From Suicoccus acidiformans (GTDB lineage Bacteria; Bacillota; Bacilli; Lactobacillales; Aerococcaceae), in assembly GCF_003546865.1 (NCBI RefSeq), contig NZ_CP023434.1:1674001-1738000 (forward strand): a stretch of DNA of 64,000 bases. The letters run 5' to 3'. Positions 1-64,000 of the stretch are shown one piece after another. Numbering within the stretch: the stretch's first letter is position 1; every line of letters starts with the position of its first letter. The translations under genes were made by a program, and so were the position numbers. Under the pieces are notes generated by a model. That model was not told the origin of the DNA. It made no database searches and worked only from the letters and a program-made list of their open reading frames with translations.

Positions 1-407
1 GGGATACCACGCTTTAGCCATTGCTGGGTCAAAAGTTGACTTACATGCATCGCTGAAAGGGTATTAATTTGGAGCATTTGCCGCATATCCTCATAGGATA
101 AGGCCACAGCTTCTTTAAATAAGCCATAGCCTGCGCAATGCACTGCACCATGAATAACAGGACGCTTGGCAAAAGCCCAATTAATAGCATGTTCCAAAGC
201 ATGGTTATCTGTCAGATCTACAGCAATAACTAAGACATCCACCTTATAACGGCGAAATATGTCTTGGGCAATTTCGATGAGTTTCTCTTTGCGCCGGGCA
301 AGCAGAATTAAATGCCCACCCTCTTTAGCAAGTCCGTAGGCTACAGCCCGACCAATGCCACTACTGGCACCCGTAACAAGCCAAACTTTACCCGTTACTC
401 TCCCCAC
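1..407 (-). CDS. SDR family oxidoreductase, partial (C-terminus beyond window)
   Basis: This is the N-terminal part of a short-chain dehydrogenase/reductase, an NAD(P)-dependent oxidoreductase of unknown substrate. The first residues read VGRVTGKVWLVTGASSGIGR, which contains the TGxxxGIG Rossmann signature of classical SDRs. An NTLSAMH stretch near the cut end fits the conserved Asn of strand 4. The catalytic Ser and YxxxK lie outside the window. The start is a GTG placed directly after the rnz stop codon (TAA then GTG), and the ribosome site GAGGTGG sits in the last rnz codons, so the two genes are very likely translationally coupled. From memory, streptococci show the same rnz-SDR order, followed by recJ. 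Confidence 0.85.
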   Translation of the reverse strand, partial: MGRVTGKVWLVTGASSGIGRAVAYGLAKEGGHLILLARRKEKLIEIAQDIFRRYKVDVLVIAVDLTDNHALEHAINWAFAKRPVIHGAVHCAGYGLFKEAVALSYEDMRQMLQINTLSAMHVSQLLTQQWLKRGI

Positions 408-1331
408 TTAGTCCACCTCAAATTGCTGTAAATCATGGACAATCTGACTTTCGGGAAAGATACGTTTGGCTTGATTAGCCAACTGCTTAACATCAGCGGC
501 TAAATATCTTGAACTAATATGGTTAATATATAATTGCTTCACTTGATTTCTTTCAGCGGCCTTGGCTGCATCAGCAACAGTTGAGTGGAAATAGCGATGC
601 GCCATCTTCGCTTCATCTTGACTGTGTGTGCCTTCATGAACAAGTACGTCTGCATCCTTAGCTAGAATGTCGATATTGGCATTCGGTCGGGTATCGCCCA
701 GAATTGTTATAACACGCCCAGCTTTAGGCTGCCCGATAAAATCCTTCCCATCCAAGACAGTCCCGTCAGCTAGTGTCACAATTTCACCCCGCTTAAGTTG
801 ACCGAAAATAGGTCCATTCGGGATATTATATTCTTGTAGCTTCCCAACAAGAAGCTCACCTTCTTTATCAGGTTCTATAATCCGATAGCCAAAGCACTCA
901 ACGCCGTGTTTCAGTGGTAAATATTCAATCAGCCAACCTTGATGGGCAATGCTCCCTCCTTGACTATCTAATTCGACTATCTTCAAAGGATACTGCAGTT
1001 TTGTCTGTGAATACCTCAAGGAGGATTCCACATAGCCTTTAATACCCTTCGGTCCATAAATGGTTAAAGGTTCATTATCTCCCCCTTGGAAAGAACGACT
1101 ACTTAAAAAACCAGGTAAACCAAAGATATGGTCTCCATGTAAATGCGTAATAAATATATGAGTTACTTTCCTCGGTTTTAACGTTGTTTTCAGAATTTGA
1201 TGTTGGGTAGCTTCACCACAATCAAATATCCAAATTTCATTCAATTCGTCTAATAATTTTAAGGCCAAAGAACTCACATTGCGCCCTTTTGAAGGTACGC
1301 CAGCTCCTGTGCCGAGAAATAATAATTCCAT
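408..1331 (-). CDS. rnz: Ribonuclease Z (tRNA 3' endonuclease)
   Basis: RNase Z is a zinc-dependent beta-lactamase-fold endonuclease that removes 3' trailers from tRNA precursors. The 307-residue length is usual for the short bacterial form. The metal-binding HLHGDH motif lies at residues 63-68. It is followed by GDTRPN, the HEGTHS segment and HRYFHST, which supply further ligands and the exosite-side histidine. The ATG is preceded by a weak GTGAG ribosome site. A TATAAT box lies about 40 bases upstream, but with a poor -35. The SDR gene follows with no gap. Confidence 0.95.
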   Translation of the reverse strand: MELLFLGTGAGVPSKGRNVSSLALKLLDELNEIWIFDCGEATQHQILKTTLKPRKVTHIFITHLHGDHIFGLPGFLSSRSFQGGDNEPLTIYGPKGIKGYVESSLRYSQTKLQYPLKIVELDSQGGSIAHQGWLIEYLPLKHGVECFGYRIIEPDKEGELLVGKLQEYNIPNGPIFGQLKRGEIVTLADGTVLDGKDFIGQPKAGRVITILGDTRPNANIDILAKDADVLVHEGTHSQDEAKMAHRYFHSTVADAAKAAERNQVKQLYINHISSRYLAADVKQLANQAKRIFPESQIVHDLQQFEVD

Positions 1332-1640
1332 TGTCTCACATCTTTTCTAATTTCACACTTGTGTCATTATAGCGTAATTTTCAAGATATAACACGGAATC
1401 TTTAGTAGAAAACACGCTTTTCTATTCAAAATTATATTTTGCGACAGACACATCCTTGAATGAGTGCATACAAACTATAATCTAATCTTCCCCAAAATCA
1501 TACACTTCAAAGAATATAAATATTGCCGAACGTTGATAAGGCTGCTTTTTTCAGGAGATATTATTTTCAGCATGGGTTGTATAAATATGCAGTGCAGCTC
1601 AGTGTTATAAAGATTTTTTGAAAGGGGAAATTTATGCTAC
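1332..1640. other. Intergenic region with no supported gene
   Basis: This AT-rich stretch separates rnz from the terminator of the acyltransferase operon. It holds a possible rnz -10 box (TATAAT on the minus strand near 1370). I see no supported coding sequence, RNA gene or mobile element in the rest. Confidence 0.5.
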
Positions 1641-1693
1641 AAAGAAAAACCGAATCATCCGCCCAAGCCGAAGCCTTTTGGCGAATAATTCGG
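1641..1693 (-). terminator. Rho-independent terminator of the glyQS-obgE-acyltransferase operon
   Basis: The inverted repeat at 1650-1663 and 1680-1693 forms a 14-bp stem on the minus-strand transcript, with two G-U wobbles, and is followed by a GGTTTTTCTTT run. The wobbles become mismatches on the other strand, so it acts for minus-strand transcripts. Confidence 0.85.
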
Positions 1694-1721
1694 ATTTAAA
1701 AATATCTCTATATAACTTGTC

Positions 1722-3563
1722 TTAACGCTGTCCGTAGACTTCCTGAGCGATAAACACCGCTAGCTCTTTGGCACCTTCTTTATTCGGGTGTGCACCATCT
1801 TCATACATCCACTCCGGATGATCGTTAGCATATGTTTCCCAGTCAATAACATGAACATTCCCATATCTCTGTGCCGCGTTAAAGAGTTGACGGTTTACGT
1901 CATCATTCCACGGTCGATTTACATTCGCCGTGACGAAATAATGGTCGCGGTCGGTACCTACGGCTTGGATGTAATCATCCAATTGATTCTGGGTAAAGGT
2001 TCCGTTAGACCCAAGCATGGTCACAACTGTCGATTGCAGGAGATTACTTGTCTTAAGCTGTTCAATCGTATCGACACTCCTGTACAGTTGACGTCCTACC
2101 TCTCCCTGGATAATAGCTTTGGGGAAGACTGTTTGAATATCTTCAGCCGCAGCTAATAAGATAGAATCCCCAACGAAGGTAACATCTAAGCCACTGGCAT
2201 AGAGTGTTTCTTCTTGGTCCAGACCTTCGATATTATTAATAACCTTATTTGTTTGAGTGCTCTCATCTTGCGTTTGATCAGCTAACTCCTCGTTAGAGAC
2301 AATAACTGATTGCAATTCTTCAGCCGTATCAGACCGTGATTCTGGCGCTGCCAGTACCCCGATACTACCGATAATAAACACAATAGCATAAATACCTGTC
2401 AAGACCTTCACAGCCGTTAACTGTTGCGGGTGTTTCTTCAAGAAGTTAAATTGCATTTGGCTTTTCTTCAAGTTAAAGTGCTGTCCTAAAGGCAATTGGA
2501 TACGTTGCTGTTCAAAGATTTGGTAAGAGAATTCAGCTACAATAATCAAGACCAGCATTTGGATAAGAGTCAGCCAGGTCATGGATTTAGCTAAATTGCC
2601 CATCACCGTCGGTAGTACTAAATATATTGCGTAATACCAGAGGTAGTAGGAGAAGCTGCGCCGGCCTAACCATGCTAAGGGCTTGAAGCTGAGTAGCTTA
2701 TGCCAAATAGTATCAGGATGAATGGCGGCGATTATTAATAAGCCACTCGTCAAGGTAAACAGTGTCATCCCGAAACGATAGGCAAAAGCTTGCGTACCAT
2801 ACATAAAGTTAACCATCAAGAACAGCATAATAACCGCTATCAGGCCAATGCCATTCAAGACTAGTTTCGGCTTAGACGCCAAAGGCTTCGCTTCTAATTT
2901 AGCCGGAAATATAAAGCCCAGTGCCCCTCCAAACGTATAGGCAGATGCCCGGGTTAATAAATCATAATAAACCCGAGTCGGATCGCCCCCTTCGGGATAC
3001 CAATAAGCCATCAAGAACGCCGAAATTAAAGACACCACCAGCAAGAAGTTAGCCGCCACCGCAGGTCTGCGGTTCCAAGAATAGAACAATTTCACCGCAA
3101 TCGGGGTTAAAAGAAGCAGCTGTCCCAAAAGCGAAACATACCAAAGATGCGTAAAGGCACTTGGATTCGCTGCCTGTACGAAATAAGACTGCTCTTGAAA
3201 AATTTGATAGTAATTATTCAAGAAGACCAGACCCGACAGGGCCATATTGCGAATATTAAAGAAATACTCCCGGGCAAACAACATAATAAAGGTGGTCACC
3301 GTTACAATCATTGCCAACATCGGGAAGAATAACCGTTCAAAGCGCCTCCGGTAATAACTGCGAATTTTCGGCTGCTTGCCTTGGCTATCCGCAATATAGA
3401 AATGCCTGAAATTAAAGAAACCGGCAATCACTAAGAACAAATTAACAGCCAAATAACCCCCGGGAACAATGTGTTGAAAGAAATAGTAGCCTAGAATAAG
3501 TAGAATCGCCAAGCCTTTCAGCCCGTCGAACACATCTAAGCGTTGGGTATTGCTTTGTTTCAT
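1722..3563 (-). CDS. Membrane acyltransferase-3 / SGNH O-acetyltransferase (OatA-like)
   Basis: This two-part protein has about ten N-terminal membrane segments of the acyltransferase-3 family (roughly residues 10-400) and an extracytoplasmic SGNH-hydrolase domain (roughly 455-613). The SGNH part shows GDSILL (block I serine) and DGAHPN (block V Asp/His). The architecture is that of OatA-type enzymes, which move acetyl groups across the membrane onto peptidoglycan or other wall polymers. The exact acceptor cannot be read from sequence. A GTG directly abuts the obgE stop, but the ATG at 3563 has an AGGTG site at good spacing, so I use it. It is the last gene before the terminator. Confidence 0.85.
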   Translation of the reverse strand: MKQSNTQRLDVFDGLKGLAILLILGYYFFQHIVPGGYLAVNLFLVIAGFFNFRHFYIADSQGKQPKIRSYYRRRFERLFFPMLAMIVTVTTFIMLFAREYFFNIRNMALSGLVFLNNYYQIFQEQSYFVQAANPSAFTHLWYVSLLGQLLLLTPIAVKLFYSWNRRPAVAANFLLVVSLISAFLMAYWYPEGGDPTRVYYDLLTRASAYTFGGALGFIFPAKLEAKPLASKPKLVLNGIGLIAVIMLFLMVNFMYGTQAFAYRFGMTLFTLTSGLLIIAAIHPDTIWHKLLSFKPLAWLGRRSFSYYLWYYAIYLVLPTVMGNLAKSMTWLTLIQMLVLIIVAEFSYQIFEQQRIQLPLGQHFNLKKSQMQFNFLKKHPQQLTAVKVLTGIYAIVFIIGSIGVLAAPESRSDTAEELQSVIVSNEELADQTQDESTQTNKVINNIEGLDQEETLYASGLDVTFVGDSILLAAAEDIQTVFPKAIIQGEVGRQLYRSVDTIEQLKTSNLLQSTVVTMLGSNGTFTQNQLDDYIQAVGTDRDHYFVTANVNRPWNDDVNRQLFNAAQRYGNVHVIDWETYANDHPEWMYEDGAHPNKEGAKELAVFIAQEVYGQR

Positions 3564-3572
3564 TCCATTCAC

Positions 3573-4886
3573 CTACTCCATGAACTCAAATTGGAAGCCT
3601 GAAAGTTCAATGGTATCGCCATTCTTAGCACCTGCTTTACGCAAGGCATCATCAATTCCCATGCCGCGCATTTGTCTAGCAAAGCGGGCTAAACTTTCAT
3701 CATGAGCCGTATTCGTCATGGCAAAAAGCTTCTCAATTTTGGCTCCGGTGATTAAGTAATAGTCTCCATCTAAGCGATGGACTTCGAAATCGGGTTCCTC
3801 TTCTTCCAAACCATAGTGTACAACGCTCTCGACTGTCTCCTCTTCCAAGGGGATAAATTCCGTCTCACGAACAATTTCTTCCGTTCGATCCAACAATGCC
3901 TGCAGTCCCTTAGCTTGCCATCCACTAATTTGAAATTGCTCGGCTTGTGTGAGTTCTGGATGCTCTTGGTAGTAAGTCGCAATCTTAGCTTGAAACTCTG
4001 GCAAATTCTCTTGGGCTTCAGCTAAGTCCATCTTATTTAAGACAAGAATCATCGGCCGTTCAAGAATTCGCTCGTGATACGTTCCCAACTCGTCCATAAT
4101 CTTGACAAAGTCCTCAAAAGGATCGCGCCCATGACTGGCAGCCATATCAATCACATGCAAGATGACTTTAGTTCGTTCAATATGCTTAAGAAATTGTGTC
4201 CCTAGACCTACGCCTTGGGAAGCACCTTCAATAAGTCCAGGCGTATCAGCCACGACAAATTCGCGGTCGACGCCCATTTTGACTACACCGAGATTCGGTT
4301 CTAAGGTTGTAAATTGATAATCAGCAATCTTAGGCTTCGCATTACTAATGACGGAAAGCAAGGTAGATTTCCCGACACTCGGATAGCCTACTAGGGCTAC
4401 GTCCGCCAGCAATTTCAACTCAAGTTCTAATTCAAATTCCTCACCCGGTTCACCATTTTCGGCAATGGATGGTGCCGGATTCTTATGGGTCGCAAAACGC
4501 ATGTTACCGCGACCACCCCGACCACCTTTGGCTACGACTAGACGTTGGCCATGCTCAACCAAATCGCCGAGCAAGGCTCCTGTTTCGCTATTTCTAACTA
4601 GGGTACCTGGCGGGATTTTCACAATTAAATCTTCGGCTGAACGACCGTACATACCTTTGCTCATACCGTTTTGGCCGTTATCAGCTTTAAAGTGACGATT
4701 GTAGCGGAAATCTACCAAGGTTCTCAGACCTTCATCCACTTGAAAGATGACGTCGCCACCTTGCCCACCATCACCACCTGCAGGCCCCCCATCGGGTACA
4801 TATTTCTCTCGACGGAAGGCAACCATTCCATCGCCGCCTTTGCCGGCTTTGACATTTACTTTAGCGAAATCTAGAAAAGTCGACAT
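3573..4886 (-). CDS. obgE: GTPase Obg/CgtA
   Basis: Obg is an essential GTPase involved in late 50S ribosome assembly and in stress signalling. The 437 residues show the glycine-rich Obg fold (about 1-158), a G domain with GYPSVGKS at 167-174, DTPGLIEGA and NKMD, and the extra C-terminal OCT domain (about 360-437) found in Firmicutes. The ATG has a strong AAAGGAGGGG site 7 bases upstream. It follows glyS by about 30 bases, so it probably shares the T-box-controlled transcript. Confidence 0.97.
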
Positions 4887-4916
4887 AGAGCACCCCTCCT
4901 TTCTGTTTCATTCGGC

Positions 4917-6956
4917 TTAAAATTTACTAATTAAGGCGCGTGCATCTACTAAATTAAGTATCCATTGACTCAAGTTCGCTAAGGTTACTTGACGATTGTG
5001 GCGGATTGTGGCATCTTCAGCATTCACCATATTATTTTCGAAATAATCACTAATCACTGGCACCAAGTCATGCAATTGTTGAAGTTGCTCAGCAATTGAA
5101 CCTTCTTGGGAAAGGTCTTGAATCGCTTGAATCAGCGCTGTTTCGGATTCTGTTTCAGCTAAGTCTGGATTCATTGCGCCGGTTATTTCGACTTGGCTAC
5201 CTAAGTTTAAGACGCGACTCATGGCTTCAACAAATTGACGATACGCTTCTGGAGCTTCCTTACGTTTCGCCTGAAGGTTTGTGGCAACTTGGATCGTCTC
5301 TAATACATTTAAGTGATTGGCTGAGGTCGCTCCTTGGATAATATCATGAGCAATGCCATCTTGTTGTAAATGCTGGATAATACGTGCTTGAATAAATTCA
5401 ATTAATTGCTGGCGCTCTGAACTTTCTGTCATTTCTTTCTCGATAACAGCTAATAAGTCAAAGTCCCACTGCTGATCCCAAATAATTTCAACTAAGCCAC
5501 TAGCTTGCCGTCTTAAGGCATATGGGTCGTTAGAACCAGTTGGAATAAGACCCGCCTGGAAGTACTGCATTAAAGTATCTAATTTATCCGCTGCTGCTAA
5601 GAGCGCACCAGCTTGAGTATCCGGTAAGGATCCGCCACTTTGGGTAGGCATATATTGGCTGCCAATCGCCTGAGCAATAGCTTTAGAAAGTCCGTAGTGT
5701 TCCCCGTACAACTCGCCAACCGTGCCTTGTAGCTCTGAGAATTCATCCACCATCAAGGTCATTAAATCATATTTATATATTTCAGCCGCTTGGCTTGCTG
5801 CTTGCCCTGCTTCAGACTCTAGTGCTCCTGTTAAATGCGGTAAGAATTGCTCTTCAATTAAAGCTTTCACACGCACTTGCTTGTCTGCTAAAGAGCCAAG
5901 TTTATAATGTTCGTTCACATGCTCCAATTTAGCAACATAAGTTTCCAATGGTAACTTCAAGTCTTCCTCATAGAAGAATAAGGCGTCTTCGAGTCGTGCC
6001 TTTAGTACTTTGAGATTCCCTTTAATAACATTCTCAATATGCTCTTCATTCCCATTGCGTACGGAAATGAAATATGGCAGCAGCTCACCCTTGGTGTCTT
6101 CCACATAGAAATAACGCTGGTGATCGCGCATCGCTGTCTTGAGTATAATACTTGGTACTTGTAAGTAATTCTCATCAAATTGCCCGTAGAAGGCGGTTGG
6201 CCATTCAACAATGGCAGTTACTTCTTCTAATAAATCAGAATCTTGGGGCACATGCCAGCCATTCTCTTGGGCAATGGCCTCAACTTGTTGACTAATAGTG
6301 TCTTGGCGCTTCTCAAAGCTTGCGATAACCTGCTCATTTCTCAAGGCACTCTCATATTCGCTCGGATGCGAAAGTTGAACATTCTTACCAATGAAGCGGT
6401 GGCCTCGTGTTTGATTACCCGCCTTCACCCCTACAAAACTTAATGGCAACACCTTTGAATTATATAAAGATATTAACCAGTGTACCGGCCGGATATAAGC
6501 TACGTCATAGTCATGCCAACGCATCGATACTGGGAAAGTCATCGCCTTGATAACTTGATCAATATCTTTCAACACTTCTTCACTAGCTAAACCTTCCACA
6601 TATTTGTCAGCAAAGACATACATCGTTCCATTCACATCTTCTTCAAGCAAATCATCCACTTCAATTCCTTGACCGCGGGCAAAACCTAAAGCTGCTTTAG
6701 TCCAGGCCCCTTGGTCATCTTTAGCAATATGTAAAGCAGGACCACGATTATGCTCTTGAATGGCTTCTTGTTGCTCTGCCAAGCCATTCACACGAACGGC
6801 TAAGCGACGAGGTGTCGCAAAGCGATCGATAGAAGTATAAGATAAACGATTCTCTTCCAGAAATGCCTCAACACGCTCCGCTAATTGATCTCTTAAGGAG
6901 AGGACAAAGCGTGCTGGAATTTCTTCCATTCCAATTTCTAATAAATAATCTGCCAT
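4917..6956 (-). CDS. glyS: Glycine--tRNA ligase beta subunit
   Basis: This is the beta chain of the alpha2beta2 glycyl-tRNA synthetase and carries tRNA recognition and an HD-like region. The protein starts MADYLLEIGMEEIPARFV, the typical GlyS N-terminus. Its 679 residues are normal for the family. An AAAGGTAGG site precedes the ATG, and only 15 bases separate it from glyQ, as expected for subunits made together. Confidence 0.97.
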   Translation of the reverse strand: MADYLLEIGMEEIPARFVLSLRDQLAERVEAFLEENRLSYTSIDRFATPRRLAVRVNGLAEQQEAIQEHNRGPALHIAKDDQGAWTKAALGFARGQGIEVDDLLEEDVNGTMYVFADKYVEGLASEEVLKDIDQVIKAMTFPVSMRWHDYDVAYIRPVHWLISLYNSKVLPLSFVGVKAGNQTRGHRFIGKNVQLSHPSEYESALRNEQVIASFEKRQDTISQQVEAIAQENGWHVPQDSDLLEEVTAIVEWPTAFYGQFDENYLQVPSIILKTAMRDHQRYFYVEDTKGELLPYFISVRNGNEEHIENVIKGNLKVLKARLEDALFFYEEDLKLPLETYVAKLEHVNEHYKLGSLADKQVRVKALIEEQFLPHLTGALESEAGQAASQAAEIYKYDLMTLMVDEFSELQGTVGELYGEHYGLSKAIAQAIGSQYMPTQSGGSLPDTQAGALLAAADKLDTLMQYFQAGLIPTGSNDPYALRRQASGLVEIIWDQQWDFDLLAVIEKEMTESSERQQLIEFIQARIIQHLQQDGIAHDIIQGATSANHLNVLETIQVATNLQAKRKEAPEAYRQFVEAMSRVLNLGSQVEITGAMNPDLAETESETALIQAIQDLSQEGSIAEQLQQLHDLVPVISDYFENNMVNAEDATIRHNRQVTLANLSQWILNLVDARALISKF

Positions 6957-6971
6957 GGTTGACCTACCTTT

Positions 6972-7862
6972 CTATGCTTTACTTTCTTCTTTCAGCAATG
7001 GGAAGCCTAAAGCTTCACGACTCTCCACAAACCGTTCTGCAACACCACGGGCAAGCTTTCGAATTCTAGCTAAATACCCAGCCCGGTCGGACACTGAAAT
7101 AACACCTCGGGCATCCAACAAGTTAAAGGTATGCGAGCATTTAAGAATATAGTCATAAGCCGGATGAACGAGTCCCTCAGCTAGCAAGCGTTGGGCTTCC
7201 TGTTCATAGTTCTCGAAGTGTTTATGTAACATATCTGCATCACTGATATCAAAGGAATACGTAGAATGTTCAAATTCTGGTTGCTTAAATATATCGCCGT
7301 ATTTAACGCCCGGGGCCCACTGCAAATCGTAAACATCGTTTACGTCTAGAATATACATAGCCAAGCGTTCAAGCCCATAAGTCAACTCACTCATGATCGG
7401 GTCGCACTTCAAGCCGCCGACTTGTTGGAAGTAGGTAAATTGGGTAATTTCCATGCCATCAATCCATACTTCCCAACCAAGACCTGCACATCCTAAAGAC
7501 GGATTCTCCCAGTTATCTTCAACAAAGCGAATATCATGTTCTAAAGGATTAATACCTAAAGCCACCAAGCTATCCAAGTATAACTCTTGAATATTTAAAG
7601 GCGAAGGCTTCATAACTACTTGAAACTGATGATGCTGATACAAACGATTTGGGTTCTGGCCATAGCGCCCATCAGCTGGGCGGCGTGATGGCTCAACATA
7701 AGCTGCGTTCCAAGGCTCTGGACCAATGGCTCTAAGGAAAGTATACGGACTCATCGTTCCCGCACCTTTCTCCGTATCATAACTTTGCAATAAAAGGCAG
7801 CCCTCTTTCGCCCAATAATTCTGTAATGTGAGAATAATATCTTGCATTGTCTGTGGCTTCAT
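6972..7862 (-). CDS. glyQ: Glycine--tRNA ligase alpha subunit
   Basis: This is the catalytic alpha chain of the tetrameric glycyl-tRNA synthetase. It has 296 residues with the conserved segments [16 protein letters not shown] near the N-terminus and [20 protein letters not shown], typical of GlyQ. The start has GAGGAGG upstream. It is the first gene after a T-box leader, so expression should respond to uncharged tRNA-Gly. Downstream genes in the unit are glyS, obgE and the acyltransferase. Confidence 0.97.
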
Positions 7863-7877
7863 TTCTTTTCCTCCTCA

Positions 7878-8064
7878 TAAAAAAGGCCCTATGATTAAGT
7901 CTACACTCAATCATAGGGACGATCATCTCGCGGTTCCACCCTAATTCCAACCAAGGTTGGCTCTTTTATCTTCAATTCAAACGTAGAAGCTACCATTCGA
8001 CTCGCTTTGGCTCTCACTTTCCCAAAGTCGCTGGACTGTCTTCTTTCAATGCGCTCCTAACAGT
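7878..8064 (-). promoter_or_regulatory. T-box leader (tRNA-Gly) of glyQS
   Basis: On the minus strand the antiterminator core GGGTGGAACCGCG lies at 7941-7929. It is followed by a terminator hairpin (7919-7887) and a T-run. Reading the Stem I specifier loop by analogy with the arg T-box in this window puts GGT (Gly) at 7994-7992, flanked by a 3' A. The codon choice is an inference from manual folding; the T-box call itself is firm. Confidence 0.93.
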
Positions 8065-8070
8065 GCATTT

Positions 8071-8099
8071 ATTCTACTAACTTTCTTAAGAAAAGTCAA
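8071..8099 (-). promoter_or_regulatory. Promoter of the glyQS T-box operon
   Basis: TTGACT (8099-8094), a 17-base spacer and TAGAAT (8076-8071) precede the T-box leader. Confidence 0.75.
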
Positions 8100-8104
8100 T
8101 CTGT

Positions 8105-8893
8105 TCACTGATTTTTCTTCCGTTTCGCTAGTAAGGCCTGGCTCAGCGCCTCACTCTTCTTCAACTCCTCTAAGTAACGCTTACTACGCAGGCGTATCCC
8201 GACATATTCCCGGTATATCTCATCGACAATCCGCCGCATTTGGGCCAAGGTTGCTTGACTTAAATCCATCCGCTGAATCGCTCCAATCGGCCGACTTGCC
8301 AGTATTCGTAAGGCAAAGACTGCCCTGGGATCGGCATGTAAGCGATAAGCATCCTTATCGAAATGCCTTGGACAAAGCAAACCTTGCTGGCGTAAACTAA
8401 TATCTAACGCTTGATCAGTTACTTGACAATAGAGACAGCCTTGCCAATTCCAATAAATTCCGAAGAATTTCAGCAAATGCAACTCCGTATGCAAGGTAAT
8501 AATTGCTGGATCTAAATCCTGATTGATTGCCTCTAAGGCCCCGAGCAGTATTTGATAAACGGCGGGATTAGGCTCAGCATCCTCTAAGGCAGCATCCGTA
8601 AGTTGGGTCACATACGTTGCATAAGCCTGCCTGAGGTAATCACTTTGAATTTGCCGAAAGAAATTCAAAGTCTCCCCTTCTTGCAAAAAGGAGAGACCAT
8701 CCGCATGAATTGTACCAATATAGCGATTATACGTCAGAGGAAGCAATTGACTTCGCAGCTTATGATTGGGCCGGTAAAGCCCCTTCACAAAAAACATCTT
8801 TGTCCCAAAGGGTTCGGTGAAAATCTTAACCAAGCCATCATTTTCTTTATACTTGCGCTCAAATAACACAATCCCATCGAATCGCTCTTGCAT
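8105..8893 (-). CDS. recO: DNA repair protein RecO
   Basis: RecO works with RecF and RecR to load RecA at gaps. It has an N-terminal OB fold (from MQERFDGIVLFERKYKEND) and a helical C-terminal part. Cysteines in GCLYC and LCPRH fit the RecO zinc site. Its 262 residues are usual. AAGGAGGTGG precedes the ATG. It follows era, as in most Firmicutes, and ends just before the glyQS promoter. Confidence 0.95.
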   Translation of the reverse strand: MQERFDGIVLFERKYKENDGLVKIFTEPFGTKMFFVKGLYRPNHKLRSQLLPLTYNRYIGTIHADGLSFLQEGETLNFFRQIQSDYLRQAYATYVTQLTDAALEDAEPNPAVYQILLGALEAINQDLDPAIITLHTELHLLKFFGIYWNWQGCLYCQVTDQALDISLRQQGLLCPRHFDKDAYRLHADPRAVFALRILASRPIGAIQRMDLSQATLAQMRRIVDEIYREYVGIRLRSKRYLEELKKSEALSQALLAKRKKNQ

Positions 8894-8990
8894 CCTCCAC
8901 CTCCTTACGCCTTAGCTTGCCGTGCAGTTCATGCTTTTAACTTGGCCCAAAGTATAAGGCATGAATTGATAATCGTACCAGAAATCCCTA

Positions 8991-9896
8991 TCAATAATCA
9001 TCAGGCCGATAACCTAAGTCCATTAGCTGACTCTGGCGTTCGCGCCAATTGTTCTGAACTTTAACCCATAAATCTAAATAGACCTTATCGTCTAGCAAAT
9101 GCTCAATATCACGACGAGCTAGTTGGCCAATTTTCTTAATCATCTTACCTTGCGCTCCGATAATGATACCCTTCTGGCTTTTGCGTTCAACGATAATAGT
9201 GGCTTGAATTTCAATTTTACCATCTTCGTTTCTTTGCATCCGCTCAACTTGAACGGCTACAGAATGTGGAATCTCTTCACGTGTTAAAAGCAAAATTTTC
9301 TCGCGGATAAATTCTGCTACAACGAAATATTCAGGATGATCCATAACTTGATCTGCCGGATAGTATTTTGGACCTTCTTGGAGAATCCCTTTGATTCCTT
9401 CAAGTAGTTCCGGCACATTATCACCTTCAGTCGCACTGATTGGATAAATTTCATCGAAATCATATTCCTGACGATAGGATTCAATAATCGGCAATAAATC
9501 TTCATGTGAAACGAGGTCAATCTTGTTAATTAATAGGAAGACAGGTACCTTCGTACTTGCAGCCCGTTCAATGACAAGGCGGTCTCCCGGCCCAATGGGT
9601 TCGCTGGCGTTAACTACAACTAAAACCCCATCCACACCTTGCAAGGCAGAATACGTTGTCTTCAACATAAAATCACCTAAAGCATGCTTAGGCTTATGAA
9701 TACCGGGTGTATCAATAAAAACAATTTGAGCCGTTTCGTCTGTGTAAACCCCTTGAATTCTATTACGCGTCGTTTGGGCTTTATCTGACATAATAGCGAT
9801 TTTCTGGCCTACGAAGCGATTCAATAGGGTTGATTTACCGACATTCGGCCGTCCGATGATCGCAATAAAGCCTGATTTAAATGTTTGTTCCTTCAT
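8991..9896 (-). CDS. era: GTPase Era
   Basis: Era binds the 3' end of 16S rRNA and helps mature the 30S subunit. G1 is GRPNVGKST at residues 15-23, followed by DTPGIHKP and NKID. The C-terminal KH domain is visible as [13 protein letters not shown]. Length is 301 residues. GGAGGAG precedes the ATG. It lies 12 bases after dgkA in the ybeY-dgkA-era order common in Firmicutes. Confidence 0.97.
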
Positions 9897-9908
9897 AACT
9901 CCTCCATT

Positions 9909-10292
9909 CTAAATAAGTAATTTCATATATGGTATAAAGATTATTAAGCCTATAAGCGCCGCTGTCAAGGCCGCTAGCAGTACTGCCCCTGCTGCAATAT
10001 CTTTAGCTCGTTTCGCTAAAGGTAATTCTTGCCCTTGCGCTACAAGGTCTACTACCGTTTCAATCGCACTGTTAAATAGTTCCGCCGAAAGGACCAGACC
10101 ACTAGCAAGTAAGACAGCGAGCCATTCCCCTAGTGTGATTTGGAAATAGAAGCCCGCCCCTATTGTCAACAGGCCTATGCACAGTTCTATGCGTAAATTG
10201 CGCTCCGTCTGAAATGCTTGGTAAATACCACTTATTGCGAAAGAACAGCTTTTAATAAATTTCTTTAGCGAAGCTTTAACGGGAGAGGCCAT
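9909..10292 (-). CDS. dgkA: Diacylglycerol/undecaprenol kinase, DgkA family
   Basis: This small integral membrane kinase (127 residues, three membrane segments) carries the family signature around SAELFNSAIETVVDL, which holds the catalytic and metal-binding glutamates. Gram-positive members mainly phosphorylate undecaprenol for cell-wall lipid recycling. The ATG lies inside the last codons of ybeY (17-base overlap) and has no strong site of its own, so translation is probably coupled. Confidence 0.93.
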   Translation of the reverse strand: MASPVKASLKKFIKSCSFAISGIYQAFQTERNLRIELCIGLLTIGAGFYFQITLGEWLAVLLASGLVLSAELFNSAIETVVDLVAQGQELPLAKRAKDIAAGAVLLAALTAALIGLIIFIPYMKLLI

Positions 10293-10755
10293 AATTATCT
10301 AATACTTTCTCTTGAATACCAAACATCTCTGCTTCCTCTTGTGGCGTCTGATGGTCATAGCCATTCAAGTGTAAGAAACCATGCACCGCTAGAAATGCTA
10401 ACTCCCTTGCTTGAGAATGACCATATTCCTCAGCTTGCTCCTGCATTCGTGGGTAAGAGATGACAATATCTCCTAGGTGTCTTGGCATATTTAATACCTT
10501 CAACAAGTCGCCAAAAGCTAAATCCAGCTCATCTTCCCCTTCTTCTAAGGGAAAGCTTAGGACATCGGTCGGCCGATCGACTTGGCGGTACTGTTGATTC
10601 AAAGCATGAATGGCTTCATTCGAGACGATGGACACGTCTACTTCAGCATCTTCAGGCAATTTTAAGGCCTTGCCAGCTTCAGTCAGAATATTTCTAAGCA
10701 AATCTGACTCCTGCTCATTTAAATAATTGCCTTCATCGATAATCGTTACGTTCAT
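10276..10755 (-). CDS. ybeY: Endoribonuclease YbeY
   Basis: YbeY is a metal-dependent RNase involved in 16S rRNA 3' maturation and ribosome quality control. The zinc motif HGFLHLNGYDH (HxxxHxxxxxH) lies near the C-terminus. Length is 159 residues. GAGGTGAG precedes the ATG. It lies 9 bases after pgpH and overlaps dgkA. Confidence 0.96.
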   Translation of the reverse strand: MNVTIIDEGNYLNEQESDLLRNILTEAGKALKLPEDAEVDVSIVSNEAIHALNQQYRQVDRPTDVLSFPLEEGEDELDLAFGDLLKVLNMPRHLGDIVISYPRMQEQAEEYGHSQARELAFLAVHGFLHLNGYDHQTPQEEAEMFGIQEKVLDNYGLSR

Positions 10756-10764
10756 TTACTCACC

Positions 10765-12990
10765 TCAATCTTTCGGATACGAAATACGAGAGTGATACAT
10801 ACCCGAAATATTATTAATTAAGGACTGGCGTACCAATTTCACTTCATGGAACGTAAGTCCCGACTCTGAAAACTGGTCGTCTTTTAACTTGTCGCAAATA
10901 ATGGAATCCACTAAATTCTCAATGGTTTCCAATTCATAATCTTTCAAACTACGAGACGCTGCCTCAACCGAATCTGCAATCATAATGACCGCCGCTTCTT
11001 TACTTTGTGGCTTAGGCCCTGGATAGCGGAAATCAGCCTCATCTACATTCGGATTATCCTGCTTGGCTTCATGGTAAAAGTACCCCACCCGTGTTGTACC
11101 ATGGTGTTGCATGCAAATATCAATTATAATTTGCGGGAAATGGTGCTCTTCCATTATGCCTCTCCCTAAAGTTACGTGGCTAATAATAATTTCAGCACTT
11201 TCTTTAGGGGTTAATTTTTGGTGGGGGCTTACCATATGGGCCGGCACATTCTCCGTAAAAAACATCGGATGAATCGTCTTGCCAACATCATGGTAGTAAC
11301 TTGCCACCCGCGCAAGCAGGGCATCCCCACCAATGGCAGTGACCGCATTGGAACTCAACGTCGCAACCATCATACTATGGTGGTAAGTTCCCGGCGCTTT
11401 CTCACTAATTTCCAGCAGTAAGGGATTATTCAAATTAGAAAGTTGATTTAAGACCAAGGTCGAGTGTTGGCCAAACCACGCTTCCCAATATGGTTGGATA
11501 AAGAAATAAGCAGCACCCGCAATGAATACATTAACAGCTGCGATGGCCAGGATAAAGGCAGTTTGCTGCATATCACTTAGGTAATTCAAGACAGACAAGA
11601 TAGGCACCATGACAATGCCATGCAGCAATAAGCTCATGCCTATATGCAAGCGTTGTGTTGCTTTGCGTTTCTGAATTAAGGCTACCAAGAAACCAAGTAA
11701 GCTACTTAACAGATAAAAGAGAACAATCAAAGTTATGTCAATGATACTATTACTTGAGATAAAGAAATTCGCAAATAAATTAAAGAAGATTATCTCAAGA
11801 ATCGATAATTCTTCTGACGTATAAGGCAATAGTAGAATCGGCATAATATAAATGGGACATAACAAGAGGGCATGTTCCAAGTTGTTCTGCTGCAGTAGAC
11901 TTAACAGCTTCAAGACACTTAAGATTGCAACCATCGAGACACTATACACCGTTAATTGGGCATTGGCTGATAATACATCTTGCTTGCTTCCAACTAATTT
12001 CTGTCTGAAATGGACTAAAAGAGCCAAGGCTTGAATGAGCACTAAGGCATAGAAACCATAGCCAGCTGAGCGCATCGCTCGCCGGTCTAAATAACCGAAC
12101 AAATCCAACTGACGCATATCGTCTTGATCAATGACATGTCCTTCTTGAACAATAATCTGTCCTTGCAGAATATAACTTGGCTGGACAGAGTTGGCCACTT
12201 GTTGACGGCGTTCCTCGGTTTCTTCCTCACTATATACCATCGTCGGGATAATCAATTGTTGCAATAAATCTTGAGTGACTTGCCGACTTTCAAAATTCAA
12301 ATTCAAACCATCCAGTTGCGTACGCGCTTGGGCGATTATCTGTATAATTTCATTGGCATGAATTGGCTTCGACAAGGTAGAATCGAGTATTTGTGCGGTT
12401 GCTTGATTAATCGTCGATAAATCATTATCTGACATTTCGACCAAGGACACAATCGATTCCCTGGGTATCCGTGTCAGCAAATTAACCACGGAGTCATCAT
12501 AATGGCCTGAGAAATAATATAACAAGGCAAATAATTTCTCGCTCTTCTCTAATTGACCGAAGATAACGTCCTGTTCATCTGTCCGTTCTGCATTAATTTC
12601 TAAGGCGATATAGCGTTGCATCCATTCTTCTTCCGCTTCAATCTCCTTTAAACTTTCCGTTGAATAACGCTCTTTACGTACATCACGCAAACCTTGGAAC
12701 AATTGCTCCAATAAAGCCAATTGACTTTCACGAATATTCGGCTGATAAACATATACATCAGCAACACTATTACGCGCTTGTTCACGGTTACGTTCCGTCA
12801 TCTCCACATCTTCAATTGTGGTTGGCGCTTGAATTGTCGTTTCAGCAACTTGATTTAATTGGAAATTATATTGCTGGGGCAGTGTCGTGCTATAGCCTAG
12901 CAAAATCACAAACAGTGACAGTATAATCAGCACAATGAAGAAATAATACTTGCCAGCTTGTGACTGCCACTGTTCTAATCTTGTCTTCAC
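10765..12990 (-). CDS. pgpH: HD-domain membrane phosphodiesterase PgpH (YqfF family)
   Basis: 7TMR-HD proteins of this type hydrolyse cyclic di-AMP in Listeria and relatives. The 741 residues show an N-terminal membrane anchor, a large extracytoplasmic region (about 40-300), a block of seven membrane segments (about 310-500) and a C-terminal HD domain with YYHDVGK and downstream histidines. The start is a GTG behind AAGGAGG. It sits between phoH and ybeY, its usual neighbours. Confidence 0.94.
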   Translation of the reverse strand: MKTRLEQWQSQAGKYYFFIVLIILSLFVILLGYSTTLPQQYNFQLNQVAETTIQAPTTIEDVEMTERNREQARNSVADVYVYQPNIRESQLALLEQLFQGLRDVRKERYSTESLKEIEAEEEWMQRYIALEINAERTDEQDVIFGQLEKSEKLFALLYYFSGHYDDSVVNLLTRIPRESIVSLVEMSDNDLSTINQATAQILDSTLSKPIHANEIIQIIAQARTQLDGLNLNFESRQVTQDLLQQLIIPTMVYSEEETEERRQQVANSVQPSYILQGQIIVQEGHVIDQDDMRQLDLFGYLDRRAMRSAGYGFYALVLIQALALLVHFRQKLVGSKQDVLSANAQLTVYSVSMVAILSVLKLLSLLQQNNLEHALLLCPIYIMPILLLPYTSEELSILEIIFFNLFANFFISSNSIIDITLIVLFYLLSSLLGFLVALIQKRKATQRLHIGMSLLLHGIVMVPILSVLNYLSDMQQTAFILAIAAVNVFIAGAAYFFIQPYWEAWFGQHSTLVLNQLSNLNNPLLLEISEKAPGTYHHSMMVATLSSNAVTAIGGDALLARVASYYHDVGKTIHPMFFTENVPAHMVSPHQKLTPKESAEIIISHVTLGRGIMEEHHFPQIIIDICMQHHGTTRVGYFYHEAKQDNPNVDEADFRYPGPKPQSKEAAVIMIADSVEAASRSLKDYELETIENLVDSIICDKLKDDQFSESGLTFHEVKLVRQSLINNISGMYHSRISYPKD

Positions 12991-13007
12991 AGCAACCTCC
13001 TTGCTAA

Positions 13008-13973
13008 TTAGTCATCATGTCGGCGATAGGCTCGAATAATATCGGCCACTACCGGATGACGGACTACGTCATATTCATCAAAGGTTACAAATTTAACCCG
13101 CGGAATTCCCTTCAAGGTCTGCTGTGCATCTACCAGACCTGAGCGTACCCCTTTGGGTAAGTCGATTTGAGTATGGTCGCCATTTACAATCATCTTCGAG
13201 CCGAAGCCTAAGCGCGTCAAGAACATCTTCATCTGTGCAATTGTCGTATTCTGCGCTTCGTCCAAGATAACAAAGGCGTCATCTAAAGTTCTCCCCCGCA
13301 TATAAGCAAGCGGGGCAATCTCAATCACACCGCGTTCCATCAAACGATTCGTTTGCTCAGTCCCATAGATTGTATACAAAGCGTCATACACGGGCCTTAA
13401 ATATGGGGCTACCTTCTCCTTTAAGTCTCCAGGCAGGAAGCCCAAGCTTTCGCCAGCCTCTACCGCTGGACGCGTTAGAATAATTTTCTTTACACGACCT
13501 TCACGCATAGCCTCTACGGCCAGCACAACGGCTAGGAAGGTCTTGCCTGTGCCCGCCGGACCAATCCCAAAGGTGATATCATGAGCTTCAACTGCACGCA
13601 CGTACTCAAGCTGCCCGAAATTTTTCGCTCGGATAGCTTTGCCTTCATAAGTTCGACCGATTACCTTCTCATACAAGTGAGCGAAATAATCTAAAGAGCC
13701 TCTTTTCGCCATTTTAATTGCTGTTACAATGTCCGGCATCTTAACAGGGACACCCGATTCGAGTAGTTGAAGCAGGTTCAGAAAGATTTGCCGAACAAGT
13801 TCAACCTCTTCTTCCTGCCCTGAAATCGAAATAATTTCGCCACGGTTGGCAATTCGAACCGGTAATTCTTCTTCAATGAGCTGAATATGCTTATCGCGGT
13901 TACCTAGGAGAGCTACGAGCCAATCACTATTAGTAACCGTTACTTGCTTATTCACTTCGTTTAATTCGGTCAA
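13008..13973 (-). CDS. phoH: PhoH-like ATPase
   Basis: This P-loop ATPase of the PhoH family is usually found beside ybeY and linked to RNA metabolism. An N-terminal KH-like region (about 20-75) precedes Walker A GPAGTGKT at 138-145 and Walker B FVILDEAQN. The start is TTG, supported by AAGGAG 8 bases upstream. A terminator lies between it and yqeY, so phoH appears to begin its own transcription unit (phoH-pgpH-ybeY-dgkA-era-recO). Confidence 0.94.
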   Translation of the reverse strand: MTELNEVNKQVTVTNSDWLVALLGNRDKHIQLIEEELPVRIANRGEIISISGQEEEVELVRQIFLNLLQLLESGVPVKMPDIVTAIKMAKRGSLDYFAHLYEKVIGRTYEGKAIRAKNFGQLEYVRAVEAHDITFGIGPAGTGKTFLAVVLAVEAMREGRVKKIILTRPAVEAGESLGFLPGDLKEKVAPYLRPVYDALYTIYGTEQTNRLMERGVIEIAPLAYMRGRTLDDAFVILDEAQNTTIAQMKMFLTRLGFGSKMIVNGDHTQIDLPKGVRSGLVDAQQTLKGIPRVKFVTFDEYDVVRHPVVADIIRAYRRHDD

Positions 13974-14065
13974 TCAACAATCTCCTTTTTATGTAATATA
14001 GTGCTATTGTATCACAGGAAAATACAAAAAACACCCTGCATCGACTCTGAATAAAGCCCCCTAAG

Positions 14066-14097
14066 ACAAAAAAGACCTAGAACTTAATCTAGATCTT
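14066..14097 (-). terminator. Terminator after rpsU-yqeY
   Basis: The minus-strand hairpin pairs AAGATCTAGA with TTCTAGGTCTT around a TTAAG loop and is followed by a run of six T. Confidence 0.85.
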
Positions 14098-14104
14098 CCA
14101 TGTA

Positions 14105-14548
14105 TTAATGTAATAATTCCTTAACAATGGCATTAACCTTTGAACCATCCGCTTGACCCTTCAAGCGAGCCATGGCAGGTCCCATTACTTTACCGAAATC
14201 GCTTGGAGAACTTGCGCCCACCTCTTCGATAACATCTTGAACAACTTGACGAATTTCTTCATCAGATAATTGTTCAGGCAGATATTCTTCGACAATCACA
14301 ATTTCAGCTTTTACTTCTTCGACTAAATCTTCACGTCCAGCTTGCTCAAATTCAGCTAAAGAATCCCTGCGTTGCTTCATCTCACGATTAAGAATCGTCA
14401 ACTCTTGGTCTCCAGTTAAAGGCTCGTCATGATTCAACTGTTCATTCTGAAGCGCAGCTTTGATCATGCGTAAAACCTTCAAACGATCTTTATCTCTAGC
14501 TTTCATCGCCAGCTTAACGTCTTGATTGATTCGCTCTGTCAGTGACAT
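14105..14548 (-). CDS. yqeY: GatB/YqeY domain protein
   Basis: This 147-residue helical protein resembles the tRNA-binding tail domain of GatB. Its cellular role is not well defined. The N-terminal MSLTERINQDVKLAMKARDK and the YLPEQLSDEEI segment are typical. An AGGTGA site precedes the ATG. It is cotranscribed behind rpsU, which is the usual arrangement in Firmicutes. Confidence 0.94.
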   Translation of the reverse strand: MSLTERINQDVKLAMKARDKDRLKVLRMIKAALQNEQLNHDEPLTGDQELTILNREMKQRRDSLAEFEQAGREDLVEEVKAEIVIVEEYLPEQLSDEEIRQVVQDVIEEVGASSPSDFGKVMGPAMARLKGQADGSKVNAIVKELLH

Positions 14549-14571
14549 AGTTTCACCTGATCCCTACACAA

Positions 14572-14745
14572 TTAGTATTTACGCTTACGTGCTGCTTCAG
14601 ATTTCTTCTTACGGCGAACACTTGGCTTCTCGTAATATTCACGCTTACGCGCTTCACGTAGAGTACCGGTTTTAGAAACGTTACGCTTAAAGCGACGAAG
14701 AGCGTCGTCTAATGATTCGTTGTCACGAACAACTGTTTTAGACAT
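14572..14745 (-). CDS. rpsU: 30S ribosomal protein S21
   Basis: This 57-residue, highly basic protein starts [20 protein letters not shown] and ends in an Arg/Lys-rich tail, matching S21. A longer in-frame reading exists upstream, but the ATG at 14745 has a GGAGGAGGG site at correct spacing. It is the first gene of the rpsU-yqeY unit, behind a clear promoter. Confidence 0.97.
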
Positions 14746-14821
14746 ATAAATCCCTCCTCCCAAGCTTATGTAACCTTTCTTAGACCCAACGATAATGTAA
14801 TCTAAATAAAGTTCATGGTAC

Positions 14822-14849
14822 ATTATAGCAAACTAAAGCTTGATTTCAA
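14822..14849 (-). promoter_or_regulatory. Promoter of rpsU-yqeY
   Basis: TTGAAA (14849-14844), 16 bases, TATAAT (14827-14822). Confidence 0.75.
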
Positions 14850-14873
14850 GTTTTTTTGCAAAAAATATGATCA

Positions 14874-15326
14874 TTACTGACAGTCTGCGCATAAGCCAAA
14901 GACTTCAAAGCGATGAAATTCAATCTGGACCCCTTGCAGTTCATCTTCCAATAAATGCATCGGACAATGATGAATCGGAATAGATTTACCGCATTTCGTA
15001 CAAATAAAGTGATGATGGTGATGGTCTCCTATGCAATGAATTTTAAAGAGTTGTTGCTGGCGGTACTCCGTTGTCTCTAATAAATCACATTCGACAAAGT
15101 CATATAAATTACGGTAGGTTGTATTGTAACTCATTGTCGGATACTTCTCTCGCAGTATTTCATGAACGTCTTGAGCTGACATATAGTGTTGCTTTTGAGC
15201 AAAGAGTTCAAGAATCTCCTTACGCTTTTGTGTTATTTTGAATTGGTTAGCTCTTAGTGTCTCTAATCCCTGTTCTACAAGCTCTTCGTTTGTCTGCTTA
15301 TGCTCCATTGTATGCATTGTATTCAA
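14874..15326 (-). CDS. zur: Fur-family metal-responsive repressor, Zur-like
   Basis: The protein has 150 residues with an N-terminal winged helix (about 20-90) and a C-terminal metal and dimer domain. A run of five His (about 102-106), CTKC (109-112) and a terminal CADC give the structural zinc site of Fur proteins. CPM plus HRFEVFGLC in the last third resembles Zur more than Fur or PerR, and the promoter carries a half-match to the Zur box. The listed start is TTG with GAGG 5 bases upstream; the ATG at 15317 is an alternative. It is divergent from ppsR. Family membership is sure; the Zur subtype is an inference. Confidence 0.85.
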   Translation of the reverse strand: MNTMHTMEHKQTNEELVEQGLETLRANQFKITQKRKEILELFAQKQHYMSAQDVHEILREKYPTMSYNTTYRNLYDFVECDLLETTEYRQQQLFKIHCIGDHHHHHFICTKCGKSIPIHHCPMHLLEDELQGVQIEFHRFEVFGLCADCQ

Positions 15327-15357
15327 AAAACCTCGACTCCCCTCAGACTTTAATGGT

Positions 15358-15386
15358 ATTATAGTACAAATAACATCAAATGTTAA
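15358..15386 (-). promoter_or_regulatory. Promoter of the Zur-like gene
   Basis: TTAACA (15386-15381), exactly 17 bases, TATAAT (15363-15358) on the minus strand. The candidate Zur box at 15385-15405 touches the -35. Confidence 0.75.
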
Positions 15387-15405
15387 ATGAGAAACATTAC
15401 GATTT
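15385..15405. promoter_or_regulatory. Candidate Zur operator
   Basis: On the minus strand the site reads AAATCGTAAT, G, TTTCTCATTT. The first half equals the B. subtilis Zur half-site (core TCGTAAT); the second half matches only 6 of 10 positions. It overlaps the -35 of the Zur-like gene, as an autoregulatory operator would. Confidence 0.45.
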
Positions 15406-15421
15406 ACCTAGGAGGATCAGC

Positions 15422-16240
15422 ATGTCCAAGATTTTACACTATTATATTCTTTCGGATTCTGTTGGTGATACCGCTTTAAAAGTTGCCCGCTCTGCCCTTG
15501 CCCAGTTCCCTGAAGCACGCACCAAATTACATCGCCATAATTTTGTTAATGACACCGATGCCTTAAATGACATCCTACAGGAAGCGGCGGCCTTAGATGG
15601 TCTCGTCTTTATAACCATAGCCGATAATCAACTCGCTAAATATGTCGAACGCTTCTGCATTGAAACAGGCCTCATTTGCTACAATCTTATTCAACCATTT
15701 GTCCTGGAAATTCAAAGACGCTTAGAAGTTGAACCTTCTGAAATTGCCGGGGCCCAGCATGAATTGTCCGACGCCTACTTCAAGCGTATTGAAGCGATTG
15801 AATTCTGTATTCAATATGATGATGGCCGGGATCCTTCCGGGATGGATGAAGCAGAAATCATTATTATTGGAATCTCCCGCACGGGTAAAACCCCGCTCAG
15901 CATGTATCTAGGAACTCTTGGGTATAAAGTGTTAAATATACCTTTGATTCCCGAGAACGAACCGCCTGTAGAATTATTCAAAACCGACAAAAAGAAAATC
16001 ATCGGCCTGACCAATGATCCTTACACCATTAACCGTCTGCGCGAAACACGTATGATTGAATACGGCATGGATAGTGGCACGCGCTATGCCTCTATCAAAC
16101 GTGTTGAAGAAGAGCTCAATTTTGCAGATGAATTGTACCGTCAGTTAGATTGTCCCGTTATCAATGTCGTTGACCGAAGCATTGAGGAGTCAGCCACGAT
16201 TATCTTGGATATTATGAATATGCCGGTCCGCTATAATTAA
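15422..16240 (+). CDS. ppsR: Pyruvate, phosphate dikinase regulatory-type kinase/phosphorylase (DUF299, YqfL/PpsR)
   Basis: DUF299 proteins phosphorylate and dephosphorylate PPDK or PEP synthetase using ADP and phosphate. The modified P-loop GISRTGKTPLS lies in the C-terminal half, with the typical N-terminus MSKILHYYILSDSVGDTA. Length is 272 residues. An upstream in-frame ATG exists, but the ATG at 15422 has AGGAGG at good spacing. The target enzyme is not in this window. Confidence 0.92.
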   Translation: MSKILHYYILSDSVGDTALKVARSALAQFPEARTKLHRHNFVNDTDALNDILQEAAALDGLVFITIADNQLAKYVERFCIETGLICYNLIQPFVLEIQRRLEVEPSEIAGAQHELSDAYFKRIEAIEFCIQYDDGRDPSGMDEAEIIIIGISRTGKTPLSMYLGTLGYKVLNIPLIPENEPPVELFKTDKKKIIGLTNDPYTINRLRETRMIEYGMDSGTRYASIKRVEEELNFADELYRQLDCPVINVVDRSIEESATIILDIMNMPVRYN

Positions 16241-16304
16241 GCTATATTTCAACCGTTGAGAATAACGTACATTAGCTTTTCAGCGTAAATCCCCCCTATT
16301 TTAT

Positions 16305-16360
16305 ACTCAATCATAATTATCTTCATTGTGCTACATATTTTTGGGGGGAGTTTAGATTAT
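16305..16360. repeat. Intergenic repeat, copy A
   Basis: The segment aligns with 26498-26554 at roughly three quarters identity. The shared core is ATATTTTTGG, then GGGA and TTTAGATTAT. It lies between convergent genes (ppsR and nfo). Confidence 0.5.
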
Positions 16361-16398
16361 GGACAATTAAATCAACTTCCAAATACCTATAAGACTTT

Positions 16399-16436
16399 AA
16401 AAGACTGCTTATCCACCAGGGCAAGCAGTCTTTCTT
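16399..16436. terminator. Bidirectional terminator between ppsR and nfo
   Basis: AAAGACTGCTT (16400-16410) pairs with AAGCAGTCTTT (16423-16433). T-rich sequence follows on both strands. It overlaps the nfo stop codon. Confidence 0.8.
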
Positions 16437-17346
16437 ATAATGCTAATTCAGTTCGGATGTCTTCTAATAAGTTTGGATTAAATTCTCCGGCTTTCAGCAT
16501 GGCAATCTCCTGTTTATAAGGCGGAAGCTTCACTTTATTTTCATCGCTGAGGCTGACCCAAGGCGTTTCAAGTATCTTGGGGATTGCCTTAAAGCGAGGA
16601 TCATGAACGAATTGCTTCAAGGTAGGATAGCCAATCTGGCCCAAACCAATGTTAGCATGGCGGTCCTTATGGCTACCACAGGGATTGTATGAGTCATTAA
16701 TATGCAGTACTTGAATGCGGTCCAAGCCAATGATGCGGTCAAATTCTGCTAAGACACCTTCAAAGTCTCCGGTAATATCATAACCTGCGTCATGAACATG
16801 ACACGTATCAAACGTGACCGATAAGTATTCACTGCGGTCAACGCCTTCAATAATATAAGCCAACTCTTCAAAGCGCGCACCCAATTCCGTTCCTTTACCT
16901 GCCATCGTCTCCAAGGCGATTTGGACAGGGAGGTCTGGGTTAATAACTTCGTTGAGTCCATGGATAATTTGTTCTAAGCCCGCTTCAACCCCTGCGCCAA
17001 CATGGGCACCTGGATGCAAGGTAACCTGCCTTGCCCCAAGGGCATGCGCACGTTTGATTTCTTCTTGAAGAAAGGCTACCGCAAATTCATGATAACCTTC
17101 CTTAGTGGTATTGGCTAGATTGACAATGTAAGGAGCGTGCACCGTTAAAGCGTGAATCCCAACTTCCTTCATATAGGCATGAGCTTCTTCAATATGAAAT
17201 TCATCCAAAGATCTGCGCCTTGTATTCTGTGGCGCGCCCGTATATACCATGAAGACATTTGCCCCATAGGAGGCAGCCTCTTGGGCTGAACCTCGGAGCA
17301 TCTCTTTCCCCTTCAGTGAAACGTGTGAACCGAGTAACATGGTCAC
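16435..17346 (-). CDS. nfo: Endonuclease IV (AP endonuclease)
   Basis: Endonuclease IV cuts at abasic sites in base-excision repair using a trinuclear zinc centre. The metal ligand motifs are visible: [17 protein letters not shown], and [16 protein letters not shown]. The protein starts [17 protein letters not shown] and has 303 residues. It begins 3 bases after the aspS stop, so it belongs to the hisS-aspS-nfo unit. Confidence 0.96.
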
Positions 17347-17349
17347 ACC

Positions 17350-19143
17350 CTATTTCTTCTCTTTGCTTTCCCGTAGACGACGAACTGTTAAGTTCAATTC
17401 TTTTAATTGAGCACGGTCTACCGTACTTGGTGCTTCCGTCATTGGATCGATACCACGACCTGTTTTCGGGAAGGCAATGACTTCACGAATATTCGGTTCG
17501 CCGGCTAGAATCATTACTAGACGGTCTAAGCCTAGCGCGATACCACCATGTGGCGGGAAGCCGTAATCAAAGGCACTCATTAAGAAGCCAAATTGTTCTT
17601 CCGCTTGTTGTGGTGTAAAGCCTAATAAATCAAACATTTCTTCTTGCATCTCACGCGTGTGAATACGGATACTACCGCCACCGATCTCATAACCATTTAA
17701 GACGATATCATAAGCCCGAGCTAAAGCCTCTGCAGGCTCTGCCTTTAAGGCAGCAACGTCATTATTTTGTGGGGAGGTGAATGGGTGGTGCATTGCTACA
17801 TAGCGTCCTGCTTCTTCATCGAACTCTAGCAGTGGCCAGTCCGTAATCCAGACAAAGGCTAATTCTTCTGGATTATATAGCTGATGCGCTTTTCCAAGGT
17901 AATTACGTAACTCACCCAGAGAATCTGCAACCACTTTAGCTGAATCTGCCATAAAGAAGAGAATATCACCCGGTTCTGCTTGGCTAGGTCCTGCAATGCT
18001 ATTATAAGCTGCTTCTTCCTTAAAGAATTTCGCAATTGGACCAGTGAAGCCATCTTCTGTTACCTTAGCCCATGCTAAGCCTTTAGCACCGTACGGCTTC
18101 ACAACATTTAATAAATCATCTGCTGTCTTGCGCGTATATTCATCTGCAAGACCTTTTAAGTTTAAGGCTTTAACTTGGCCACCATTCTCGATCGCCCCTT
18201 TAAATACACCGAAATCCGTCCCCTTCACTGAATCAGTCAAGTCGATTAATTTCAAATCGAAACGAATATCCGGCTTATCTGAACCATATTCAGACATCGC
18301 TTGCTCATAGGTCATGCTCGGGAAGGCTTCGGTCAAGTCTAAACCACGGGCTTCTTTAACCACATGCTTTAGCATCTCTTCCGTGATAGCTTGAATATCT
18401 TCTTCTTCCAAGAAGCTTGTCTCAATATCGATTTGGGTAAATTCAGGCTGGCGATCGCCGCGCAAGTCTTCATCGCGGAAGCATCTTACGATTTGGTAAT
18501 AGCGATCGATTCCTGCACCCATGAGTAATTGCTTAAAGATTTGTGGCGATTGCGGTAAAGCATAGAACTTTCCAGCTTCACGGCGTGTCGGCACGAGGAA
18601 GTCGCGGGCACCCTCAGGTGTGCTTTTGGTTAAGCTCGGTGTTTCTACGTCGATGAAATTAGTGTCATTTAAGTATTGGCGAACTGTTTGGACAACGGTA
18701 TGGCGTAAACGCAAATTGTCAAACATTGGCTTGCGACGTAAATCTAGATAGCGATAACGTAAGCGAAGTTCTTCATCCGTATCAATCTCATCTTCCACGT
18801 AAATCGGTGGTGTTTGGCTTTTAGCCAGGACAACTAAGTTATTGGCCATCAATTCATAACGTCCCGTTGGAATCTTAGGATTTACTTGATCCTCATCACG
18901 AAGTACCAATTCACCTTTCACTTCAACAACAAACTCACTGCGCAAGTGATCTGCGGCTTCCATCTGCTCAGCAGGTAAATTCTCCGCATTAAAGACAACT
19001 TGAGCAATCCCTTCACGGTCACGCAAGTCAATAAAGATAACCCCACCTAGGTCACGGCGTCTTTGCACCCAACCTTTCAAGACTATCTCTTGCCCAACTA
19101 ATTCTTCACCGATTAGGCCACAATATACTGTTCTTTTCGCCAT
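17350..19143 (-). CDS. aspS: Aspartate--tRNA ligase
   Basis: This is a bacterial-type class II AspRS of 597 residues: an N-terminal OB anticodon-binding domain with [11 protein letters not shown], a catalytic core with the [10 protein letters not shown] region, an inserted GAD domain, and motif 3 [12 protein letters not shown] longer reading overlaps hisS, but the family start (MAKRTVYCG) fits the ATG at 19143, 4 bases after the hisS stop. It shares the hisS T-box. Confidence 0.97.
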
Positions 19144-19147
19144 ATTC

Positions 19148-20470
19148 TTAAAATCCCCCTTTGAAAAATTCATCAATCACCGATGTATCCATCGTATGTT
19201 TGCGATAAACACTTGCAATGTCAGCTAAGACATCCGCCAATTTCTCGGTTGCTTGCTTACCAGTATCTTGGTTTTTCAGTTGTACCAGTCCGTCAGCTAA
19301 TTCTTGCTCACCAACAGTCATCACCAACTTCGTATTCAGCTTACTAATTGTCTTAAACTGCGACTTCATACTACGACCTAAGTAGTCACGTTCAGCAATT
19401 AGCCCGGCCTGGCGAGCCGCTTGGACAATTTGCAAGGTAACGGTCTCAACTTCTTCGCCAAGACCCATCACATAAATATCAACTGGCTCTACTGCTGGAA
19501 TCTCAATCCCTTGCTCTTCAAGTAAGATTAACAGACGTTCCATACCAATGGCAAAACCTATTCCCGATTCAGCCGGTCCACCAATCTGCTCAACCAATCC
19601 ATCGTAGCGGCCTCCACCACAGACAGTTGACTGTGCACCAATGGAATCGTCTTCCACAATAATCTCAAAGATGGTATGTTGATAATAATCCAGACCGCGT
19701 ACAATCGTCGGATCAATCGTATAAGGGATATTCAACGCATCCAAATGTGCTTGAACTTGCTCGAAATGCTTCCGACTCTCATCTCCTAAGAAGTCAATAA
19801 TCGCCGGCGCATCTTGGCTCAAAGCCTTATCTTCAGGCGCCTTGCTATCAATAATCCGCATCGGATTAGTTTCCAGGCGTTTCTGTGAATCTTTACTTAG
19901 CTGATCTTTCACAGGTGTGAAATATTCAATCAAAGCTTCCCGGTACACTTGTCTTTCCTCCGGTTTGCCCAGTGAATTAAGGTAAAGCTTCAAATTCTTC
20001 ACTTCTAACTCTTCGAAGAAATGCCAAGCCAAAGCAATTATCTCGGCATCTGTCGCCGGGTTGACACTGCCAAATGCTTCGACGCCTATTTGATGGAACT
20101 GACGTTGGCGACCCGCTTGGGGGCGCTCATAACGAAACATTGGTCCGATATAATATAGTTTTAAAGGCTTAGCAAATTCTGGCCCATGCAACTTATGCTC
20201 CACATAAGCCCGGACCACACCTGCAGTTCCCTCTGGTCGCAGAGCAATGTGACGCTCTCCTTTATCGTAGAAATCATACATTTCCTTAGACACAATATCC
20301 GTCGTATCCCCCACCGAACGACTAAACAAATCATAAGACTCCATCATCGGCGTGCGAATTTCTTGATACAAATAACGCTCGAATAAATCTCGGGCAACAT
20401 CTTCAATATATTGCCATTTATAACTATCCTTTGGCAGAATATCTTCTGCCCCTTTGATTTTCTGAATCAT
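19148..20470 (-). CDS. hisS: Histidine--tRNA ligase
   Basis: This class II HisRS has 440 residues. It begins [13 protein letters not shown], has the [17 protein letters not shown] motif 2 region, the HisA-type [12 protein letters not shown] segment, and a C-terminal anticodon-binding domain. GGAGG lies 8 bases before the ATG. The gene directly follows a T-box leader. Confidence 0.97.
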
Positions 20471-20485
20471 TCATAAACCTCCATT

Positions 20486-20708
20486 TTGGACAAAAAAATA
20501 GTCCATGGCCAACAGCCATAGGACGAATCAACGTGGTACCACCTATCTTCACCTAGTCAGACTAGGTCTTTACTACCGTATCGGGGTAAGCGGAATAACT
20601 TTACATTATTCATCTCCGTAGTGTCTTCGTCTTCGTTGATTCTTTCAGCCAGGGAATCAATCTCTATACTTAGACTACTTGTCTACATCTGCGATATACT
20701 TATGATAT
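20486..20708 (-). promoter_or_regulatory. T-box leader of hisS-aspS with GACAC specifier region
   Basis: The minus strand carries AGGTGGTACCACGT near 20545-20531, a preceding 7-bp Stem III-like hairpin, and a GTCC/GGAC terminator ending in a T-run near 20492. In the Stem I specifier loop the sequence is GACAC (20625-20621): GAC is Asp and the overlapping CAC is His. The T-box is certain; the specifier position is from manual folding. Confidence 0.93.
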
Positions 20709-20714
20709 AATACT

Positions 20715-20743
20715 AATTTACTCATTCATTCACAGAAAGTCAA
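20715..20743 (-). promoter_or_regulatory. Promoter of hisS-aspS
   Basis: TTGACT (20743-20738), 17 bases, TAAATT (20720-20715). Confidence 0.6.
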
Positions 20744-20857
20744 GCCCTGTTTTTATCGATGTTACATCTCAAGAATTTAGGTAAGCTGTATAAGCAAATG
20801 CATAAGAATAAAAGAGGTGGATTCTATAATCAACTTAGCCACCCAAAATAAAAAACA

Positions 20858-22130
20858 TCAAGTGAATTTCATGCTATATTGAAGTTACCACAACTCTCAA
20901 TAGATAAGGATGAATTTACGTGACGCAAATTCATGATAACACAGCTACTAAAAAAGACACATCTTTCTTATCAAGAACGTTGCCAGATTGCTATTCTTAA
21001 ACAAGAAAACTATTCAAATCGAGCTATCCCAGCTAGTCTTAATCGGGCGCCCAAACCATTCATAATGAAATCAAGCGAGGGACTGTTAAACAAAAGAAAA
21101 AACAAGTCCAGAGCGGCAAAGAGTATGTTTATTACTACACTGTTTATGATGCAGATAAGGGTCAGGCGGCTCATGATAACCAGCGTTTAAATTGTGGAAG
21201 ATGTCCTAAATGGGCAGATTCTGATGCGTTCATGGAATGGGCAGATGAAAAAATGCTCGAAGATCATTGGTCCCCTGATGTGGTCGTTGGTTTTGCTAAG
21301 CGACAAGAGCTATTTGACCCAAAACTGATTCCTAGCACGACTACTCTCTATAATTGGATAGATAGTGGCATTATGCGCACTAAAAATATAGACTTACTGG
21401 AGAAACTCTCTCGTAAACCTCGTCAAAAGAAACGGTCAACTAAGGAAAATAAGCGGATTTTAGGAAATTCAATTGACGAGCGACCTGAAGAAGTTAAATC
21501 TCGTGATCATTTCGGTCACTGGGAAATTGACACGGTTATCGGGCAAAAAACTAAAGAGGACGAAGTCTTATTAACCTTAGTCGAGAGAATGACTCGTTTT
21601 GAAGTCCTCCTTAAGTTGCCGGGTAAGACTTCCGAAGGTGTTTGTTTAGCAGTGTCCCATCTCAGAGAGCGCTGTGGCGATGACTACACTCGTCTATTCA
21701 AAACAGTCACCGCAGATAATAGAACCGAGTTTGCTTCCTTACAAGAAGCCCTCCAAGAGATAGTATTCGCCTACTTTACGCACCCATTTGCTTCTTACGA
21801 AAGAGGGACGAGCGAGAATCAGCATAAATACATCCGACGATTTCTACCGAAAGGTCAAAAAATATCGGAAATGAGTGATCAGCAGATTTTGCGCATTCAA
21901 CAATGGATGAATCGCTACCCACGAAAGATCTTGGACTATCAAACCCCTTACGATTGCTTTTTAAAAGCTTTTCGTCAAGAAAGGGCTGCAGCTTAAAATC
22001 TGTTCGCCTTGACAACGAGCCTCCGCCGGGCTGGCTTAAAGGCTGGTGAAAGCTGGGTTAGCCAGCTTTGGCCAAGAGCCTACCATCCCGACGCTCATTG
22101 TAAAGCCGAACAACCTAGTGCAAATAATTC
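20858..22130 (+). mobile_element. Degenerate IS30-family element (type 1)
   Basis: The boundaries are approximate. They rest on an imperfect inverted repeat with a GTGAATT core near 20872 and, inverted, near 22122. The single transposase gene inside is frameshifted, so this copy should not move by itself. It borders the Vga-class gene on the left. Confidence 0.65.
20920..21996 (+). pseudogene. IS30-family transposase, broken by two frameshifts
   Basis: The native reading starts at GTG 20920 (VTQIHDNTATKK), then needs a frame change in the A-rich run near 20945 to reach THLSYQERCQIAILKQ. A second frame change near 21050 (after LNRAP) restores the rest, through NEIKRGTVKQ to the C-terminus. 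The DDE residues are still present: D in HWEIDTVIG, D in TADNRTEF and E in RGTSENQHK. IS30 transposases are made from one frame, and I see no canonical slippery signal in register, so I call it a pseudogene. This is a different IS30 subgroup from the copies at 24.2 and 29.5 kb. Confidence 0.85.
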
Positions 22131-22289
22131 ACATGTAGGTCTTTAGTTTTAACAAAGCGGCTAACTTAATCTTGAAATTTACGACTATCTTTTTAATTAA
22201 ATGTTTAACATTTCAATATGCATACCTTTTCTAGTACTTAGCATTACTCCTTTTATGTCGATGTCGTTTCATACAGGCAATAGAAGTTT

Positions 22290-23864
22290 TTATAGTTTTT
22301 TAGTCAGTTCTTTCTTTTCTTTCAATAATCTTTGAAATTCATCTTCTAACTCTTGCGAAGGTTGCAAGCTCAATCTACCCAGAACGTCAGATATTTTAGT
22401 TTCAATTAGTAAAAGTTGGTCATCACTGTTAGACTTTGTTTTATTCTCCAGCCACTCTTCATATGCTTCGTACGATCCATCGAATACTGTTATCTTACCA
22501 TCTTTTATATCAATTATTTTTGTAGCTATATTTTTTACTAACATTCGGTCGTGAGTAACAAATAGAATCGTTCCTTGATAACTTTTCATGAATGCTTCTA
22601 GCGCTTCTAAAGATGCAATGTCTAAAAAGTTAGTCGGCTCATCTAAAACGAGCATATTCACGTCACTTAAAAATAGTTTAGCTAACGCTAGCTTTACTTT
22701 TTCACCACCACTTAATATGCCCACCTTTTTATAGACATCTTTATCCCAAAAATGCATTCTTGCTAAAACTGTTCTTATTAATGTCTCATTCTGACTAGAG
22801 GTCGATTGTACATTTTCTATGATTGATTCCTCATCATTTAGGATGGTTAAGTGTTGAGAGAAGTAACCGATCTTAACTTTTTCTGGAATTGTAAATCCTT
22901 CGTCTTGCTTAACTATTTTTTTAAGCAAAGTTGTTTTACCTGAGCCATTTTTTCCAATGATAGCAACTTTATCGCCGCCATTTAAATATAAGCTAAAGGG
23001 ATCCCAGAGCTTACTTCCGCCAATCTCTCCCTTAACATTTTCAGCACGTAACACAGATTGGTTTGTGAATTTTTCTTCATTTAACATATCCATCTTAATT
23101 TCAGGTAGCTCTTTCACTTTGTCAACCTTATCCAATTGTTCCAGTCTTGTTTCTAAAGCCTTTGCAGAACCTCTAAGCTTTTTCTGTATGTTGGCGTAGT
23201 GGGTTTTAGCACCCTTTATTCTCGCTTCAGATGAACTAAGATTCTTAGGTTTTTTTGTTGCGCGTTGAGCTCTTTCTTCTTTTTGACGTATTGCTATTTC
23301 TAATTTTTGTTTCTCACGTTCATACTTTTCAAATTCAGTTTGTTCTTGTTTTTTCAATAAGTCTTTTTGCTTTGCATATTCATCATAATTTCCTTTAAAT
23401 ATTTTTAACGTATTATTTTCAATTTCCCATATTTCAGTACATACATTATTTAAAAATGCCCGATCATGCGATACTACGATAGTTGCTCCTTGATAGTTTC
23501 TTATCTTTTTTTCTAACCAAGCAATTCTTTCCGTATCTAAGTGTGTTGTTGGTTCATCTAAAAGAAGCAGGCCTGGGTTCTCATTGAGAGCATTCTGTAA
23601 ATATTGCTGTGTTATTTCGCCACCACTTTTCTCCAATCTTGATTCTTTAAATTGTGGCACTAATTTCACAGAGGTAAAAGAAGTAATATTACCTTCATCA
23701 GGTAATTCTTCACCTGTAATAATTTTTAATAGGCTTGTTTTTCCTGTTCCATTCCTACCTACTAAACCTATACGTTGATTATTATGCACTTGCATTAAAT
23801 CAATATAAAATAGCAATCTGTCTTGTAATTGTTTTTTGATTGATGCTCCTTCAAACAATAGCAT
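22290..23864 (-). CDS. vga: Vga-class ABC-F ribosomal protection protein (antibiotic resistance type)
   Basis: This ABC-F ATPase has two nucleotide-binding domains and no membrane segments (524 residues). Domain 1 has GRNGTGKT at 36-43, a very short Q-loop-to-signature stretch with KSGGE at 79-83, and LLLLDEPT. A charged linker follows (about 155-255, with ATKKPKNLS), then domain 2 with GKNGSGKT near 300, LSGGE near 383 and LVLDEPTNFLD. The short first domain, the linker sequence and the C-terminal extension are as I recall them in Vga(A). Vga proteins release pleuromutilin, lincosamide and streptogramin A drugs from the ribosome. The allele cannot be assigned. Codon use is visibly more AT-rich than in neighbours. 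AAGGAG lies 8 bases before the ATG. Confidence 0.85.
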   Translation of the reverse strand: MLLFEGASIKKQLQDRLLFYIDLMQVHNNQRIGLVGRNGTGKTSLLKIITGEELPDEGNITSFTSVKLVPQFKESRLEKSGGEITQQYLQNALNENPGLLLLDEPTTHLDTERIAWLEKKIRNYQGATIVVSHDRAFLNNVCTEIWEIENNTLKIFKGNYDEYAKQKDLLKKQEQTEFEKYEREKQKLEIAIRQKEERAQRATKKPKNLSSSEARIKGAKTHYANIQKKLRGSAKALETRLEQLDKVDKVKELPEIKMDMLNEEKFTNQSVLRAENVKGEIGGSKLWDPFSLYLNGGDKVAIIGKNGSGKTTLLKKIVKQDEGFTIPEKVKIGYFSQHLTILNDEESIIENVQSTSSQNETLIRTVLARMHFWDKDVYKKVGILSGGEKVKLALAKLFLSDVNMLVLDEPTNFLDIASLEALEAFMKSYQGTILFVTHDRMLVKNIATKIIDIKDGKITVFDGSYEAYEEWLENKTKSNSDDQLLLIETKISDVLGRLSLQPSQELEDEFQRLLKEKKELTKKL

Positions 23865-24137
23865 ATTCCCATCTCCTTATTTTGAGGGGATATAAAAACC
23901 CCCCTAATTCCATTCAGAATAGGAGGTCAGGAAAATTTATAAGCATACACCTAAAAAAGCATTACAAAATTAGGGTAAACCACACTTCACAATTCAATCC
24001 TATTCTGAAAATGATACATAAAAAGCTCAACAAATAACCTAGCTTAAGTTATTGATTCACTTTTTTATGTTGATTTTCTTTAATAAATAGGATTAATTGT
24101 TCATTGTGATAAAGTAACACCCTTTCTCATATCATTT
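23865..24137 (-). promoter_or_regulatory. Attenuator leader of the vga-class gene
   Basis: The leader holds three parts. First, a hairpin pairs AATAAC with GTTATT and encloses the region before the leader start. Second, there is a 10-codon ORF (24019-23987). Third, a terminator hairpin (23926-23899) is followed by TTTTTAT just before the gene's ribosome site. CAGAATAGG inside the leader ORF (24007-23999) is complementary to CCTATTCTG (23923-23915) of the terminator's 5' arm, giving an antiterminator pairing. Confidence 0.8.
23987..24019 (-). CDS. Leader peptide MYHFQNRIEL of the vga attenuator
   Basis: This 10-codon ORF ends in TGA and lies within the leader. Its ribosome site is weak (TTGAGC about 9 bases upstream). 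Codons 5-7 contain the sequence that pairs with the terminator arm, so a ribosome stalled or paused here would change the fold. From memory, ribosome-mediated attenuation through a leader ORF is described for vga(A). Confidence 0.65.
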   Translation of the reverse strand: MYHFQNRIEL

Positions 24138-24143
24138 AATTTC

Positions 24144-24172
24144 ATTATAAGCTATCTATATGGCCCTGTCAA
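24144..24172 (-). promoter_or_regulatory. Consensus promoter of the vga-class gene
   Basis: TTGACA (24172-24167), exactly 17 bases, TATAAT (24149-24144): a full match to the housekeeping sigma consensus. Confidence 0.9.
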
Positions 24173-24192
24173 CATTTCGATGCTTTACTTAG

Positions 24193-24727
24193 TCTCGATT
24201 GTCAATTTAAGTTAGAAATTTCTACACTATATGATGAGTGATTGAACTTGGTGACACACTTGTGCTAACCACCTTAAACAGCCCCTTCATCAAACTCCTG
24301 ACTGGTCAAGAGGAAAAGCGCTAGCGACTCTGGAGGAGTCAGGTTCTTGATGAAACCATATTTCTTAAGTAGTTGGCAAAATAGCCAGGTGTTTGATCCA
24401 AAAGATGGGCCAAGAAAACCTCCAGGGGAGTGTAGTCGTTAAGAGATTTACGTGGAATGATATGTCGCTTGAAGGTTACTTCCTTAAGAAAGCCTTCATC
24501 TACTTCATTAAAATCAGTACCTTTAGGCAGACCATCTCTTCTTAACTTTTTAGCGACTATGTAAGCTTTTTCGTCAATTTCGTAATAGTTTTCTATCCAA
24601 GTCAGTTCTTTCGCGGTAAGATGTGTTTAGGCCATTTGGTGTCTGCTTCTTTATTTATGAATGCTCTCATAAATAGTGTAGCACAAATGGTCTTATTTGT
24701 TTTTCTAGCTTTATTTTACAATTCAGG
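24193..24727 (-). mobile_element. Internally deleted IS30-family remnant (type 2)
   Basis: Both ends match the intact element at 29462-30698: a left end of CGATTGTCAATTTAAG and a right end of TTTTACAATTCAGG. The middle is missing: the two TCTTCTTAAC repeats present in the intact copy are fused to one, removing 699 bp. Confidence 0.88.
24339..24635 (-). pseudogene. IS30 transposase remnant, in-frame deletion plus early stop
   Basis: Compared with the intact transposase (331 residues), this copy has lost 233 codons, including two of the three DDE residues. The third codon is TAA instead of TAT (ATG GCC TAA), so no product is expected. Both lesions are seen directly by comparison with 29609-30604. 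Confidence 0.9.
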
Positions 24728-24950
24728 TAATCAAAGAACACAAGGAGATTCGCGTCAAGAGTCTCTTCGCTTCTTCTCTTGCCCCCAATCACCTTGTGTT
24801 CATTTAAGAGCCAGCGCTTCATTCCTTCAAAATGGAGTAGGAACATTGGTCTAATCAGCTTTTTAGATCGCTATTGTTACACTGGGATTTGGCTAAAAAA
24901 TATGTATTTGGTTCAGAATGATTACTATTCACTTACATGTCGAAACATAA
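24728..24950. other. Non-coding stretch with a long two-part hairpin
   Basis: An inverted repeat at 24736-24750 and 24787-24801 (GAACACAAGG with CCTTGTGTTC, plus GATT with AATC) encloses a second CAAGA/TCTTG pairing. It begins 8 bases beyond the IS30 remnant end. No T-run follows. I see no supported gene here. Confidence 0.45.
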
Positions 24951-24951
24951 T

Positions 24952-24980
24952 TTGAATTTCAAACGAAGCCATTATATAAT
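24952..24980 (+). promoter_or_regulatory. Promoter of the amidase gene
   Basis: TTGAAT (24952-24957), 17 bases, TATAAT (24975-24980). Confidence 0.7.
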
Positions 24981-25016
24981 TAAACCATTATTAATGAATG
25001 AAGGAGGGAAATTCCC

Positions 25017-26387
25017 ATCGATACCCTCAAAAAACTGTGGCATAAAATTTATACCCCCCGTGTCTTCCCAGGACTTTTGACAGTACTGGTCTTAATCACT
25101 ACCGCAATATCGATTTCATCGATGACAGCGGATTCAACCATTACTTTGCTAAAGGAATCGGCAGTATTAAGGCATGAGCCCAGTACCAATAGTTCCATGG
25201 ACGGTACGTTAGAGCATGGTGTCGTACTGCCTGTCATTAATGAATCCGGCGGTTGGGTGCTTGTCCGGATTTCCAATACGGTCCAGGGATGGTTACCGCT
25301 TTGGTATCTTGAATCGCCTGAATTAACCAATGATCAAGAAATAGCTGCCTACTTTTCTAAAGAAACGCCGATTTACGCCCAGGAATCGGTTGATGCTGAG
25401 CAAATCGGCTTAGCAGAAAGTGATAGCTATATTCCCATTAATTATGAATCGCGTGGTTGGACGCAGATTCAATATGATGGCCAGTACGGTTATGTGGAAA
25501 CTTCCGCAATTCAGATTGTCCCCCTGAGCCAAATCCCTCAAGAGGAAGAAATAGCTAGCGAAGAGATGAATGGTGCAGATATTCCCCTTGATCATATTGC
25601 GATTATGCGTCAGAGTAACCAAGCTTTCTTGTCTCAACCGAATGTCTTCTCAGATATTCTCTATACAGCTTCATACGGTCAACGTTTCGCTGTAGAAAAA
25701 ATCGTCTATGACGATGCAGGCAATGAATATTACCGCGTTCTTGATGATAAGGGCACCGAAGGTTATATTGAAACACGTACGGCTCAAATGGCGAATGATT
25801 CAATTAGCCATGTCGGAAAACCTCAAGCTAAGAGCTTAAGCGAAGCAACCATCATGTTAGATGCTGGCCACGGCGGAGAAGATCCGGGTGCAATTAGTGA
25901 AGATCAGCAAACATATGAGAAAGAAATTACCCTAGCTACTGCCAACACCATTCAAAAAGCTCTAAAAGCAGCCGGTGCCACGGTTATCCAAACGAGAACC
26001 GACGATCGCTTTATTGAACTTGAAGAGCGAGCTGCCCACAGTAATGCTGCAGAAGTTGATGCCTTCATCAGTATTCACTATGATGCTTCTCCGGTACCAG
26101 ACTGGCACGGCATTACGACTTATTATTTCCATGAAGCTGACGAGTCGCTGGCCCGCTTCGTCAACCAAGAACTGAGCACCCTGCCATTACCAAATAATGG
26201 CACACATTTCGGGAACTATTATGTCTTACGGGAGAATAATTACCCTTCTATTCTGTTAGAGTTGGGCTATATGAGTAATCAGCAAGACTTACCATATATT
26301 CGCTCCCAAGACTATTATAATCAAGTCGCCGATAGAATTGTAAATGCTCTGACTGCCTTCTTCCAAAGTGAAGCAGATACAGAATAA
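25017..26387 (+). CDS. N-acetylmuramoyl-L-alanine amidase with SH3b domains
   Basis: This is an exported peptidoglycan amidase. The N-terminus is Lys/Arg-rich and followed by a hydrophobic anchor (GLLTVLVLITTAIS). About three SH3b repeats come next (roughly 40-260). The C-terminal Amidase_3 domain has zinc ligands in DAGHGG, YEKE and SIHYDA and the catalytic Glu in LELGYMSN. No ATG, GTG or TTG lies at the right distance from the strong AAGGAGGG site (25001-25008). The frame is open upstream to an ATC at 25017 (9 bases after AGGAGG) or an ATT at 25011. The first conventional start, TTG 25077, lies inside the hydrophobic anchor and has no ribosome site. I place the start at 25017. Confidence 0.85.
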   Translation: MDTLKKLWHKIYTPRVFPGLLTVLVLITTAISISSMTADSTITLLKESAVLRHEPSTNSSMDGTLEHGVVLPVINESGGWVLVRISNTVQGWLPLWYLESPELTNDQEIAAYFSKETPIYAQESVDAEQIGLAESDSYIPINYESRGWTQIQYDGQYGYVETSAIQIVPLSQIPQEEEIASEEMNGADIPLDHIAIMRQSNQAFLSQPNVFSDILYTASYGQRFAVEKIVYDDAGNEYYRVLDDKGTEGYIETRTAQMANDSISHVGKPQAKSLSEATIMLDAGHGGEDPGAISEDQQTYEKEITLATANTIQKALKAAGATVIQTRTDDRFIELEERAAHSNAAEVDAFISIHYDASPVPDWHGITTYYFHEADESLARFVNQELSTLPLPNNGTHFGNYYVLRENNYPSILLELGYMSNQQDLPYIRSQDYYNQVADRIVNALTAFFQSEADTE

Positions 26388-26397
26388 TGAGCCATAC

Positions 26398-26436
26398 AAA
26401 AGCCGAGCAGGTTCCTGACCATGCTCGGCTTTCTTA
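26398..26436. terminator. Bidirectional terminator between amidase and dtd
   Basis: AAAGCCGAGCA pairs with TGCTCGGCTTT, with T-rich tails on both strands. Confidence 0.88.
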
Positions 26437-26497
26437 TTTATAAATGTAAATTCCTTTATTTTATACAACGTATACTGAAAAATGTAGTCATATCAAT

Positions 26498-26554
26498 ATT
26501 CAGTAATGATTGTATTCATTTAGGTATATATTTTTGGATGGGACTTTAGATTAT
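26498..26554. repeat. Intergenic repeat, copy B
   Basis: This is the counterpart of 16305-16360, in the same relation to its neighbours (between a plus-strand and a convergent minus-strand gene). Its last bases run into the dtd stop codon. Confidence 0.5.
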
Positions 26555-27003
26555 AGATCTTTCTGCTTGGAATCAATTAGAATTGTCATCGGCCCATCAT
26601 TTGTAATTTCTACTTGCATGTAAGCGCCGAATTCCCCTGTTTCAACATGGAAACCTTGGTCTCGCAGTTCATTATTGAGCGCATCATATAAATTAGATGC
26701 ATGATCAGGGGCGGCAGCGTTGATAAAACTTGGGCGATTGCCTTTGCGTGTATTGCCATATAGGGTGAACTGACTAATGGAAAGAATATCTCCACCGACA
26801 TCCTTTAAGGCTAGGTTCGTCTTACCGTCCTCATCATCAAATAGACGCATATTGCCTACTTTACGGGCACAATAAACTACATCCTCCATCGTGTCTTCAT
26901 GAGTCACACCTACTAACAAGACGAAGCCCTTGGTAATTTCTCCGCGGACTTCATCATCAATAAGTACGCGACTAGCTAAACTTTTCTGAATGATTATACG
27001 CAT
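26551..27003 (-). CDS. dtd: D-aminoacyl-tRNA deacylase
   Basis: DTD removes D-amino acids (and glycine from tRNA-Ala) mischarged onto tRNA. The protein has 150 residues with the signature SQFTLYG and the cross-subunit NDGPMT motif near the C-terminus. AAGGAGAG precedes the ATG. It lies 12 bases after relA, the conserved relA-dtd pair of Firmicutes. Confidence 0.96.
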   Translation of the reverse strand: MRIIIQKSLASRVLIDDEVRGEITKGFVLLVGVTHEDTMEDVVYCARKVGNMRLFDDEDGKTNLALKDVGGDILSISQFTLYGNTRKGNRPSFINAAAPDHASNLYDALNNELRDQGFHVETGEFGAYMQVEITNDGPMTILIDSKQKDL

Positions 27004-27014
27004 AATTCTCTCCT

Positions 27015-29213
27015 TTATGAAACTTTACGGAAGGCATCTTCAACATCTGGTATACTCTTCAGCTTGGTTAATAATTGGTCAATTTGCTGGGTATCGGAAA
27101 CACCGACTTTCACCGTTACCAAAGCGCCACTATTCTCATCTTGCTTCCCTTGAACGCTGAGCAAGTTCTCAACACTATGATTGACAACGTGTAAGATATC
27201 ATTAATCAGTCCGCTACGTTCGAAGCCGATAATCCGAATCTCACAGACAAAGTCTTTCTCAATCGTATCCATCGTGTCCCAATGGACATCAATTGTACGA
27301 TTCTGTAAATCGGACTCACCCTTGAGGTTCGGACAATCTTTACGGTGAACAGAAATGCCTCGTCCCCGTGTAATGTAGCCGATAATTTCATCACCAGGAA
27401 CCGGATTACAACAACGACTTAATCGTATCATTAAATTATCCGCTCCTTCAACCACTACGCCACTTTCATGCACAGTGCGACTTTTCGGTTTAGTGGCGGT
27501 ACGATTTACTTCGGCTTCAGAAGTTTCTTTGGTAGCATCTTTCGGCTTATGAACATCAAGAAAATTCAAGACCGTCGATGGATTCAATTCCCCATAACCA
27601 ATTGCCGCATAAAAATCGGTCATTTCATTAAAGTTAAAGCGTTCTTTCAAGGCATCTTCAACCTTACGCCGTTCAATGAACTTTAAGGAACGTCCTGCTT
27701 CACGCAGTTCCCGGTCCATAATTTGCTCACCTTGAGCAGCCTTTTCTTCTCTTTCCAAATGCTTAAAGTAGCGCTTAATGCGATTACGTGCTTTACTCGT
27801 ATGGGTATGTTTTAACCAATCGCGGCTTGGCCCATTGGAATTGGGATTGGTGAGAATCTGAACGATATCTCCGTTCTTTAATTGATAGTCCAGTGAAACA
27901 ATTTCACCATTCACTTTAGCCCCGACAGTTTTGTTGCCCACTTCTGTGTGAATGTGATAGGCGAAATCAATAGGTCCTGAGCCCACTGGAAGCTCAATGA
28001 CATCGCCTTGAGGGGTAAAGATATAGACTTGATCTTTGAACAAGTCTTGCTTGACTGAATCCATAAATTCTTTGGCATCTTCAGTTTCATCTTGTAATTC
28101 TACTAAATCACGGAACCATTGAAGTTGCTTTTGGAGATTATCGTCTGGATTCACTCCATCGGTTTTGCCTTGTTTATAGGCCCAGTGGGCTGCAATCCCG
28201 TTTTCTGCAACTTCGTGCATTTCCTTAGTTCGAATTTGGATTTCAACTGGTCGCCCGTCTGAACCGATGACAGTCGTATGCAAAGATTGATACATGTTGG
28301 CCTTAGGCATGGCAATATAGTCTTTAAAGCGCCCGGGCATAGGCCGCCATTTCGTATGCACTGCCCCGACCACTGCGTAACAATCTTTAATGGATTCGGT
28401 AATGACGCGTAGAGCGAGCAAATCGTATATATCATCAAATTCTTTCTTTTGATCGGTCATCTTGCGGTAAATGGAATAAATATGTTTCGGCCGCCCGTAA
28501 ACTTCTGCTTCAATGTCTAATTCCTGAAGAGAAGCCTGAATTTCTTCCGCCGTCGCTTGAATATAGGCTTCACGCTCCTCGCGCTTACTATCCATTTGGT
28601 TGACGATATTATAATAGGCGTCGGGATTAATATAGCGCAAAGAAATATCTTCAAGTTCCCATTTGATATTGCTCATCCCGATGCGATCAGCCAGTGGCGC
28701 ATAAATCTCTAAGGCCTCTTCTGACTTTTCGACTTGCTTTTCAGGTTTTTGAAAGCGCATGGTGCGCATATTGTGGAGGCGGTCCGCTAATTTCACAATA
28801 ATCACGCGGATATCTTTGGCCATTGCCATCAGCATTTTGCGATGATTTTCAGCAAGGGCTTCTTGCTTGCTTTGGAAGCGGAATTTCCCTAGCTTGGTTA
28901 CCCCATCCACCAGAAAAGCAATCGTTTCAGAAAAGGCTGATTCAATATCTTCTAAGGTATAGTCCGTATCTTCAACCACGTCATGGAGAAAGCCTGTAGC
29001 AACCGTATCTGGATCCATCTTTAATTCTGCTAGAATTCCAGCAACTTGGATTGGATGGATAATGTAGGGTTCGCCTGACATCCGCATTTGTCCTTCATGA
29101 GCTTGGGTTGCTACATTTAATGCTTTCTCAACTTTCGCTACTCCTGTTTCATTCATATATGTTGCGCACAAATCGAGTACTTCTTGTGCGGTATAGTCGA
29201 TATTCTGCGTCAT
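27015..29213 (-). CDS. relA: Bifunctional (p)ppGpp synthetase/hydrolase RelA/SpoT (Rel)
   Basis: This long RSH enzyme makes and degrades the stringent alarmone. Domains in order: HD hydrolase (HDVVEDTD at 77-84), synthetase (FKDYIAMPKANMYQSLHTTV near 280-300), TGS (about 395-455), a helical zinc-finger region (SRCCNPVPGDEIIGYITRG) and ACT (about 660-732). Intact hydrolase and synthetase motifs predict both activities. Length is 732 residues. A GGGTGAG site precedes the ATG. Confidence 0.97.
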   Translation of the reverse strand: MTQNIDYTAQEVLDLCATYMNETGVAKVEKALNVATQAHEGQMRMSGEPYIIHPIQVAGILAELKMDPDTVATGFLHDVVEDTDYTLEDIESAFSETIAFLVDGVTKLGKFRFQSKQEALAENHRKMLMAMAKDIRVIIVKLADRLHNMRTMRFQKPEKQVEKSEEALEIYAPLADRIGMSNIKWELEDISLRYINPDAYYNIVNQMDSKREEREAYIQATAEEIQASLQELDIEAEVYGRPKHIYSIYRKMTDQKKEFDDIYDLLALRVITESIKDCYAVVGAVHTKWRPMPGRFKDYIAMPKANMYQSLHTTVIGSDGRPVEIQIRTKEMHEVAENGIAAHWAYKQGKTDGVNPDDNLQKQLQWFRDLVELQDETEDAKEFMDSVKQDLFKDQVYIFTPQGDVIELPVGSGPIDFAYHIHTEVGNKTVGAKVNGEIVSLDYQLKNGDIVQILTNPNSNGPSRDWLKHTHTSKARNRIKRYFKHLEREEKAAQGEQIMDRELREAGRSLKFIERRKVEDALKERFNFNEMTDFYAAIGYGELNPSTVLNFLDVHKPKDATKETSEAEVNRTATKPKSRTVHESGVVVEGADNLMIRLSRCCNPVPGDEIIGYITRGRGISVHRKDCPNLKGESDLQNRTIDVHWDTMDTIEKDFVCEIRIIGFERSGLINDILHVVNHSVENLLSVQGKQDENSGALVTVKVGVSDTQQIDQLLTKLKSIPDVEDAFRKVS

Positions 29214-29249
29214 CTACTCACCCACTTCTACTTGATGTTTATCGTTCTA

Positions 29250-29278
29250 ATTATACGCTAATCTACAGGTAATAACAA
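29250..29278 (-). promoter_or_regulatory. Promoter of relA-dtd
   Basis: TTGTTA (29278-29273), 17 bases, TATAAT (29255-29250). Confidence 0.75.
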
Positions 29279-29367
29279 CCGCTTAGCTTAAGTTTTAAGG
29301 TTTAGTCTGTTTCCAACGCAACAGTTATACTGTGCGTCAAAGTTAAGCAGCACTTGAATTTCTAAAA

Positions 29368-29386
29368 AGAGGCTGTAAGATAAGCC
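29368..29386 (+). repeat. IS1182-like terminal repeat, left partner
   Basis: AGAGGCTGTAAGATAAGCC matches, in inverted orientation, the sequence at 30911-30932. The GAGGCTG...ATAAGTCC style resembles, from memory, ends of IS1182-type elements. The pair flanks the IS30 copy and other debris. Confidence 0.45.
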
Positions 29387-29392
29387 AACAAC

Positions 29393-29438
29393 AAAAACCG
29401 CCAAGAATGCTGTTAAATCAACATCCTTGGTGGTTTTG
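29393..29438. terminator. Terminator-like hairpin upstream of relA
   Basis: AAAACCGCCAAG (29394-29405) pairs with CTTGGTGGTTTT (29426-29437), with an inner TGTT/AACA pairing. A/T runs on both sides allow action in either direction. It lies between the left terminal repeat and the IS30 element. Confidence 0.6.
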
Positions 29439-29461
29439 CAGTATAATATAATTAATAAAAA

Positions 29462-30698
29462 TCTCGATTGTCAATTTAAGTTAGAAATTTCTACACTATA
29501 TTATGAGTGATTGAACTTGGTGACATACTTGTGCTAACCACCTTAAACAACTCCCTTCATCAAGCTCCTGGCTGGTCAAGAGGAAAAGCGCTAGCGACTC
29601 TTGAGGAGTCAGGTGCTTGATGAAACCATATTTCTTAAGTGGTTGGCATAATATCCAGGTGTTTGATCCAAAAGATGGGCCAAGAAAACCTCCAGGGGAG
29701 TGTAGTAGTTAAGAGATTTACGTGGAATGATATTTCGCTTGAAGGTTACTTCCTTAAGAAAGTCTTCATCTACTTCATTAAAATCAGTACCTTTAGGCAG
29801 ACCATCTCTTCTTAACAATCCGTTAGTATGCTCATTCAGTCCTCTTTGAGATGGGCATCCTGGGTCTGCAAAGAAGATATCGATATCAAATTCATTGCTT
29901 AAGTCTTTCCAGTTAGAAAACTCTTTGCCATTGTCCAAAGTCAGAGATTTAACCAGACGGTAAGGGACTTTAAGGAAGAAACGCCTCAATGAATCCGTTA
30001 CTTGACATGCTTTACGACCTTCTGTCTTCAGGGTAATCGCTAATTTACTTATTCGTTCAACTAGTGTAATGGCCGCACTTTGGTGGTTCTTACCCACGAT
30101 AGTATCCCCTTCAAAATGACCAAATTCCTCATTGTACTCAGGATAAGCCTCTTGACGCTGTTCTAGTCTTCTACGGTCATTTAGACGGCCCCTCGTTTCA
30201 ACATGATGATTCGCTTTTCGTTTACCTTGCATGGGTAAATCTCTGACATCAAAAGCAGGGTCATCTTGGAAGCGACGGTAAAGTGTTTTTGCACAACAAT
30301 TCAAGTCAATTTCCTGGCGTCCAATAATCACGTCCGGTGACCACCCTTGTGACACTCGGTCATTGATATAGGTGATTTGATCTTCTGTGAACTGCTTCTT
30401 CTTAGAGCCACACTTAGATTTGTTAGCTTTGTAGCCTTCATAATAGTCGATGATAGTTCCACCATCGTCTAAATAATGATAGACATTATAGATGGTTTGA
30501 GCAGATCTTCTTAACTTTTTAGCGACTATGTAAGCTTTTTCGCCAATTTCGTAGTAGTTTTCTATCCAAGTCAGTTCTTTCGTGGTAAGATGTGTATAGG
30601 CCATTTTGTGTCTACTCCCTTATTTATGATTGGACTCATAAATAGTGTAGCACAAATGGTCTTATTTGTTTTTTTCTAGCTTAATTTTACAATTCAGG
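29462..30698 (-). mobile_element. Intact IS30-family insertion sequence (type 2)
   Basis: This element is about 1.24 kb with imperfect terminal repeats (left ATTGTCAATTTAAGTTAG, right, inverted, ATTGTAAAATTAAGCTAG) and one intact transposase gene. It is the parent type of the deleted copy at 24193-24727, in the same orientation 5.3 kb away. Ends are placed where the two copies stop matching. Confidence 0.88.
29609..30604 (-). CDS. IS30-family transposase
   Basis: The transposase has 331 residues with an N-terminal helix-turn-helix (starting MAYTHLTTKELTWIENYY), a second DNA-binding region, and a DDE core: D in GHFEGDTIVG, D in LTLDNGKEF, E in GLNEHTNGLLRR. The frame is complete with no lesion, so it may be active. 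It could act on the ends of the deleted copy in trans. Confidence 0.95.
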   Translation of the reverse strand: MAYTHLTTKELTWIENYYEIGEKAYIVAKKLRRSAQTIYNVYHYLDDGGTIIDYYEGYKANKSKCGSKKKQFTEDQITYINDRVSQGWSPDVIIGRQEIDLNCCAKTLYRRFQDDPAFDVRDLPMQGKRKANHHVETRGRLNDRRRLEQRQEAYPEYNEEFGHFEGDTIVGKNHQSAAITLVERISKLAITLKTEGRKACQVTDSLRRFFLKVPYRLVKSLTLDNGKEFSNWKDLSNEFDIDIFFADPGCPSQRGLNEHTNGLLRRDGLPKGTDFNEVDEDFLKEVTFKRNIIPRKSLNYYTPLEVFLAHLLDQTPGYYANHLRNMVSSST

Positions 30699-30703
30699 AA
30701 ATG

Positions 30704-30729
30704 AAAAACCAGAGGGTAGGAGCCCTCTG
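30704..30729 (-). terminator. Terminator hairpin
   Basis: The minus strand reads CAGAGGG, a CTCCTA loop, CCCTCTG, then GGTTTTTC. It probably ended the deoC operon before the mobile debris accumulated, or still does. Confidence 0.65.
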
Positions 30730-30834
30730 TCGCAGATAATCCAGCAAGGACTACCCAAAATGCATACTCATTATACATAAATCAGATGACATTGGAACTA
30801 TCCACTCAATATACACCGAAAGAAGGCCATATCG

Positions 30835-30887
30835 TGTACTGCCCCCTAAAGTTGGACCAAGAAATCTAACTTTAGGGGGGCAGTACA
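30835..30887. repeat. Small palindrome with IS3-like ends
   Basis: TGTACTGCCCCCTAAAGTT (30835-30853) and its inverted partner (30868-30887) flank a 14-base loop. The outer TGnACTGCCC ends are shared with the palindrome at 37618-37654 and resemble, from memory, IS3/IS150-type termini. No transposase lies between the arms. Confidence 0.6.
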
Positions 30888-30910
30888 AGTAAAATTCTGG
30901 GTCTTTTTGA

Positions 30911-30932
30911 GGACTTATCTTACAACCTCTCA
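30911..30932 (-). repeat. IS1182-like terminal repeat, right partner
   Basis: On the minus strand it reads TGAGAGGTTGTAAGATAAGTCC, the inverted partner of 29368-29386. It ends a few bases before the deoC stop codon. Confidence 0.45.
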
Positions 30933-30936
30933 ACGA

Positions 30937-31584
30937 TTATTCTTCTGACACAATTTGAATCCCTTTGGAAGCTCCAATCCGGGTAGCTCCAGCTTCAATC
31001 ATTGCCAGGGCTTCTTTGGCATTAGAGACACCGCCACTGGCTTTAACCCCCATATCGGGGCCGACGGTTTGGCGCATGAGAGCAACATCTTCAACGGTGG
31101 CTCCGCCTGTTGAAAAGCCGGTTGAGGTCTTTACATAATCGGCACCCGCCGCTTGGGCTGCTTGGCAGGCTTGGACTTTCTCGTCATCGGTGAGTAAGCA
31201 CGTTTCAATGATTACTTTCACTAATGCGTCCTCACCGGCAGCGTCCACTACCGCTTGGATATCTGCTTGGACTGCGTCCCAGTTGCCCGCCTTTGCTTCG
31301 CCAATATTAATGACCATATCCACTTCCTGGGCACCGTCTTGGATAGCTTGGTGAGTCTCATCAGCTTTCACCGCGCTCGTATTCGCTCCCAATGGAAAAC
31401 CAATCACCGTACACACTTTAACGGTGCTCTCTTCAAGTAATTCCTTGGCTAGCTTTACCCAAGTGGGATTAATACAAACAGACATAAAATCATATTCCCT
31501 AGCTTCCAGGCATAATTCTGTGACCATTGCTTCTGTTGCTTCGGGCTTGAGTAAGGTATGGTCGATGTATTTCGCTAATTTCAT
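30937..31584 (-). CDS. deoC: Deoxyribose-phosphate aldolase
   Basis: DERA cleaves 2-deoxyribose 5-phosphate to acetaldehyde and glyceraldehyde 3-phosphate in nucleoside breakdown. The Schiff-base lysine lies in YVKTSTGFS, and the protein starts [16 protein letters not shown] (215 residues). A longer reading is possible, but the ATG at 31584 has AAGGATG upstream and shares one base with the rsmE stop (TAATG), indicating translational coupling. Confidence 0.96.
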
Positions 31585-32351
31585 TAGGCATCCTTCTTTC
31601 CTGTCATTTCTGTTACAAAAGATATACAACTAAGTAAATATAGGGGCGCTGTTTCTGTCCGTAAAATCCGCGGACCTAAGGTAATGGTCTCAAAGCCATG
31701 CTCTTTTAATTGGCTTACTTCGTCCTCGGTTAACCCACCTTCTGAGCCAAAGACGCAGAGTACCGAATCCCCAGACGTAAAATTATGCAAGGCCTGATTG
31801 AGATACTCATGTTGACCGGCTTTCGCAACCTCTTCATAAGCTACAAGACAATGAGTATAGGCTGCACTAGCTGCAAGGACTTCCTTAAAAGAGTGCAAGA
31901 GATGAACTTGAGGAATACGTTGGCGATGGCTTTGTTCGGCTGCCTCTTTGGCAATTTTCTGAAGGCGTTCTTGGCGTTGGCTTATCTTCTGGCCAGTCCA
32001 CTTTACAACATCTCTTTGCAGGGTAATGGGCATAAAGGCAAACATGCCGAGCTCCGTTCCTTTCTGAACCACCCAGTCCAGTTTGTCATGCTTGGATAGA
32101 CCGGTGGCAATTGTTACTTGAACCGATAGTTCAGTAGACTGGCCCTCTATTTGTTCTATCAATTGCAGAGTGGCTATTTTGCCCTCAATTTGGTTAAGCT
32201 TAGCACGGAAAACTTGCTGCTTTGAATCAACTAAGGTCACTTCCTCGCCTACCTTGGCCCGCATGACGCGAAGTAAATGATGGGCATCATCCTTGGCCAA
32301 TTCTACATAAGCCCCCAGCTGACCAACTTGTTCAATAAAGTATTGTTGCAT
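31584..32351 (-). CDS. rsmE: 16S rRNA (uracil(1498)-N3)-methyltransferase
   Basis: This SPOUT methyltransferase modifies U1498 of 16S rRNA. The C-terminal trefoil-knot region is recognisable in [13 protein letters not shown] and [11 protein letters not shown]. Length from the ATG at 32351 is 255 residues. That start has GAGGAGG and overlaps the prmA stop as TAATG. Its usual partner prmA lies upstream. Confidence 0.95.
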
Positions 32352-33319
32352 TAAGTGTCCTCCTCGACTTTCCGGAGAATAATCCCTACCCATTCACCTA
32401 AATAATGCCTTTGGACTACTTCGAAAGGATGCGCTTGGAGGGCTTCCAGAATGAAGGCTTCCTTCTCAATAAGGATGCCACCGATAATTAAGTAGCCATC
32501 TTTCGTTAGTAGTTTCCCAGCATCTTCAAATAAATGAATGAGAATATTCGGGACGATATTGGCAACAATAACATCTGCGGGGGTATCTACCCCTTGGAGC
32601 AAATCATTCACAGTGAAGCTTATCTTTTCGGCTGCGATCATCTCTTGGAGCACTTCATCAGATTGTAAGGCCAAATTTTTGTTGGCTGCTTCAATGGCTT
32701 GCGGATCAAGGTCAAAGCCTACTACTTGAACTGCACCGAAAATCCCTGCGACAAAAGATAAAATCCCGGAACCTGTTCCCACATCTAGAACACGCTCGCC
32801 CCCTCGCATGACGATTTCTAAGGCTTGTGCACTCAACTGGGTCGTTGGATGATTACCTGTTCCGAAAGCAATACCTGGATCCAAGCGCACTAACCGCTCT
32901 TCAGATCTTGCTTGATAGCCTTGCCATACCGGGACAATTGTCAAATAGCGACTAATTGCTTCAGGCTCATAATACTCCATCCAGTTTGCTTGCCAATTTT
33001 CATTGGGGACAGTTTCTGCACGAATGCTTACAGCTATCTCTGGAAGCATCTGAGTAAACACAGCTTCTATTTGAGCTATGTCAGGCTGCTCAGGGAAATA
33101 GCCAGTAATCTCTGTAGGATGCTCCAAGTAAGCTTGAGACAAAGGCTCAGCAACTTCCCCGAATAAATTAGGACGATTCTCTAAGTAACCTTGAGCGTAA
33201 TTGACCTGAGTCCCTTGGGCTCCCAACTCAAACAAAATATCGCTTATTTGATCCAATACAATCGGTTCAAGACTTGACGTAGCAACTATCACTTTGGTCC
33301 ATTGAATCTCTTCTGTCAT
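32351..33319 (-). CDS. prmA: Ribosomal protein L11 methyltransferase
   Basis: PrmA methylates ribosomal protein L11. The SAM-binding motif VLDVGTGSGIL lies mid-protein and VANIVPNIL further on. The start used (MTEEIQWTK, ATG 33319) has AAGGAGGG, giving 322 residues; a longer in-frame reading upstream lacks a ribosome site. It is the second gene of the DUF3013-prmA-rsmE-deoC unit. Confidence 0.95.
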   Translation of the reverse strand: MTEEIQWTKVIVATSSLEPIVLDQISDILFELGAQGTQVNYAQGYLENRPNLFGEVAEPLSQAYLEHPTEITGYFPEQPDIAQIEAVFTQMLPEIAVSIRAETVPNENWQANWMEYYEPEAISRYLTIVPVWQGYQARSEERLVRLDPGIAFGTGNHPTTQLSAQALEIVMRGGERVLDVGTGSGILSFVAGIFGAVQVVGFDLDPQAIEAANKNLALQSDEVLQEMIAAEKISFTVNDLLQGVDTPADVIVANIVPNILIHLFEDAGKLLTKDGYLIIGGILIEKEAFILEALQAHPFEVVQRHYLGEWVGIILRKVEEDT

Positions 33320-33329
33320 TTGACCCTCC

Positions 33330-33827
33330 TTAAAATCTGCGAAAAGGCATAAATACACTCGTCTCACTATAACGGTGGCGTTCAATAAGAACTGAACGCA
33401 TTTCTTGAAACTCTACTTCATTCCATTCTAAACTTAAGCCGACTTGTTGATCATCTTCAAGGAAGTTCCGCCAGCGTAAGCGCATCGAACTCGTAATCCG
33501 TTTCAAATAGCGAATAATCGCCACCACCTCACCAAATGGAATGCCTGTATAGGAATCCACAGGTATTGTCTTTAAATAGCGCTCCTCACTTGGCTCCATA
33601 ATTTCACGATTATAAAAGATAACAGATGTCTCAAACGGAATAGACGAATCGCTCACCGTCCGCTCTCCCCCGTCAGTAACAGGAATATTACGCTCATTGG
33701 GAAGCTTCCACTGAAAGTTTATCCGTATATAATCATCACGCTCGCTCCAGTCCAAATACCATTCACAGTGAAAATTTGACTCTTCCAGCAAGGTATGAAG
33801 TACCTCGAGTAAATTTGTGATTTCCAT
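33330..33827 (-). CDS. DUF3013-like family protein
   Basis: This 165-residue protein of unknown function starts MEITNLLEVLHTLLEESNFH. It is acidic and aromatic-rich, with no signal or membrane segment. A DUF3013 gene next to prmA is, from memory, a common arrangement in streptococci and relatives, and both position and style fit. AGGTGA precedes the ATG; prmA begins 10 bases later. Confidence 0.75.
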   Translation of the reverse strand: MEITNLLEVLHTLLEESNFHCEWYLDWSERDDYIRINFQWKLPNERNIPVTDGGERTVSDSSIPFETSVIFYNREIMEPSEERYLKTIPVDSYTGIPFGEVVAIIRYLKRITSSMRLRWRNFLEDDQQVGLSLEWNEVEFQEMRSVLIERHRYSETSVFMPFRRF

Positions 33828-33848
33828 GCATTCACCTACTTTTCTCCT

Positions 33849-33877
33849 ATTATGGATGATTTGCCTGTTTTTTTCAA
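33849..33877 (-). promoter_or_regulatory. Promoter of the DUF3013-prmA-rsmE-deoC operon
   Basis: TTGAAA (33877-33872), 17 bases, CATAAT (33854-33849). Confidence 0.6.
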
Positions 33878-33945
33878 TTCGAAACTTCAGGAGACACGCT
33901 TCCCATCAAATCCTTAGAAACCAACTGAAGATTCTGCTTGATTCA

Positions 33946-33954
33946 TGGTATAAT
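33946..33954 (+). promoter_or_regulatory. Extended -10 promoter toward gpsB
   Basis: TGGTATAAT is a full -10 with the TGn extension; the -35 is poor. Confidence 0.5.
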
Positions 33955-34064
33955 ATGAAGTACTATTAGGCTATTGTATAAATTAGTTTTTGAACTTTGC
34001 CGAAATAAATAGTACACTAGTACATGAACTGCTAAGAAAAATAGCTAAAATATGAGGTGATGAA

Positions 34065-34424
34065 ATGGCTGAGAAGAACTTAACAGCAAAAGATATTTTG
34101 CAAAAAGAATTTACCAAATCCATGCGAGGTTATAACACAGCAGAAGTAGATGAATACTTAGACAGCATTATTCGCGACTACGATTCTTACCAGAAAGACG
34201 TTGTCTACTTAAAGAATGAGAATGAACGCTTAATCAGCAAAGTAGATGAACTTACCAAGCAACTAGCCTTGACGAAGAAGAATACATCCACCGGCACGCC
34301 TGGTAGCGGTGTGACGAACTTTGATATTCTTAAGCGACTATCCAACTTGGAGAAACACGTCTTCGGTTCTAAGATTGAGCAAACCGATAATACCATCGAT
34401 TACTCTCAATCAACCCGCTTTTAA
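34065..34424 (+). CDS. gpsB: Cell division regulator GpsB
   Basis: GpsB is a DivIVA-like coiled-coil adaptor that links class A PBPs to the divisome. The N-terminal domain has the membrane and PBP-binding sequence MRGYNTAEVDEYLD, followed by a coiled coil (about 40-75) and a C-terminal trimerisation segment (FDILKRLSNLEKHVFG). Length is 119 residues. GAGGTGATG precedes the ATG. The neighbouring rnpB and rlmL-type gene match the B. subtilis arrangement. A likely partner, the class A PBP, is at 40.3 kb. Confidence 0.95.
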   Translation: MAEKNLTAKDILQKEFTKSMRGYNTAEVDEYLDSIIRDYDSYQKDVVYLKNENERLISKVDELTKQLALTKKNTSTGTPGSGVTNFDILKRLSNLEKHVFGSKIEQTDNTIDYSQSTRF

Positions 34425-34438
34425 ACATAATAGCTTAC

Positions 34439-34812
34439 AGTAAACTTCAGGTAATCGCGGCTGGTTACCAGCTGAGGAAAGTCCATGCTCGCACAGGCTG
34501 AGATGCCTGTAGTGTTCGTGCTTAGCGAAACAATAAGCTAAGGTAATAGCAATATTAACGGCGAAGAAACGGCCTACGGTTGAACTATGGCCAAGTACTT
34601 CTTAAAGTGCCACAGAGACGATACTTTGAGGAAACTCAAAGTGTGGAACGTTGGTAAACCCCTCGAGCGAGCAACCCAAACTTTGGTCGGGGCACCTTTC
34701 CTATGGAATTCAACAGATGGAAGAGGACACATAGTGTAGATAGATGGTTACCCATGCGGATATTTGACCTATAAGTAACCGCATGACAGAACATGGCTTA
34801 TCGAAGTTTACT
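34439..34812 (+). ncRNA. rnpB: RNase P RNA (bacterial type B)
   Basis: P1 pairs AGTAAACTTC (34439-34448) with GAAGTTTACT (34803-34812). The conserved core is present: GAGGAAAGTCCATGCTCGCA, the CCACAGAGACGA segment, GGTAAACCCCTCGAGCGAGC and the 3' ACAGAACATGGCTTAT. It lies between gpsB and the rlmL-type gene, its usual place in Firmicutes. Confidence 0.97.
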
Positions 34813-34824
34813 ATTTATAGGTAT

Positions 34825-34852
34825 AGACTCTGTTTAGGCAGAGTCTTTTTTT
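34825..34852 (+). terminator. Terminator of rnpB
   Basis: AGACTCTG, a TTTAGG loop, CAGAGTCT, followed by seven T. Confidence 0.92.
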
Positions 34853-34955
34853 ACGAATAAAAGTACCCCCACTTTCCAATTTATAAGGAGCGGTCTTATA
34901 ACACTGGCTTTTCAAGAAAGCTTTTAAACAATAGATAATAAATTTAGGAGGATTT

Positions 34956-36080
34956 ATGACTGAATATCAATTAGTTGCAACAGCTGCTGCTGGGATTGAA
35001 GGCCTAGTCAACCGTGAACTCAAGGCACTAGGCTATGAAACACAAGCAGACAATGGACGTGTATACTTTAAAGGCAATGCACGCGATATTGCTTATACCA
35101 ATCTCTGGCTGAGAACCGCTGACCGAGTGAAACTCATCGTTGGCGAATTTCACGCCAAGACATTCGAACAACTCTTCGACCAAACTTACACTTTACCTTG
35201 GGAAAATTTCATCCCGATGGATGGAGCCTTCCCCGTGAGTGGGCGATCGATTAAATCACAGCTTCATCACGTCCCCAGCGTCCAAAGTATTGTCAAGAAA
35301 GCCATCAGTAAACGTCTCATGGATTACTACCATCGCCCTGGACGCATGCCTGAAATTGGCGCTACTTACCCGATAGAAGTCGCCATCCGCAAGAATAAAG
35401 TTGAACTCACGCTAGATACATCCGGTTCCAGTTTATTCAAACGAGGCTACCGAGAACATAAAGGACAGGCTCCACTCAAGGAGAATATGGCCGCGGCCTT
35501 AGTCATGCTAACAACCTGGCATCCTGACCGTCCCCTATATGATCCAACTTGTGGCTCAGGTACAATTCTTATTGAAGCTGCCCTCATGGGGCACAATATC
35601 GCCCCAGGCTTACAGCGTTCCTTTGTTGCTGAAGCATGGCGCTTCTTCGAACCAGAAAACTGGGACATACTCCGCCAAGAAGCACGCGAAGCGATTAAGT
35701 CGGATATCCAATTAGATATTCTAGGGACGGATATTGACCACCGCATGATTGAAATCGCCCAAGAAAATGCAGCGAAAGCCGGTGTGGCGGACAGTATTAC
35801 CTTCAAACAAATGCAATTGGCAGATTATACCCCTTCGAAAGAATACGGCATTCTCATTTCTAACCCACCCTACGGTGACCGGATGTTATCAGAAGAAGCC
35901 GTTCACGAAATTTACCGCCAGATGGGCGAAATTTACGAAGCTATGCCAACGTGGAGCAAGTATATCCTCTCCAGTGATGACAACTTCGAAACCTATTACG
36001 GTGCCAAAGCAACCAAGAAGCGCAAACTCTATAACGGTGCGATTAAAGTAAACTACTACCAATTCTGGAGCAAGCAATAG
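34956..36080 (+). CDS. THUMP-domain class I RNA methyltransferase (RlmL/YpsC family)
   Basis: This SAM-dependent RNA methyltransferase has an N-terminal ferredoxin-like/THUMP region (about 1-155) and a UPF0020 catalytic domain. The latter shows DPTCGSGTILIEAA and the catalytic SNPPYGDRM near residue 303. Such proteins methylate the N2 of a 23S rRNA guanine in other bacteria; the exact base here is inferred. Length is 374 residues. AGGAGG precedes the ATG. Confidence 0.92.
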   Translation: MTEYQLVATAAAGIEGLVNRELKALGYETQADNGRVYFKGNARDIAYTNLWLRTADRVKLIVGEFHAKTFEQLFDQTYTLPWENFIPMDGAFPVSGRSIKSQLHHVPSVQSIVKKAISKRLMDYYHRPGRMPEIGATYPIEVAIRKNKVELTLDTSGSSLFKRGYREHKGQAPLKENMAAALVMLTTWHPDRPLYDPTCGSGTILIEAALMGHNIAPGLQRSFVAEAWRFFEPENWDILRQEAREAIKSDIQLDILGTDIDHRMIEIAQENAAKAGVADSITFKQMQLADYTPSKEYGILISNPPYGDRMLSEEAVHEIYRQMGEIYEAMPTWSKYILSSDDNFETYYGAKATKKRKLYNGAIKVNYYQFWSKQ

Positions 36081-36094
36081 CGTTTAGTCCAGTT

Positions 36095-36126
36095 ACCCCC
36101 ACAAACAGCAATTTGTGGGGGTCTTT
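36095..36126. terminator. Bidirectional terminator
   Basis: ACCCCCACAAA (36095-36105) pairs with TTTGTGGGGGT (36112-36122). It serves the rlmL-type gene and the convergent RNase H-like gene. Confidence 0.85.
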
Positions 36127-36129
36127 CAA

Positions 36130-36546
36130 TCAGAAATCAGATAAAATCTCATATTGCCCCTGTCGCCTTAAGGCTTGCCGGGCTAATTGATCAGCGCCTC
36201 GATTCTGGCCATCTGCGAGCCAATTGACGAAATATAAGGGGTATTCCTCCAATTCCGCAAGAATTTCTGTGAGATGAACTCGATAGACTGAAGATTTAAC
36301 ATAAGCTTTCTCAATCGAGTCGACAAGCACCTTACTATCCGAATAGATTAGCAAGGTTTCTTTGGGTTGCTTAGCCAGAAGGGTTAACGCTTGTCGAAGG
36401 GCCATAAATTCGATAACATGATTATCAAACGCATGCGCAATATAATATTTGTATGATGTCTGCTCTTTATCAGCGATTACTTGAATCCCAATCCCCGCTT
36501 GCTTTGTTTGGGGATCAAAGGCGCCATCTGTATAGACTTTAAGCAT
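36130..36546 (-). CDS. RNase HI-family protein
   Basis: This small RNase H-fold protein shows the acidic catalytic set: D in KVYTDGAFD, E in IEFMALRQAL, D in IYSDSK and D in RGADQLARQAL. It has 138 residues from the ATG at 36546, which has AGGA at good spacing; an ATG two codons earlier is too close to that site. It is related to the YpeP-type accessory RNase H proteins of Firmicutes, so it need not be the main RNase HI. Confidence 0.85.
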   Translation of the reverse strand: MLKVYTDGAFDPQTKQAGIGIQVIADKEQTSYKYYIAHAFDNHVIEFMALRQALTLLAKQPKETLLIYSDSKVLVDSIEKAYVKSSVYRVHLTEILAELEEYPLYFVNWLADGQNRGADQLARQALRRQGQYEILSDF

Positions 36547-36581
36547 ACGCATCCTACTTTCTACACTAAGGAGGTTTTATC

Positions 36582-37550
36582 ATGAGCGATATTCTAGAAA
36601 TGCCTACCAACGATGAAAACTACTACCGCAAAGCCAGGAATTATCTAGAAAAGCAAGACTATAAACAGGCGATTCCGCTCTTAAAAGAAAGCTTTCACCT
36701 TTCCCCTGACGCAACGGTCTTAGCCGATTTAGTCGATGCTTATATTATGACAGAACAGTATGAGGAATTAAAGCAATTCTGGGCCTCATACAACCCTAGT
36801 TTCGATGAAATCTGGCAGAATCCCATACTTTCCCAGCAATATATCTTGGTCTTAAACCATACTCTTTCTGGTGACGCTCGCCTCCTTGCACTTTACGACG
36901 CCAAGGACGCCATGCAAAAGCGAAACTTAGATACTCGTTCCATCGATTCACAAATCCAACATTTGAAAAAACAACAAGTATTCCTTTCGAAATTAGCAGC
37001 CATTTCCAATGAAGATAGCATGCAGGATTTAATCACATCCCTCATGCGCGTAGAATATCTACCCACCGAACAACAATCACTTCTGAACTTCATCGAAGTG
37101 AGTTTCCAGTTATCTTTTAACGAAGTGGAGCTGTTCTACCGCTGCATCGTTGAGCGCTCAGACATTCCGAATTATTTCAAGACCCAAATCCTACATCACC
37201 TGCTTAAAGATCAAGTGGCTACACAATTTGAAGAATACTGTTGGTTCGATGAGACGCATAAGGTGGCCACCGCCTCTCTTAAAGCTTATCAAGACACCGA
37301 TACCTACCAAGCCGTTAAAGCAGATATTCTTGAATATACAGCCTCACAAGATCCGCATTTGGCAGAGGATTTGCTCTTACAGTGGGAATTACAAGCCCAG
37401 ATTCTTTATCCTTTTCTTGAGCTAGCAATACCCAACCCTAAGACGTGGCTTAAAGATATCTTCCGGCTATTTAATCAAGACAACACCCAAGAGACAGCTC
37501 CTTATTTAACTCGAGCTTTAATTGAGATGAGTCAACTCACACGATATTAA
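36582..37550 (+). CDS. TPR-repeat protein of unknown function
   Basis: This 322-residue soluble, largely helical protein has a clear TPR-like unit at the N-terminus (NYLEKQDYKQAIPLLKESF, about 18-37) and a further degenerate helical repeat after it. I see no catalytic motif, signal or membrane segment. AAGGAGG precedes the ATG. It is divergent from the RNase H-like gene with under 40 bases between starts, so the promoters must overlap or lie within the genes. Confidence 0.8.
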   Translation: MSDILEMPTNDENYYRKARNYLEKQDYKQAIPLLKESFHLSPDATVLADLVDAYIMTEQYEELKQFWASYNPSFDEIWQNPILSQQYILVLNHTLSGDARLLALYDAKDAMQKRNLDTRSIDSQIQHLKKQQVFLSKLAAISNEDSMQDLITSLMRVEYLPTEQQSLLNFIEVSFQLSFNEVELFYRCIVERSDIPNYFKTQILHHLLKDQVATQFEEYCWFDETHKVATASLKAYQDTDTYQAVKADILEYTASQDPHLAEDLLLQWELQAQILYPFLELAIPNPKTWLKDIFRLFNQDNTQETAPYLTRALIEMSQLTRY

Positions 37551-37594
37551 AGCAGTGATTTAAATGCAATAAGCTTGCCATAGATACCCTTAAG

Positions 37595-37676
37595 AATAAA
37601 AGACCTTTGGGCATACATGAACTGCCCTCTGTCAAGTAGACAGGGGGCAGTTCAGCACGCTCAAAGGTCTTTTATT
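37595..37676. terminator. Bidirectional terminator carrying an inner palindrome
   Basis: The outer arms are a perfect 15-bp repeat: AATAAAAGACCTTTG (37595-37609) with CAAAGGTCTTTTATT (37662-37676). Between them lies a separate 16-bp palindrome (37618-37633 with 37639-37654) that has IS3-like ends. Both convergent genes (the TPR gene and the DUF2187-like gene) would terminate here. Confidence 0.85.
37618..37654. repeat. Small palindrome with IS3-like ends inside a terminator loop
   Basis: TGAACTGCCCTCTGTC pairs with GACAGGGGGCAGTTCA around a 5-base loop (one G-T pair). It shares TGnACTGCCC ends with 30835-30887. Confidence 0.6.
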
Positions 37677-38098
37677 TATTCGTCTATCGCATCGAAATCT
37701 GAAATATCTGAAACAATCGGTTGCGGATCAATCACCACATACTCATCCTCTTCCTGAGGCGGTAAACTTACAAAACTTTCGATATCTTTAAAGTTCACAA
37801 TCGTTCGATCCTCGCAAATTCCCCGCATCATTTCATCCGACTCATCCCAGTAAATTTCAACCACTGCACTATTGGTCAATAATTTCGTGATAATCCCAGT
37901 CATATTGCAGTCACGAAATTTAAATGTAATTTGTTGACCGACTTCCGGGCGAACTGATGACTTCACTGAATCAATCATCTCTAGTGCGTCTTCATACTCA
38001 ACGTCTAACAAAGTAGCAATACGTGACTTGCTGGTACCTCGACGCAACTCTTTCTCAATGAGTCCACGCTCTTGTTCCGTTACTTTTGATTTGGCCAC
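37676..38098 (-). CDS. Small protein with DUF2187-like domain
   Basis: The protein has 140 residues. The N-terminal half (about 1-50) is helical and looks like a helix-turn-helix (LRRGTSKSRIATLLDVEYEDAL). The middle (about 52-95) is a beta-rich DUF2187-like stretch (GQQITFKFRDCNMTGIITKL). The tail is acidic. The start is GTG with AGAGGG upstream. Its function is unknown. Its stop codon lies within the bidirectional terminator. Confidence 0.65.
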   Translation of the reverse strand: MAKSKVTEQERGLIEKELRRGTSKSRIATLLDVEYEDALEMIDSVKSSVRPEVGQQITFKFRDCNMTGIITKLLTNSAVVEIYWDESDEMMRGICEDRTIVNFKDIESFVSLPPQEEDEYVVIDPQPIVSDISDFDAIDE

Positions 38099-38141
38099 GC
38101 TTTTCCCTCTTTCTTTTAGTTAACACAACGTCCTAATTCCT

Positions 38142-38150
38142 ATTATATCA
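38142..38150 (-). promoter_or_regulatory. Extended -10 promoter of the DUF2187-like gene
   Basis: TGATATAAT on the minus strand; no good -35. Confidence 0.5.
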
Positions 38151-38186
38151 TACTCAAAAAAGAAGTTCTTAAAATAACCTCGCCGC

Positions 38187-39104
38187 TTACCCTAGAATTC
38201 GTCTACGATTACGAGGGACATATATTTCAAGCGCTTGATGTAAGACCTGTAAATCTAAAGGTAAAGCCGGCCCTGGATCACCGTCCACATTGGTTGGTAC
38301 ATCTTGGCTTTCTTGGGTTGTGATCTGGAATTGGCTGCTTTCCATCAGTAAAAGCCGCTCCTTATCCGTTTCAAAGATCCCCCCTTCTAGTACACCGCGA
38401 ATCGTGTCCATCGGGTTATGGCCGCGAATAGCCGCTAAGTACATTAAGCCATCATTATATTTGGCTTCTGGATTCATAATTTCAATCCCACCGATACTAT
38501 TCGTCAAACCAATGAGCAGTAAGTTGCTGACGATGTCAGTTTCAACACCATCGGCATCTACGATATGTAAATCATACCCTTTCTCAGAGAAGAAAGCTGT
38601 AAAACCATCTATCACATAAGCAAAAGCACCGAGGCGATTTTTATCATCGGAGTCTGTCTGCATCACCGATTCTGGAATAGGTCCCACCGCAACAACATTA
38701 ATAAAATACTGGTCATTAATTTGTCCGATGTCTAAGGTATCAATTTCCACATCCTTCATGCGTTCAATCGCTTTTTGCGGATTCATGGAATAACCTAAAG
38801 CTCGCGCTAAATCGTTCACAGTCCCTAAAGGGATAAAAGCAAAGCGCGGTCTCTCTTTATTCTGCAAAAGACCCGCAACCGTTTGGGAAACCGTCCCGTC
38901 GCCCCCTAAGCATAGCACACTTTCAAACCCTTCATCTATCGCCTGCTTGCTCCATTCGAAGGCATCATCGTCCCCTTCGGTCACTTTGATTGTACACTCA
39001 TTCTGGTAGGTTTCTTCGAGTACAGTACGTAAGGCTTGTGCGTATTCCTGCCCTTCTCCTTTACCAGCAACAGGATTGGCAATAATTAGCGTTCTGCCAA
39101 ACAT
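38187..39104 (-). CDS. Diacylglycerol kinase family lipid kinase (DagK/YegS type)
   Basis: This soluble lipid kinase has the signature GGDGTVSQTVAGL near residue 62 and the N-terminal ANPVAGKGEG phosphate-binding loop. The later FIPLGTVNDLARAL segment fits the family, with a C-terminal beta-sandwich domain. DgkB-type members return diacylglycerol to the phosphatidic acid pool. Its substrate is not certain. Length is 305 residues. A G-rich site (AAAGGGGGG) precedes the ATG. Confidence 0.9.
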   Translation of the reverse strand: MFGRTLIIANPVAGKGEGQEYAQALRTVLEETYQNECTIKVTEGDDDAFEWSKQAIDEGFESVLCLGGDGTVSQTVAGLLQNKERPRFAFIPLGTVNDLARALGYSMNPQKAIERMKDVEIDTLDIGQINDQYFINVVAVGPIPESVMQTDSDDKNRLGAFAYVIDGFTAFFSEKGYDLHIVDADGVETDIVSNLLLIGLTNSIGGIEIMNPEAKYNDGLMYLAAIRGHNPMDTIRGVLEGGIFETDKERLLLMESSQFQITTQESQDVPTNVDGDPGPALPLDLQVLHQALEIYVPRNRRRILG

Positions 39105-39219
39105 ATGTATCCCCCCTTTATATAGTTCGTATCCTTAGTTTAACATATTTACATAAATTTCACGATATCTTCAAATCATTCTGGATACTATTAAGAAACG
39201 ATGAAATCTGCCTCATGAG

Positions 39220-39248
39220 TTGTTAGAAGCCAAGCTTTTGAGTATAAT
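39220..39248 (+). promoter_or_regulatory. Promoter of trhO
   Basis: TTGTTA (39220-39225), 17 bases, TATAAT (39243-39248). Confidence 0.75.
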
Positions 39249-39295
39249 AAGGACTTAGAATGGAATGTAGCTTGCAACTACAAGGAGGAATTATT

Positions 39296-40270
39296 ATGCC
39301 GAAAAAATACCGCGTTCTGCTTTATTACAAGTATCAAGCGATTGAAGATCCAGAACAATTTACCAAAGAGCATTTAGCTTTCTGTAAATCAATCGGCTTA
39401 AAAGGCCGGGTACTCGTTGGTTCCGAAGGAATTAACGGCACCGTTTCAGGAACGATTGAACAGACCGATCAATATATGGCCTATGTTCACCAATTAGAAG
39501 GCTTTGAAGATGTCTGGTTCAAAATGGATGAAGCAGATGACTATGCCCATAAGAAAATGTATGTACGTCCAAGAGAAGAAATTGTTGCGTTAAATTTAAG
39601 TGACGATATCGATCCTTTGGAAACGACTGGCGAATACCTTGAACCTACCCAGTTCCGGGACGCTTTATTAGACGAAGATACGATTGTCCTAGACACACGC
39701 AATGATTACGAATATGATTTAGGTCATTTCAAAGGGGCCATCCGCCCAGATATTCGCAATTTCCGCGAACTACCTCAATGGGTGATTGACAATAAAGAAC
39801 AGTTCATGGACAAGAAAGTAGTTGTCTACTGTACTGGTGGTATCCGTTGCGAGAAATTCTCCGGTTGGATGGTTCGTGAAGGTATCGGTGAGTCTGTTGG
39901 ACAACTTCACGGCGGAATCGATACCTATGGTAAAGACCCTGAAGTTCAAGGGGATTTATGGGAAGGAAAGATGTATGTCTTTGATGAACGGATTGCGGTG
40001 CCGATTAACCATGTTGACCCAAGTATCGTCGGTAAGGATTATTTCGACGGGACACCATGTGAACGATATGTAAACTGTGGTAACCCCTTCTGTAATCAAC
40101 AAATTCTCTGTTCAGAAGAGAATGAACATAAATACTTACGCGGCTGTTCCGCTGAATGTCGTAAGCACCCACGAAATCGCTATGTTGAAGAGCATCAACT
40201 GAGCACAGAAGAATGGGAAGCTAGATTAAATGCAATCGGTGAAAGCTTAAAAGATACTGAAACTGCTTAA
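39296..40270 (+). CDS. trhO: tRNA uridine(34) hydroxylase TrhO (rhodanese family)
   Basis: TrhO makes 5-hydroxyuridine at the wobble position of tRNAs. An N-terminal acylphosphatase-like region (about 1-100) precedes a rhodanese domain with active Cys in [18 protein letters not shown] Cys-rich C-terminus ([18 protein letters not shown], then CSAEC) is typical. Length from the ATG at 39296, behind AAGGAGG, is 324 residues; an in-frame upstream ATG lacks a site. Confidence 0.94.
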
Positions 40271-40298
40271 AATCATAATTATGAAAAGAGGGATTTCT

Positions 40299-43200
40299 TT
40301 GAGTGATGCCCATAAGCATTCTAATAAAAATGAAAAGCAGGTGCATAAGTCCTCAACACATTCATCTCATTCGAATAAACCAACCGGTAATAAACCCAAT
40401 CAAACATATATTATCGATCGCTCTCTAAGACGAGCAAACCAACTTTTTGAAGCCTTTGAGAATGAAGAAGCTAACCAAAAACAAGCCCCTCCCAATCATA
40501 CCAATCCTTCTCAAGAGGAACCACGCACGTCAAGAGAGCGTACCGAAATCACACGTGCAATGCTTAGTCGAGAGCGCCTTCGACGCAAACGCGCTGAAAG
40601 TGAAGGCGTCATTTGGGATGAGCCTTCAAGGAAAGGCTCCACTCAAGAACGTCCTCCTTTGCATAAAGCTCAAGGTTCACGCTCAACTTCTACAAATCAA
40701 GCTAGAAAACAGCAACCGCAAGAGGACCTAGCTTCTATATCAGACCCAGCTAAAGCTCACAAACCTGCGCTTAATCCAGAGCACAGCAAGACGGTTACGG
40801 GTCCGAAACCATCTGAACTCGGCCAAGATGCGCTTGAACATAAGGCGAAACCGTTGCCTCGAGTGCCTTTAACTACTTCTGGCTCTTCTAAGCAGGCGCA
40901 GGAAGAGGGCCTTAAAGAGACTCGCCGGAATGAAACTACTCAGCAGATAGACAAGCCGAGTGAAAGTGTTCCGCCGTATTCAGAGGAAAGACCTGCCCAC
41001 TCGAAGGGTCTTATCATGCCTCAGTCGGGGGAAACATTTAGTGAAGAGAATGCAAATACTGAAGCTGGAACTCCACTTCTAGGAGCGAGCCCTGGGCAAA
41101 CCAATGAAGCTGAGCAACTTCATGGCCAAAAGAGACGGTCAAAGAAGCAGATTTTACCCAAGTCACTCTTTTTCCGTAGGAAAAAACCGAAACGAGATCA
41201 AGCTCAGCAAGCGAACAATCCCTATGCCTTAGATGAATTGGAACCGAAAGAGAAAGTCATCTTTGGGATTAATGTATCCATGAATGTTATCGGACGTTTC
41301 ATCTTATACGGATTACTCCTTCTGATTCTATTAGGTGGTATTGCTGGCGGGGCTGGCATCGGCTATTTCGCTTATTTGGTTTCAAATACGGAGCCGCCAT
41401 CCCAAGCGGAAATGGCAGCTCAAATTAACCGCCTAGAACAGCAAAGTACGCTTTATTATGCGAGCGGGGAGCCAATCGCCAATGTACAATCAGATGTCGT
41501 GCGCTCGGTAACAGAATTAGACGAAATCTCAGGGTATATTATCGACGGACTGATTGCAACAGAAGATGAGTACTTCTATGAGCATCCGGGTGTGGTTCCC
41601 AAAGCCATTATTCGAGCCGCCTTAGAGAACATATTGAAAGGTTCTGGAACAGGGGGGTCGACGCTCACCCAGCAATTAGTCAAGCAACAAATGCTCACCA
41701 ATGAGGTAACCTTTGACCGTAAAGCCAATGAAATTCTACTGGCCTTGCGCTTAGAGAATTATTTCTCTAAAGATGAAATTCTCACTGCTTACTTAAATGT
41801 TTCCCCATTTGGCCGCAATAATCGCGGTGAGAATATTGCGGGAATTCAAGCAGCTTCCGTGGGAATTTTCGGCAAGCAGCCGGATGAAGTGAATCTTAAT
41901 CAAGCTGCCTTCCTTGTTGGCTTACCGCAAGACCCCTATATATACACCCCCTATGATCAGAATGGGGAAATTGTAGATATTGAAGCGGGTATCGAGCGGA
42001 TGAAAGAAGTGCTGTACCGGATGTATCGTAATCAGGTCATCAGCCGGGATGAATACGAGCAAGCGATTCAATATGATATTGCTGCCGATTTCCTACCTAG
42101 TGAACCGCCTCAAGAAGAGCGACAGTCTTATCTCTATCAAGCCGTGATGAATGGTGCGATTGAACAACTCATGCATTTAAATATTCGCGATGATGGCTAT
42201 ACACTGGAACAGGTCTACCAAGATGATGCCTGGTACAATGATTACTATTTCGAAGCGGCTGAGCAGCTCCGTACGGGCGGCTACCGCGTATACTCCACAA
42301 TTGACCAAGCAATCTATGACCAATTACAGGTATCAGCGCAAGCCTATAATGATGAACTGGGTGTGACCTATGATGGCGTTTATACAGACCCTGAAACTGG
42401 CGAAGAAACTTACTACGTCGAATCTGTACAAACTGGGATGGTGGTTATCGACAATCCTACTGGACGGGTTCTAGGCTTCGTAGCCGGTACAGATTATGAG
42501 AATAATCAGATCGATCACGCCTTCCAAATGCGCCGCTCGCCAGGCTCAACAATTAAACCAATGGCCGTCTATGGCCCTGCTATTGAGCATAATTTAATCT
42601 CACCCGCAACAATTATTCCTGATACAGCCTTTGTTCAAGAATATGAAGACGGTTCAACTTGGGCACCAACGAACTATGGTAATGCGGTCAGCGGTGAATT
42701 TATGAGCGCACGCCGGGCACTGCTACGTTCAGACAATCTCCCAGCTGTTAGAGTCTATGAAGAACTCCTCGAACAAGGGGTGCCTGTCATTGATTACCTT
42801 GAGAAGATGGGCTTCAACCCAGTCGATTCTTATACGGAAGAAGACACCCAAAATCTCGCCTTCTCGCTTGGAGGGGTTACTACTGGGCCAACTGTCTTTG
42901 AGGAAACCCGAGGATTTACTACCTTCGCGAACGGTGGCCAATACATTGATGGGTATTATATTGATCGCATCGAAGATGCTTTCGGAAATGTTGTCTACCA
43001 ACATCAAGCTGAGCCAGTCCGCGTCTTCGCAGAAGATACAAATTACCTTATGGTCGATATGTTACGTGACACCATGACCGAAGGAACGGGTCGTACGGCT
43101 AACGAGTACATGAATGTTCCCGGTGACTGGATCGCCAAAACCGGAATCAGCGAGAACTCCAAAGATATTTGGGTTATCGCTTCCACCCCACAAATCACCA

Positions 43201-43790
43201 TTGGCTCTTGGATTGGCTATGATAGCCGTTACCATGACTATACGATTGATGTCAACGACGGCTTTGGCCTAGAAAGTGTTCGTAGTCAAATATACTGGTC
43301 ACGTATTGTCAATGACTTATACGAGAAACAACCAGAGATTTTCGGTACTGAACGTCGCTTCGAACAACCTGCTTCAGTACAAAGGCAAACGATTCTCGAG
43401 CAAACTGGTACCTTGCCAGGACGTACGACTGTCAATGGACAAGCAATCGAATTAACGGGACCAACCCGGGAAGATCTCTTTAAAGTATCTAATCCGGCTC
43501 CACCCCTAACCGAAAACTTCCTCTTCAATGCTACACCTGAAGAAGTAGCAAGTTTCTGGAACAGTGTCATTGCTAGCCAGCAAAGCCGTCAACGCCAACG
43601 AAACAATTCAAATAATCAACAGAATTCGAATGAAGACGAGAACGAGGATGAAGCAAATAACGATAATCCAGATGGAGATACCAATGAACCCGGTGAGCAA
43701 AATCCAGCTGGCCCAATGCCGGAAGGCAACACGAATCAAGAAGCCGGAGCAGCAGGACTAAACTCAGTCGTAGCATCACCAGGACCATAG
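40299..43790 (+). CDS. Class A penicillin-binding protein with very long cytoplasmic tail
   Basis: This is a bifunctional peptidoglycan glycosyltransferase/transpeptidase of about 1163 residues. Order: a roughly 330-residue hydrophilic, low-complexity cytoplasmic region; one membrane segment (about 335-365); a GT51 domain with catalytic Glu in ATEDEYFYEHPG (near 420) and GGSTLTQQLVKQ; a transpeptidase domain with SPGSTIKPM (Ser near 747), SDN and KTG (near 946); and an Asn/Glu-rich extracellular tail. An ATG at 40281 has no ribosome site, while the TTG at 40299 has AGAGGG at good spacing, so I use it. It follows trhO by a few bases. GpsB and the MacP-like protein in this window are candidate regulators. 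Confidence 0.93.
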   Translation: MSDAHKHSNKNEKQVHKSSTHSSHSNKPTGNKPNQTYIIDRSLRRANQLFEAFENEEANQKQAPPNHTNPSQEEPRTSRERTEITRAMLSRERLRRKRAESEGVIWDEPSRKGSTQERPPLHKAQGSRSTSTNQARKQQPQEDLASISDPAKAHKPALNPEHSKTVTGPKPSELGQDALEHKAKPLPRVPLTTSGSSKQAQEEGLKETRRNETTQQIDKPSESVPPYSEERPAHSKGLIMPQSGETFSEENANTEAGTPLLGASPGQTNEAEQLHGQKRRSKKQILPKSLFFRRKKPKRDQAQQANNPYALDELEPKEKVIFGINVSMNVIGRFILYGLLLLILLGGIAGGAGIGYFAYLVSNTEPPSQAEMAAQINRLEQQSTLYYASGEPIANVQSDVVRSVTELDEISGYIIDGLIATEDEYFYEHPGVVPKAIIRAALENILKGSGTGGSTLTQQLVKQQMLTNEVTFDRKANEILLALRLENYFSKDEILTAYLNVSPFGRNNRGENIAGIQAASVGIFGKQPDEVNLNQAAFLVGLPQDPYIYTPYDQNGEIVDIEAGIERMKEVLYRMYRNQVISRDEYEQAIQYDIAADFLPSEPPQEERQSYLYQAVMNGAIEQLMHLNIRDDGYTLEQVYQDDAWYNDYYFEAAEQLRTGGYRVYSTIDQAIYDQLQVSAQAYNDELGVTYDGVYTDPETGEETYYVESVQTGMVVIDNPTGRVLGFVAGTDYENNQIDHAFQMRRSPGSTIKPMAVYGPAIEHNLISPATIIPDTAFVQEYEDGSTWAPTNYGNAVSGEFMSARRALLRSDNLPAVRVYEELLEQGVPVIDYLEKMGFNPVDSYTEEDTQNLAFSLGGVTTGPTVFEETRGFTTFANGGQYIDGYYIDRIEDAFGNVVYQHQAEPVRVFAEDTNYLMVDMLRDTMTEGTGRTANEYMNVPGDWIAKTGISENSKDIWVIASTPQITIGSWIGYDSRYHDYTIDVNDGFGLESVRSQIYWSRIVNDLYEKQPEIFGTERRFEQPASVQRQTILEQTGTLPGRTTVNGQAIELTGPTREDLFKVSNPAPPLTENFLFNATPEEVASFWNSVIASQQSRQRQRNNSNNQQNSNEDENEDEANNDNPDGDTNEPGEQNPAGPMPEGNTNQEAGAAGLNSVVASPGP

Positions 43791-43818
43791 TGCCGTAACT
43801 CCTTAAGAAATATTAAAT

Positions 43819-43864
43819 AAACACGCCTATTAACGCTAAATTAAGCATTAGTAGGCGTGTTTTT
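43819..43864. terminator. Terminator between the PBP and sirtuin genes
   Basis: AACACGCCTA pairs with TAGGCGTGTT, with further inner pairing (TAACGCT/AGCATTA), followed by TTTT; A/T-rich on both sides. Confidence 0.85.
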
Positions 43865-43870
43865 ATGAGC

Positions 43871-44632
43871 TTACCTTAATTCTCTTGGATCAATCGCTTG
43901 AAAGACGTTCAATATTGAATCTTCGAAATGAATCGCATGAGGGTGCTGGGTTTTAAGTGGGGTCTTGTTAACAATGACTAAATGCTCAGCCCCGAAGTAT
44001 TGGACTAGACCAGCCGCTGGGTATACAACCAAGGAGGTTCCCGCAATGATTAACATATCCGCTTGGCGAATCGCATCAACGGCTTGGCCAATCGTTGCCT
44101 GATTCAAACCTTCTTCATATAACACGACATTCGGCCGGACAATTCCGCCATCTTTTGGACAACGCGGAATGCCCTGCTCATCCAGATGTAAGGCGTCATT
44201 AGTATAATGCTGGCCACACGTCTCACAGTAGTTATCTAAAGTTGTCCCATGCAATTCATATACCTTGTGCGACCCTGCTTTCTGATGAAGGCCATCAATA
44301 TTCTGGGTCACAATGCTAACGTCTTTGCCTATATCCTCAAGTTCCTTCAGCCAGGTATGGCCAATCGTCGGTTCTGCCTCAGGGTACACTAATTTGTCAA
44401 AGTAGAATTCAAAGAAAATTTCAGGATATTTCTTATAGAAACTATTTGAAATGACTTCCTCAGGACTGAACTGATAGCCCGTCTCCTCCATAAATATACC
44501 GTCAGCTGAGCGAAAGTCAGGGATACCACTTTCCGTTGAGACCCCTGCTCCACCAAAGAATACAATACGTTGGCTATCCATAAGTGCCTCTTTAAATCGC
44601 TGAATATCTTTATTTACTTCGATTTTCCTCAC
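43871..44632 (-). CDS. NAD-dependent protein deacylase, sirtuin family
   Basis: This is an NAD-dependent protein-lysine deacylase of 253 residues. The Rossmann motif GGAGVSTESGIPDFRS, TQNIDGLHQKAG (with the catalytic His downstream in YELHGT) and a CETC...C zinc site are clear. The listed start is GTG 44632 with only a weak GGAT site. GAGGTG is better placed for an ATC four codons on (44623), so the true start is open. It follows the arg operon on the same strand, with its own promoter. Confidence 0.92.
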   Translation of the reverse strand: MRKIEVNKDIQRFKEALMDSQRIVFFGGAGVSTESGIPDFRSADGIFMEETGYQFSPEEVISNSFYKKYPEIFFEFYFDKLVYPEAEPTIGHTWLKELEDIGKDVSIVTQNIDGLHQKAGSHKVYELHGTTLDNYCETCGQHYTNDALHLDEQGIPRCPKDGGIVRPNVVLYEEGLNQATIGQAVDAIRQADMLIIAGTSLVVYPAAGLVQYFGAEHLVIVNKTPLKTQHPHAIHFEDSILNVFQAIDPRELR

Positions 44633-44642
44633 CTCTAAATCC

Positions 44643-44671
44643 AGTATAATACAAATTCACCCTCAGCTCAA
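44643..44671 (-). promoter_or_regulatory. Promoter of the sirtuin gene
   Basis: TTGAGC (44671-44666), 17 bases, TATACT (44648-44643). It overlaps the end of the upstream amidohydrolase gene. Confidence 0.55.
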
Positions 44672-45829
44672 AAAACTCCCCTTATTCAAAGCAACACGCA
44701 ACATTAAATCCAAGCCTTTAGCTAAAGCAGCTTCATCCACAGTAAACTTAGGATGGTGCAAGGGATACACAGCACCACAGATCTCATTATAAATTCCCAA
44801 CCAGACGAAACAAGCCGGCACTCTCCGACTCATATAAGCAAAATCTTCCCCAACCATGGATGGTGGACGCTCCACAACCTGTTCTTGGGTAAAAACTTCT
44901 TGAGCTAACGCTCTTACATAGTTCGTTACCTCTGGGTCATTCATAACCGATGGACAGTCATAAATAATATTTAGCTGATGCGACATCTGCCTTGCCTGAC
45001 ACACGCCCTTCACCAAAAGCTCAAGTGCATCAATTACTTGCTGGGTAACCTGATCTTCAAAAGTCCGAATGCTGCCAGCTAAATAAGCTATTTGGGGAAT
45101 AATATTGGGCGCTTGCAAGTCGCCCATTTGCACAACTGTATTCGTGATCACGGCGACTTCTTGAGGTGGGATATGATTGGCTGCAATAGCCTGAATTCCT
45201 TGGCAAATTGCTAAGACACTTGTTAATGGATGGTTCGCCTCATGTGGCTTAGCTGCGTGCCCTCCTTGACCTTCAATTTCGATAGTATAAGTATAAGTAT
45301 TCGTAGTATTGGCGCCAGCTTTAATATCAATCTGGCCTGATGGTAAAGTTGGGTCTACATGCATAGCATAAAGTATATCTAACCCATCCAACACCCCGGC
45401 TTCAACTAAGGCTTTCCCACCACCTTGTGCCACTTCTTCCGCATGTTGAAAAATACAGCGTATCTCCCCTTCAATATCAGCGAAATGCTCACTCAAATAC
45501 CGACAGCAAGCCAGTAAGGTCGCTGCGTGAACATCATGACCACAAGCATGCATCTGACCCGGATGTTGTGACTTAAACCCTTGATCTCTGGCTAATTCCT
45601 GAATAGGCAAACCATCAATATCAGCACGAAGCCCTATTCTAAGTCCAGGCTTGGCGGATTTAAAGTCAACCACCAGACTAGTGGGGGTCGGTTGGCTAAT
45701 CTCTGCATGAGCTAAGGACTGCACTTCCTTAAGAATGTGTGCATGCGTCTTAAATTCTTGAAAAGCAAGTTCCGGGATTTGATGCAAGAATCGCCTTTGT
45801 TCGATTAAATAATCATAATACTGTTCCAT
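44663..45829 (-). CDS. M20D-family amidohydrolase in the arg operon
   Basis: This dinuclear metallo-amidohydrolase has 388 residues. The metal and catalytic motifs are GLRADIDGLPI, HACGHDVHAATLL, QHAEEVAQGG and GEDFAYM, then HHPKFTVDE. M20D members remove acyl groups from amino acids. As the last gene of argB-argD-argF-argC, with no argJ or argE present, it is a candidate N-acetylornithine deacetylase; that is inference from context. The ATG at 45829 has GGAGGAG; a longer reading overlaps argC. Confidence 0.88.
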   Translation of the reverse strand: MEQYYDYLIEQRRFLHQIPELAFQEFKTHAHILKEVQSLAHAEISQPTPTSLVVDFKSAKPGLRIGLRADIDGLPIQELARDQGFKSQHPGQMHACGHDVHAATLLACCRYLSEHFADIEGEIRCIFQHAEEVAQGGGKALVEAGVLDGLDILYAMHVDPTLPSGQIDIKAGANTTNTYTYTIEIEGQGGHAAKPHEANHPLTSVLAICQGIQAIAANHIPPQEVAVITNTVVQMGDLQAPNIIPQIAYLAGSIRTFEDQVTQQVIDALELLVKGVCQARQMSHQLNIIYDCPSVMNDPEVTNYVRALAQEVFTQEQVVERPPSMVGEDFAYMSRRVPACFVWLGIYNEICGAVYPLHHPKFTVDEAALAKGLDLMLRVALNKGSFLS

Positions 45830-45839
45830 TCTTCTCCTC

Positions 45840-46892
45840 CTAAGGCAGAAGACCAATGGCCGTAAGTCCTGTCTCTTCGGGCAGATTGAACATAACATTC
45901 ATATTCTGAACCGCTTGTCCTGCTGCGCCTTTAATTAAGTTATCAATGACGACAAAGATATAAATAAGGCCCGTGCGCTCATTAACTTGTACTTGAATAT
46001 CCACATAGTTAGAACCAGTAACAGCTTTCATTTGCGGATAGATCCCTTCCTTTAGAATACGAATAAAACTAGCTCCCTTATAGAAGGTTTGGTACATTTC
46101 TCGCAGCTCATCCTCCGTTATCGGCTCTTGCGCTTGAACGTACAGACTGGCTAGAATACCCCTTTGGGTTGGGACCAAATGTGGTATAAAATTCACTTGC
46201 GTCTGGACACTTCCTTGAAGTCGGTGCAATTGTTCTTCTACTTCAGGAGTATGGCGGTGAACACCGGCTGCATATGGATTGACATTCTCATTCACCTCAG
46301 TAAATAGTAGATGACCCTGTAAATTGCGCCCCGCCCCGGATAAACCCGATTTACAATCGGCAATAATAGACGGCACCCCGTCCAGTAAACCTGCTTGGGT
46401 TAAAGGAGCAAGGCCCAATAACATCGCTGTTGGGAAACACCCCGGATTAGCAATAATCGCTGCCTTTTCAATGGCTTGACGATGTAATTCAATTAAACCA
46501 TATACGGCCTCGGCTAATAACTTAGGATACGCATGTTTCGTGTTATACCATCCTTCATAAGTCTTTGGCGATTTCAAGCGGTAATCTGCCGAGAAATCAA
46601 TCACCCGTACACCGGCTTGATAAGCCTGAGCTACCGCTGCTTGTGATTGGCCATGGGGTAAGCAACTGAAGAGTAAGTCCAAACCATTGAAAGTCTTTGG
46701 GTCCTGTAAATCTACCACTTCATAATCTTGGATGAGTCTTTGGTATATATTAGGATATAAATCACTCACGGCGGAGCCGGCTTGACGATTCGCACCGAGA
46801 AAATTCAATTGCACATCCTCACGTTGCACTAGCAAGCGGACGAGTTCACTCCCAGCATAGCCTGAAGCACCAAGAATCCCTACTTCAATCAT
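45840..46892 (-). CDS. argC: N-acetyl-gamma-glutamyl-phosphate reductase
   Basis: ArgC makes N-acetylglutamate semialdehyde with NADPH in arginine synthesis. The N-terminal Rossmann motif GILGASGYAGSEL and the active cysteine in NPGCFPTAMLLGL identify it. Length is 350 residues. GGGAGG precedes the ATG. It lies 12 bases after argF. Confidence 0.96.
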   Translation of the reverse strand: MIEVGILGASGYAGSELVRLLVQREDVQLNFLGANRQAGSAVSDLYPNIYQRLIQDYEVVDLQDPKTFNGLDLLFSCLPHGQSQAAVAQAYQAGVRVIDFSADYRLKSPKTYEGWYNTKHAYPKLLAEAVYGLIELHRQAIEKAAIIANPGCFPTAMLLGLAPLTQAGLLDGVPSIIADCKSGLSGAGRNLQGHLLFTEVNENVNPYAAGVHRHTPEVEEQLHRLQGSVQTQVNFIPHLVPTQRGILASLYVQAQEPITEDELREMYQTFYKGASFIRILKEGIYPQMKAVTGSNYVDIQVQVNERTGLIYIFVVIDNLIKGAAGQAVQNMNVMFNLPEETGLTAIGLLP

Positions 46893-46904
46893 ATACTCGC
46901 CTCC

Positions 46905-47912
46905 CTAAGCTAAATCAGGAATAAATAAATTCCCATTCGTTACAGCCATCACCGCCTTAATCGTATGCAGGCGATTTTCTGCCTGCTGAAATTGATACGC
47001 TTCGGGACTTTCAAATACGTCATCCATCACTTCCATCGCTTCCAAACCATATTTATGCTTAATTTCAGCCCCAATTTGCGTTGAACTATCATGAAAAGCT
47101 GGCAAACAGTGCAAGAAGATATATGGCTTTTGACAGTGTTGAACAAGTTCTTGGTTAACTTGGTAAGGCATTAATTGTTGAATCCGCTCCTGGAATTGTG
47201 CTTCCTCACCCATCGAAACCCATACGTCTGTATAAAGCACACTGGCATCTGCCACCGCTTCCAAAGGATTTTCAAGGTGGCGAATCTTTGCACCCGTGGC
47301 TTGTGCCAAAACCTGCGCTTCGGCAAGGACTTCAGAAGCAGGAGCTAAAGCTTCGGGCGAGGCGATTGTAACAGATACGCCCATGATAGCACCCATAATC
47401 ATTAAACTATGGGCAACATTATTACGTCCATCCCCTAAATAGACAAGGCTTTGCTCTGCTAAACTGCCATAGACTTCTTTAATCGTCATAAAGTCTGCCA
47501 GCATTTGCGTAGGATGCCAGTCATTCGTCATGCCATTCCAAATTGGGACACCGGCATACTCGCAAAAGGTATCTACCGTTTCTTGTTTGGATACGCGCAA
47601 TTGAATGCCATCGAACATGGAACCAAAGACGATTGCCGAATCTTTGTCCGACTCTTTCTTACCAAATTGAACATCCCCTGCCCCCATAAACTCAGCATGG
47701 GCCCCTAAATCTTGCGCTGCTACTGTAAAAGCTGAGCGTGTTCTCGTCGACGTTTTGTCAAAGAGGAGGGCGATTGTTTGCCCTTCTAAGTAATGATGAG
47801 GAATACGCTTTTGCTTCAACTGCTTTAAATGGATCGCAAAATCAATTAAATAATTTAACTCTGCTTGGGTAAAGTCTTGAATTACATTAAAATTCCGTCC
47901 TTGAAAAGTCAT
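46905..47912 (-). CDS. argF: Ornithine carbamoyltransferase
   Basis: OTC converts ornithine and carbamoyl phosphate to citrulline. STRTRSAFTVA binds carbamoyl phosphate and HCLPAFHD is the ornithine signature. Length is 335 residues. AAGGAAA precedes the ATG. Placement between argD and argC suggests a biosynthetic role, although catabolic ArcB enzymes look alike. About 110 bases separate it from argD. Confidence 0.94.
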   Translation of the reverse strand: MTFQGRNFNVIQDFTQAELNYLIDFAIHLKQLKQKRIPHHYLEGQTIALLFDKTSTRTRSAFTVAAQDLGAHAEFMGAGDVQFGKKESDKDSAIVFGSMFDGIQLRVSKQETVDTFCEYAGVPIWNGMTNDWHPTQMLADFMTIKEVYGSLAEQSLVYLGDGRNNVAHSLMIMGAIMGVSVTIASPEALAPASEVLAEAQVLAQATGAKIRHLENPLEAVADASVLYTDVWVSMGEEAQFQERIQQLMPYQVNQELVQHCQKPYIFLHCLPAFHDSSTQIGAEIKHKYGLEAMEVMDDVFESPEAYQFQQAENRLHTIKAVMAVTNGNLFIPDLA

Positions 47913-48024
47913 TCGATTTCCTTCTTTCTTACCAATAATTGTTTATGTCGCTTCACTAACGATTACTTAAGTTTATCGCCACTGTGGGCCTACTTCATAA
48001 TGCGATATATACTGATAAATTCAC

Positions 48025-49242
48025 CTATTCAGTGTGGCTACCCTGCCCAGAGATCTTAGCCATCACTTCACTTAAAGCCGCTAACATCGCATCAATTTCA
48101 GCTTCCCTAATGATAAGCGGGGGCAGAAAGCGCAGTACATTGCCTTGGGTGCAATTGATAATAAAGCCACGCTCTAACATGGCCTGAACAATAGCAGCCC
48201 CAGCTTGCTTAAGTTCAACACCAATTAATAAGCCCTTTCCGCGAATCTCTTGAATCAAAGGCTGATCTTGGGCCAGACGCTGCAAGCCTGTGCGTAAATA
48301 ATCGCCACGTTTAGCAGCAAGGGCTGGAATATCCTCATTTAGCATCACTTCCATAACAGATACTGCCGCCGACGTTGCCAGCGGATTACCCCCAAAGGTA
48401 GTTCCATGAGAGCCCGGTGTTAATACTTCTGCATAGTCACTCTTAGCAAGTATCGCTCCGATAGGCACACCATTAGCTAAGGCCTTAGCTAAGGTCATAA
48501 TATCCGGTTCAATTCCCCAATGTTCATAAGCAAAGAGTTTGCCCGTACGCCCCATGCTCGTTTGAACCTCGTCAAAAATTAACGCCGCATCGAAACGCTG
48601 GGTCAATTCCCGCAAGGCAACCATGAAATCATCGTGAGCTACATGCACGCCCCCTTCACCTTGAATTGGCTCAAGGATGACCGCAGCAGTCCGTTCACTT
48701 ATGCTTTCGCTGAATGCCTTCACATCATTATAGGGAACAAAGGTAAAGCCCTCAGGATGCGGGCCATAACCCTCCCGATAAGACGCATTATCTGTCATGT
48801 TCATCGTAGCCAACGTTCGGCCATGAAAAGCATGCGTAAAGGCAATTACTTCATTCTTCTGGGGACCGTATTGTTGATACGCTTTACGCCTTGCAATCTT
48901 TAATGCTCCTTCATTCGCCTCAGCCCCCGAATTACTAAAGAATACTTTGTCTGCAAAAGACTGCTCCACAAGTAATTGAGCAGCTTTCACCTGAGAGGGA
49001 ATATAGAAATAATTTGACGTATGGATTAAGTGGTCCACGGCTGAATGCAAAGCTTTTTGGACATGTTTATTACTATAGCCAAGATTATTCACCGAAATGC
49101 CTGCTAAGAAATCAATATATACTGAGCCGTCTTCTGTATAAAGCCTTGACTCAATGCCTTTATTGGGCAACAAGGGTAAAGGTTGATACGTATTCATCAA
49201 ATACTTCTGGGCGTCTTGTATGAGTTGGTTGATATATGCCAT
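48025..49242 (-). CDS. argD: Acetylornithine aminotransferase
   Basis: This PLP-dependent class III aminotransferase forms N-acetylornithine from the semialdehyde. It has DEVQTSMGRTGKLFAYEHWG, followed by TLAKALANG with the PLP lysine. Length is 405 residues. AAGGAGG precedes the ATG. It starts 19 bases after argB. Confidence 0.95.
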   Translation of the reverse strand: MAYINQLIQDAQKYLMNTYQPLPLLPNKGIESRLYTEDGSVYIDFLAGISVNNLGYSNKHVQKALHSAVDHLIHTSNYFYIPSQVKAAQLLVEQSFADKVFFSNSGAEANEGALKIARRKAYQQYGPQKNEVIAFTHAFHGRTLATMNMTDNASYREGYGPHPEGFTFVPYNDVKAFSESISERTAAVILEPIQGEGGVHVAHDDFMVALRELTQRFDAALIFDEVQTSMGRTGKLFAYEHWGIEPDIMTLAKALANGVPIGAILAKSDYAEVLTPGSHGTTFGGNPLATSAAVSVMEVMLNEDIPALAAKRGDYLRTGLQRLAQDQPLIQEIRGKGLLIGVELKQAGAAIVQAMLERGFIINCTQGNVLRFLPPLIIREAEIDAMLAALSEVMAKISGQGSHTE

Positions 49243-49261
49243 CGATAGACCTCCTTATGTT

Positions 49262-50125
49262 TTAGAGTGACTGCTTGACCATCGTTCCTATGCCTTGTTC
49301 GGTAAATAACTCAAAAATTAATGCATGCTGAATCGTTCCATTGATAATGTGGCAACGTTCTACGCCACCTTGAACGGCTTGAGTACACGCCAGTAATTTA
49401 GGAATCATACCACCCCGAATAATGCCTGCCTCAATTAACTCATCAATCCTTGCAACATCTACTTGAGGTATTAAGGTTGAAGGCTCATGTTGATCTGCCA
49501 TCACCCCATCCACATCGGTCACAAGAATCAGCTTAGAGGCATTAAGCGCTTTGGCAATTTGCCATGCCGCTTCATCCGAGTTGATATTCAAACTCTGACC
49601 ATTCGGGCCGAAAGCAATCGGCGACACAACCGGTACATAATCGTCAGCAAGTAAATTTAATAAATAATCTGGTTGAATATGGGTAATATTACCAACCAAG
49701 CCTAATTTCTCATCCAGGTAGTCAGCTTGCATCATTTGTGCATCTTTCCCTGAAATAGACACTGCCTTAACATCAAAGGCATTCAAATCCGCTGTAATCT
49801 GCGGTGCAATTTGCCCGGTCAAAGCCATCTCCACCACTTCCATGCTTGCTTGGTCTGTAATGCGCAAACCTTGATAAAATTCACTTTGAATCCCCTTTAA
49901 AAGCAAAAGCTCATTAATCGCTGGTCCCCCTCCGTGGACGATCACCGGAAACATCCCCACATACTTTAACAAGGCAATATCTTGAATAATTGTCTTCTTC
50001 GCCTCTTCATCAACCATCGCATGTCCCCCATATTTAATGACGACAATCTTACGATGGAATTTCTTAATATACTGTAAACTCTCAATTAAAATTTCAGCTT
50101 TCTGTTGCAATGCTATCTCTTCCAT
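49262..50125 (-). CDS. argB: Acetylglutamate kinase
   Basis: ArgB phosphorylates N-acetylglutamate. KYGGHAM and VHGGGPAINELL are the nucleotide and substrate loops, and SINSDE-like residues appear as NINSDEAAWQIA. The start used is the ATG at 50125 behind GGAGGGG (287 residues); a TTG four codons earlier is less likely. It is the first gene after the arginine T-box. Confidence 0.96.
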   Translation of the reverse strand: MEEIALQQKAEILIESLQYIKKFHRKIVVIKYGGHAMVDEEAKKTIIQDIALLKYVGMFPVIVHGGGPAINELLLLKGIQSEFYQGLRITDQASMEVVEMALTGQIAPQITADLNAFDVKAVSISGKDAQMMQADYLDEKLGLVGNITHIQPDYLLNLLADDYVPVVSPIAFGPNGQSLNINSDEAAWQIAKALNASKLILVTDVDGVMADQHEPSTLIPQVDVARIDELIEAGIIRGGMIPKLLACTQAVQGGVERCHIINGTIQHALIFELFTEQGIGTMVKQSL

Positions 50126-50137
50126 ATTCCCCTCCAA

Positions 50138-50379
50138 AATAAAAAACGCCCCTATATTTACATATAGAGACGAATTGAACGCGGTACCACTCTAAGTTAA
50201 TTAGCTATCTTGACTAATTCCCTCATACAAAATAACGCTTGCTGGCGAAATTGGCTACTCACTTCACCAATTTTTCTCTGAAGTGCGCTTCACTTATACT
50301 TGCATAATAGGCTCCCAGCAACCCTATCTCGCTTGAAATTCGGTATAAGCTACTCTCTTCTTCTAAGAATTTTGTGATT
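50138..50379 (-). promoter_or_regulatory. T-box leader (tRNA-Arg) of the arg operon
   Basis: The minus strand has AGAGTGGTACCGCG near 50193-50180 and a terminator (CGTCTCTATATG...ATAGGGGCG, then TTTTTT). Stem I pairs CTTATAC with GTATAAG; the specifier loop reads TGAAGCGCA with CGC (Arg) at 50287-50285, consistent with argB/D/F/C downstream. Confidence 0.95.
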
Positions 50380-50385
50380 GCTAGT

Positions 50386-50414
50386 ATATTATCAGCGAAT
50401 TTTCATTTTGTCAA
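50386..50414 (-). promoter_or_regulatory. Promoter of the arg operon
   Basis: TTGACA (50414-50409), 17 bases, TAATAT (50391-50386). Confidence 0.85.
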
Positions 50415-50463
50415 TTATTTTTAATCTTATTTTAATTATTTAACGCAAAGAATTGACGCTCAA

Positions 50464-50496
50464 TAAAAAAAGAGCGCCTAATTAAAAGCACCCTTT
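50464..50496 (-). terminator. Terminator of tpx
   Basis: AAAGGGTGCT pairs with GGCGCTCTTT (three wobbles), followed by TTTTTT on the minus strand. Confidence 0.75.
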
Positions 50497-50510
50497 CCAG
50501 ATTTATGCTC

Positions 50511-51011
50511 TTATTTCTTTACAAAATCCGCTACTTCAATCGCTGATTGGTAATCCGGCTCATCAGCCACTTCTAGAACAAATTCTTCATAGCGGATTAC
50601 CCCAGCTTCATCAATCACAAAGACTGCACGGGTTAGTAATTCATCCCCACCTAGATTGATATTCAAGCCGTAAGCATCGCCAAATTCACCATTCACATCG
50701 CTTAACGTCACAACATTCAAATCGTTATCTTGATTCCATTGATTAAACTCTTCAACAGTATTACGTCCTACAGTAATAAATTGATAGTCTTTCTCTGCGG
50801 TTTCATCAGCAAAGGCTTTTGTCTGCAGTTCACATGTACGTGTAAGAACATTGGGGATCACACTTAATATCGTGACTTGCCCATTTAGATAATCTTTTAA
50901 TTGCACGGCATTCCCTTCGCTATCTTGTAAAGCTGCGTTAGGAGCCAAATCGCCTGTGACAGGTTGCGTACCCTTAACCTCTAGGGGTTCGCCTTTAAAT
51001 GTAACTTGCAT
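50511..51011 (-). CDS. tpx: Thiol peroxidase (Tpx family), apparently lacking the resolving cysteine
   Basis: This atypical 2-Cys peroxiredoxin family member reduces hydroperoxides. The protein begins MQVTFKGEPLEVKGTQP. The peroxidatic site is VLTRTCELQTKAF, matching the usual TRxCxxQT. The resolving Cys normally found about 34 residues later, in a DLPFAxxRFC-type segment, is absent: that region reads QFITVGRNTVEEFNQW. RAVFVIDEAGVIRYEEFV near the C-terminus is typical. I use the ATG at 51011 (166 residues) because AAAGG is 9 bases upstream; ATGs just before it are too close. Confidence 0.88.
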   Translation of the reverse strand: MQVTFKGEPLEVKGTQPVTGDLAPNAALQDSEGNAVQLKDYLNGQVTILSVIPNVLTRTCELQTKAFADETAEKDYQFITVGRNTVEEFNQWNQDNDLNVVTLSDVNGEFGDAYGLNINLGGDELLTRAVFVIDEAGVIRYEEFVLEVADEPDYQSAIEVADFVKK

Positions 51012-51084
51012 CGTCATCATCCTTTCGATTTCAGTAAATCAAGTATACGTCGAATCGAACCCATCAGCAAAGAAAACGCTCTTT

Positions 51085-52299
51085 CTATAATAAGCTTTCG
51101 AAACGTGCTTGATCTTTCCTTAAATAACTCTCATCAATTGTTTCCAAAGTAATTCCAGCCAGCGCTTCTTGAACAAGTTGCTCAATATCTAACTTAGCTT
51201 CCATTGCTTCAATTTGCTGAAGTTTGGGCTTGGTATGCGGAGAAGTTGGCGCAAAAACCGTACAACAATCTTCATAAGGTTCGTTGGAAATATCATACGT
51301 CCCGATTTCTTCCGCCAATTCAATGATTTCATTCTTATCCGTAGCAATCAAAGGACGTAATACGGGGGATGAAGTCACATCATTAATCACACGCATACTT
51401 GTTAAGGTTTGCGAAGCTACTTGACCGAGTGATTCCCCATTAACAATGGCTTGGGCCTTACGTTCACTTAAGAGCTGATCCATAATCCGAAGCATCATCC
51501 GACGCATAACGGTCATTGATTCATTGTCTGGTATATTGGCCTTAATCTCTTCTTGAATTTTGGCAAAAGGCACATTGATAAATTGCATCGCCAGACCATA
51601 ATGACTTAAGCGAGCCGTTAATTTCTTGGCTTTCTCTAAGGCTTGTGGACTAGTATAAGGCGGAGAACTAAAGTGAACAGCTTCCAGCTCCATGCCACGC
51701 TTCATCATCAAATAACCGGCTATCGGTGAGTCAAATCCACCCGAAAGCATTAATAGACCGCGTCCGCTTGAACCGTATGGCAGACCTTGCATACCAGTAT
51801 AGGAGGATAAACTTAAATAAGCTTTGTCCTTTTGATGAATGCTGACCGTCAATTTGTGCGTAGGGCGCTTCATTTCAACCGTCATTTCTGGATAGGCATA
51901 GCCAATAACTGAACCGACTTCTCTTTGTATATCATAGGTTTCATAGGGGAAATTCTTATCTGAGCGCTTGGCAACCACCTTAAAGCTATCCCCAGCTTCA
52001 ATGTGAATGTCCGCAAAAAGTTCTAAAGCCTTAGCCTTAATTGCTTCTAAATCCTTGTCAACTTCATAGCTAGGAGCAAAACGTGCAATACCAGGAACAT
52101 CTTTGAGTATCTCGATCATCTCCTCATAAGACGCCTGCTCAAATCTGACATACATAAAATCATGTTGGGGACTTACCTTTAATGACACATCCAGTGGGCT
52201 TGCTTTGGCACGAATTTGTTGGGCTAAGGCTGCTTGGAACATCTTCCGATTGCGCCCTTTTGTTGAAAGTTCTCCGTAGTGAACAACGATTTGCTTCAT
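51085..52299 (-). CDS. thiI: tRNA 4-thiouridine synthase ThiI
   Basis: ThiI adenylates and thiolates U8 of tRNA and may also supply sulfur for thiazole synthesis. An N-terminal ferredoxin-like/THUMP region (about 1-165) precedes the PP-loop SGGFDSPIAGYLMMKRG. There is no C-terminal rhodanese domain (404 residues), so sulfur must come from a partner. The partner, a cysteine desulfurase, lies 4 bases upstream. GGGAAAGG precedes the ATG. Confidence 0.95.
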   Translation of the reverse strand: MKQIVVHYGELSTKGRNRKMFQAALAQQIRAKASPLDVSLKVSPQHDFMYVRFEQASYEEMIEILKDVPGIARFAPSYEVDKDLEAIKAKALELFADIHIEAGDSFKVVAKRSDKNFPYETYDIQREVGSVIGYAYPEMTVEMKRPTHKLTVSIHQKDKAYLSLSSYTGMQGLPYGSSGRGLLMLSGGFDSPIAGYLMMKRGMELEAVHFSSPPYTSPQALEKAKKLTARLSHYGLAMQFINVPFAKIQEEIKANIPDNESMTVMRRMMLRIMDQLLSERKAQAIVNGESLGQVASQTLTSMRVINDVTSSPVLRPLIATDKNEIIELAEEIGTYDISNEPYEDCCTVFAPTSPHTKPKLQQIEAMEAKLDIEQLVQEALAGITLETIDESYLRKDQARFESLL

Positions 52300-52303
52300 A
52301 GAA

Positions 52304-53443
52304 TCATCCTTTCCCTTTCATTTGTGTAACCTTAGGTAACGCTTGAATAAAGGCCGTTATATCTGCTTGCGTCGTTGTATGCGATAAACTGAGCCGAATA
52401 GCAGAATTAGATATATTACTAGACACCCTCATGGCATTAAGGGTTGCATGGGGATTATGACTACGACTGCTACACGCACTAGTCGTTGATACAAATATCC
52501 CCATCCTTTCAAAAGCGTGTAGCAACACCTCGCCAGGAATCGGCGGTAAGGCTGCACATACAATGTGGGTGCTGGTATAAGCCCCACCGAAAATTTGCCA
52601 ACCTGCTTCTTCCAAGGCGGTTACAAGTTGTACTCGGAAGTCATGCAAGCGTCTTCGTGCCTCTGCCTGAGCATCATCCGCCAAACGGAGGGCTTTCGCC
52701 GAGGCAACAATCGCAGGTAAATTCTCAGTAGAGCTGCGTTGGCCTGCTTCTTGACCCCCACCGTAAAGGAGTGGGTAACTTGCCACTCGTTCTTTCTTAA
52801 CCAGAACTCCGACCCCACGAAGTCCGTGAAATTTATGCGCAGATAAGGTAAGTAAATCGATGCGTTTATTCCTCAATAATTCCAACTCAGTCGTTACAGC
52901 TTGTACCCCATCTACATGCCAAATAAGTTGAGGGTAGTCAGCAATTATCTCGGCAATCGCAGCCAGGGGTTGCACTGTCCCAACCTCATTATTTACCGCC
53001 ATGGTAGATAATAAGAGAACATGTTCATCGAGCATATCTCTTAACTTATCTGTATCCAGCCTTCCCCATTGGTCCACCGGTACTAAGTCCACATCATAAC
53101 CCTTCCTTTGCAAAAGTTCTATTTGCTGCAAAGAAGCGGGATGTTCAATCGCTGATAGCAGAACTCGCTTGCGGTCTGTATTCTTACTATGTAAAGCATC
53201 AACAATCCCTTGCAGAACCCAATTATTTGCTTCAGTCCCACTAGCTGTAAAGTAGACTTCATCCGCTCTAACCTTTAAGATTTGCGCTATTTGTTGGCGC
53301 GCTTGCTTTAGTAACGCACTAGCTTCTTCACCGAGCTGATGAGCACTTGATGGATTGGCGAAATATCTCTCAGCTACGGTTCCAGCCGTTTCAATTACTT
53401 CAGGATACGGCTTGGTCGTTGCACTATTATCTAAGTAAATCAT
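52304..53443 (-). CDS. Cysteine desulfurase paired with ThiI (NifS/NifZ type)
   Basis: This PLP enzyme releases sulfur from cysteine for transfer to ThiI. The protein begins MIYLDNSATTKPYPEV, has the PLP lysine in SAHKFHGLRGVG and the active Cys in STTSACSSRSH. Length is 379 residues. A desulfurase directly upstream of thiI is the dedicated tRNA-thiolation pair in Firmicutes (NifZ in B. subtilis). Confidence 0.94.
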   Translation of the reverse strand: MIYLDNSATTKPYPEVIETAGTVAERYFANPSSAHQLGEEASALLKQARQQIAQILKVRADEVYFTASGTEANNWVLQGIVDALHSKNTDRKRVLLSAIEHPASLQQIELLQRKGYDVDLVPVDQWGRLDTDKLRDMLDEHVLLLSTMAVNNEVGTVQPLAAIAEIIADYPQLIWHVDGVQAVTTELELLRNKRIDLLTLSAHKFHGLRGVGVLVKKERVASYPLLYGGGQEAGQRSSTENLPAIVASAKALRLADDAQAEARRRLHDFRVQLVTALEEAGWQIFGGAYTSTHIVCAALPPIPGEVLLHAFERMGIFVSTTSACSSRSHNPHATLNAMRVSSNISNSAIRLSLSHTTTQADITAFIQALPKVTQMKGKG

Positions 53444-53472
53444 ATCATCATCCTTTACGAAAATTCTGTTCC

Positions 53473-53502
53473 ATTATACCTTAACCCCTTCAATGATGAC
53501 AA
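53473..53502 (-). promoter_or_regulatory. Promoter of the desulfurase-thiI pair
   Basis: TTGTCA (53502-53497), 18 bases, TATAAT (53478-53473). Confidence 0.75.
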
Positions 53503-53558
53503 CACCTTGATTCAAGTCACCCTCGGCCAAAAGCTTGAACAGGTATTTGTCCCACACC

Positions 53559-53587
53559 TTGCACTCCGGCTCAATACATGCTATGAT
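53559..53587 (+). promoter_or_regulatory. Promoter of the fluoride riboswitch transcript
   Basis: TTGCAC (53559-53564), 17 bases, TATGAT (53582-53587) with a TGC extension directly before the -10. Confidence 0.75.
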
Positions 53588-53605
53588 AGCTTTAGTTTCA
53601 TAAAC

Positions 53606-53698
53606 GGGAATGAGGTTCTCCCGAAGTTAGATATAACTTAAACCGCTGATAAGCTGATGACTTCTGTGATTATATCGCACAGAAAATCGGCTTTTTTT
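53606..53698 (+). promoter_or_regulatory. Fluoride riboswitch (crcB motif) with terminator
   Basis: GGGAATGAGGTTCTCCC (53606-53622) and AACCGCTGATAAGC followed by TGATGACTTCT (53641-53665) match the two conserved parts of the crcB/fluoride aptamer. The pseudoknot pairing GAGGT with ACTTC is present with one wobble. An optional short hairpin (AAGTT/AACTT) separates the parts. A terminator (GCTGAT...ATCGGC and TTCTGTG/CACAGAA, then seven T) reuses the 3' half of the aptamer, so fluoride binding should allow read-through. Confidence 0.93.
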
Positions 53699-53717
53699 GT
53701 GCTTAAGGAGGAAAAAT

Positions 53718-54902
53718 ATGTTATTAAGTGTTGCTTTAATATTGTTAGGTGGAATTGTGTTAGGCGCCTTATTTCGGCGAAGCAACCTACCAGAACTCAT
53801 TGGTATGATGTTAGCCGGGATTATCTTAGGGCCCTATGTGTTAAATTGGTTGGATATAAACATTCTCGAGATTTCTGCAGAGCTTAGAAGTATGGCCTTA
53901 GTTATTATTCTTACCCGGGCAGGTTTAGGATTGAATATTTCTCAATTGAAGAGCCTGGGACGCCCTGCTGTATTGATGTGCTTTCTGCCTGCCTTCTTTG
54001 AAATTGCAGGAATTACGCTATTTGGTCCCCATTTATTACGCTTATCTTTCTTAGAGTCAGCCCTACTTGGCTCCGTCTTAGCAGCAGTCTCGCCTGCAGT
54101 GGTCGTACCTCGTATGGTCAATTTAATGGAGAAAGGCTACGGCGAAGCGAAGGGTATCCCCCAATTAGTCTTAGCTGGGGCTTCCGTTGACGATGTTGTG
54201 GTGATGGTCCTCTTCTCAACATTTCTGGCCATGATGCAAGGGCAAGGGGTTTCTATTATAAGTTTCGTCAACGTTCCCTTCTCCATTCTAGCCGGTGCTC
54301 TCATGGGTATGTTGCTAGGGCTAGTATTATCTAAGTGGGTCCATGGAAGCACCCCTCAAAGCGTGTATGCTTTCTTGATTCTTTTAAGCCTATCTTTTAT
54401 GCTAGTCGCTACGGAAAATTCACTAAATACGTCACTAACTTTCTCAGCCTACATTGCGATTATATTTCTTGGCGTCGCCATCCAACGCTATGCCCCTGAT
54501 TGGAGCGTTGAATTATCTCAAATTTATAATAACCTTTGGATACCCGGACAGATTTTCCTTTTTGCCCTTTTAGGCTCAAGTGTAGATATTAATTACCTAC
54601 CTCAGGTTGGCTGGCAGGCCCTTCTTTTAATTGCTGTTGGTTTGGCCTTTAGAATGGTTGGCGTGCTGATTTGCCTGCTTCAAACGAATTTCACACAGAA
54701 AGAGAAACTATTTACCATGATTGCCTACACCCCTAAAGCAACCGTCCAAGCAGCTATTGGTGGCATTCCTTTGAGTTTAGGTCTTGCATCAGGAGAAACG
54801 ATCTTGGCTGTCGCTGTTCTCTCAATCATTGTCACGGCTCCCCTTGGCGCCTTTGCGATTGATTCAACATATTCTAAACTTTTAGAAAAGCCTAATCACT
54901 AA
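53718..54902 (+). CDS. CPA2-type cation/proton antiporter, predicted fluoride-resistance transporter
   Basis: This integral membrane protein of 394 residues has about 12 hydrophobic segments and the sodium/proton-exchanger fold. It shows LGALFRRSNLPELIGMMLAG at the N-terminus and LTRAGLGLNISQLK in the first repeat. The VSPAVVVPRMV segment fits the ion-binding region. No Kef-type RCK domain follows. The gene lies directly behind a fluoride riboswitch. Antiporters of this general type are among known fluoride-riboswitch targets, so a role in fluoride tolerance is likely. AAGGAGG precedes the ATG. Confidence 0.9.
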   Translation: MLLSVALILLGGIVLGALFRRSNLPELIGMMLAGIILGPYVLNWLDINILEISAELRSMALVIILTRAGLGLNISQLKSLGRPAVLMCFLPAFFEIAGITLFGPHLLRLSFLESALLGSVLAAVSPAVVVPRMVNLMEKGYGEAKGIPQLVLAGASVDDVVVMVLFSTFLAMMQGQGVSIISFVNVPFSILAGALMGMLLGLVLSKWVHGSTPQSVYAFLILLSLSFMLVATENSLNTSLTFSAYIAIIFLGVAIQRYAPDWSVELSQIYNNLWIPGQIFLFALLGSSVDINYLPQVGWQALLLIAVGLAFRMVGVLICLLQTNFTQKEKLFTMIAYTPKATVQAAIGGIPLSLGLASGETILAVAVLSIIVTAPLGAFAIDSTYSKLLEKPNH

Positions 54903-54933
54903 TACTTTCTCCACTTCGAACCCCGTCAAAAGA

Positions 54934-54978
54934 AAAGACTTTCGCAACCTGATAAAAGGTACGAAAGTCTTTCTTTGT
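54934..54978. terminator. Bidirectional terminator between the antiporter gene and ezrA
   Basis: AAAGACTTTCG (54934-54944) pairs with CGAAAGTCTTT (54962-54972), with an inner ACCT/AGGT pair and T-rich tails. Confidence 0.87.
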
Positions 54979-54986
54979 TAATTACT

Positions 54987-56705
54987 TTAATAGTATCCGC
55001 GTTGCTTCTCTTGATGATACATCCGGCGAACTTGGGTCGGTCCGTCTTGATCTACACGACGAAGGGCCCGTTCAATAACGTTCAATGACTCTTCATATTG
55101 ATATTCATCATAGAATAAATACTCAGCTTCGCGAATCGCTTCATCCATCTCTGGATATTCAAAGCGGAAACGATTACTATGCTGAATCATATATTCAGTT
55201 AAAGTCGCACTATCAACAATCGTTTCAGTCATGGTCTCTAATTTCGCAAGATTCTCTTCTAACTGGCGTTCGAGTTGCTCAATTTCAAGCATATCTACCC
55301 GAACACGATTCAACTGTTGAGATAAGTGCTCAATTTGATCAGTCACTTGGTAGAACTTGGCATAATAACCTTCGGTCAAGCCAGGTAGATGATGTTTTTC
55401 AATATCGCGTTTTAAGTTGCGTAATTCTAATTCAAATAAATCAAGATTTACTTTTGCTTCTTTCTCGCGACTTGTTAATTTAGATAAGCGATCAATAATC
55501 ACTTGTTGTTCCTTATCTATTTCATCAAGTCGTTTGTCTATTTTACGAAGTTGATCAGATACCTTTGTATAGACTGCTTCTTTAGCATCTAATTCATGGG
55601 CAATAGCTTGGAAACGCTCAAGTTCTTTATGTAATTGTTGGCTTAAATTAGCTACTTGTTCTACTTCATTCTCATGAAGGATATAGCTTTGTTCAATCCG
55701 ATCCACTTCAATACTAGCATAGCGCAGATGTTCTTGAACATCTTCAAATTTCTGCTTCAGCTGATTAATGTGCGAATTAACAAATTCCTTAGCAGCTATT
55801 TCTGCTTCCATAAAATCATACAGGGAATCAATTTCACGGTCGGCCTTATCCATTTCGGTCTGGGCATCGGCTAAGTCTGCCTGTTTTATTTGCTGCTTAG
55901 CTTCATTTAAGCGTTCTTGAATTTGTTCAATTTCTTCAAGAATATCCATCCCTTCGAAATTGTAAGAACTATCTACCATCCGTTGATAACCTGTCCGCAA
56001 ATCTTCAAGCGAATCTTCATAGTCATTCTTAATCGTATCATACATCTTCGGAATCTTCACAAGAATATCTTCAAGACTAGATAAGTCCGCTTCGATTGTA
56101 TCGAGCATCCCTTCTGCTTCAAGATAATCTCCTTCAGACGTAAGTTCATTATAGCGTGTGAAGTTCAGTTCTAAGTATTGTAAATTCTTCTCAAGAATTT
56201 CAATGGCTGGTCCATAATCAAAGCTGTGATTATTAATACTCTTACGTGCTTCATTGTAACGCTCTAAGTAGGCTTCATGCCGTTCACGGTTAGCTTCAGG
56301 AACTTCTAATAAGGCTTCAACGCCTGTTTCAAGATTAGCAACTTGGGCTTCGACTTCTTCAAGAATTTCACGTGCTTCATCAATTGCGCTTTTAGCCTTA
56401 ACTAGATTCATCTGCTCCGTATACTGGTCGGCACCGACTAAGGTCGCATCAATTTCCGCCATTTGGAAATTAGTTACCGTCTGCCAGCTCGCATTCAAGC
56501 TCTCATACTGCCGTTTCGTTTGTCCTGATAAATCCATATTCTTGAGAGTGAATAGGTGATCCGGCACTGAGGTATCCATTAAGATGGCCTTACGATCGTC
56601 TAATTCGTTTATCTCCTTATTCCGCTGTGTCTTAAAGTAATAAACCACACCTAACACAACGACAAAAAGGATTACGATAATAAATAATATATCTGTAAAT
56701 GTCAT
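54987..56705 (-). CDS. ezrA: Septation ring formation regulator EzrA
   Basis: EzrA is a membrane-anchored spectrin-like protein that controls Z-ring placement and links division to cell-wall synthesis. One N-terminal membrane segment (DILFIIVILFVVVLGVVYYF) is followed by about 540 residues of helical coiled coil. The start is the ATG at 56705 behind GAGGAGCG (572 residues, the family length); a longer reading adds a hydrophilic stretch before the anchor and is unlikely. Confidence 0.95.
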   Translation of the reverse strand: MTFTDILFIIVILFVVVLGVVYYFKTQRNKEINELDDRKAILMDTSVPDHLFTLKNMDLSGQTKRQYESLNASWQTVTNFQMAEIDATLVGADQYTEQMNLVKAKSAIDEAREILEEVEAQVANLETGVEALLEVPEANRERHEAYLERYNEARKSINNHSFDYGPAIEILEKNLQYLELNFTRYNELTSEGDYLEAEGMLDTIEADLSSLEDILVKIPKMYDTIKNDYEDSLEDLRTGYQRMVDSSYNFEGMDILEEIEQIQERLNEAKQQIKQADLADAQTEMDKADREIDSLYDFMEAEIAAKEFVNSHINQLKQKFEDVQEHLRYASIEVDRIEQSYILHENEVEQVANLSQQLHKELERFQAIAHELDAKEAVYTKVSDQLRKIDKRLDEIDKEQQVIIDRLSKLTSREKEAKVNLDLFELELRNLKRDIEKHHLPGLTEGYYAKFYQVTDQIEHLSQQLNRVRVDMLEIEQLERQLEENLAKLETMTETIVDSATLTEYMIQHSNRFRFEYPEMDEAIREAEYLFYDEYQYEESLNVIERALRRVDQDGPTQVRRMYHQEKQRGYY

Positions 56706-56837
56706 ATGTTCGCTCCTCTTCTGTCGATTTCGCCACCTTATTGTGCGATAAATGTTTACTGTCACCCCACATTATAGCATTCAAATAGGGATAATTAAAG
56801 GGCTTACCTCCAAAAAGATAAATTCCTCTTTTGACAA

Positions 56838-56875
56838 AGTAAAACAGGTAAGAACCGACAGATTCTTACCTGTTT
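56838..56875 (-). terminator. Terminator of rpsD
   Basis: AAACAGGTAAGAA and TTCTTACCTGTTT form a 13-bp perfect stem followed by a T-rich tail on the minus strand. Confidence 0.9.
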
Positions 56876-56896
56876 CGAACTGACGAAAAGGATTGC

Positions 56897-57505
56897 TTAA
56901 GCTAATTTGTTGTAGTACTCAACAACTAGCGACTCATCGATTTCAGCATTCAATTCACTACGCTCAGGTAGGCGAGTCATTTTGCCTTCTTTAGCGTTCT
57001 CATCGTAAGAGATGAATTCTAAGCGTGATACAACGCCTTCTAAGTTATCTTTAACGATTGCTAAGTTTTCAGATTTCTCACGTAAACCGATAACTTGTTC
57101 GGGCTCAACTAAGTAAGATGGAATATCAACACGTTTGCCATCCACAGTAATATGACCATGGTTTACTAATTGACGCGCTTGACGGCGTGTTGAAGCGAAA
57201 CCTAAGCGGTAAACTAAGTTATCCAAACGTGTTTCAAGAAGGATCATGAAGTTCTCACCATGTTTCCCTTCCATCTTCCCTGCTCTCTTGAACAAGGTTG
57301 CGAATTGACGTTCGTTTAAACCATACATGAAGCGTAATTTTTGCTTTTCTTGTAATTGTAGACCGTATTCAGATAAGCTGCCACGACGGCCATTACCATG
57401 TTGTCCTGGTGGGAATGGACGTTTTTGAAGCTCCTTACCTGATTCTGTTAATGAAATACCTAAACGACGAGATTGTTTCCAAGATGGTCCTGTATATCTA
57501 GACAT
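56897..57505 (-). CDS. rpsD: 30S ribosomal protein S4
   Basis: S4 nucleates 30S assembly by binding the 5' domain of 16S rRNA. The protein begins [20 protein letters not shown], and the S4 RNA-binding domain shows [20 protein letters not shown]. It has 202 residues and lacks the N-terminal zinc cysteines. GGAGGAAG precedes the ATG. As in B. subtilis, it is a separate unit away from the main ribosomal operon. Confidence 0.97.
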
Positions 57506-57529
57506 ATTCTTCCTCCATATTCAATGTAT

Positions 57530-57670
57530 TGGAGTAAAATAAAGGTTAGAAAGTCGAATGCGTGCAGTCTGCTCTATGCTTTCGCTTGTTGCAGCCGCAG
57601 TTACTCACACCCCATACTGGGTTTAGACTGTTGACGCGCTTTCTCTTTCTATGCTGCCTTATTTTACACA
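57530..57670 (-). promoter_or_regulatory. Structured rpsD 5' leader, probable S4 autoregulatory RNA
   Basis: The leader closes with TAAAATAAGG (near 57667-57657) pairing to CCTTTATTTTA (57545-57535). Inner pairings are AGAAAG/CTTTCT, CAGTCT/AGACTG and ACCC/GGGT. S4 controlling its own separate leader is established in B. subtilis; applying it here is inference. Confidence 0.6.
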
Positions 57671-57676
57671 AGGAGT

Positions 57677-57706
57677 ATTATAACAAATACACCTAGGGTT
57701 TGGCAA
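57677..57706 (-). promoter_or_regulatory. Promoter of rpsD
   Basis: TTGCCA (57706-57701), 18 bases, TATAAT (57682-57677). Confidence 0.75.
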
Positions 57707-57726
57707 GTAGAATTTGAACCTGTTGT

Positions 57727-58392
57727 CTAGGCTTTAAATTCCTCTGAACGCACAACGCGGACTTCTTCCATAAGACTCACCAAGCCTGTATCATGGGTGA
57801 TAATCAGAATCTTCATCCCATTCTTAGCAAGTGACTTAATTAGTTCTGCCACTTTCTCAACAGTATTCTCATCAAGAGCAGACGTCGGTTCGTCAAAGCA
57901 AAGCATACTTGGTTCCATCATCATCGCTCGCGCAATCGCAACCCTTTGTTTTTGGCCACCGGAAAGCTGGGATGGCTTCGATGTTTGTTTATCTGGTACG
58001 CCCATTTGCTTTAAGAGTTGATCTGCTTTAGACGCTAATTCTTCACGAGTCCCGAAACCGTTCGATAAGGGTGCTAACATTAGATTTTCTTCGACCGTCA
58101 AGTTGCTGAATAAATTATAGTCTTGAAATACTAAGCCCATCTTGTGTTGGTAGTCTTGAATAGCAGCTGTACTTTGATATTCACCGTCAATGACCAAGCT
58201 AGCGCCGTCTAAAGTGATTGAACCAGTGTCTACGGTTTCTAAGTTATTAATCATGCGTAGCAAGGTTGTCTTACCACTACCTGATTCGCCTAAGACAATG
58301 ACAATCTCGCCCGAGTCAATCGACAGACTGTAGTTTTGGATGACTTCTTGTTCACCAAAGCTCTTGGATACATTTGTTAATTGAAAAGCCAT
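57727..58392 (-). CDS. Amino-acid ABC transporter ATP-binding protein
   Basis: This is the energising subunit of a polar-amino-acid importer. Walker A GESGSGKTT (about 35-43), signature LSGGQKQR and Walker B MLCFDEPTSALD are intact. At 221 residues it is slightly shorter than the usual 240, ending soon after the H-loop (ITHD). AGGAGG precedes the ATG. The fused binding-protein/permease gene lies upstream in the same T-box unit. Confidence 0.94.
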   Translation of the reverse strand: MAFQLTNVSKSFGEQEVIQNYSLSIDSGEIVIVLGESGSGKTTLLRMINNLETVDTGSITLDGASLVIDGEYQSTAAIQDYQHKMGLVFQDYNLFSNLTVEENLMLAPLSNGFGTREELASKADQLLKQMGVPDKQTSKPSQLSGGQKQRVAIARAMMMEPSMLCFDEPTSALDENTVEKVAELIKSLAKNGMKILIITHDTGLVSLMEEVRVVRSEEFKA

Positions 58393-58433
58393 GAAATACC
58401 TCCTAAATTTAACAATGATGACTTATATACAGG

Positions 58434-58480
58434 CAGAAGCTCTCACGTAAACTAACCCACTGTAAGTGGTTGCGCTTCTG
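58434..58480. other. Intercistronic stem-loop between transporter genes
   Basis: CAGAAGC (58434-58440) pairs with GCTTCTG (58474-58480) and encloses CCCACT/AGTGG. It has no T-run, so it may protect or partially attenuate the mRNA between the permease and ATPase genes rather than terminate it. Confidence 0.45.
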
Positions 58481-58524
58481 TAATAGTAGAAAGGCCTAAT
58501 TACATAAGTCACCCTAACTGATAC

Positions 58525-59952
58525 CTAATCTTGAATGCGTCGTTCGATATAACGTAAGCATAAGGTTACAATTCCGGTAAAGACTAAGTAAATAATTCCA
58601 ACGTTTAAGTAAGGCACAAGACTTGCATATTGAGTTGATAAAGCGCGCCCTGCTTTGAGTAATTCGTTTAAGCCTAAGATATATACTAGGGATGTATCCT
58701 TAACTAAGCTAATGACCTCATTCCCAACGGAAGGCATCACAATCTTCCACAATTGTGGAATGATAACGCGTCTAAGCCCGGTCCAGCGGTCAATGGAGAG
58801 AACTCGTAAAGCTTCATATTGTCCTTCTGGAATAGAATTCAAGCCCCCGCGGAATATTTCTACCAAGTAAGCTGCATAATTAATTACCATTGTGAATAAA
58901 GCAGACTCAACACGGTCCGGGGTAAAGCCGATAAAAGGCAAACCAAAGTAAATAATCATCAGTTGCAAGAGAAGCGGTGAACCCCTAAAGATATAGACAT
59001 AGACTTGTACTACAGCTTTAAACCAACGCGGTCCACTTTGTTCCAGAAGCGCAATCAAAAGCCCCAAGGGAATACTCAAGACTAACGTAACAACAAAGAA
59101 GAAGATGGTCGTCTTCAACCCTTCGAAAAGTGGCCCCCAATAATCACGACTTTGACTTTCAGATGAATCGCCGCCAATTTCAGCAAACCATCTATTATAA
59201 CTTTCATCATAAGCATCTGAAGCCATGACCTTGTCTAAAGCTGCATCGAACTCTTCTACAAAGGCTGTGTCCGACTTGCGGAAGCCAACCGCTGTTTCGG
59301 TCACACCGAAATCTTCCTCAAGCATTCGGTAATGTTCGCCTTGGCCATTCTGGGTGAAATAATAGCGGGTCACAAGCTCTGCGATGACAATTGCATCCGC
59401 CCGACCAGATTCTAATTCTGCTAATACTTCGTTGAAAGAAGAAAAGGTCACCAGTTCCCCAATACTCTCAATGAAAGCTTCGTCAGCTTGAATCGCCTCT
59501 AATTGAGAGGAACCTTCCTGTGTTGCAACAACTTTGCCAGCCAGATCTGCCTTTGTTCGAATATCACTATCTTCACGGACGAGTATACCGACTCTTCCTT
59601 CAATATAAGGCTTGGAGAAGGCGACTTGCTGTTTACGCTCGGGACTCACAGAGTACCCATTCCAAATCATATCGATATTGCCATTATATAACTCCTGCTC
59701 TTTCATTCCCCAATCAATCGGTTGGAACTTATACTCCATACCCATTTCATCGAAGACTTCAGCAGCAATTTCAATATCGAAGCCCTTCATCTCACCATTC
59801 TCTTCATAGCCATAGGGAGCGAATGTCGGATCTAAACCAATAATCAAGGGTTCAGCCGGATTAATCACAACTTCCTCTTGAGCACTCACCCACCCTGGTG
59901 CACTTAAACCCAAAAGCATACACAATACTAATACCCATCTACGCCATTTCAT
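58525..59952 (-). CDS. Amino-acid ABC transporter, fused substrate-binding protein and permease
   Basis: One 475-residue chain joins a signal peptide (MKWRRWVLVLCMLLGLSAPG, cleavage near AQ), a periplasmic-type binding domain (about 30-265, with PLIIGLDPTFAPYGYEENG) and a HisM-type permease (about 280-475) with the EAA-like loop EALRVLSIDRWTGLRRVIIP. The fused form keeps the binding domain at the membrane. The ligand is unknown; the T-box specifier suggests Asp/Asn-type or His. AAGGAGG precedes the ATG. Confidence 0.93.
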   Translation of the reverse strand: MKWRRWVLVLCMLLGLSAPGWVSAQEEVVINPAEPLIIGLDPTFAPYGYEENGEMKGFDIEIAAEVFDEMGMEYKFQPIDWGMKEQELYNGNIDMIWNGYSVSPERKQQVAFSKPYIEGRVGILVREDSDIRTKADLAGKVVATQEGSSQLEAIQADEAFIESIGELVTFSSFNEVLAELESGRADAIVIAELVTRYYFTQNGQGEHYRMLEEDFGVTETAVGFRKSDTAFVEEFDAALDKVMASDAYDESYNRWFAEIGGDSSESQSRDYWGPLFEGLKTTIFFFVVTLVLSIPLGLLIALLEQSGPRWFKAVVQVYVYIFRGSPLLLQLMIIYFGLPFIGFTPDRVESALFTMVINYAAYLVEIFRGGLNSIPEGQYEALRVLSIDRWTGLRRVIIPQLWKIVMPSVGNEVISLVKDTSLVYILGLNELLKAGRALSTQYASLVPYLNVGIIYLVFTGIVTLCLRYIERRIQD

Positions 59953-59973
59953 GAAAATCCTCCTTTGACCAAG

Positions 59974-60221
59974 AAAAAAACGCCCTTCAATCCATATGGA
60001 TTTAAAGGACGCCTTAACGTGGTTCCACCTTTATTCGCAGGGATTTCACAATCCTCTGCCTCAGTAAGTTTATAAACTTAAGCCGTTAACGGGGCCAGCG
60101 ACTGAATTACGACTATCCGGCTGTGTCTTCAAATCATCATGTGCTCTGCTTCTCAGCTACCGCAGATTCTCTATCACACCAGAGGATATCTCTTCGTCCG
60201 AAAGAATTCAGTTTAAGAATT
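59974..60221 (-). promoter_or_regulatory. T-box leader of the amino-acid ABC transporter
   Basis: The minus strand has AAGGTGGAACCACG (about 60031-60015) and a GGCGTCC...GGGCG terminator with seven T (59980-59974). In the candidate specifier loop the sequence reads TTTGAAGACACAG (GACAC at 60127-60123), allowing GAC (Asp) or CAC (His). Confidence 0.92.
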
Positions 60222-60227
60222 AAAATC

Positions 60228-60256
60228 ATCATAAACTAAACCTCATAAAAGGTCAA
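60228..60256 (-). promoter_or_regulatory. Promoter of the transporter T-box transcript
   Basis: TTGACC (60256-60251), 17 bases, TATGAT (60233-60228). Confidence 0.75.
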
Positions 60257-60277
60257 GTTTTTAATTTAGTTTTAATC

Positions 60278-60967
60278 TCAAGCGAGCTCAATCGTTCGGA
60301 AAACGATATCACTAGTGACTTTGCCGACCATTAGAATAAACTCATCAAAAGTCATGGGGGCATCCCCATCCGCCTGGTCAGAAATCGCTCGAATAATTAC
60401 AAATGGTAAGCCCAGCTGATGACAAGCTTGAGCGATTGCAGTCGACTCCATCTCACAAGCCCGTGCCTTAGGAAACGAAGCTTGAATACGCTGGATTTCC
60501 TCCTGGCTGTCGATAAACTGGTCCCCACTGACAATTAAGCCAAGAATAGGCTCCACACCTGCTTGACGGCAAGCTGCTTGAGCTGTTCGCATCAATTCGG
60601 TATCAGAATAATATGCTTCTGGCATACCGGCCATTTGCCCCAATTGATAGCCAAAACCTGTAACGTCCACGTCATGATAGGATAAGGAGTGAGCAATCAC
60701 AATGTCCCCCACCTTCAAACCAGCATCAATTGCCCCAGCTGACCCCGAATTAATAATTGCATCAACATTGAAATGTTCTTTCAATAAGGTAACGCTAATG
60801 GTAGCATTGACTTTCCCAATACCAGATTCAACTAAGACAACTTCATGCTCACCAATACGACCAACATAATGGTCAATATTCTGGTAGCGAACAATGTCCA
60901 CATCATGAATCCGTGTCTTTAAGACCCGGATTTCCTCTTCCATCGCGCCAATAATGCCAATTTTCAT
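60278..60967 (-). CDS. mtnN: 5'-methylthioadenosine/S-adenosylhomocysteine nucleosidase
   Basis: MTAN cleaves MTA and SAH, recycling by-products of SAM use and feeding the autoinducer-2 route. The protein begins MKIGIIGAMEEEI. The catalytic and substrate residues lie in CEMESTAIAQAC and in RAISDQADG, which holds the active Asp. Length is 229 residues. GAGGAG lies 8 bases before the ATG. It is last in the nudix-macP-like-mtnN unit. Confidence 0.96.
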   Translation of the reverse strand: MKIGIIGAMEEEIRVLKTRIHDVDIVRYQNIDHYVGRIGEHEVVLVESGIGKVNATISVTLLKEHFNVDAIINSGSAGAIDAGLKVGDIVIAHSLSYHDVDVTGFGYQLGQMAGMPEAYYSDTELMRTAQAACRQAGVEPILGLIVSGDQFIDSQEEIQRIQASFPKARACEMESTAIAQACHQLGLPFVIIRAISDQADGDAPMTFDEFILMVGKVTSDIVFRTIELA

Positions 60968-61017
60968 CCCATCACTCCTCGTCTACTCTTTCTAATAAGC
61001 CCTATCTATGCCTTCAC

Positions 61018-61356
61018 TTACACTAGAAAGGCAATCAATAGCACAATAATCAATAAGATGCCCACCACAATTATCCCATTATTCAAGAAACGGTCCATCC
61101 CGGCATGGTATTTCGACCGCATTGGCTCTTTGCTACTTGCGATGTGCCTAATCTGGGCAAGGTTTTGGCCAATTCGATCTGAGTGACGTGTTCTAACTTC
61201 CTCTTCTATAGGTGCCTGCACCCAAGCATCTTCTTGGTCGAACGCTTCAGAAGTCTCCCAAGATTCTCGGTAGTATACTTGTGTCTCCTCTTCAATTTGC
61301 TTAGGAGTTGCAGGACTATCAAAAGGTTCCGGACGCTTTTTCTTTCGAAATCTCAT
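61018..61356 (-). CDS. macP: Small single-pass membrane protein, MacP-like
   Basis: This 112-residue protein has a charged cytoplasmic part (about 1-88) and one C-terminal membrane segment (GIIVVGILLIIVLLIAFLV). In streptococci the gene between the nudix hydrolase and mtnN encodes MacP, the membrane cofactor that activates a class A PBP, and the size and topology match. I recognise it by position and topology, not by sequence motif. A class A PBP with a long cytoplasmic tail is encoded at 40.3 kb. GAAGGAG precedes the ATG. Confidence 0.65.
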   Translation of the reverse strand: MRFRKKKRPEPFDSPATPKQIEEETQVYYRESWETSEAFDQEDAWVQAPIEEEVRTRHSDRIGQNLAQIRHIASSKEPMRSKYHAGMDRFLNNGIIVVGILLIIVLLIAFLV

Positions 61357-61360
61357 TTGC

Positions 61361-61936
61361 TTACTCCTTCTGATTAATCCAATACTGTAGCGCTAAGACC
61401 GTCTTCATATCTTTAATGTCATTCGCTTCCAACATGGCCAACACCGCTTCACGCTCATACCAAGCAGCAGTAACGTTCTCATCGTCATCTTGACTTAATG
61501 GCTCAGCTACTTCACTTAATTGCTCGGCCTGATAGAAGAGTATACGCTCATCGTTATAACCAGGGGTCACATAATACTCGCCTAAATAACGCCAACGTTC
61601 CGCCTGATAACCTGTCTCCTCTTCCAATTCACGTCGGGCAGCCAGCTCCGCTTGCTCCAATTGCCCCGCTTCAAAATCGATAATGCCTGCTGGAATTTCT
61701 AGCATCTTTGTCGCAGTAGCTGCGCGATGTTGTTCGACTAACAATACTTGATTTCCTTGACTTGCCAAAATTCCCACCGCAGGCAGGTGATGGATTAACT
61801 CTCGTTGAACTACTTGACCTGTTTCGAGCTCTAATTCATTGACATACAATTGCAGAATAGCTCCATCATACACCTGGCGACTTGCTTTGAGTAAAGAGTC
61901 TTGCATGAAGGGAATAAATGCTTGATCTGTTTCCAT
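61361..61936 (-). CDS. Nudix hydrolase, ADP-ribose pyrophosphatase type
   Basis: The protein has 191 residues with the Nudix helix ARRELEEETGY and the ADP-ribose pyrophosphatase hallmarks LLVEQHR and LEIPAG before it. The spacing between PAG and the first box glutamate looks about three residues longer than in the standard GX5EX7REUXEEXGU pattern. It probably hydrolyses ADP-ribose or a related nucleoside diphosphate sugar. GAGAGGAG lies 9 bases before the ATG. Confidence 0.88.
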   Translation of the reverse strand: METDQAFIPFMQDSLLKASRQVYDGAILQLYVNELELETGQVVQRELIHHLPAVGILASQGNQVLLVEQHRAATATKMLEIPAGIIDFEAGQLEQAELAARRELEEETGYQAERWRYLGEYYVTPGYNDERILFYQAEQLSEVAEPLSQDDDENVTAAWYEREAVLAMLEANDIKDMKTVLALQYWINQKE

Positions 61937-62095
61937 AAATATCGGCTCCTCTCTGCCTTCAAATTGTAACGGCTAAATTCGTTAAATGCAAGCAGAAGTC
62001 TTTACTTTAGAACTTCGGTCCTAAGACTGATGCGAGAAGGACGTAATATGATATGATATTTTTGAGACTTAGATTTATTTAAGGAGGTTTTACAT

Positions 62096-63106
62096 ATGGG
62101 ACTTATTATTTATGGTTTCCTATTCATCTTACTTGCATGTTTTCTATTTAGATGGCATACCCTTTCCCGGAATATTCAGCCTAGCTATTCATTGAAATCC
62201 CCCCTTGTATTCGTGCCACTTACCTTCATGATTATGGCTATCATTACAAGATTTATTCTCGGTAGCTATATAGCCATACCTGCTGCTGGTATGCTAGCAT
62301 TCATGTTAATCACCTTTGCTTTGATGGACCGGCTCACTACTTGGTATATTTCCAAGATAGCCTCAAGCCACACACTTATATCCCCTCAAACCTTACATAA
62401 GATAGGGCTTATTCTATTCAGTTTATCTATTGCCCTTCTCTTCTTTTCAGATTTATGGGTGGTCCTCATGGAGTACGATTACATAGAATACGGTTTGGTA
62501 AATTTAATCGGTAGTTTCTTCCTATACGTTCCTTGGCTCCTTATCTATGCTGTTGTTAACGGCTTCCATAATCTTATCCTTAACAAAAAACAAACGCCCT
62601 TCCAACAGAAGGCGACAAGGACTAGGCCAACGACTCAACTCACACAGCATTACCGTGAGCAAGGAATGAGTGACGAGGAAATTGCCTATTTCCGCAAGCA
62701 AATGGAAGATGCACGTACGCATATCTATGCCTTAGAAGACGCCTTCCCGCAAACTGCTAAATTGCGCACAATCGAAAAAAGGCATAATACTATTGAAGTT
62801 TGCCAAAGCTACTTCAAGCATATCGTAGAGCGCCCTCAAAGTATTTCGCAAGCGGGTGACTTTCTTTATAAATACTTACCTAATTTACATGATTTAGCGG
62901 ATAAATATAATGAAATTAGCCAACATGTGGCCAAAAATAAACAGACTTACCAAATCCTTGATCGCAGCGCTCAAGTGATTGAAGAACTTTGCGAAGAAAT
63001 ACATGATGACTATATTGCCTTCCACAAAGAAACCTATGACAACTTGGAAGATGAAATCCGCTTTGCTGAGAAAAATCTAAATAAAGGAGACGATTTCCAT
63101 GTATGA
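62096..63106 (+). CDS. XpaC-like membrane protein
   Basis: This 336-residue protein has five or so N-terminal membrane segments (about 1-165) and a soluble helical C-terminal part (about 190-336) typical of the XpaC/5-bromo-4-chloroindolyl phosphate hydrolysis family. XpaC genes usually precede telA genes, as here. The biochemical role is unsettled. AAGGAGG precedes the ATG, and its last codons overlap the next gene by 8 bases, suggesting coupling. Confidence 0.8.
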   Translation: MGLIIYGFLFILLACFLFRWHTLSRNIQPSYSLKSPLVFVPLTFMIMAIITRFILGSYIAIPAAGMLAFMLITFALMDRLTTWYISKIASSHTLISPQTLHKIGLILFSLSIALLFFSDLWVVLMEYDYIEYGLVNLIGSFFLYVPWLLIYAVVNGFHNLILNKKQTPFQQKATRTRPTTQLTQHYREQGMSDEEIAYFRKQMEDARTHIYALEDAFPQTAKLRTIEKRHNTIEVCQSYFKHIVERPQSISQAGDFLYKYLPNLHDLADKYNEISQHVAKNKQTYQILDRSAQVIEELCEEIHDDYIAFHKETYDNLEDEIRFAEKNLNKGDDFHV

Positions 63107-64000
63107 GCAAGATAATTTACAAACAGATCCTTTAAAGAATTCAGCCATCGATGACCTCCTGGCAGATCCTTTCGGTACCCAAAGTCAGCCACAAGCTAAC
63201 AGCATCCATGAATCTTTGCAAGATGCAACTATTCTCTCACAAAAGAATTTCACTAGCGAAAAACTCATCGAACGCTTGCCAGAGCATCGCAAAGAACAAG
63301 CCCACAATTTAGCCAAGCAAATCGATGAGACAAACTCTCAAGCAATTATTGCCTATGGATCGAACGCCCAAAAGAAACTGAGTGAGTTCTCACATAGCAT
63401 GCTGAATGAAATACGCATCAAAGATACGGGCGAAATTGGTGATACCCTGACTGGTTTAATGAAGCACTTAGAAGACAATCGACCAGAAGACCTCCAAGGA
63501 AATCAGAATTTCATCCAACGTATCTTCAACCGAGGTAAGCGCTCCATTACAGAAATTCAATTGCAATATCAGCAACTCGGCGCACAACTCGATAAGGTGA
63601 GTATTCGCTTAGAGCGCGAGAAAGATCAATTACTCAACGATAATCTAATGCTCGAACAGTTCTATGAGAAGAACAAAGACTATTTCGAGGCCCTCAATGT
63701 CTATATCGCAGCAGCGGAAGTTAAGATGGAAGAATTACAAACTGAAACGATTCCAGAAGCTATCGAAACGGCTAAGGCAAGCCAAAGTCAAATGGACGTC
63801 CAGAAAGTTAATGATTTGAATCAATTTCTTGATCGATTAGATAAGCGCACCCATGACTTACGTTTGACGCGACAAATGACCATCCAACAAGCGCCTCAAA
63901 TTCGTATGATTCAGAATACTAATCAAGCCTTGGCTGAGAAAATCCAAGTATCTGTCCATACCGCCATTCCCCTCTGGGAGAATCAAATTATGATTGCCCT
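63099..64000 (+). CDS. TelA-like toxic anion resistance protein, partial (C-terminus beyond window)
   Basis: Only the first 300 residues are present. The chain is helical and coiled-coil-rich, with the TelA features of an acidic variable N-terminus followed by NFIQRIFNRGKRSITEIQLQ and IQQAPQIRMIQNTNQ. TelA proteins were named for tellurite resistance; they also affect tolerance of wall-active antibiotics and bacteriocins in some Gram-positives. AAAGGAGA lies 9 bases before the ATG, which is inside the end of the XpaC-like gene. Confidence 0.88.
   Translation, partial: MYEQDNLQTDPLKNSAIDDLLADPFGTQSQPQANSIHESLQDATILSQKNFTSEKLIERLPEHRKEQAHNLAKQIDETNSQAIIAYGSNAQKKLSEFSHSMLNEIRIKDTGEIGDTLTGLMKHLEDNRPEDLQGNQNFIQRIFNRGKRSITEIQLQYQQLGAQLDKVSIRLEREKDQLLNDNLMLEQFYEKNKDYFEALNVYIAAAEVKMEELQTETIPEAIETAKASQSQMDVQKVNDLNQFLDRLDKRTHDLRLTRQMTIQQAPQIRMIQNTNQALAEKIQVSVHTAIPLWENQIMIA

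Follow-up and report, generated by a model that had tools for sequence, protein, structure and literature searches.

What does a cation/proton antiporter do when it is the gene that follows a fluoride riboswitch, and could it take the place of a fluoride exporter? The question is raised by one leader and one gene in the window, the stretch of 64,000 nucleotides of Suicoccus acidiformans contig NZ_CP023434.1 that was analysed here. According to the accessible part of a 2024 review, Na+/H+ antiporters are the commonest riboswitch-associated class after the fluoride exporters and are interpreted in terms of pH homeostasis; the pairing of fluoride riboswitch and Na+/H+ antiporter is already published there and is not new (PMC11139923). 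The exporters named in the accessible parts of the cited literature are CrcB/Fluc/FEX and CLC-F. No CPA protein named as a fluoride exporter was found in a literature search that was made mostly without subscription papers and without bioRxiv, and within the same limits (few subscription papers, no bioRxiv) group-wide riboswitch wiring together with near-absence of CrcB was not found reported. Going beyond the first-pass annotation of this DNA, the sequences suggest that these antiporters form a single group that is tied to fluoride across several phyla and hardly ever occurs alongside CrcB.

At the level of the leader, the first-pass annotation had recognized the conserved blocks of the crcB-motif aptamer, and the Rfam covariance model agrees: RF01734 matches the plus strand at 53597-53673, where model positions 1-64 of 64 are all covered, with 47.5 bits by cmscan against a gathering threshold of 34 (E-values 4.7e-10 for the window and 1.9e-12 for a 261-nt stretch). 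The P1 stem-loop (53606-53622, plus strand, from Rfam alignment and fold) pairs 53606-53609 with 53619-53622 and carries GAGGT (53612-53616) in its loop. It is followed by the conserved AACCGC / P3 / GCTGATGACTTC block (53641-53664, plus strand), with P3 strands at 53645-53647 and 53652-53654, the strands of both stems being taken from a reading of the sequence and the Rfam alignment. The block ends in ACTTC (53660-53664), the 3' half of the pseudoknot that had been described as retained; both of its strands are in place, and five pairs, one of them G-U, can be read between them. An extra 6-bp hairpin (53624-53639, plus strand, from Rfam alignment and fold), unmentioned in the earlier description, is inserted between P1 and AACCGC; it is the sole long insertion of the match and is missing from the Rfam consensus.

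The terminator had been proposed to be built from the 3' half of the aptamer, and this is how it folds. The element spans 53651-53698 on the plus strand, with a hairpin at 53651-53693 that has a 9-nt loop and bulges, and a tract of seven T at 53692-53698; the fold of 53651-53699 reaches -16 kcal/mol (z -4.7) and is equalled by none of 200 shuffles. Its 5' arm is made up of the 3' strand of P3, the GATGA block and the ACTTC half of the pseudoknot. Because this arm shares the 3' strand of the aptamer, the ligand-bound aptamer and the terminator are mutually exclusive, and by the usual logic of the class we infer that aptamer and competing terminator (53597-53698) act as an ON switch. A possible promoter, TTGCAC - 17 nt - TATGAT, can be read upstream (53559-53587, plus strand), with TG one base ahead of the -10 (extended -10). 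Neither this promoter nor the terminator was listed by a simple consensus promoter/terminator scan, and for both the calls come from sequence reading and folding; the terminator was probably missed because its 9-nt loop and bulges lie outside the scan's pattern, and the promoter, being absent from the scan, is therefore only suggestive. A ribosome-binding site, AAGGAGG (53705-53711, plus strand), stands ahead of the start codon, ATG at 53718.

The gene (53718-54902, plus strand) encodes a 394-aa exchanger of the CPA superfamily, of the cation/proton type and NHA2/SLC9B-like, with a Pfam PF00999 (Na_H_Exchanger) match of 133.8 bits. The flanking long open reading frames (52304-53443 and 54987-56765) are on the strand opposite to the antiporter, and a strong hairpin terminator, for which no strand is assigned, lies between it and the convergent gene (54929-54976; fold -21 kcal/mol, z -5.4), so the unit is one gene, as had been stated. 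With riboswitch, terminator and single gene in line, the sequence supports the earlier claim of a fluoride riboswitch in control of a lone antiporter. Elsewhere in the window a T-box leader (50163-50374, minus strand, 125.5 bits) lies just upstream of a minus-strand open reading frame (49262-50137), which would encode a putative amino-acid kinase of arginine synthesis.

Pfam lists PF00999 and no other family for the window protein, with no match to CrcB/Fluc (PF02537) or to the CLC family (PF00654) that would indicate CLC-F, and an NCBIfam search returned only matches far below the cut-offs. Human and bison NHA2 are the solved chains nearest to it in sequence (best phmmer hit in the PDB 7b4l, 1e-40; 7.7e-66 with a profile). 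The AlphaFold2 model (pLDDT 83.7, pTM 0.80) can be aligned with Na+/H+ exchangers along its whole length: judged on structure alone, archaeal NhaP antiporters rank at the top (Z 46.1 and 42.9), and the NHA2 chains follow with Z 34.6-39.6 and rmsd 3.3-3.6 over 380-390 aligned residues, at the highest identity (31-32%). The ion-site residues of the window protein are E95, D158, D159, R312 and K340, the lysine of PKATVQAA, and they align with E214, D277, D278, R431 and K459 of NHA2 in bison numbering. The roles of these residues are taken from the accessible part of a study of NHA2, which describes that protein as electroneutral despite its DD motif (PMC8850199). These five residues, together with P126 and Y337, are jointly intact in 164 of 167 sequences.

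Exceptions are found among riboswitch-linked copies. In the homologue on pAQ7 of Picosynechococcus PCC 7002, a cyanobacterium amenable to laboratory work (L304:3765-5560; SYNPCC7002_RS15580), which also carries a C-terminal extension, Ser replaces the first Asp, so even the DD pair is not strictly kept. In one further sequence (L274, genome G481) both Asp and the Lys are absent as aligned, with EPGNRYG for EPDDRYK, which could stem from decay, from a mistake in assembly or alignment, or from a different function.

Linkage between riboswitch and antiporter extends well beyond the window. In the sample of the family (76 genomes), 58 genomes have the antiporter, including one split into two frames and counted as present (G055); G011 gives a 59th match, which is a weak paralog. 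RF01734 lies on the same strand 43-220 nt upstream of 46 of these 58 antiporters (44 of the 46 above the Rfam cut-off), and these 46 are among 54 RF01734 matches in the whole family. A named set, made up of the 80 top-scoring relatives out of at least 549 in a scan of genome contigs, comes mostly from Lachnospiraceae and other Clostridia, and also from Erysipelotrichaceae, Megasphaera, Brachyspira and others. Within this top 80 of at least 549, a riboswitch is found 34-233 nt upstream in 63, the weakest one counted scoring 24.3 bits (L234) and one that lies 2.2 kb upstream being left uncounted (L180). The third sample contains 363 genomes of Clostridia, 61 of them with the antiporter at an E-value of 1e-30 or better, some fragments included; the matches fall at 65 places, of which 60, in 57 genomes, were examined, and 49 of the 60 genes have a riboswitch upstream. 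Scans of the named and Clostridia sets, which have genomes G373 and G413 in common, used a model (R1) built from Rfam-found aptamers, and Rfam itself found the riboswitch at 17 of the 20 Clostridia loci given to it. At control loci (28 other-CPA, 8 CrcB in the family and 12 canonical CLC) there were 0 riboswitch matches. No upstream riboswitch was found for 12 of 58 genes in the family, 17 of 80 in the named set (again the best 80 of at least 549) and 11 of 60 in Clostridia.

On a FastTree phylogeny of 172 rows, the riboswitch label requires 29 changes, where shuffled labels need 32.9 on average and 7 of 500 shuffles are as low. The label clusters only slightly more than under shuffling, and linkage is patchy at the tips; no history of gain and loss is drawn from the tree. 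The group, or clade, is here the set bounded by profile score, and long branches make the deep order of the tree unsafe. In the class sample of Bacilli (299 genomes) the antiporter occurs in two only, at 566 and 496 bits; paralogs of at most 68 bits come next, and CrcB occurs in 267; with two carriers in 299, no contingency table is given for this sample.

Some copies are on plasmid records. Megablast of the unit against plasmids returned nothing; 796 plasmid records match the antiporter query, mostly from Klebsiella and Escherichia, of which just 10 cover at least 80% of it. Four of these 10 were examined (Acetoanaerobium, Ilyobacter, Cetobacterium and Picosynechococcus PCC 7002), and all four have the riboswitch. 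A 182-aa antiporter piece adjoins rmtB on a Klebsiella NDM plasmid (L301:7019-7567; NZ_CP080366.1 20371-20919), 48% identical over query positions 204-391, and may have a bearing on the origin of rmtB. A search of phages gave one unannotated record, MT837274.1 (7.3 kb, Bacteriophage sp., human faeces), with a 50% identical antiporter at 5524-6654; this record may be bacterial DNA.

The architecture of the leader is also shared by the relatives. A T run and a hairpin using the aptamer 3' strand are present in 66 of 76 antiporter leaders tested, the other 10 having no T run; 31 of these leaders were controlled by shuffling, and in 31 of 31 at most one of 100 shuffles was as good. Parsing succeeded for 108 of 117 leaders and failed for 9. 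An insert of at least 8 nt between P1 and AACCGC occurs in 92 of the 108, and it folds better than the mean of its own shuffles in 85 of the 92. Nineteen Bacilli aptamers from outside the family (alignment A2) have 2-4 nt at this site, by eye. At two CLC-F loci in the family the riboswitch matches are also long (68-76 nt against the 64-nt consensus), so the insert may track lineage and not the target gene.

The genome of the window (G000; one contig, 2.57 Mb, 99% complete) has a single fluoride riboswitch, the antiporter leader. The first-pass annotation had suggested a search for crcB and clcF in the rest of this genome; no CrcB match and no CLC of any kind were found, which favours its interpretation. 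Mutual exclusion of crcB and eriC was reportedly used as an argument by Baker in 2012. For the antiporter, CrcB was found in none of the 58 family genomes with it and in 9 of the 18 without it (Fisher 3e-7; 9 of 76 in total, 8 over the cut-off), and in 1 of 61 Clostridia genomes with it and 75 of 302 without it (Fisher 4e-6); these tests treat related genomes as independent, on counts uncorrected for phylogeny, so lineage may account for part of the CrcB pattern. Genomes of both kinds are present in genera g3 and g14, and there the pattern is followed. In the named set, CrcB was over the cut-off in none of 50 antiporter genomes (from the best 80 of at least 549), with one weak match of 21 bits. 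The single overlap, in the Clostridia genome G742, involves one of three outlying antiporters (327-340 bits, L297-L299), and another of the three, L298, has a CLC-F gene beside it in divergent orientation. These three may be accessory, as in the published pH-balance view.

CLC proteins of the family were divided by motif and score, the canonical ones having GSGIP, GREGP or GRGGP, and CLC-F having GREGV or GREGS (once GRVGV, in G026) together with GGEVTP; one CLC-F matches the solved CLC-F 6d0j at 5e-111. By this division 19 family genomes have CLC-F, the motif having been read in 13 of them and the other six (G060, G064-G068) assigned by score band alone. Two family CLC-F loci, L081 (G062) and L083 (G009), have fluoride riboswitches, the gene at L081 having one on either side. 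CLC-F is present in 14 of 58 family genomes with the antiporter and 5 of 18 without it (Fisher 0.76), so the antiporter is not always alone. The distribution is complementary to CrcB but, in the family, where this comparison was made, not to CLC-F. Genus g19 goes against the pattern, with CLC-F in 9 of 11 antiporter genomes; neither exporter occurs in its two antiporter-free genomes, of which one is only 51% complete. Except at L298, neither CLC-F nor CrcB was found in the flanks scanned at 170 antiporter loci, which extended 1.5 kb in each direction at 30 loci, as much as 4 kb at 80 and 1.5 kb upstream only at 60, and less where contigs end.

On balance we lean towards a reading in which the ON switch drives an NHA2-like cation/proton exchanger that stands in for a fluoride exporter and acts through cations and protons. 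Judged from the anatomy of the leader and the known riboswitch class, without fluoride the terminator (53651-53693) would form and transcription would stop; with fluoride, aptamer and pseudoknot would keep the shared strand out of the terminator, and the antiporter would be made. The product would be a dedicated NHA2-like exchanger, probably electroneutral, and the cell's main fluoride-resistance transporter, replacing CrcB/Fluc and CLC-F. Its most likely route would be through cations and protons rather than carriage of F- itself. Accumulation of a weak acid follows the pH difference across the membrane. Protons taken in against Na+ or K+ sent out would reduce the pH difference by which F- is kept inside the cytoplasm, and fluoride would exit as HF; alternatively, the exchanger may repair an ion balance disturbed by HF entry. 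Conservation of the ion-site residues speaks for cation/proton exchange, while riboswitch wiring and near-absence of CrcB speak for a gene sufficient for fluoride resistance, and the two are compatible if the exchanger removes the F--trapping pH difference, because weak-acid accumulation depends on that difference. A point against this mechanism is that a proton-importing cation exchanger would add to the acid load brought by HF.

Possible, with a clearly smaller share of our confidence, is that the antiporter itself exports fluoride, by F-/H+ antiport or coupled to a cation, on the NhaA fold and as a third family besides CrcB/Fluc/FEX and CLC-F. It is at most tentatively, then, that one could speak of a third family of fluoride exporters, usually riboswitch-controlled and replacing CrcB, in Bacillota, Fusobacteriota, Spirochaetota and Cyanobacteriota. 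Direct export would fit a gene that is usually a riboswitch target and almost never accompanied by CrcB, that is the only riboswitch target found in the window genome, and whose cyanobacterial riboswitch-linked homologue has Ser for the first Asp. It would also fit the fact that neither CrcB nor CLC-F is present in 44 of 58 antiporter genomes, whereas 14 of the 18 others have one or the other (Fisher 1e-4, with related genomes again treated as independent). However, 164 of 167 sequences retain the cation/proton residues of NHA2, the closest solved relatives are sodium/proton exchangers, no fluoride-binding signature was recognized in the sequence, and CLC-F is not excluded from the antiporter genomes of the family.

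Still less probable is a helper role, in which fluoride induces a general Na+/H+ antiporter that keeps pH or sodium in balance, while fluoride itself is tolerated, or is removed by something unrecognized. This matches the published view of riboswitch-linked antiporters, as given in the accessible part of the review (PMC11139923), and has a parallel in Clostridioides difficile, where the available text places a riboswitch ahead of an operon of a CLC protein and an NhaP-type antiporter (PMC11477304); the 14 family genomes in which CLC-F and antiporter co-occur and the divergent pair at L298 point the same way. A helper role leaves unexplained both the near-absence of CrcB from antiporter genomes and a window genome without CrcB or CLC, and in the short flanks scanned at the 170 loci, L298 apart, no CLC-F or CrcB was found. 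Finally, that the window aptamer is a chance match and not a working riboswitch is highly improbable: its 47.5 bits are modest beside the 19 matches of more than 60 bits in the Bacilli class sample, but the aptamer is conserved in place and orientation ahead of related antiporters in several phyla and its 3' strand is overlapped by the terminator.

If the exchanger group does the exporters' job, whether as stand-in or as exporter, many anaerobes that are seemingly defenceless against fluoride would be protected, either by a new mechanism of fluoride transport or by a purely ionic expulsion of a weak acid. With laboratory strains the published pH-balance view of riboswitch-linked antiporters becomes directly testable, and NHA2-like exchangers may be an overlooked bacterial route to fluoride survival.

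Compared with known systems, the window leader shares with the crcB motif (RF01734) the conserved blocks, P1, P3, the pseudoknot strands and control through a terminator; it differs in the short extra hairpin ahead of AACCGC and in its target, an antiporter and not CrcB or CLC-F. The protein shares with NHA2/SLC9B2, a sodium(lithium)/proton exchanger, the DD motif, the Glu/Arg pair, PKATVQAA and the overall fold, but it is bacterial, is shorter (394 aa, against 535-537 aa for the NHA2 chains), has Tyr where bison NHA2 has Trp456 and lies under a fluoride riboswitch. In the accessible part of its description, the CD0656-7 operon of C. difficile likewise joins a fluoride riboswitch to a CPA-type antiporter, which there follows a CLC gene, whereas the window antiporter is alone (PMC11477304). 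CrcB/Fluc and CLC-F are the usual targets of the fluoride riboswitch, and the antiporter possibly has the same role, though it belongs to a different protein family and occurs almost only where CrcB is missing.
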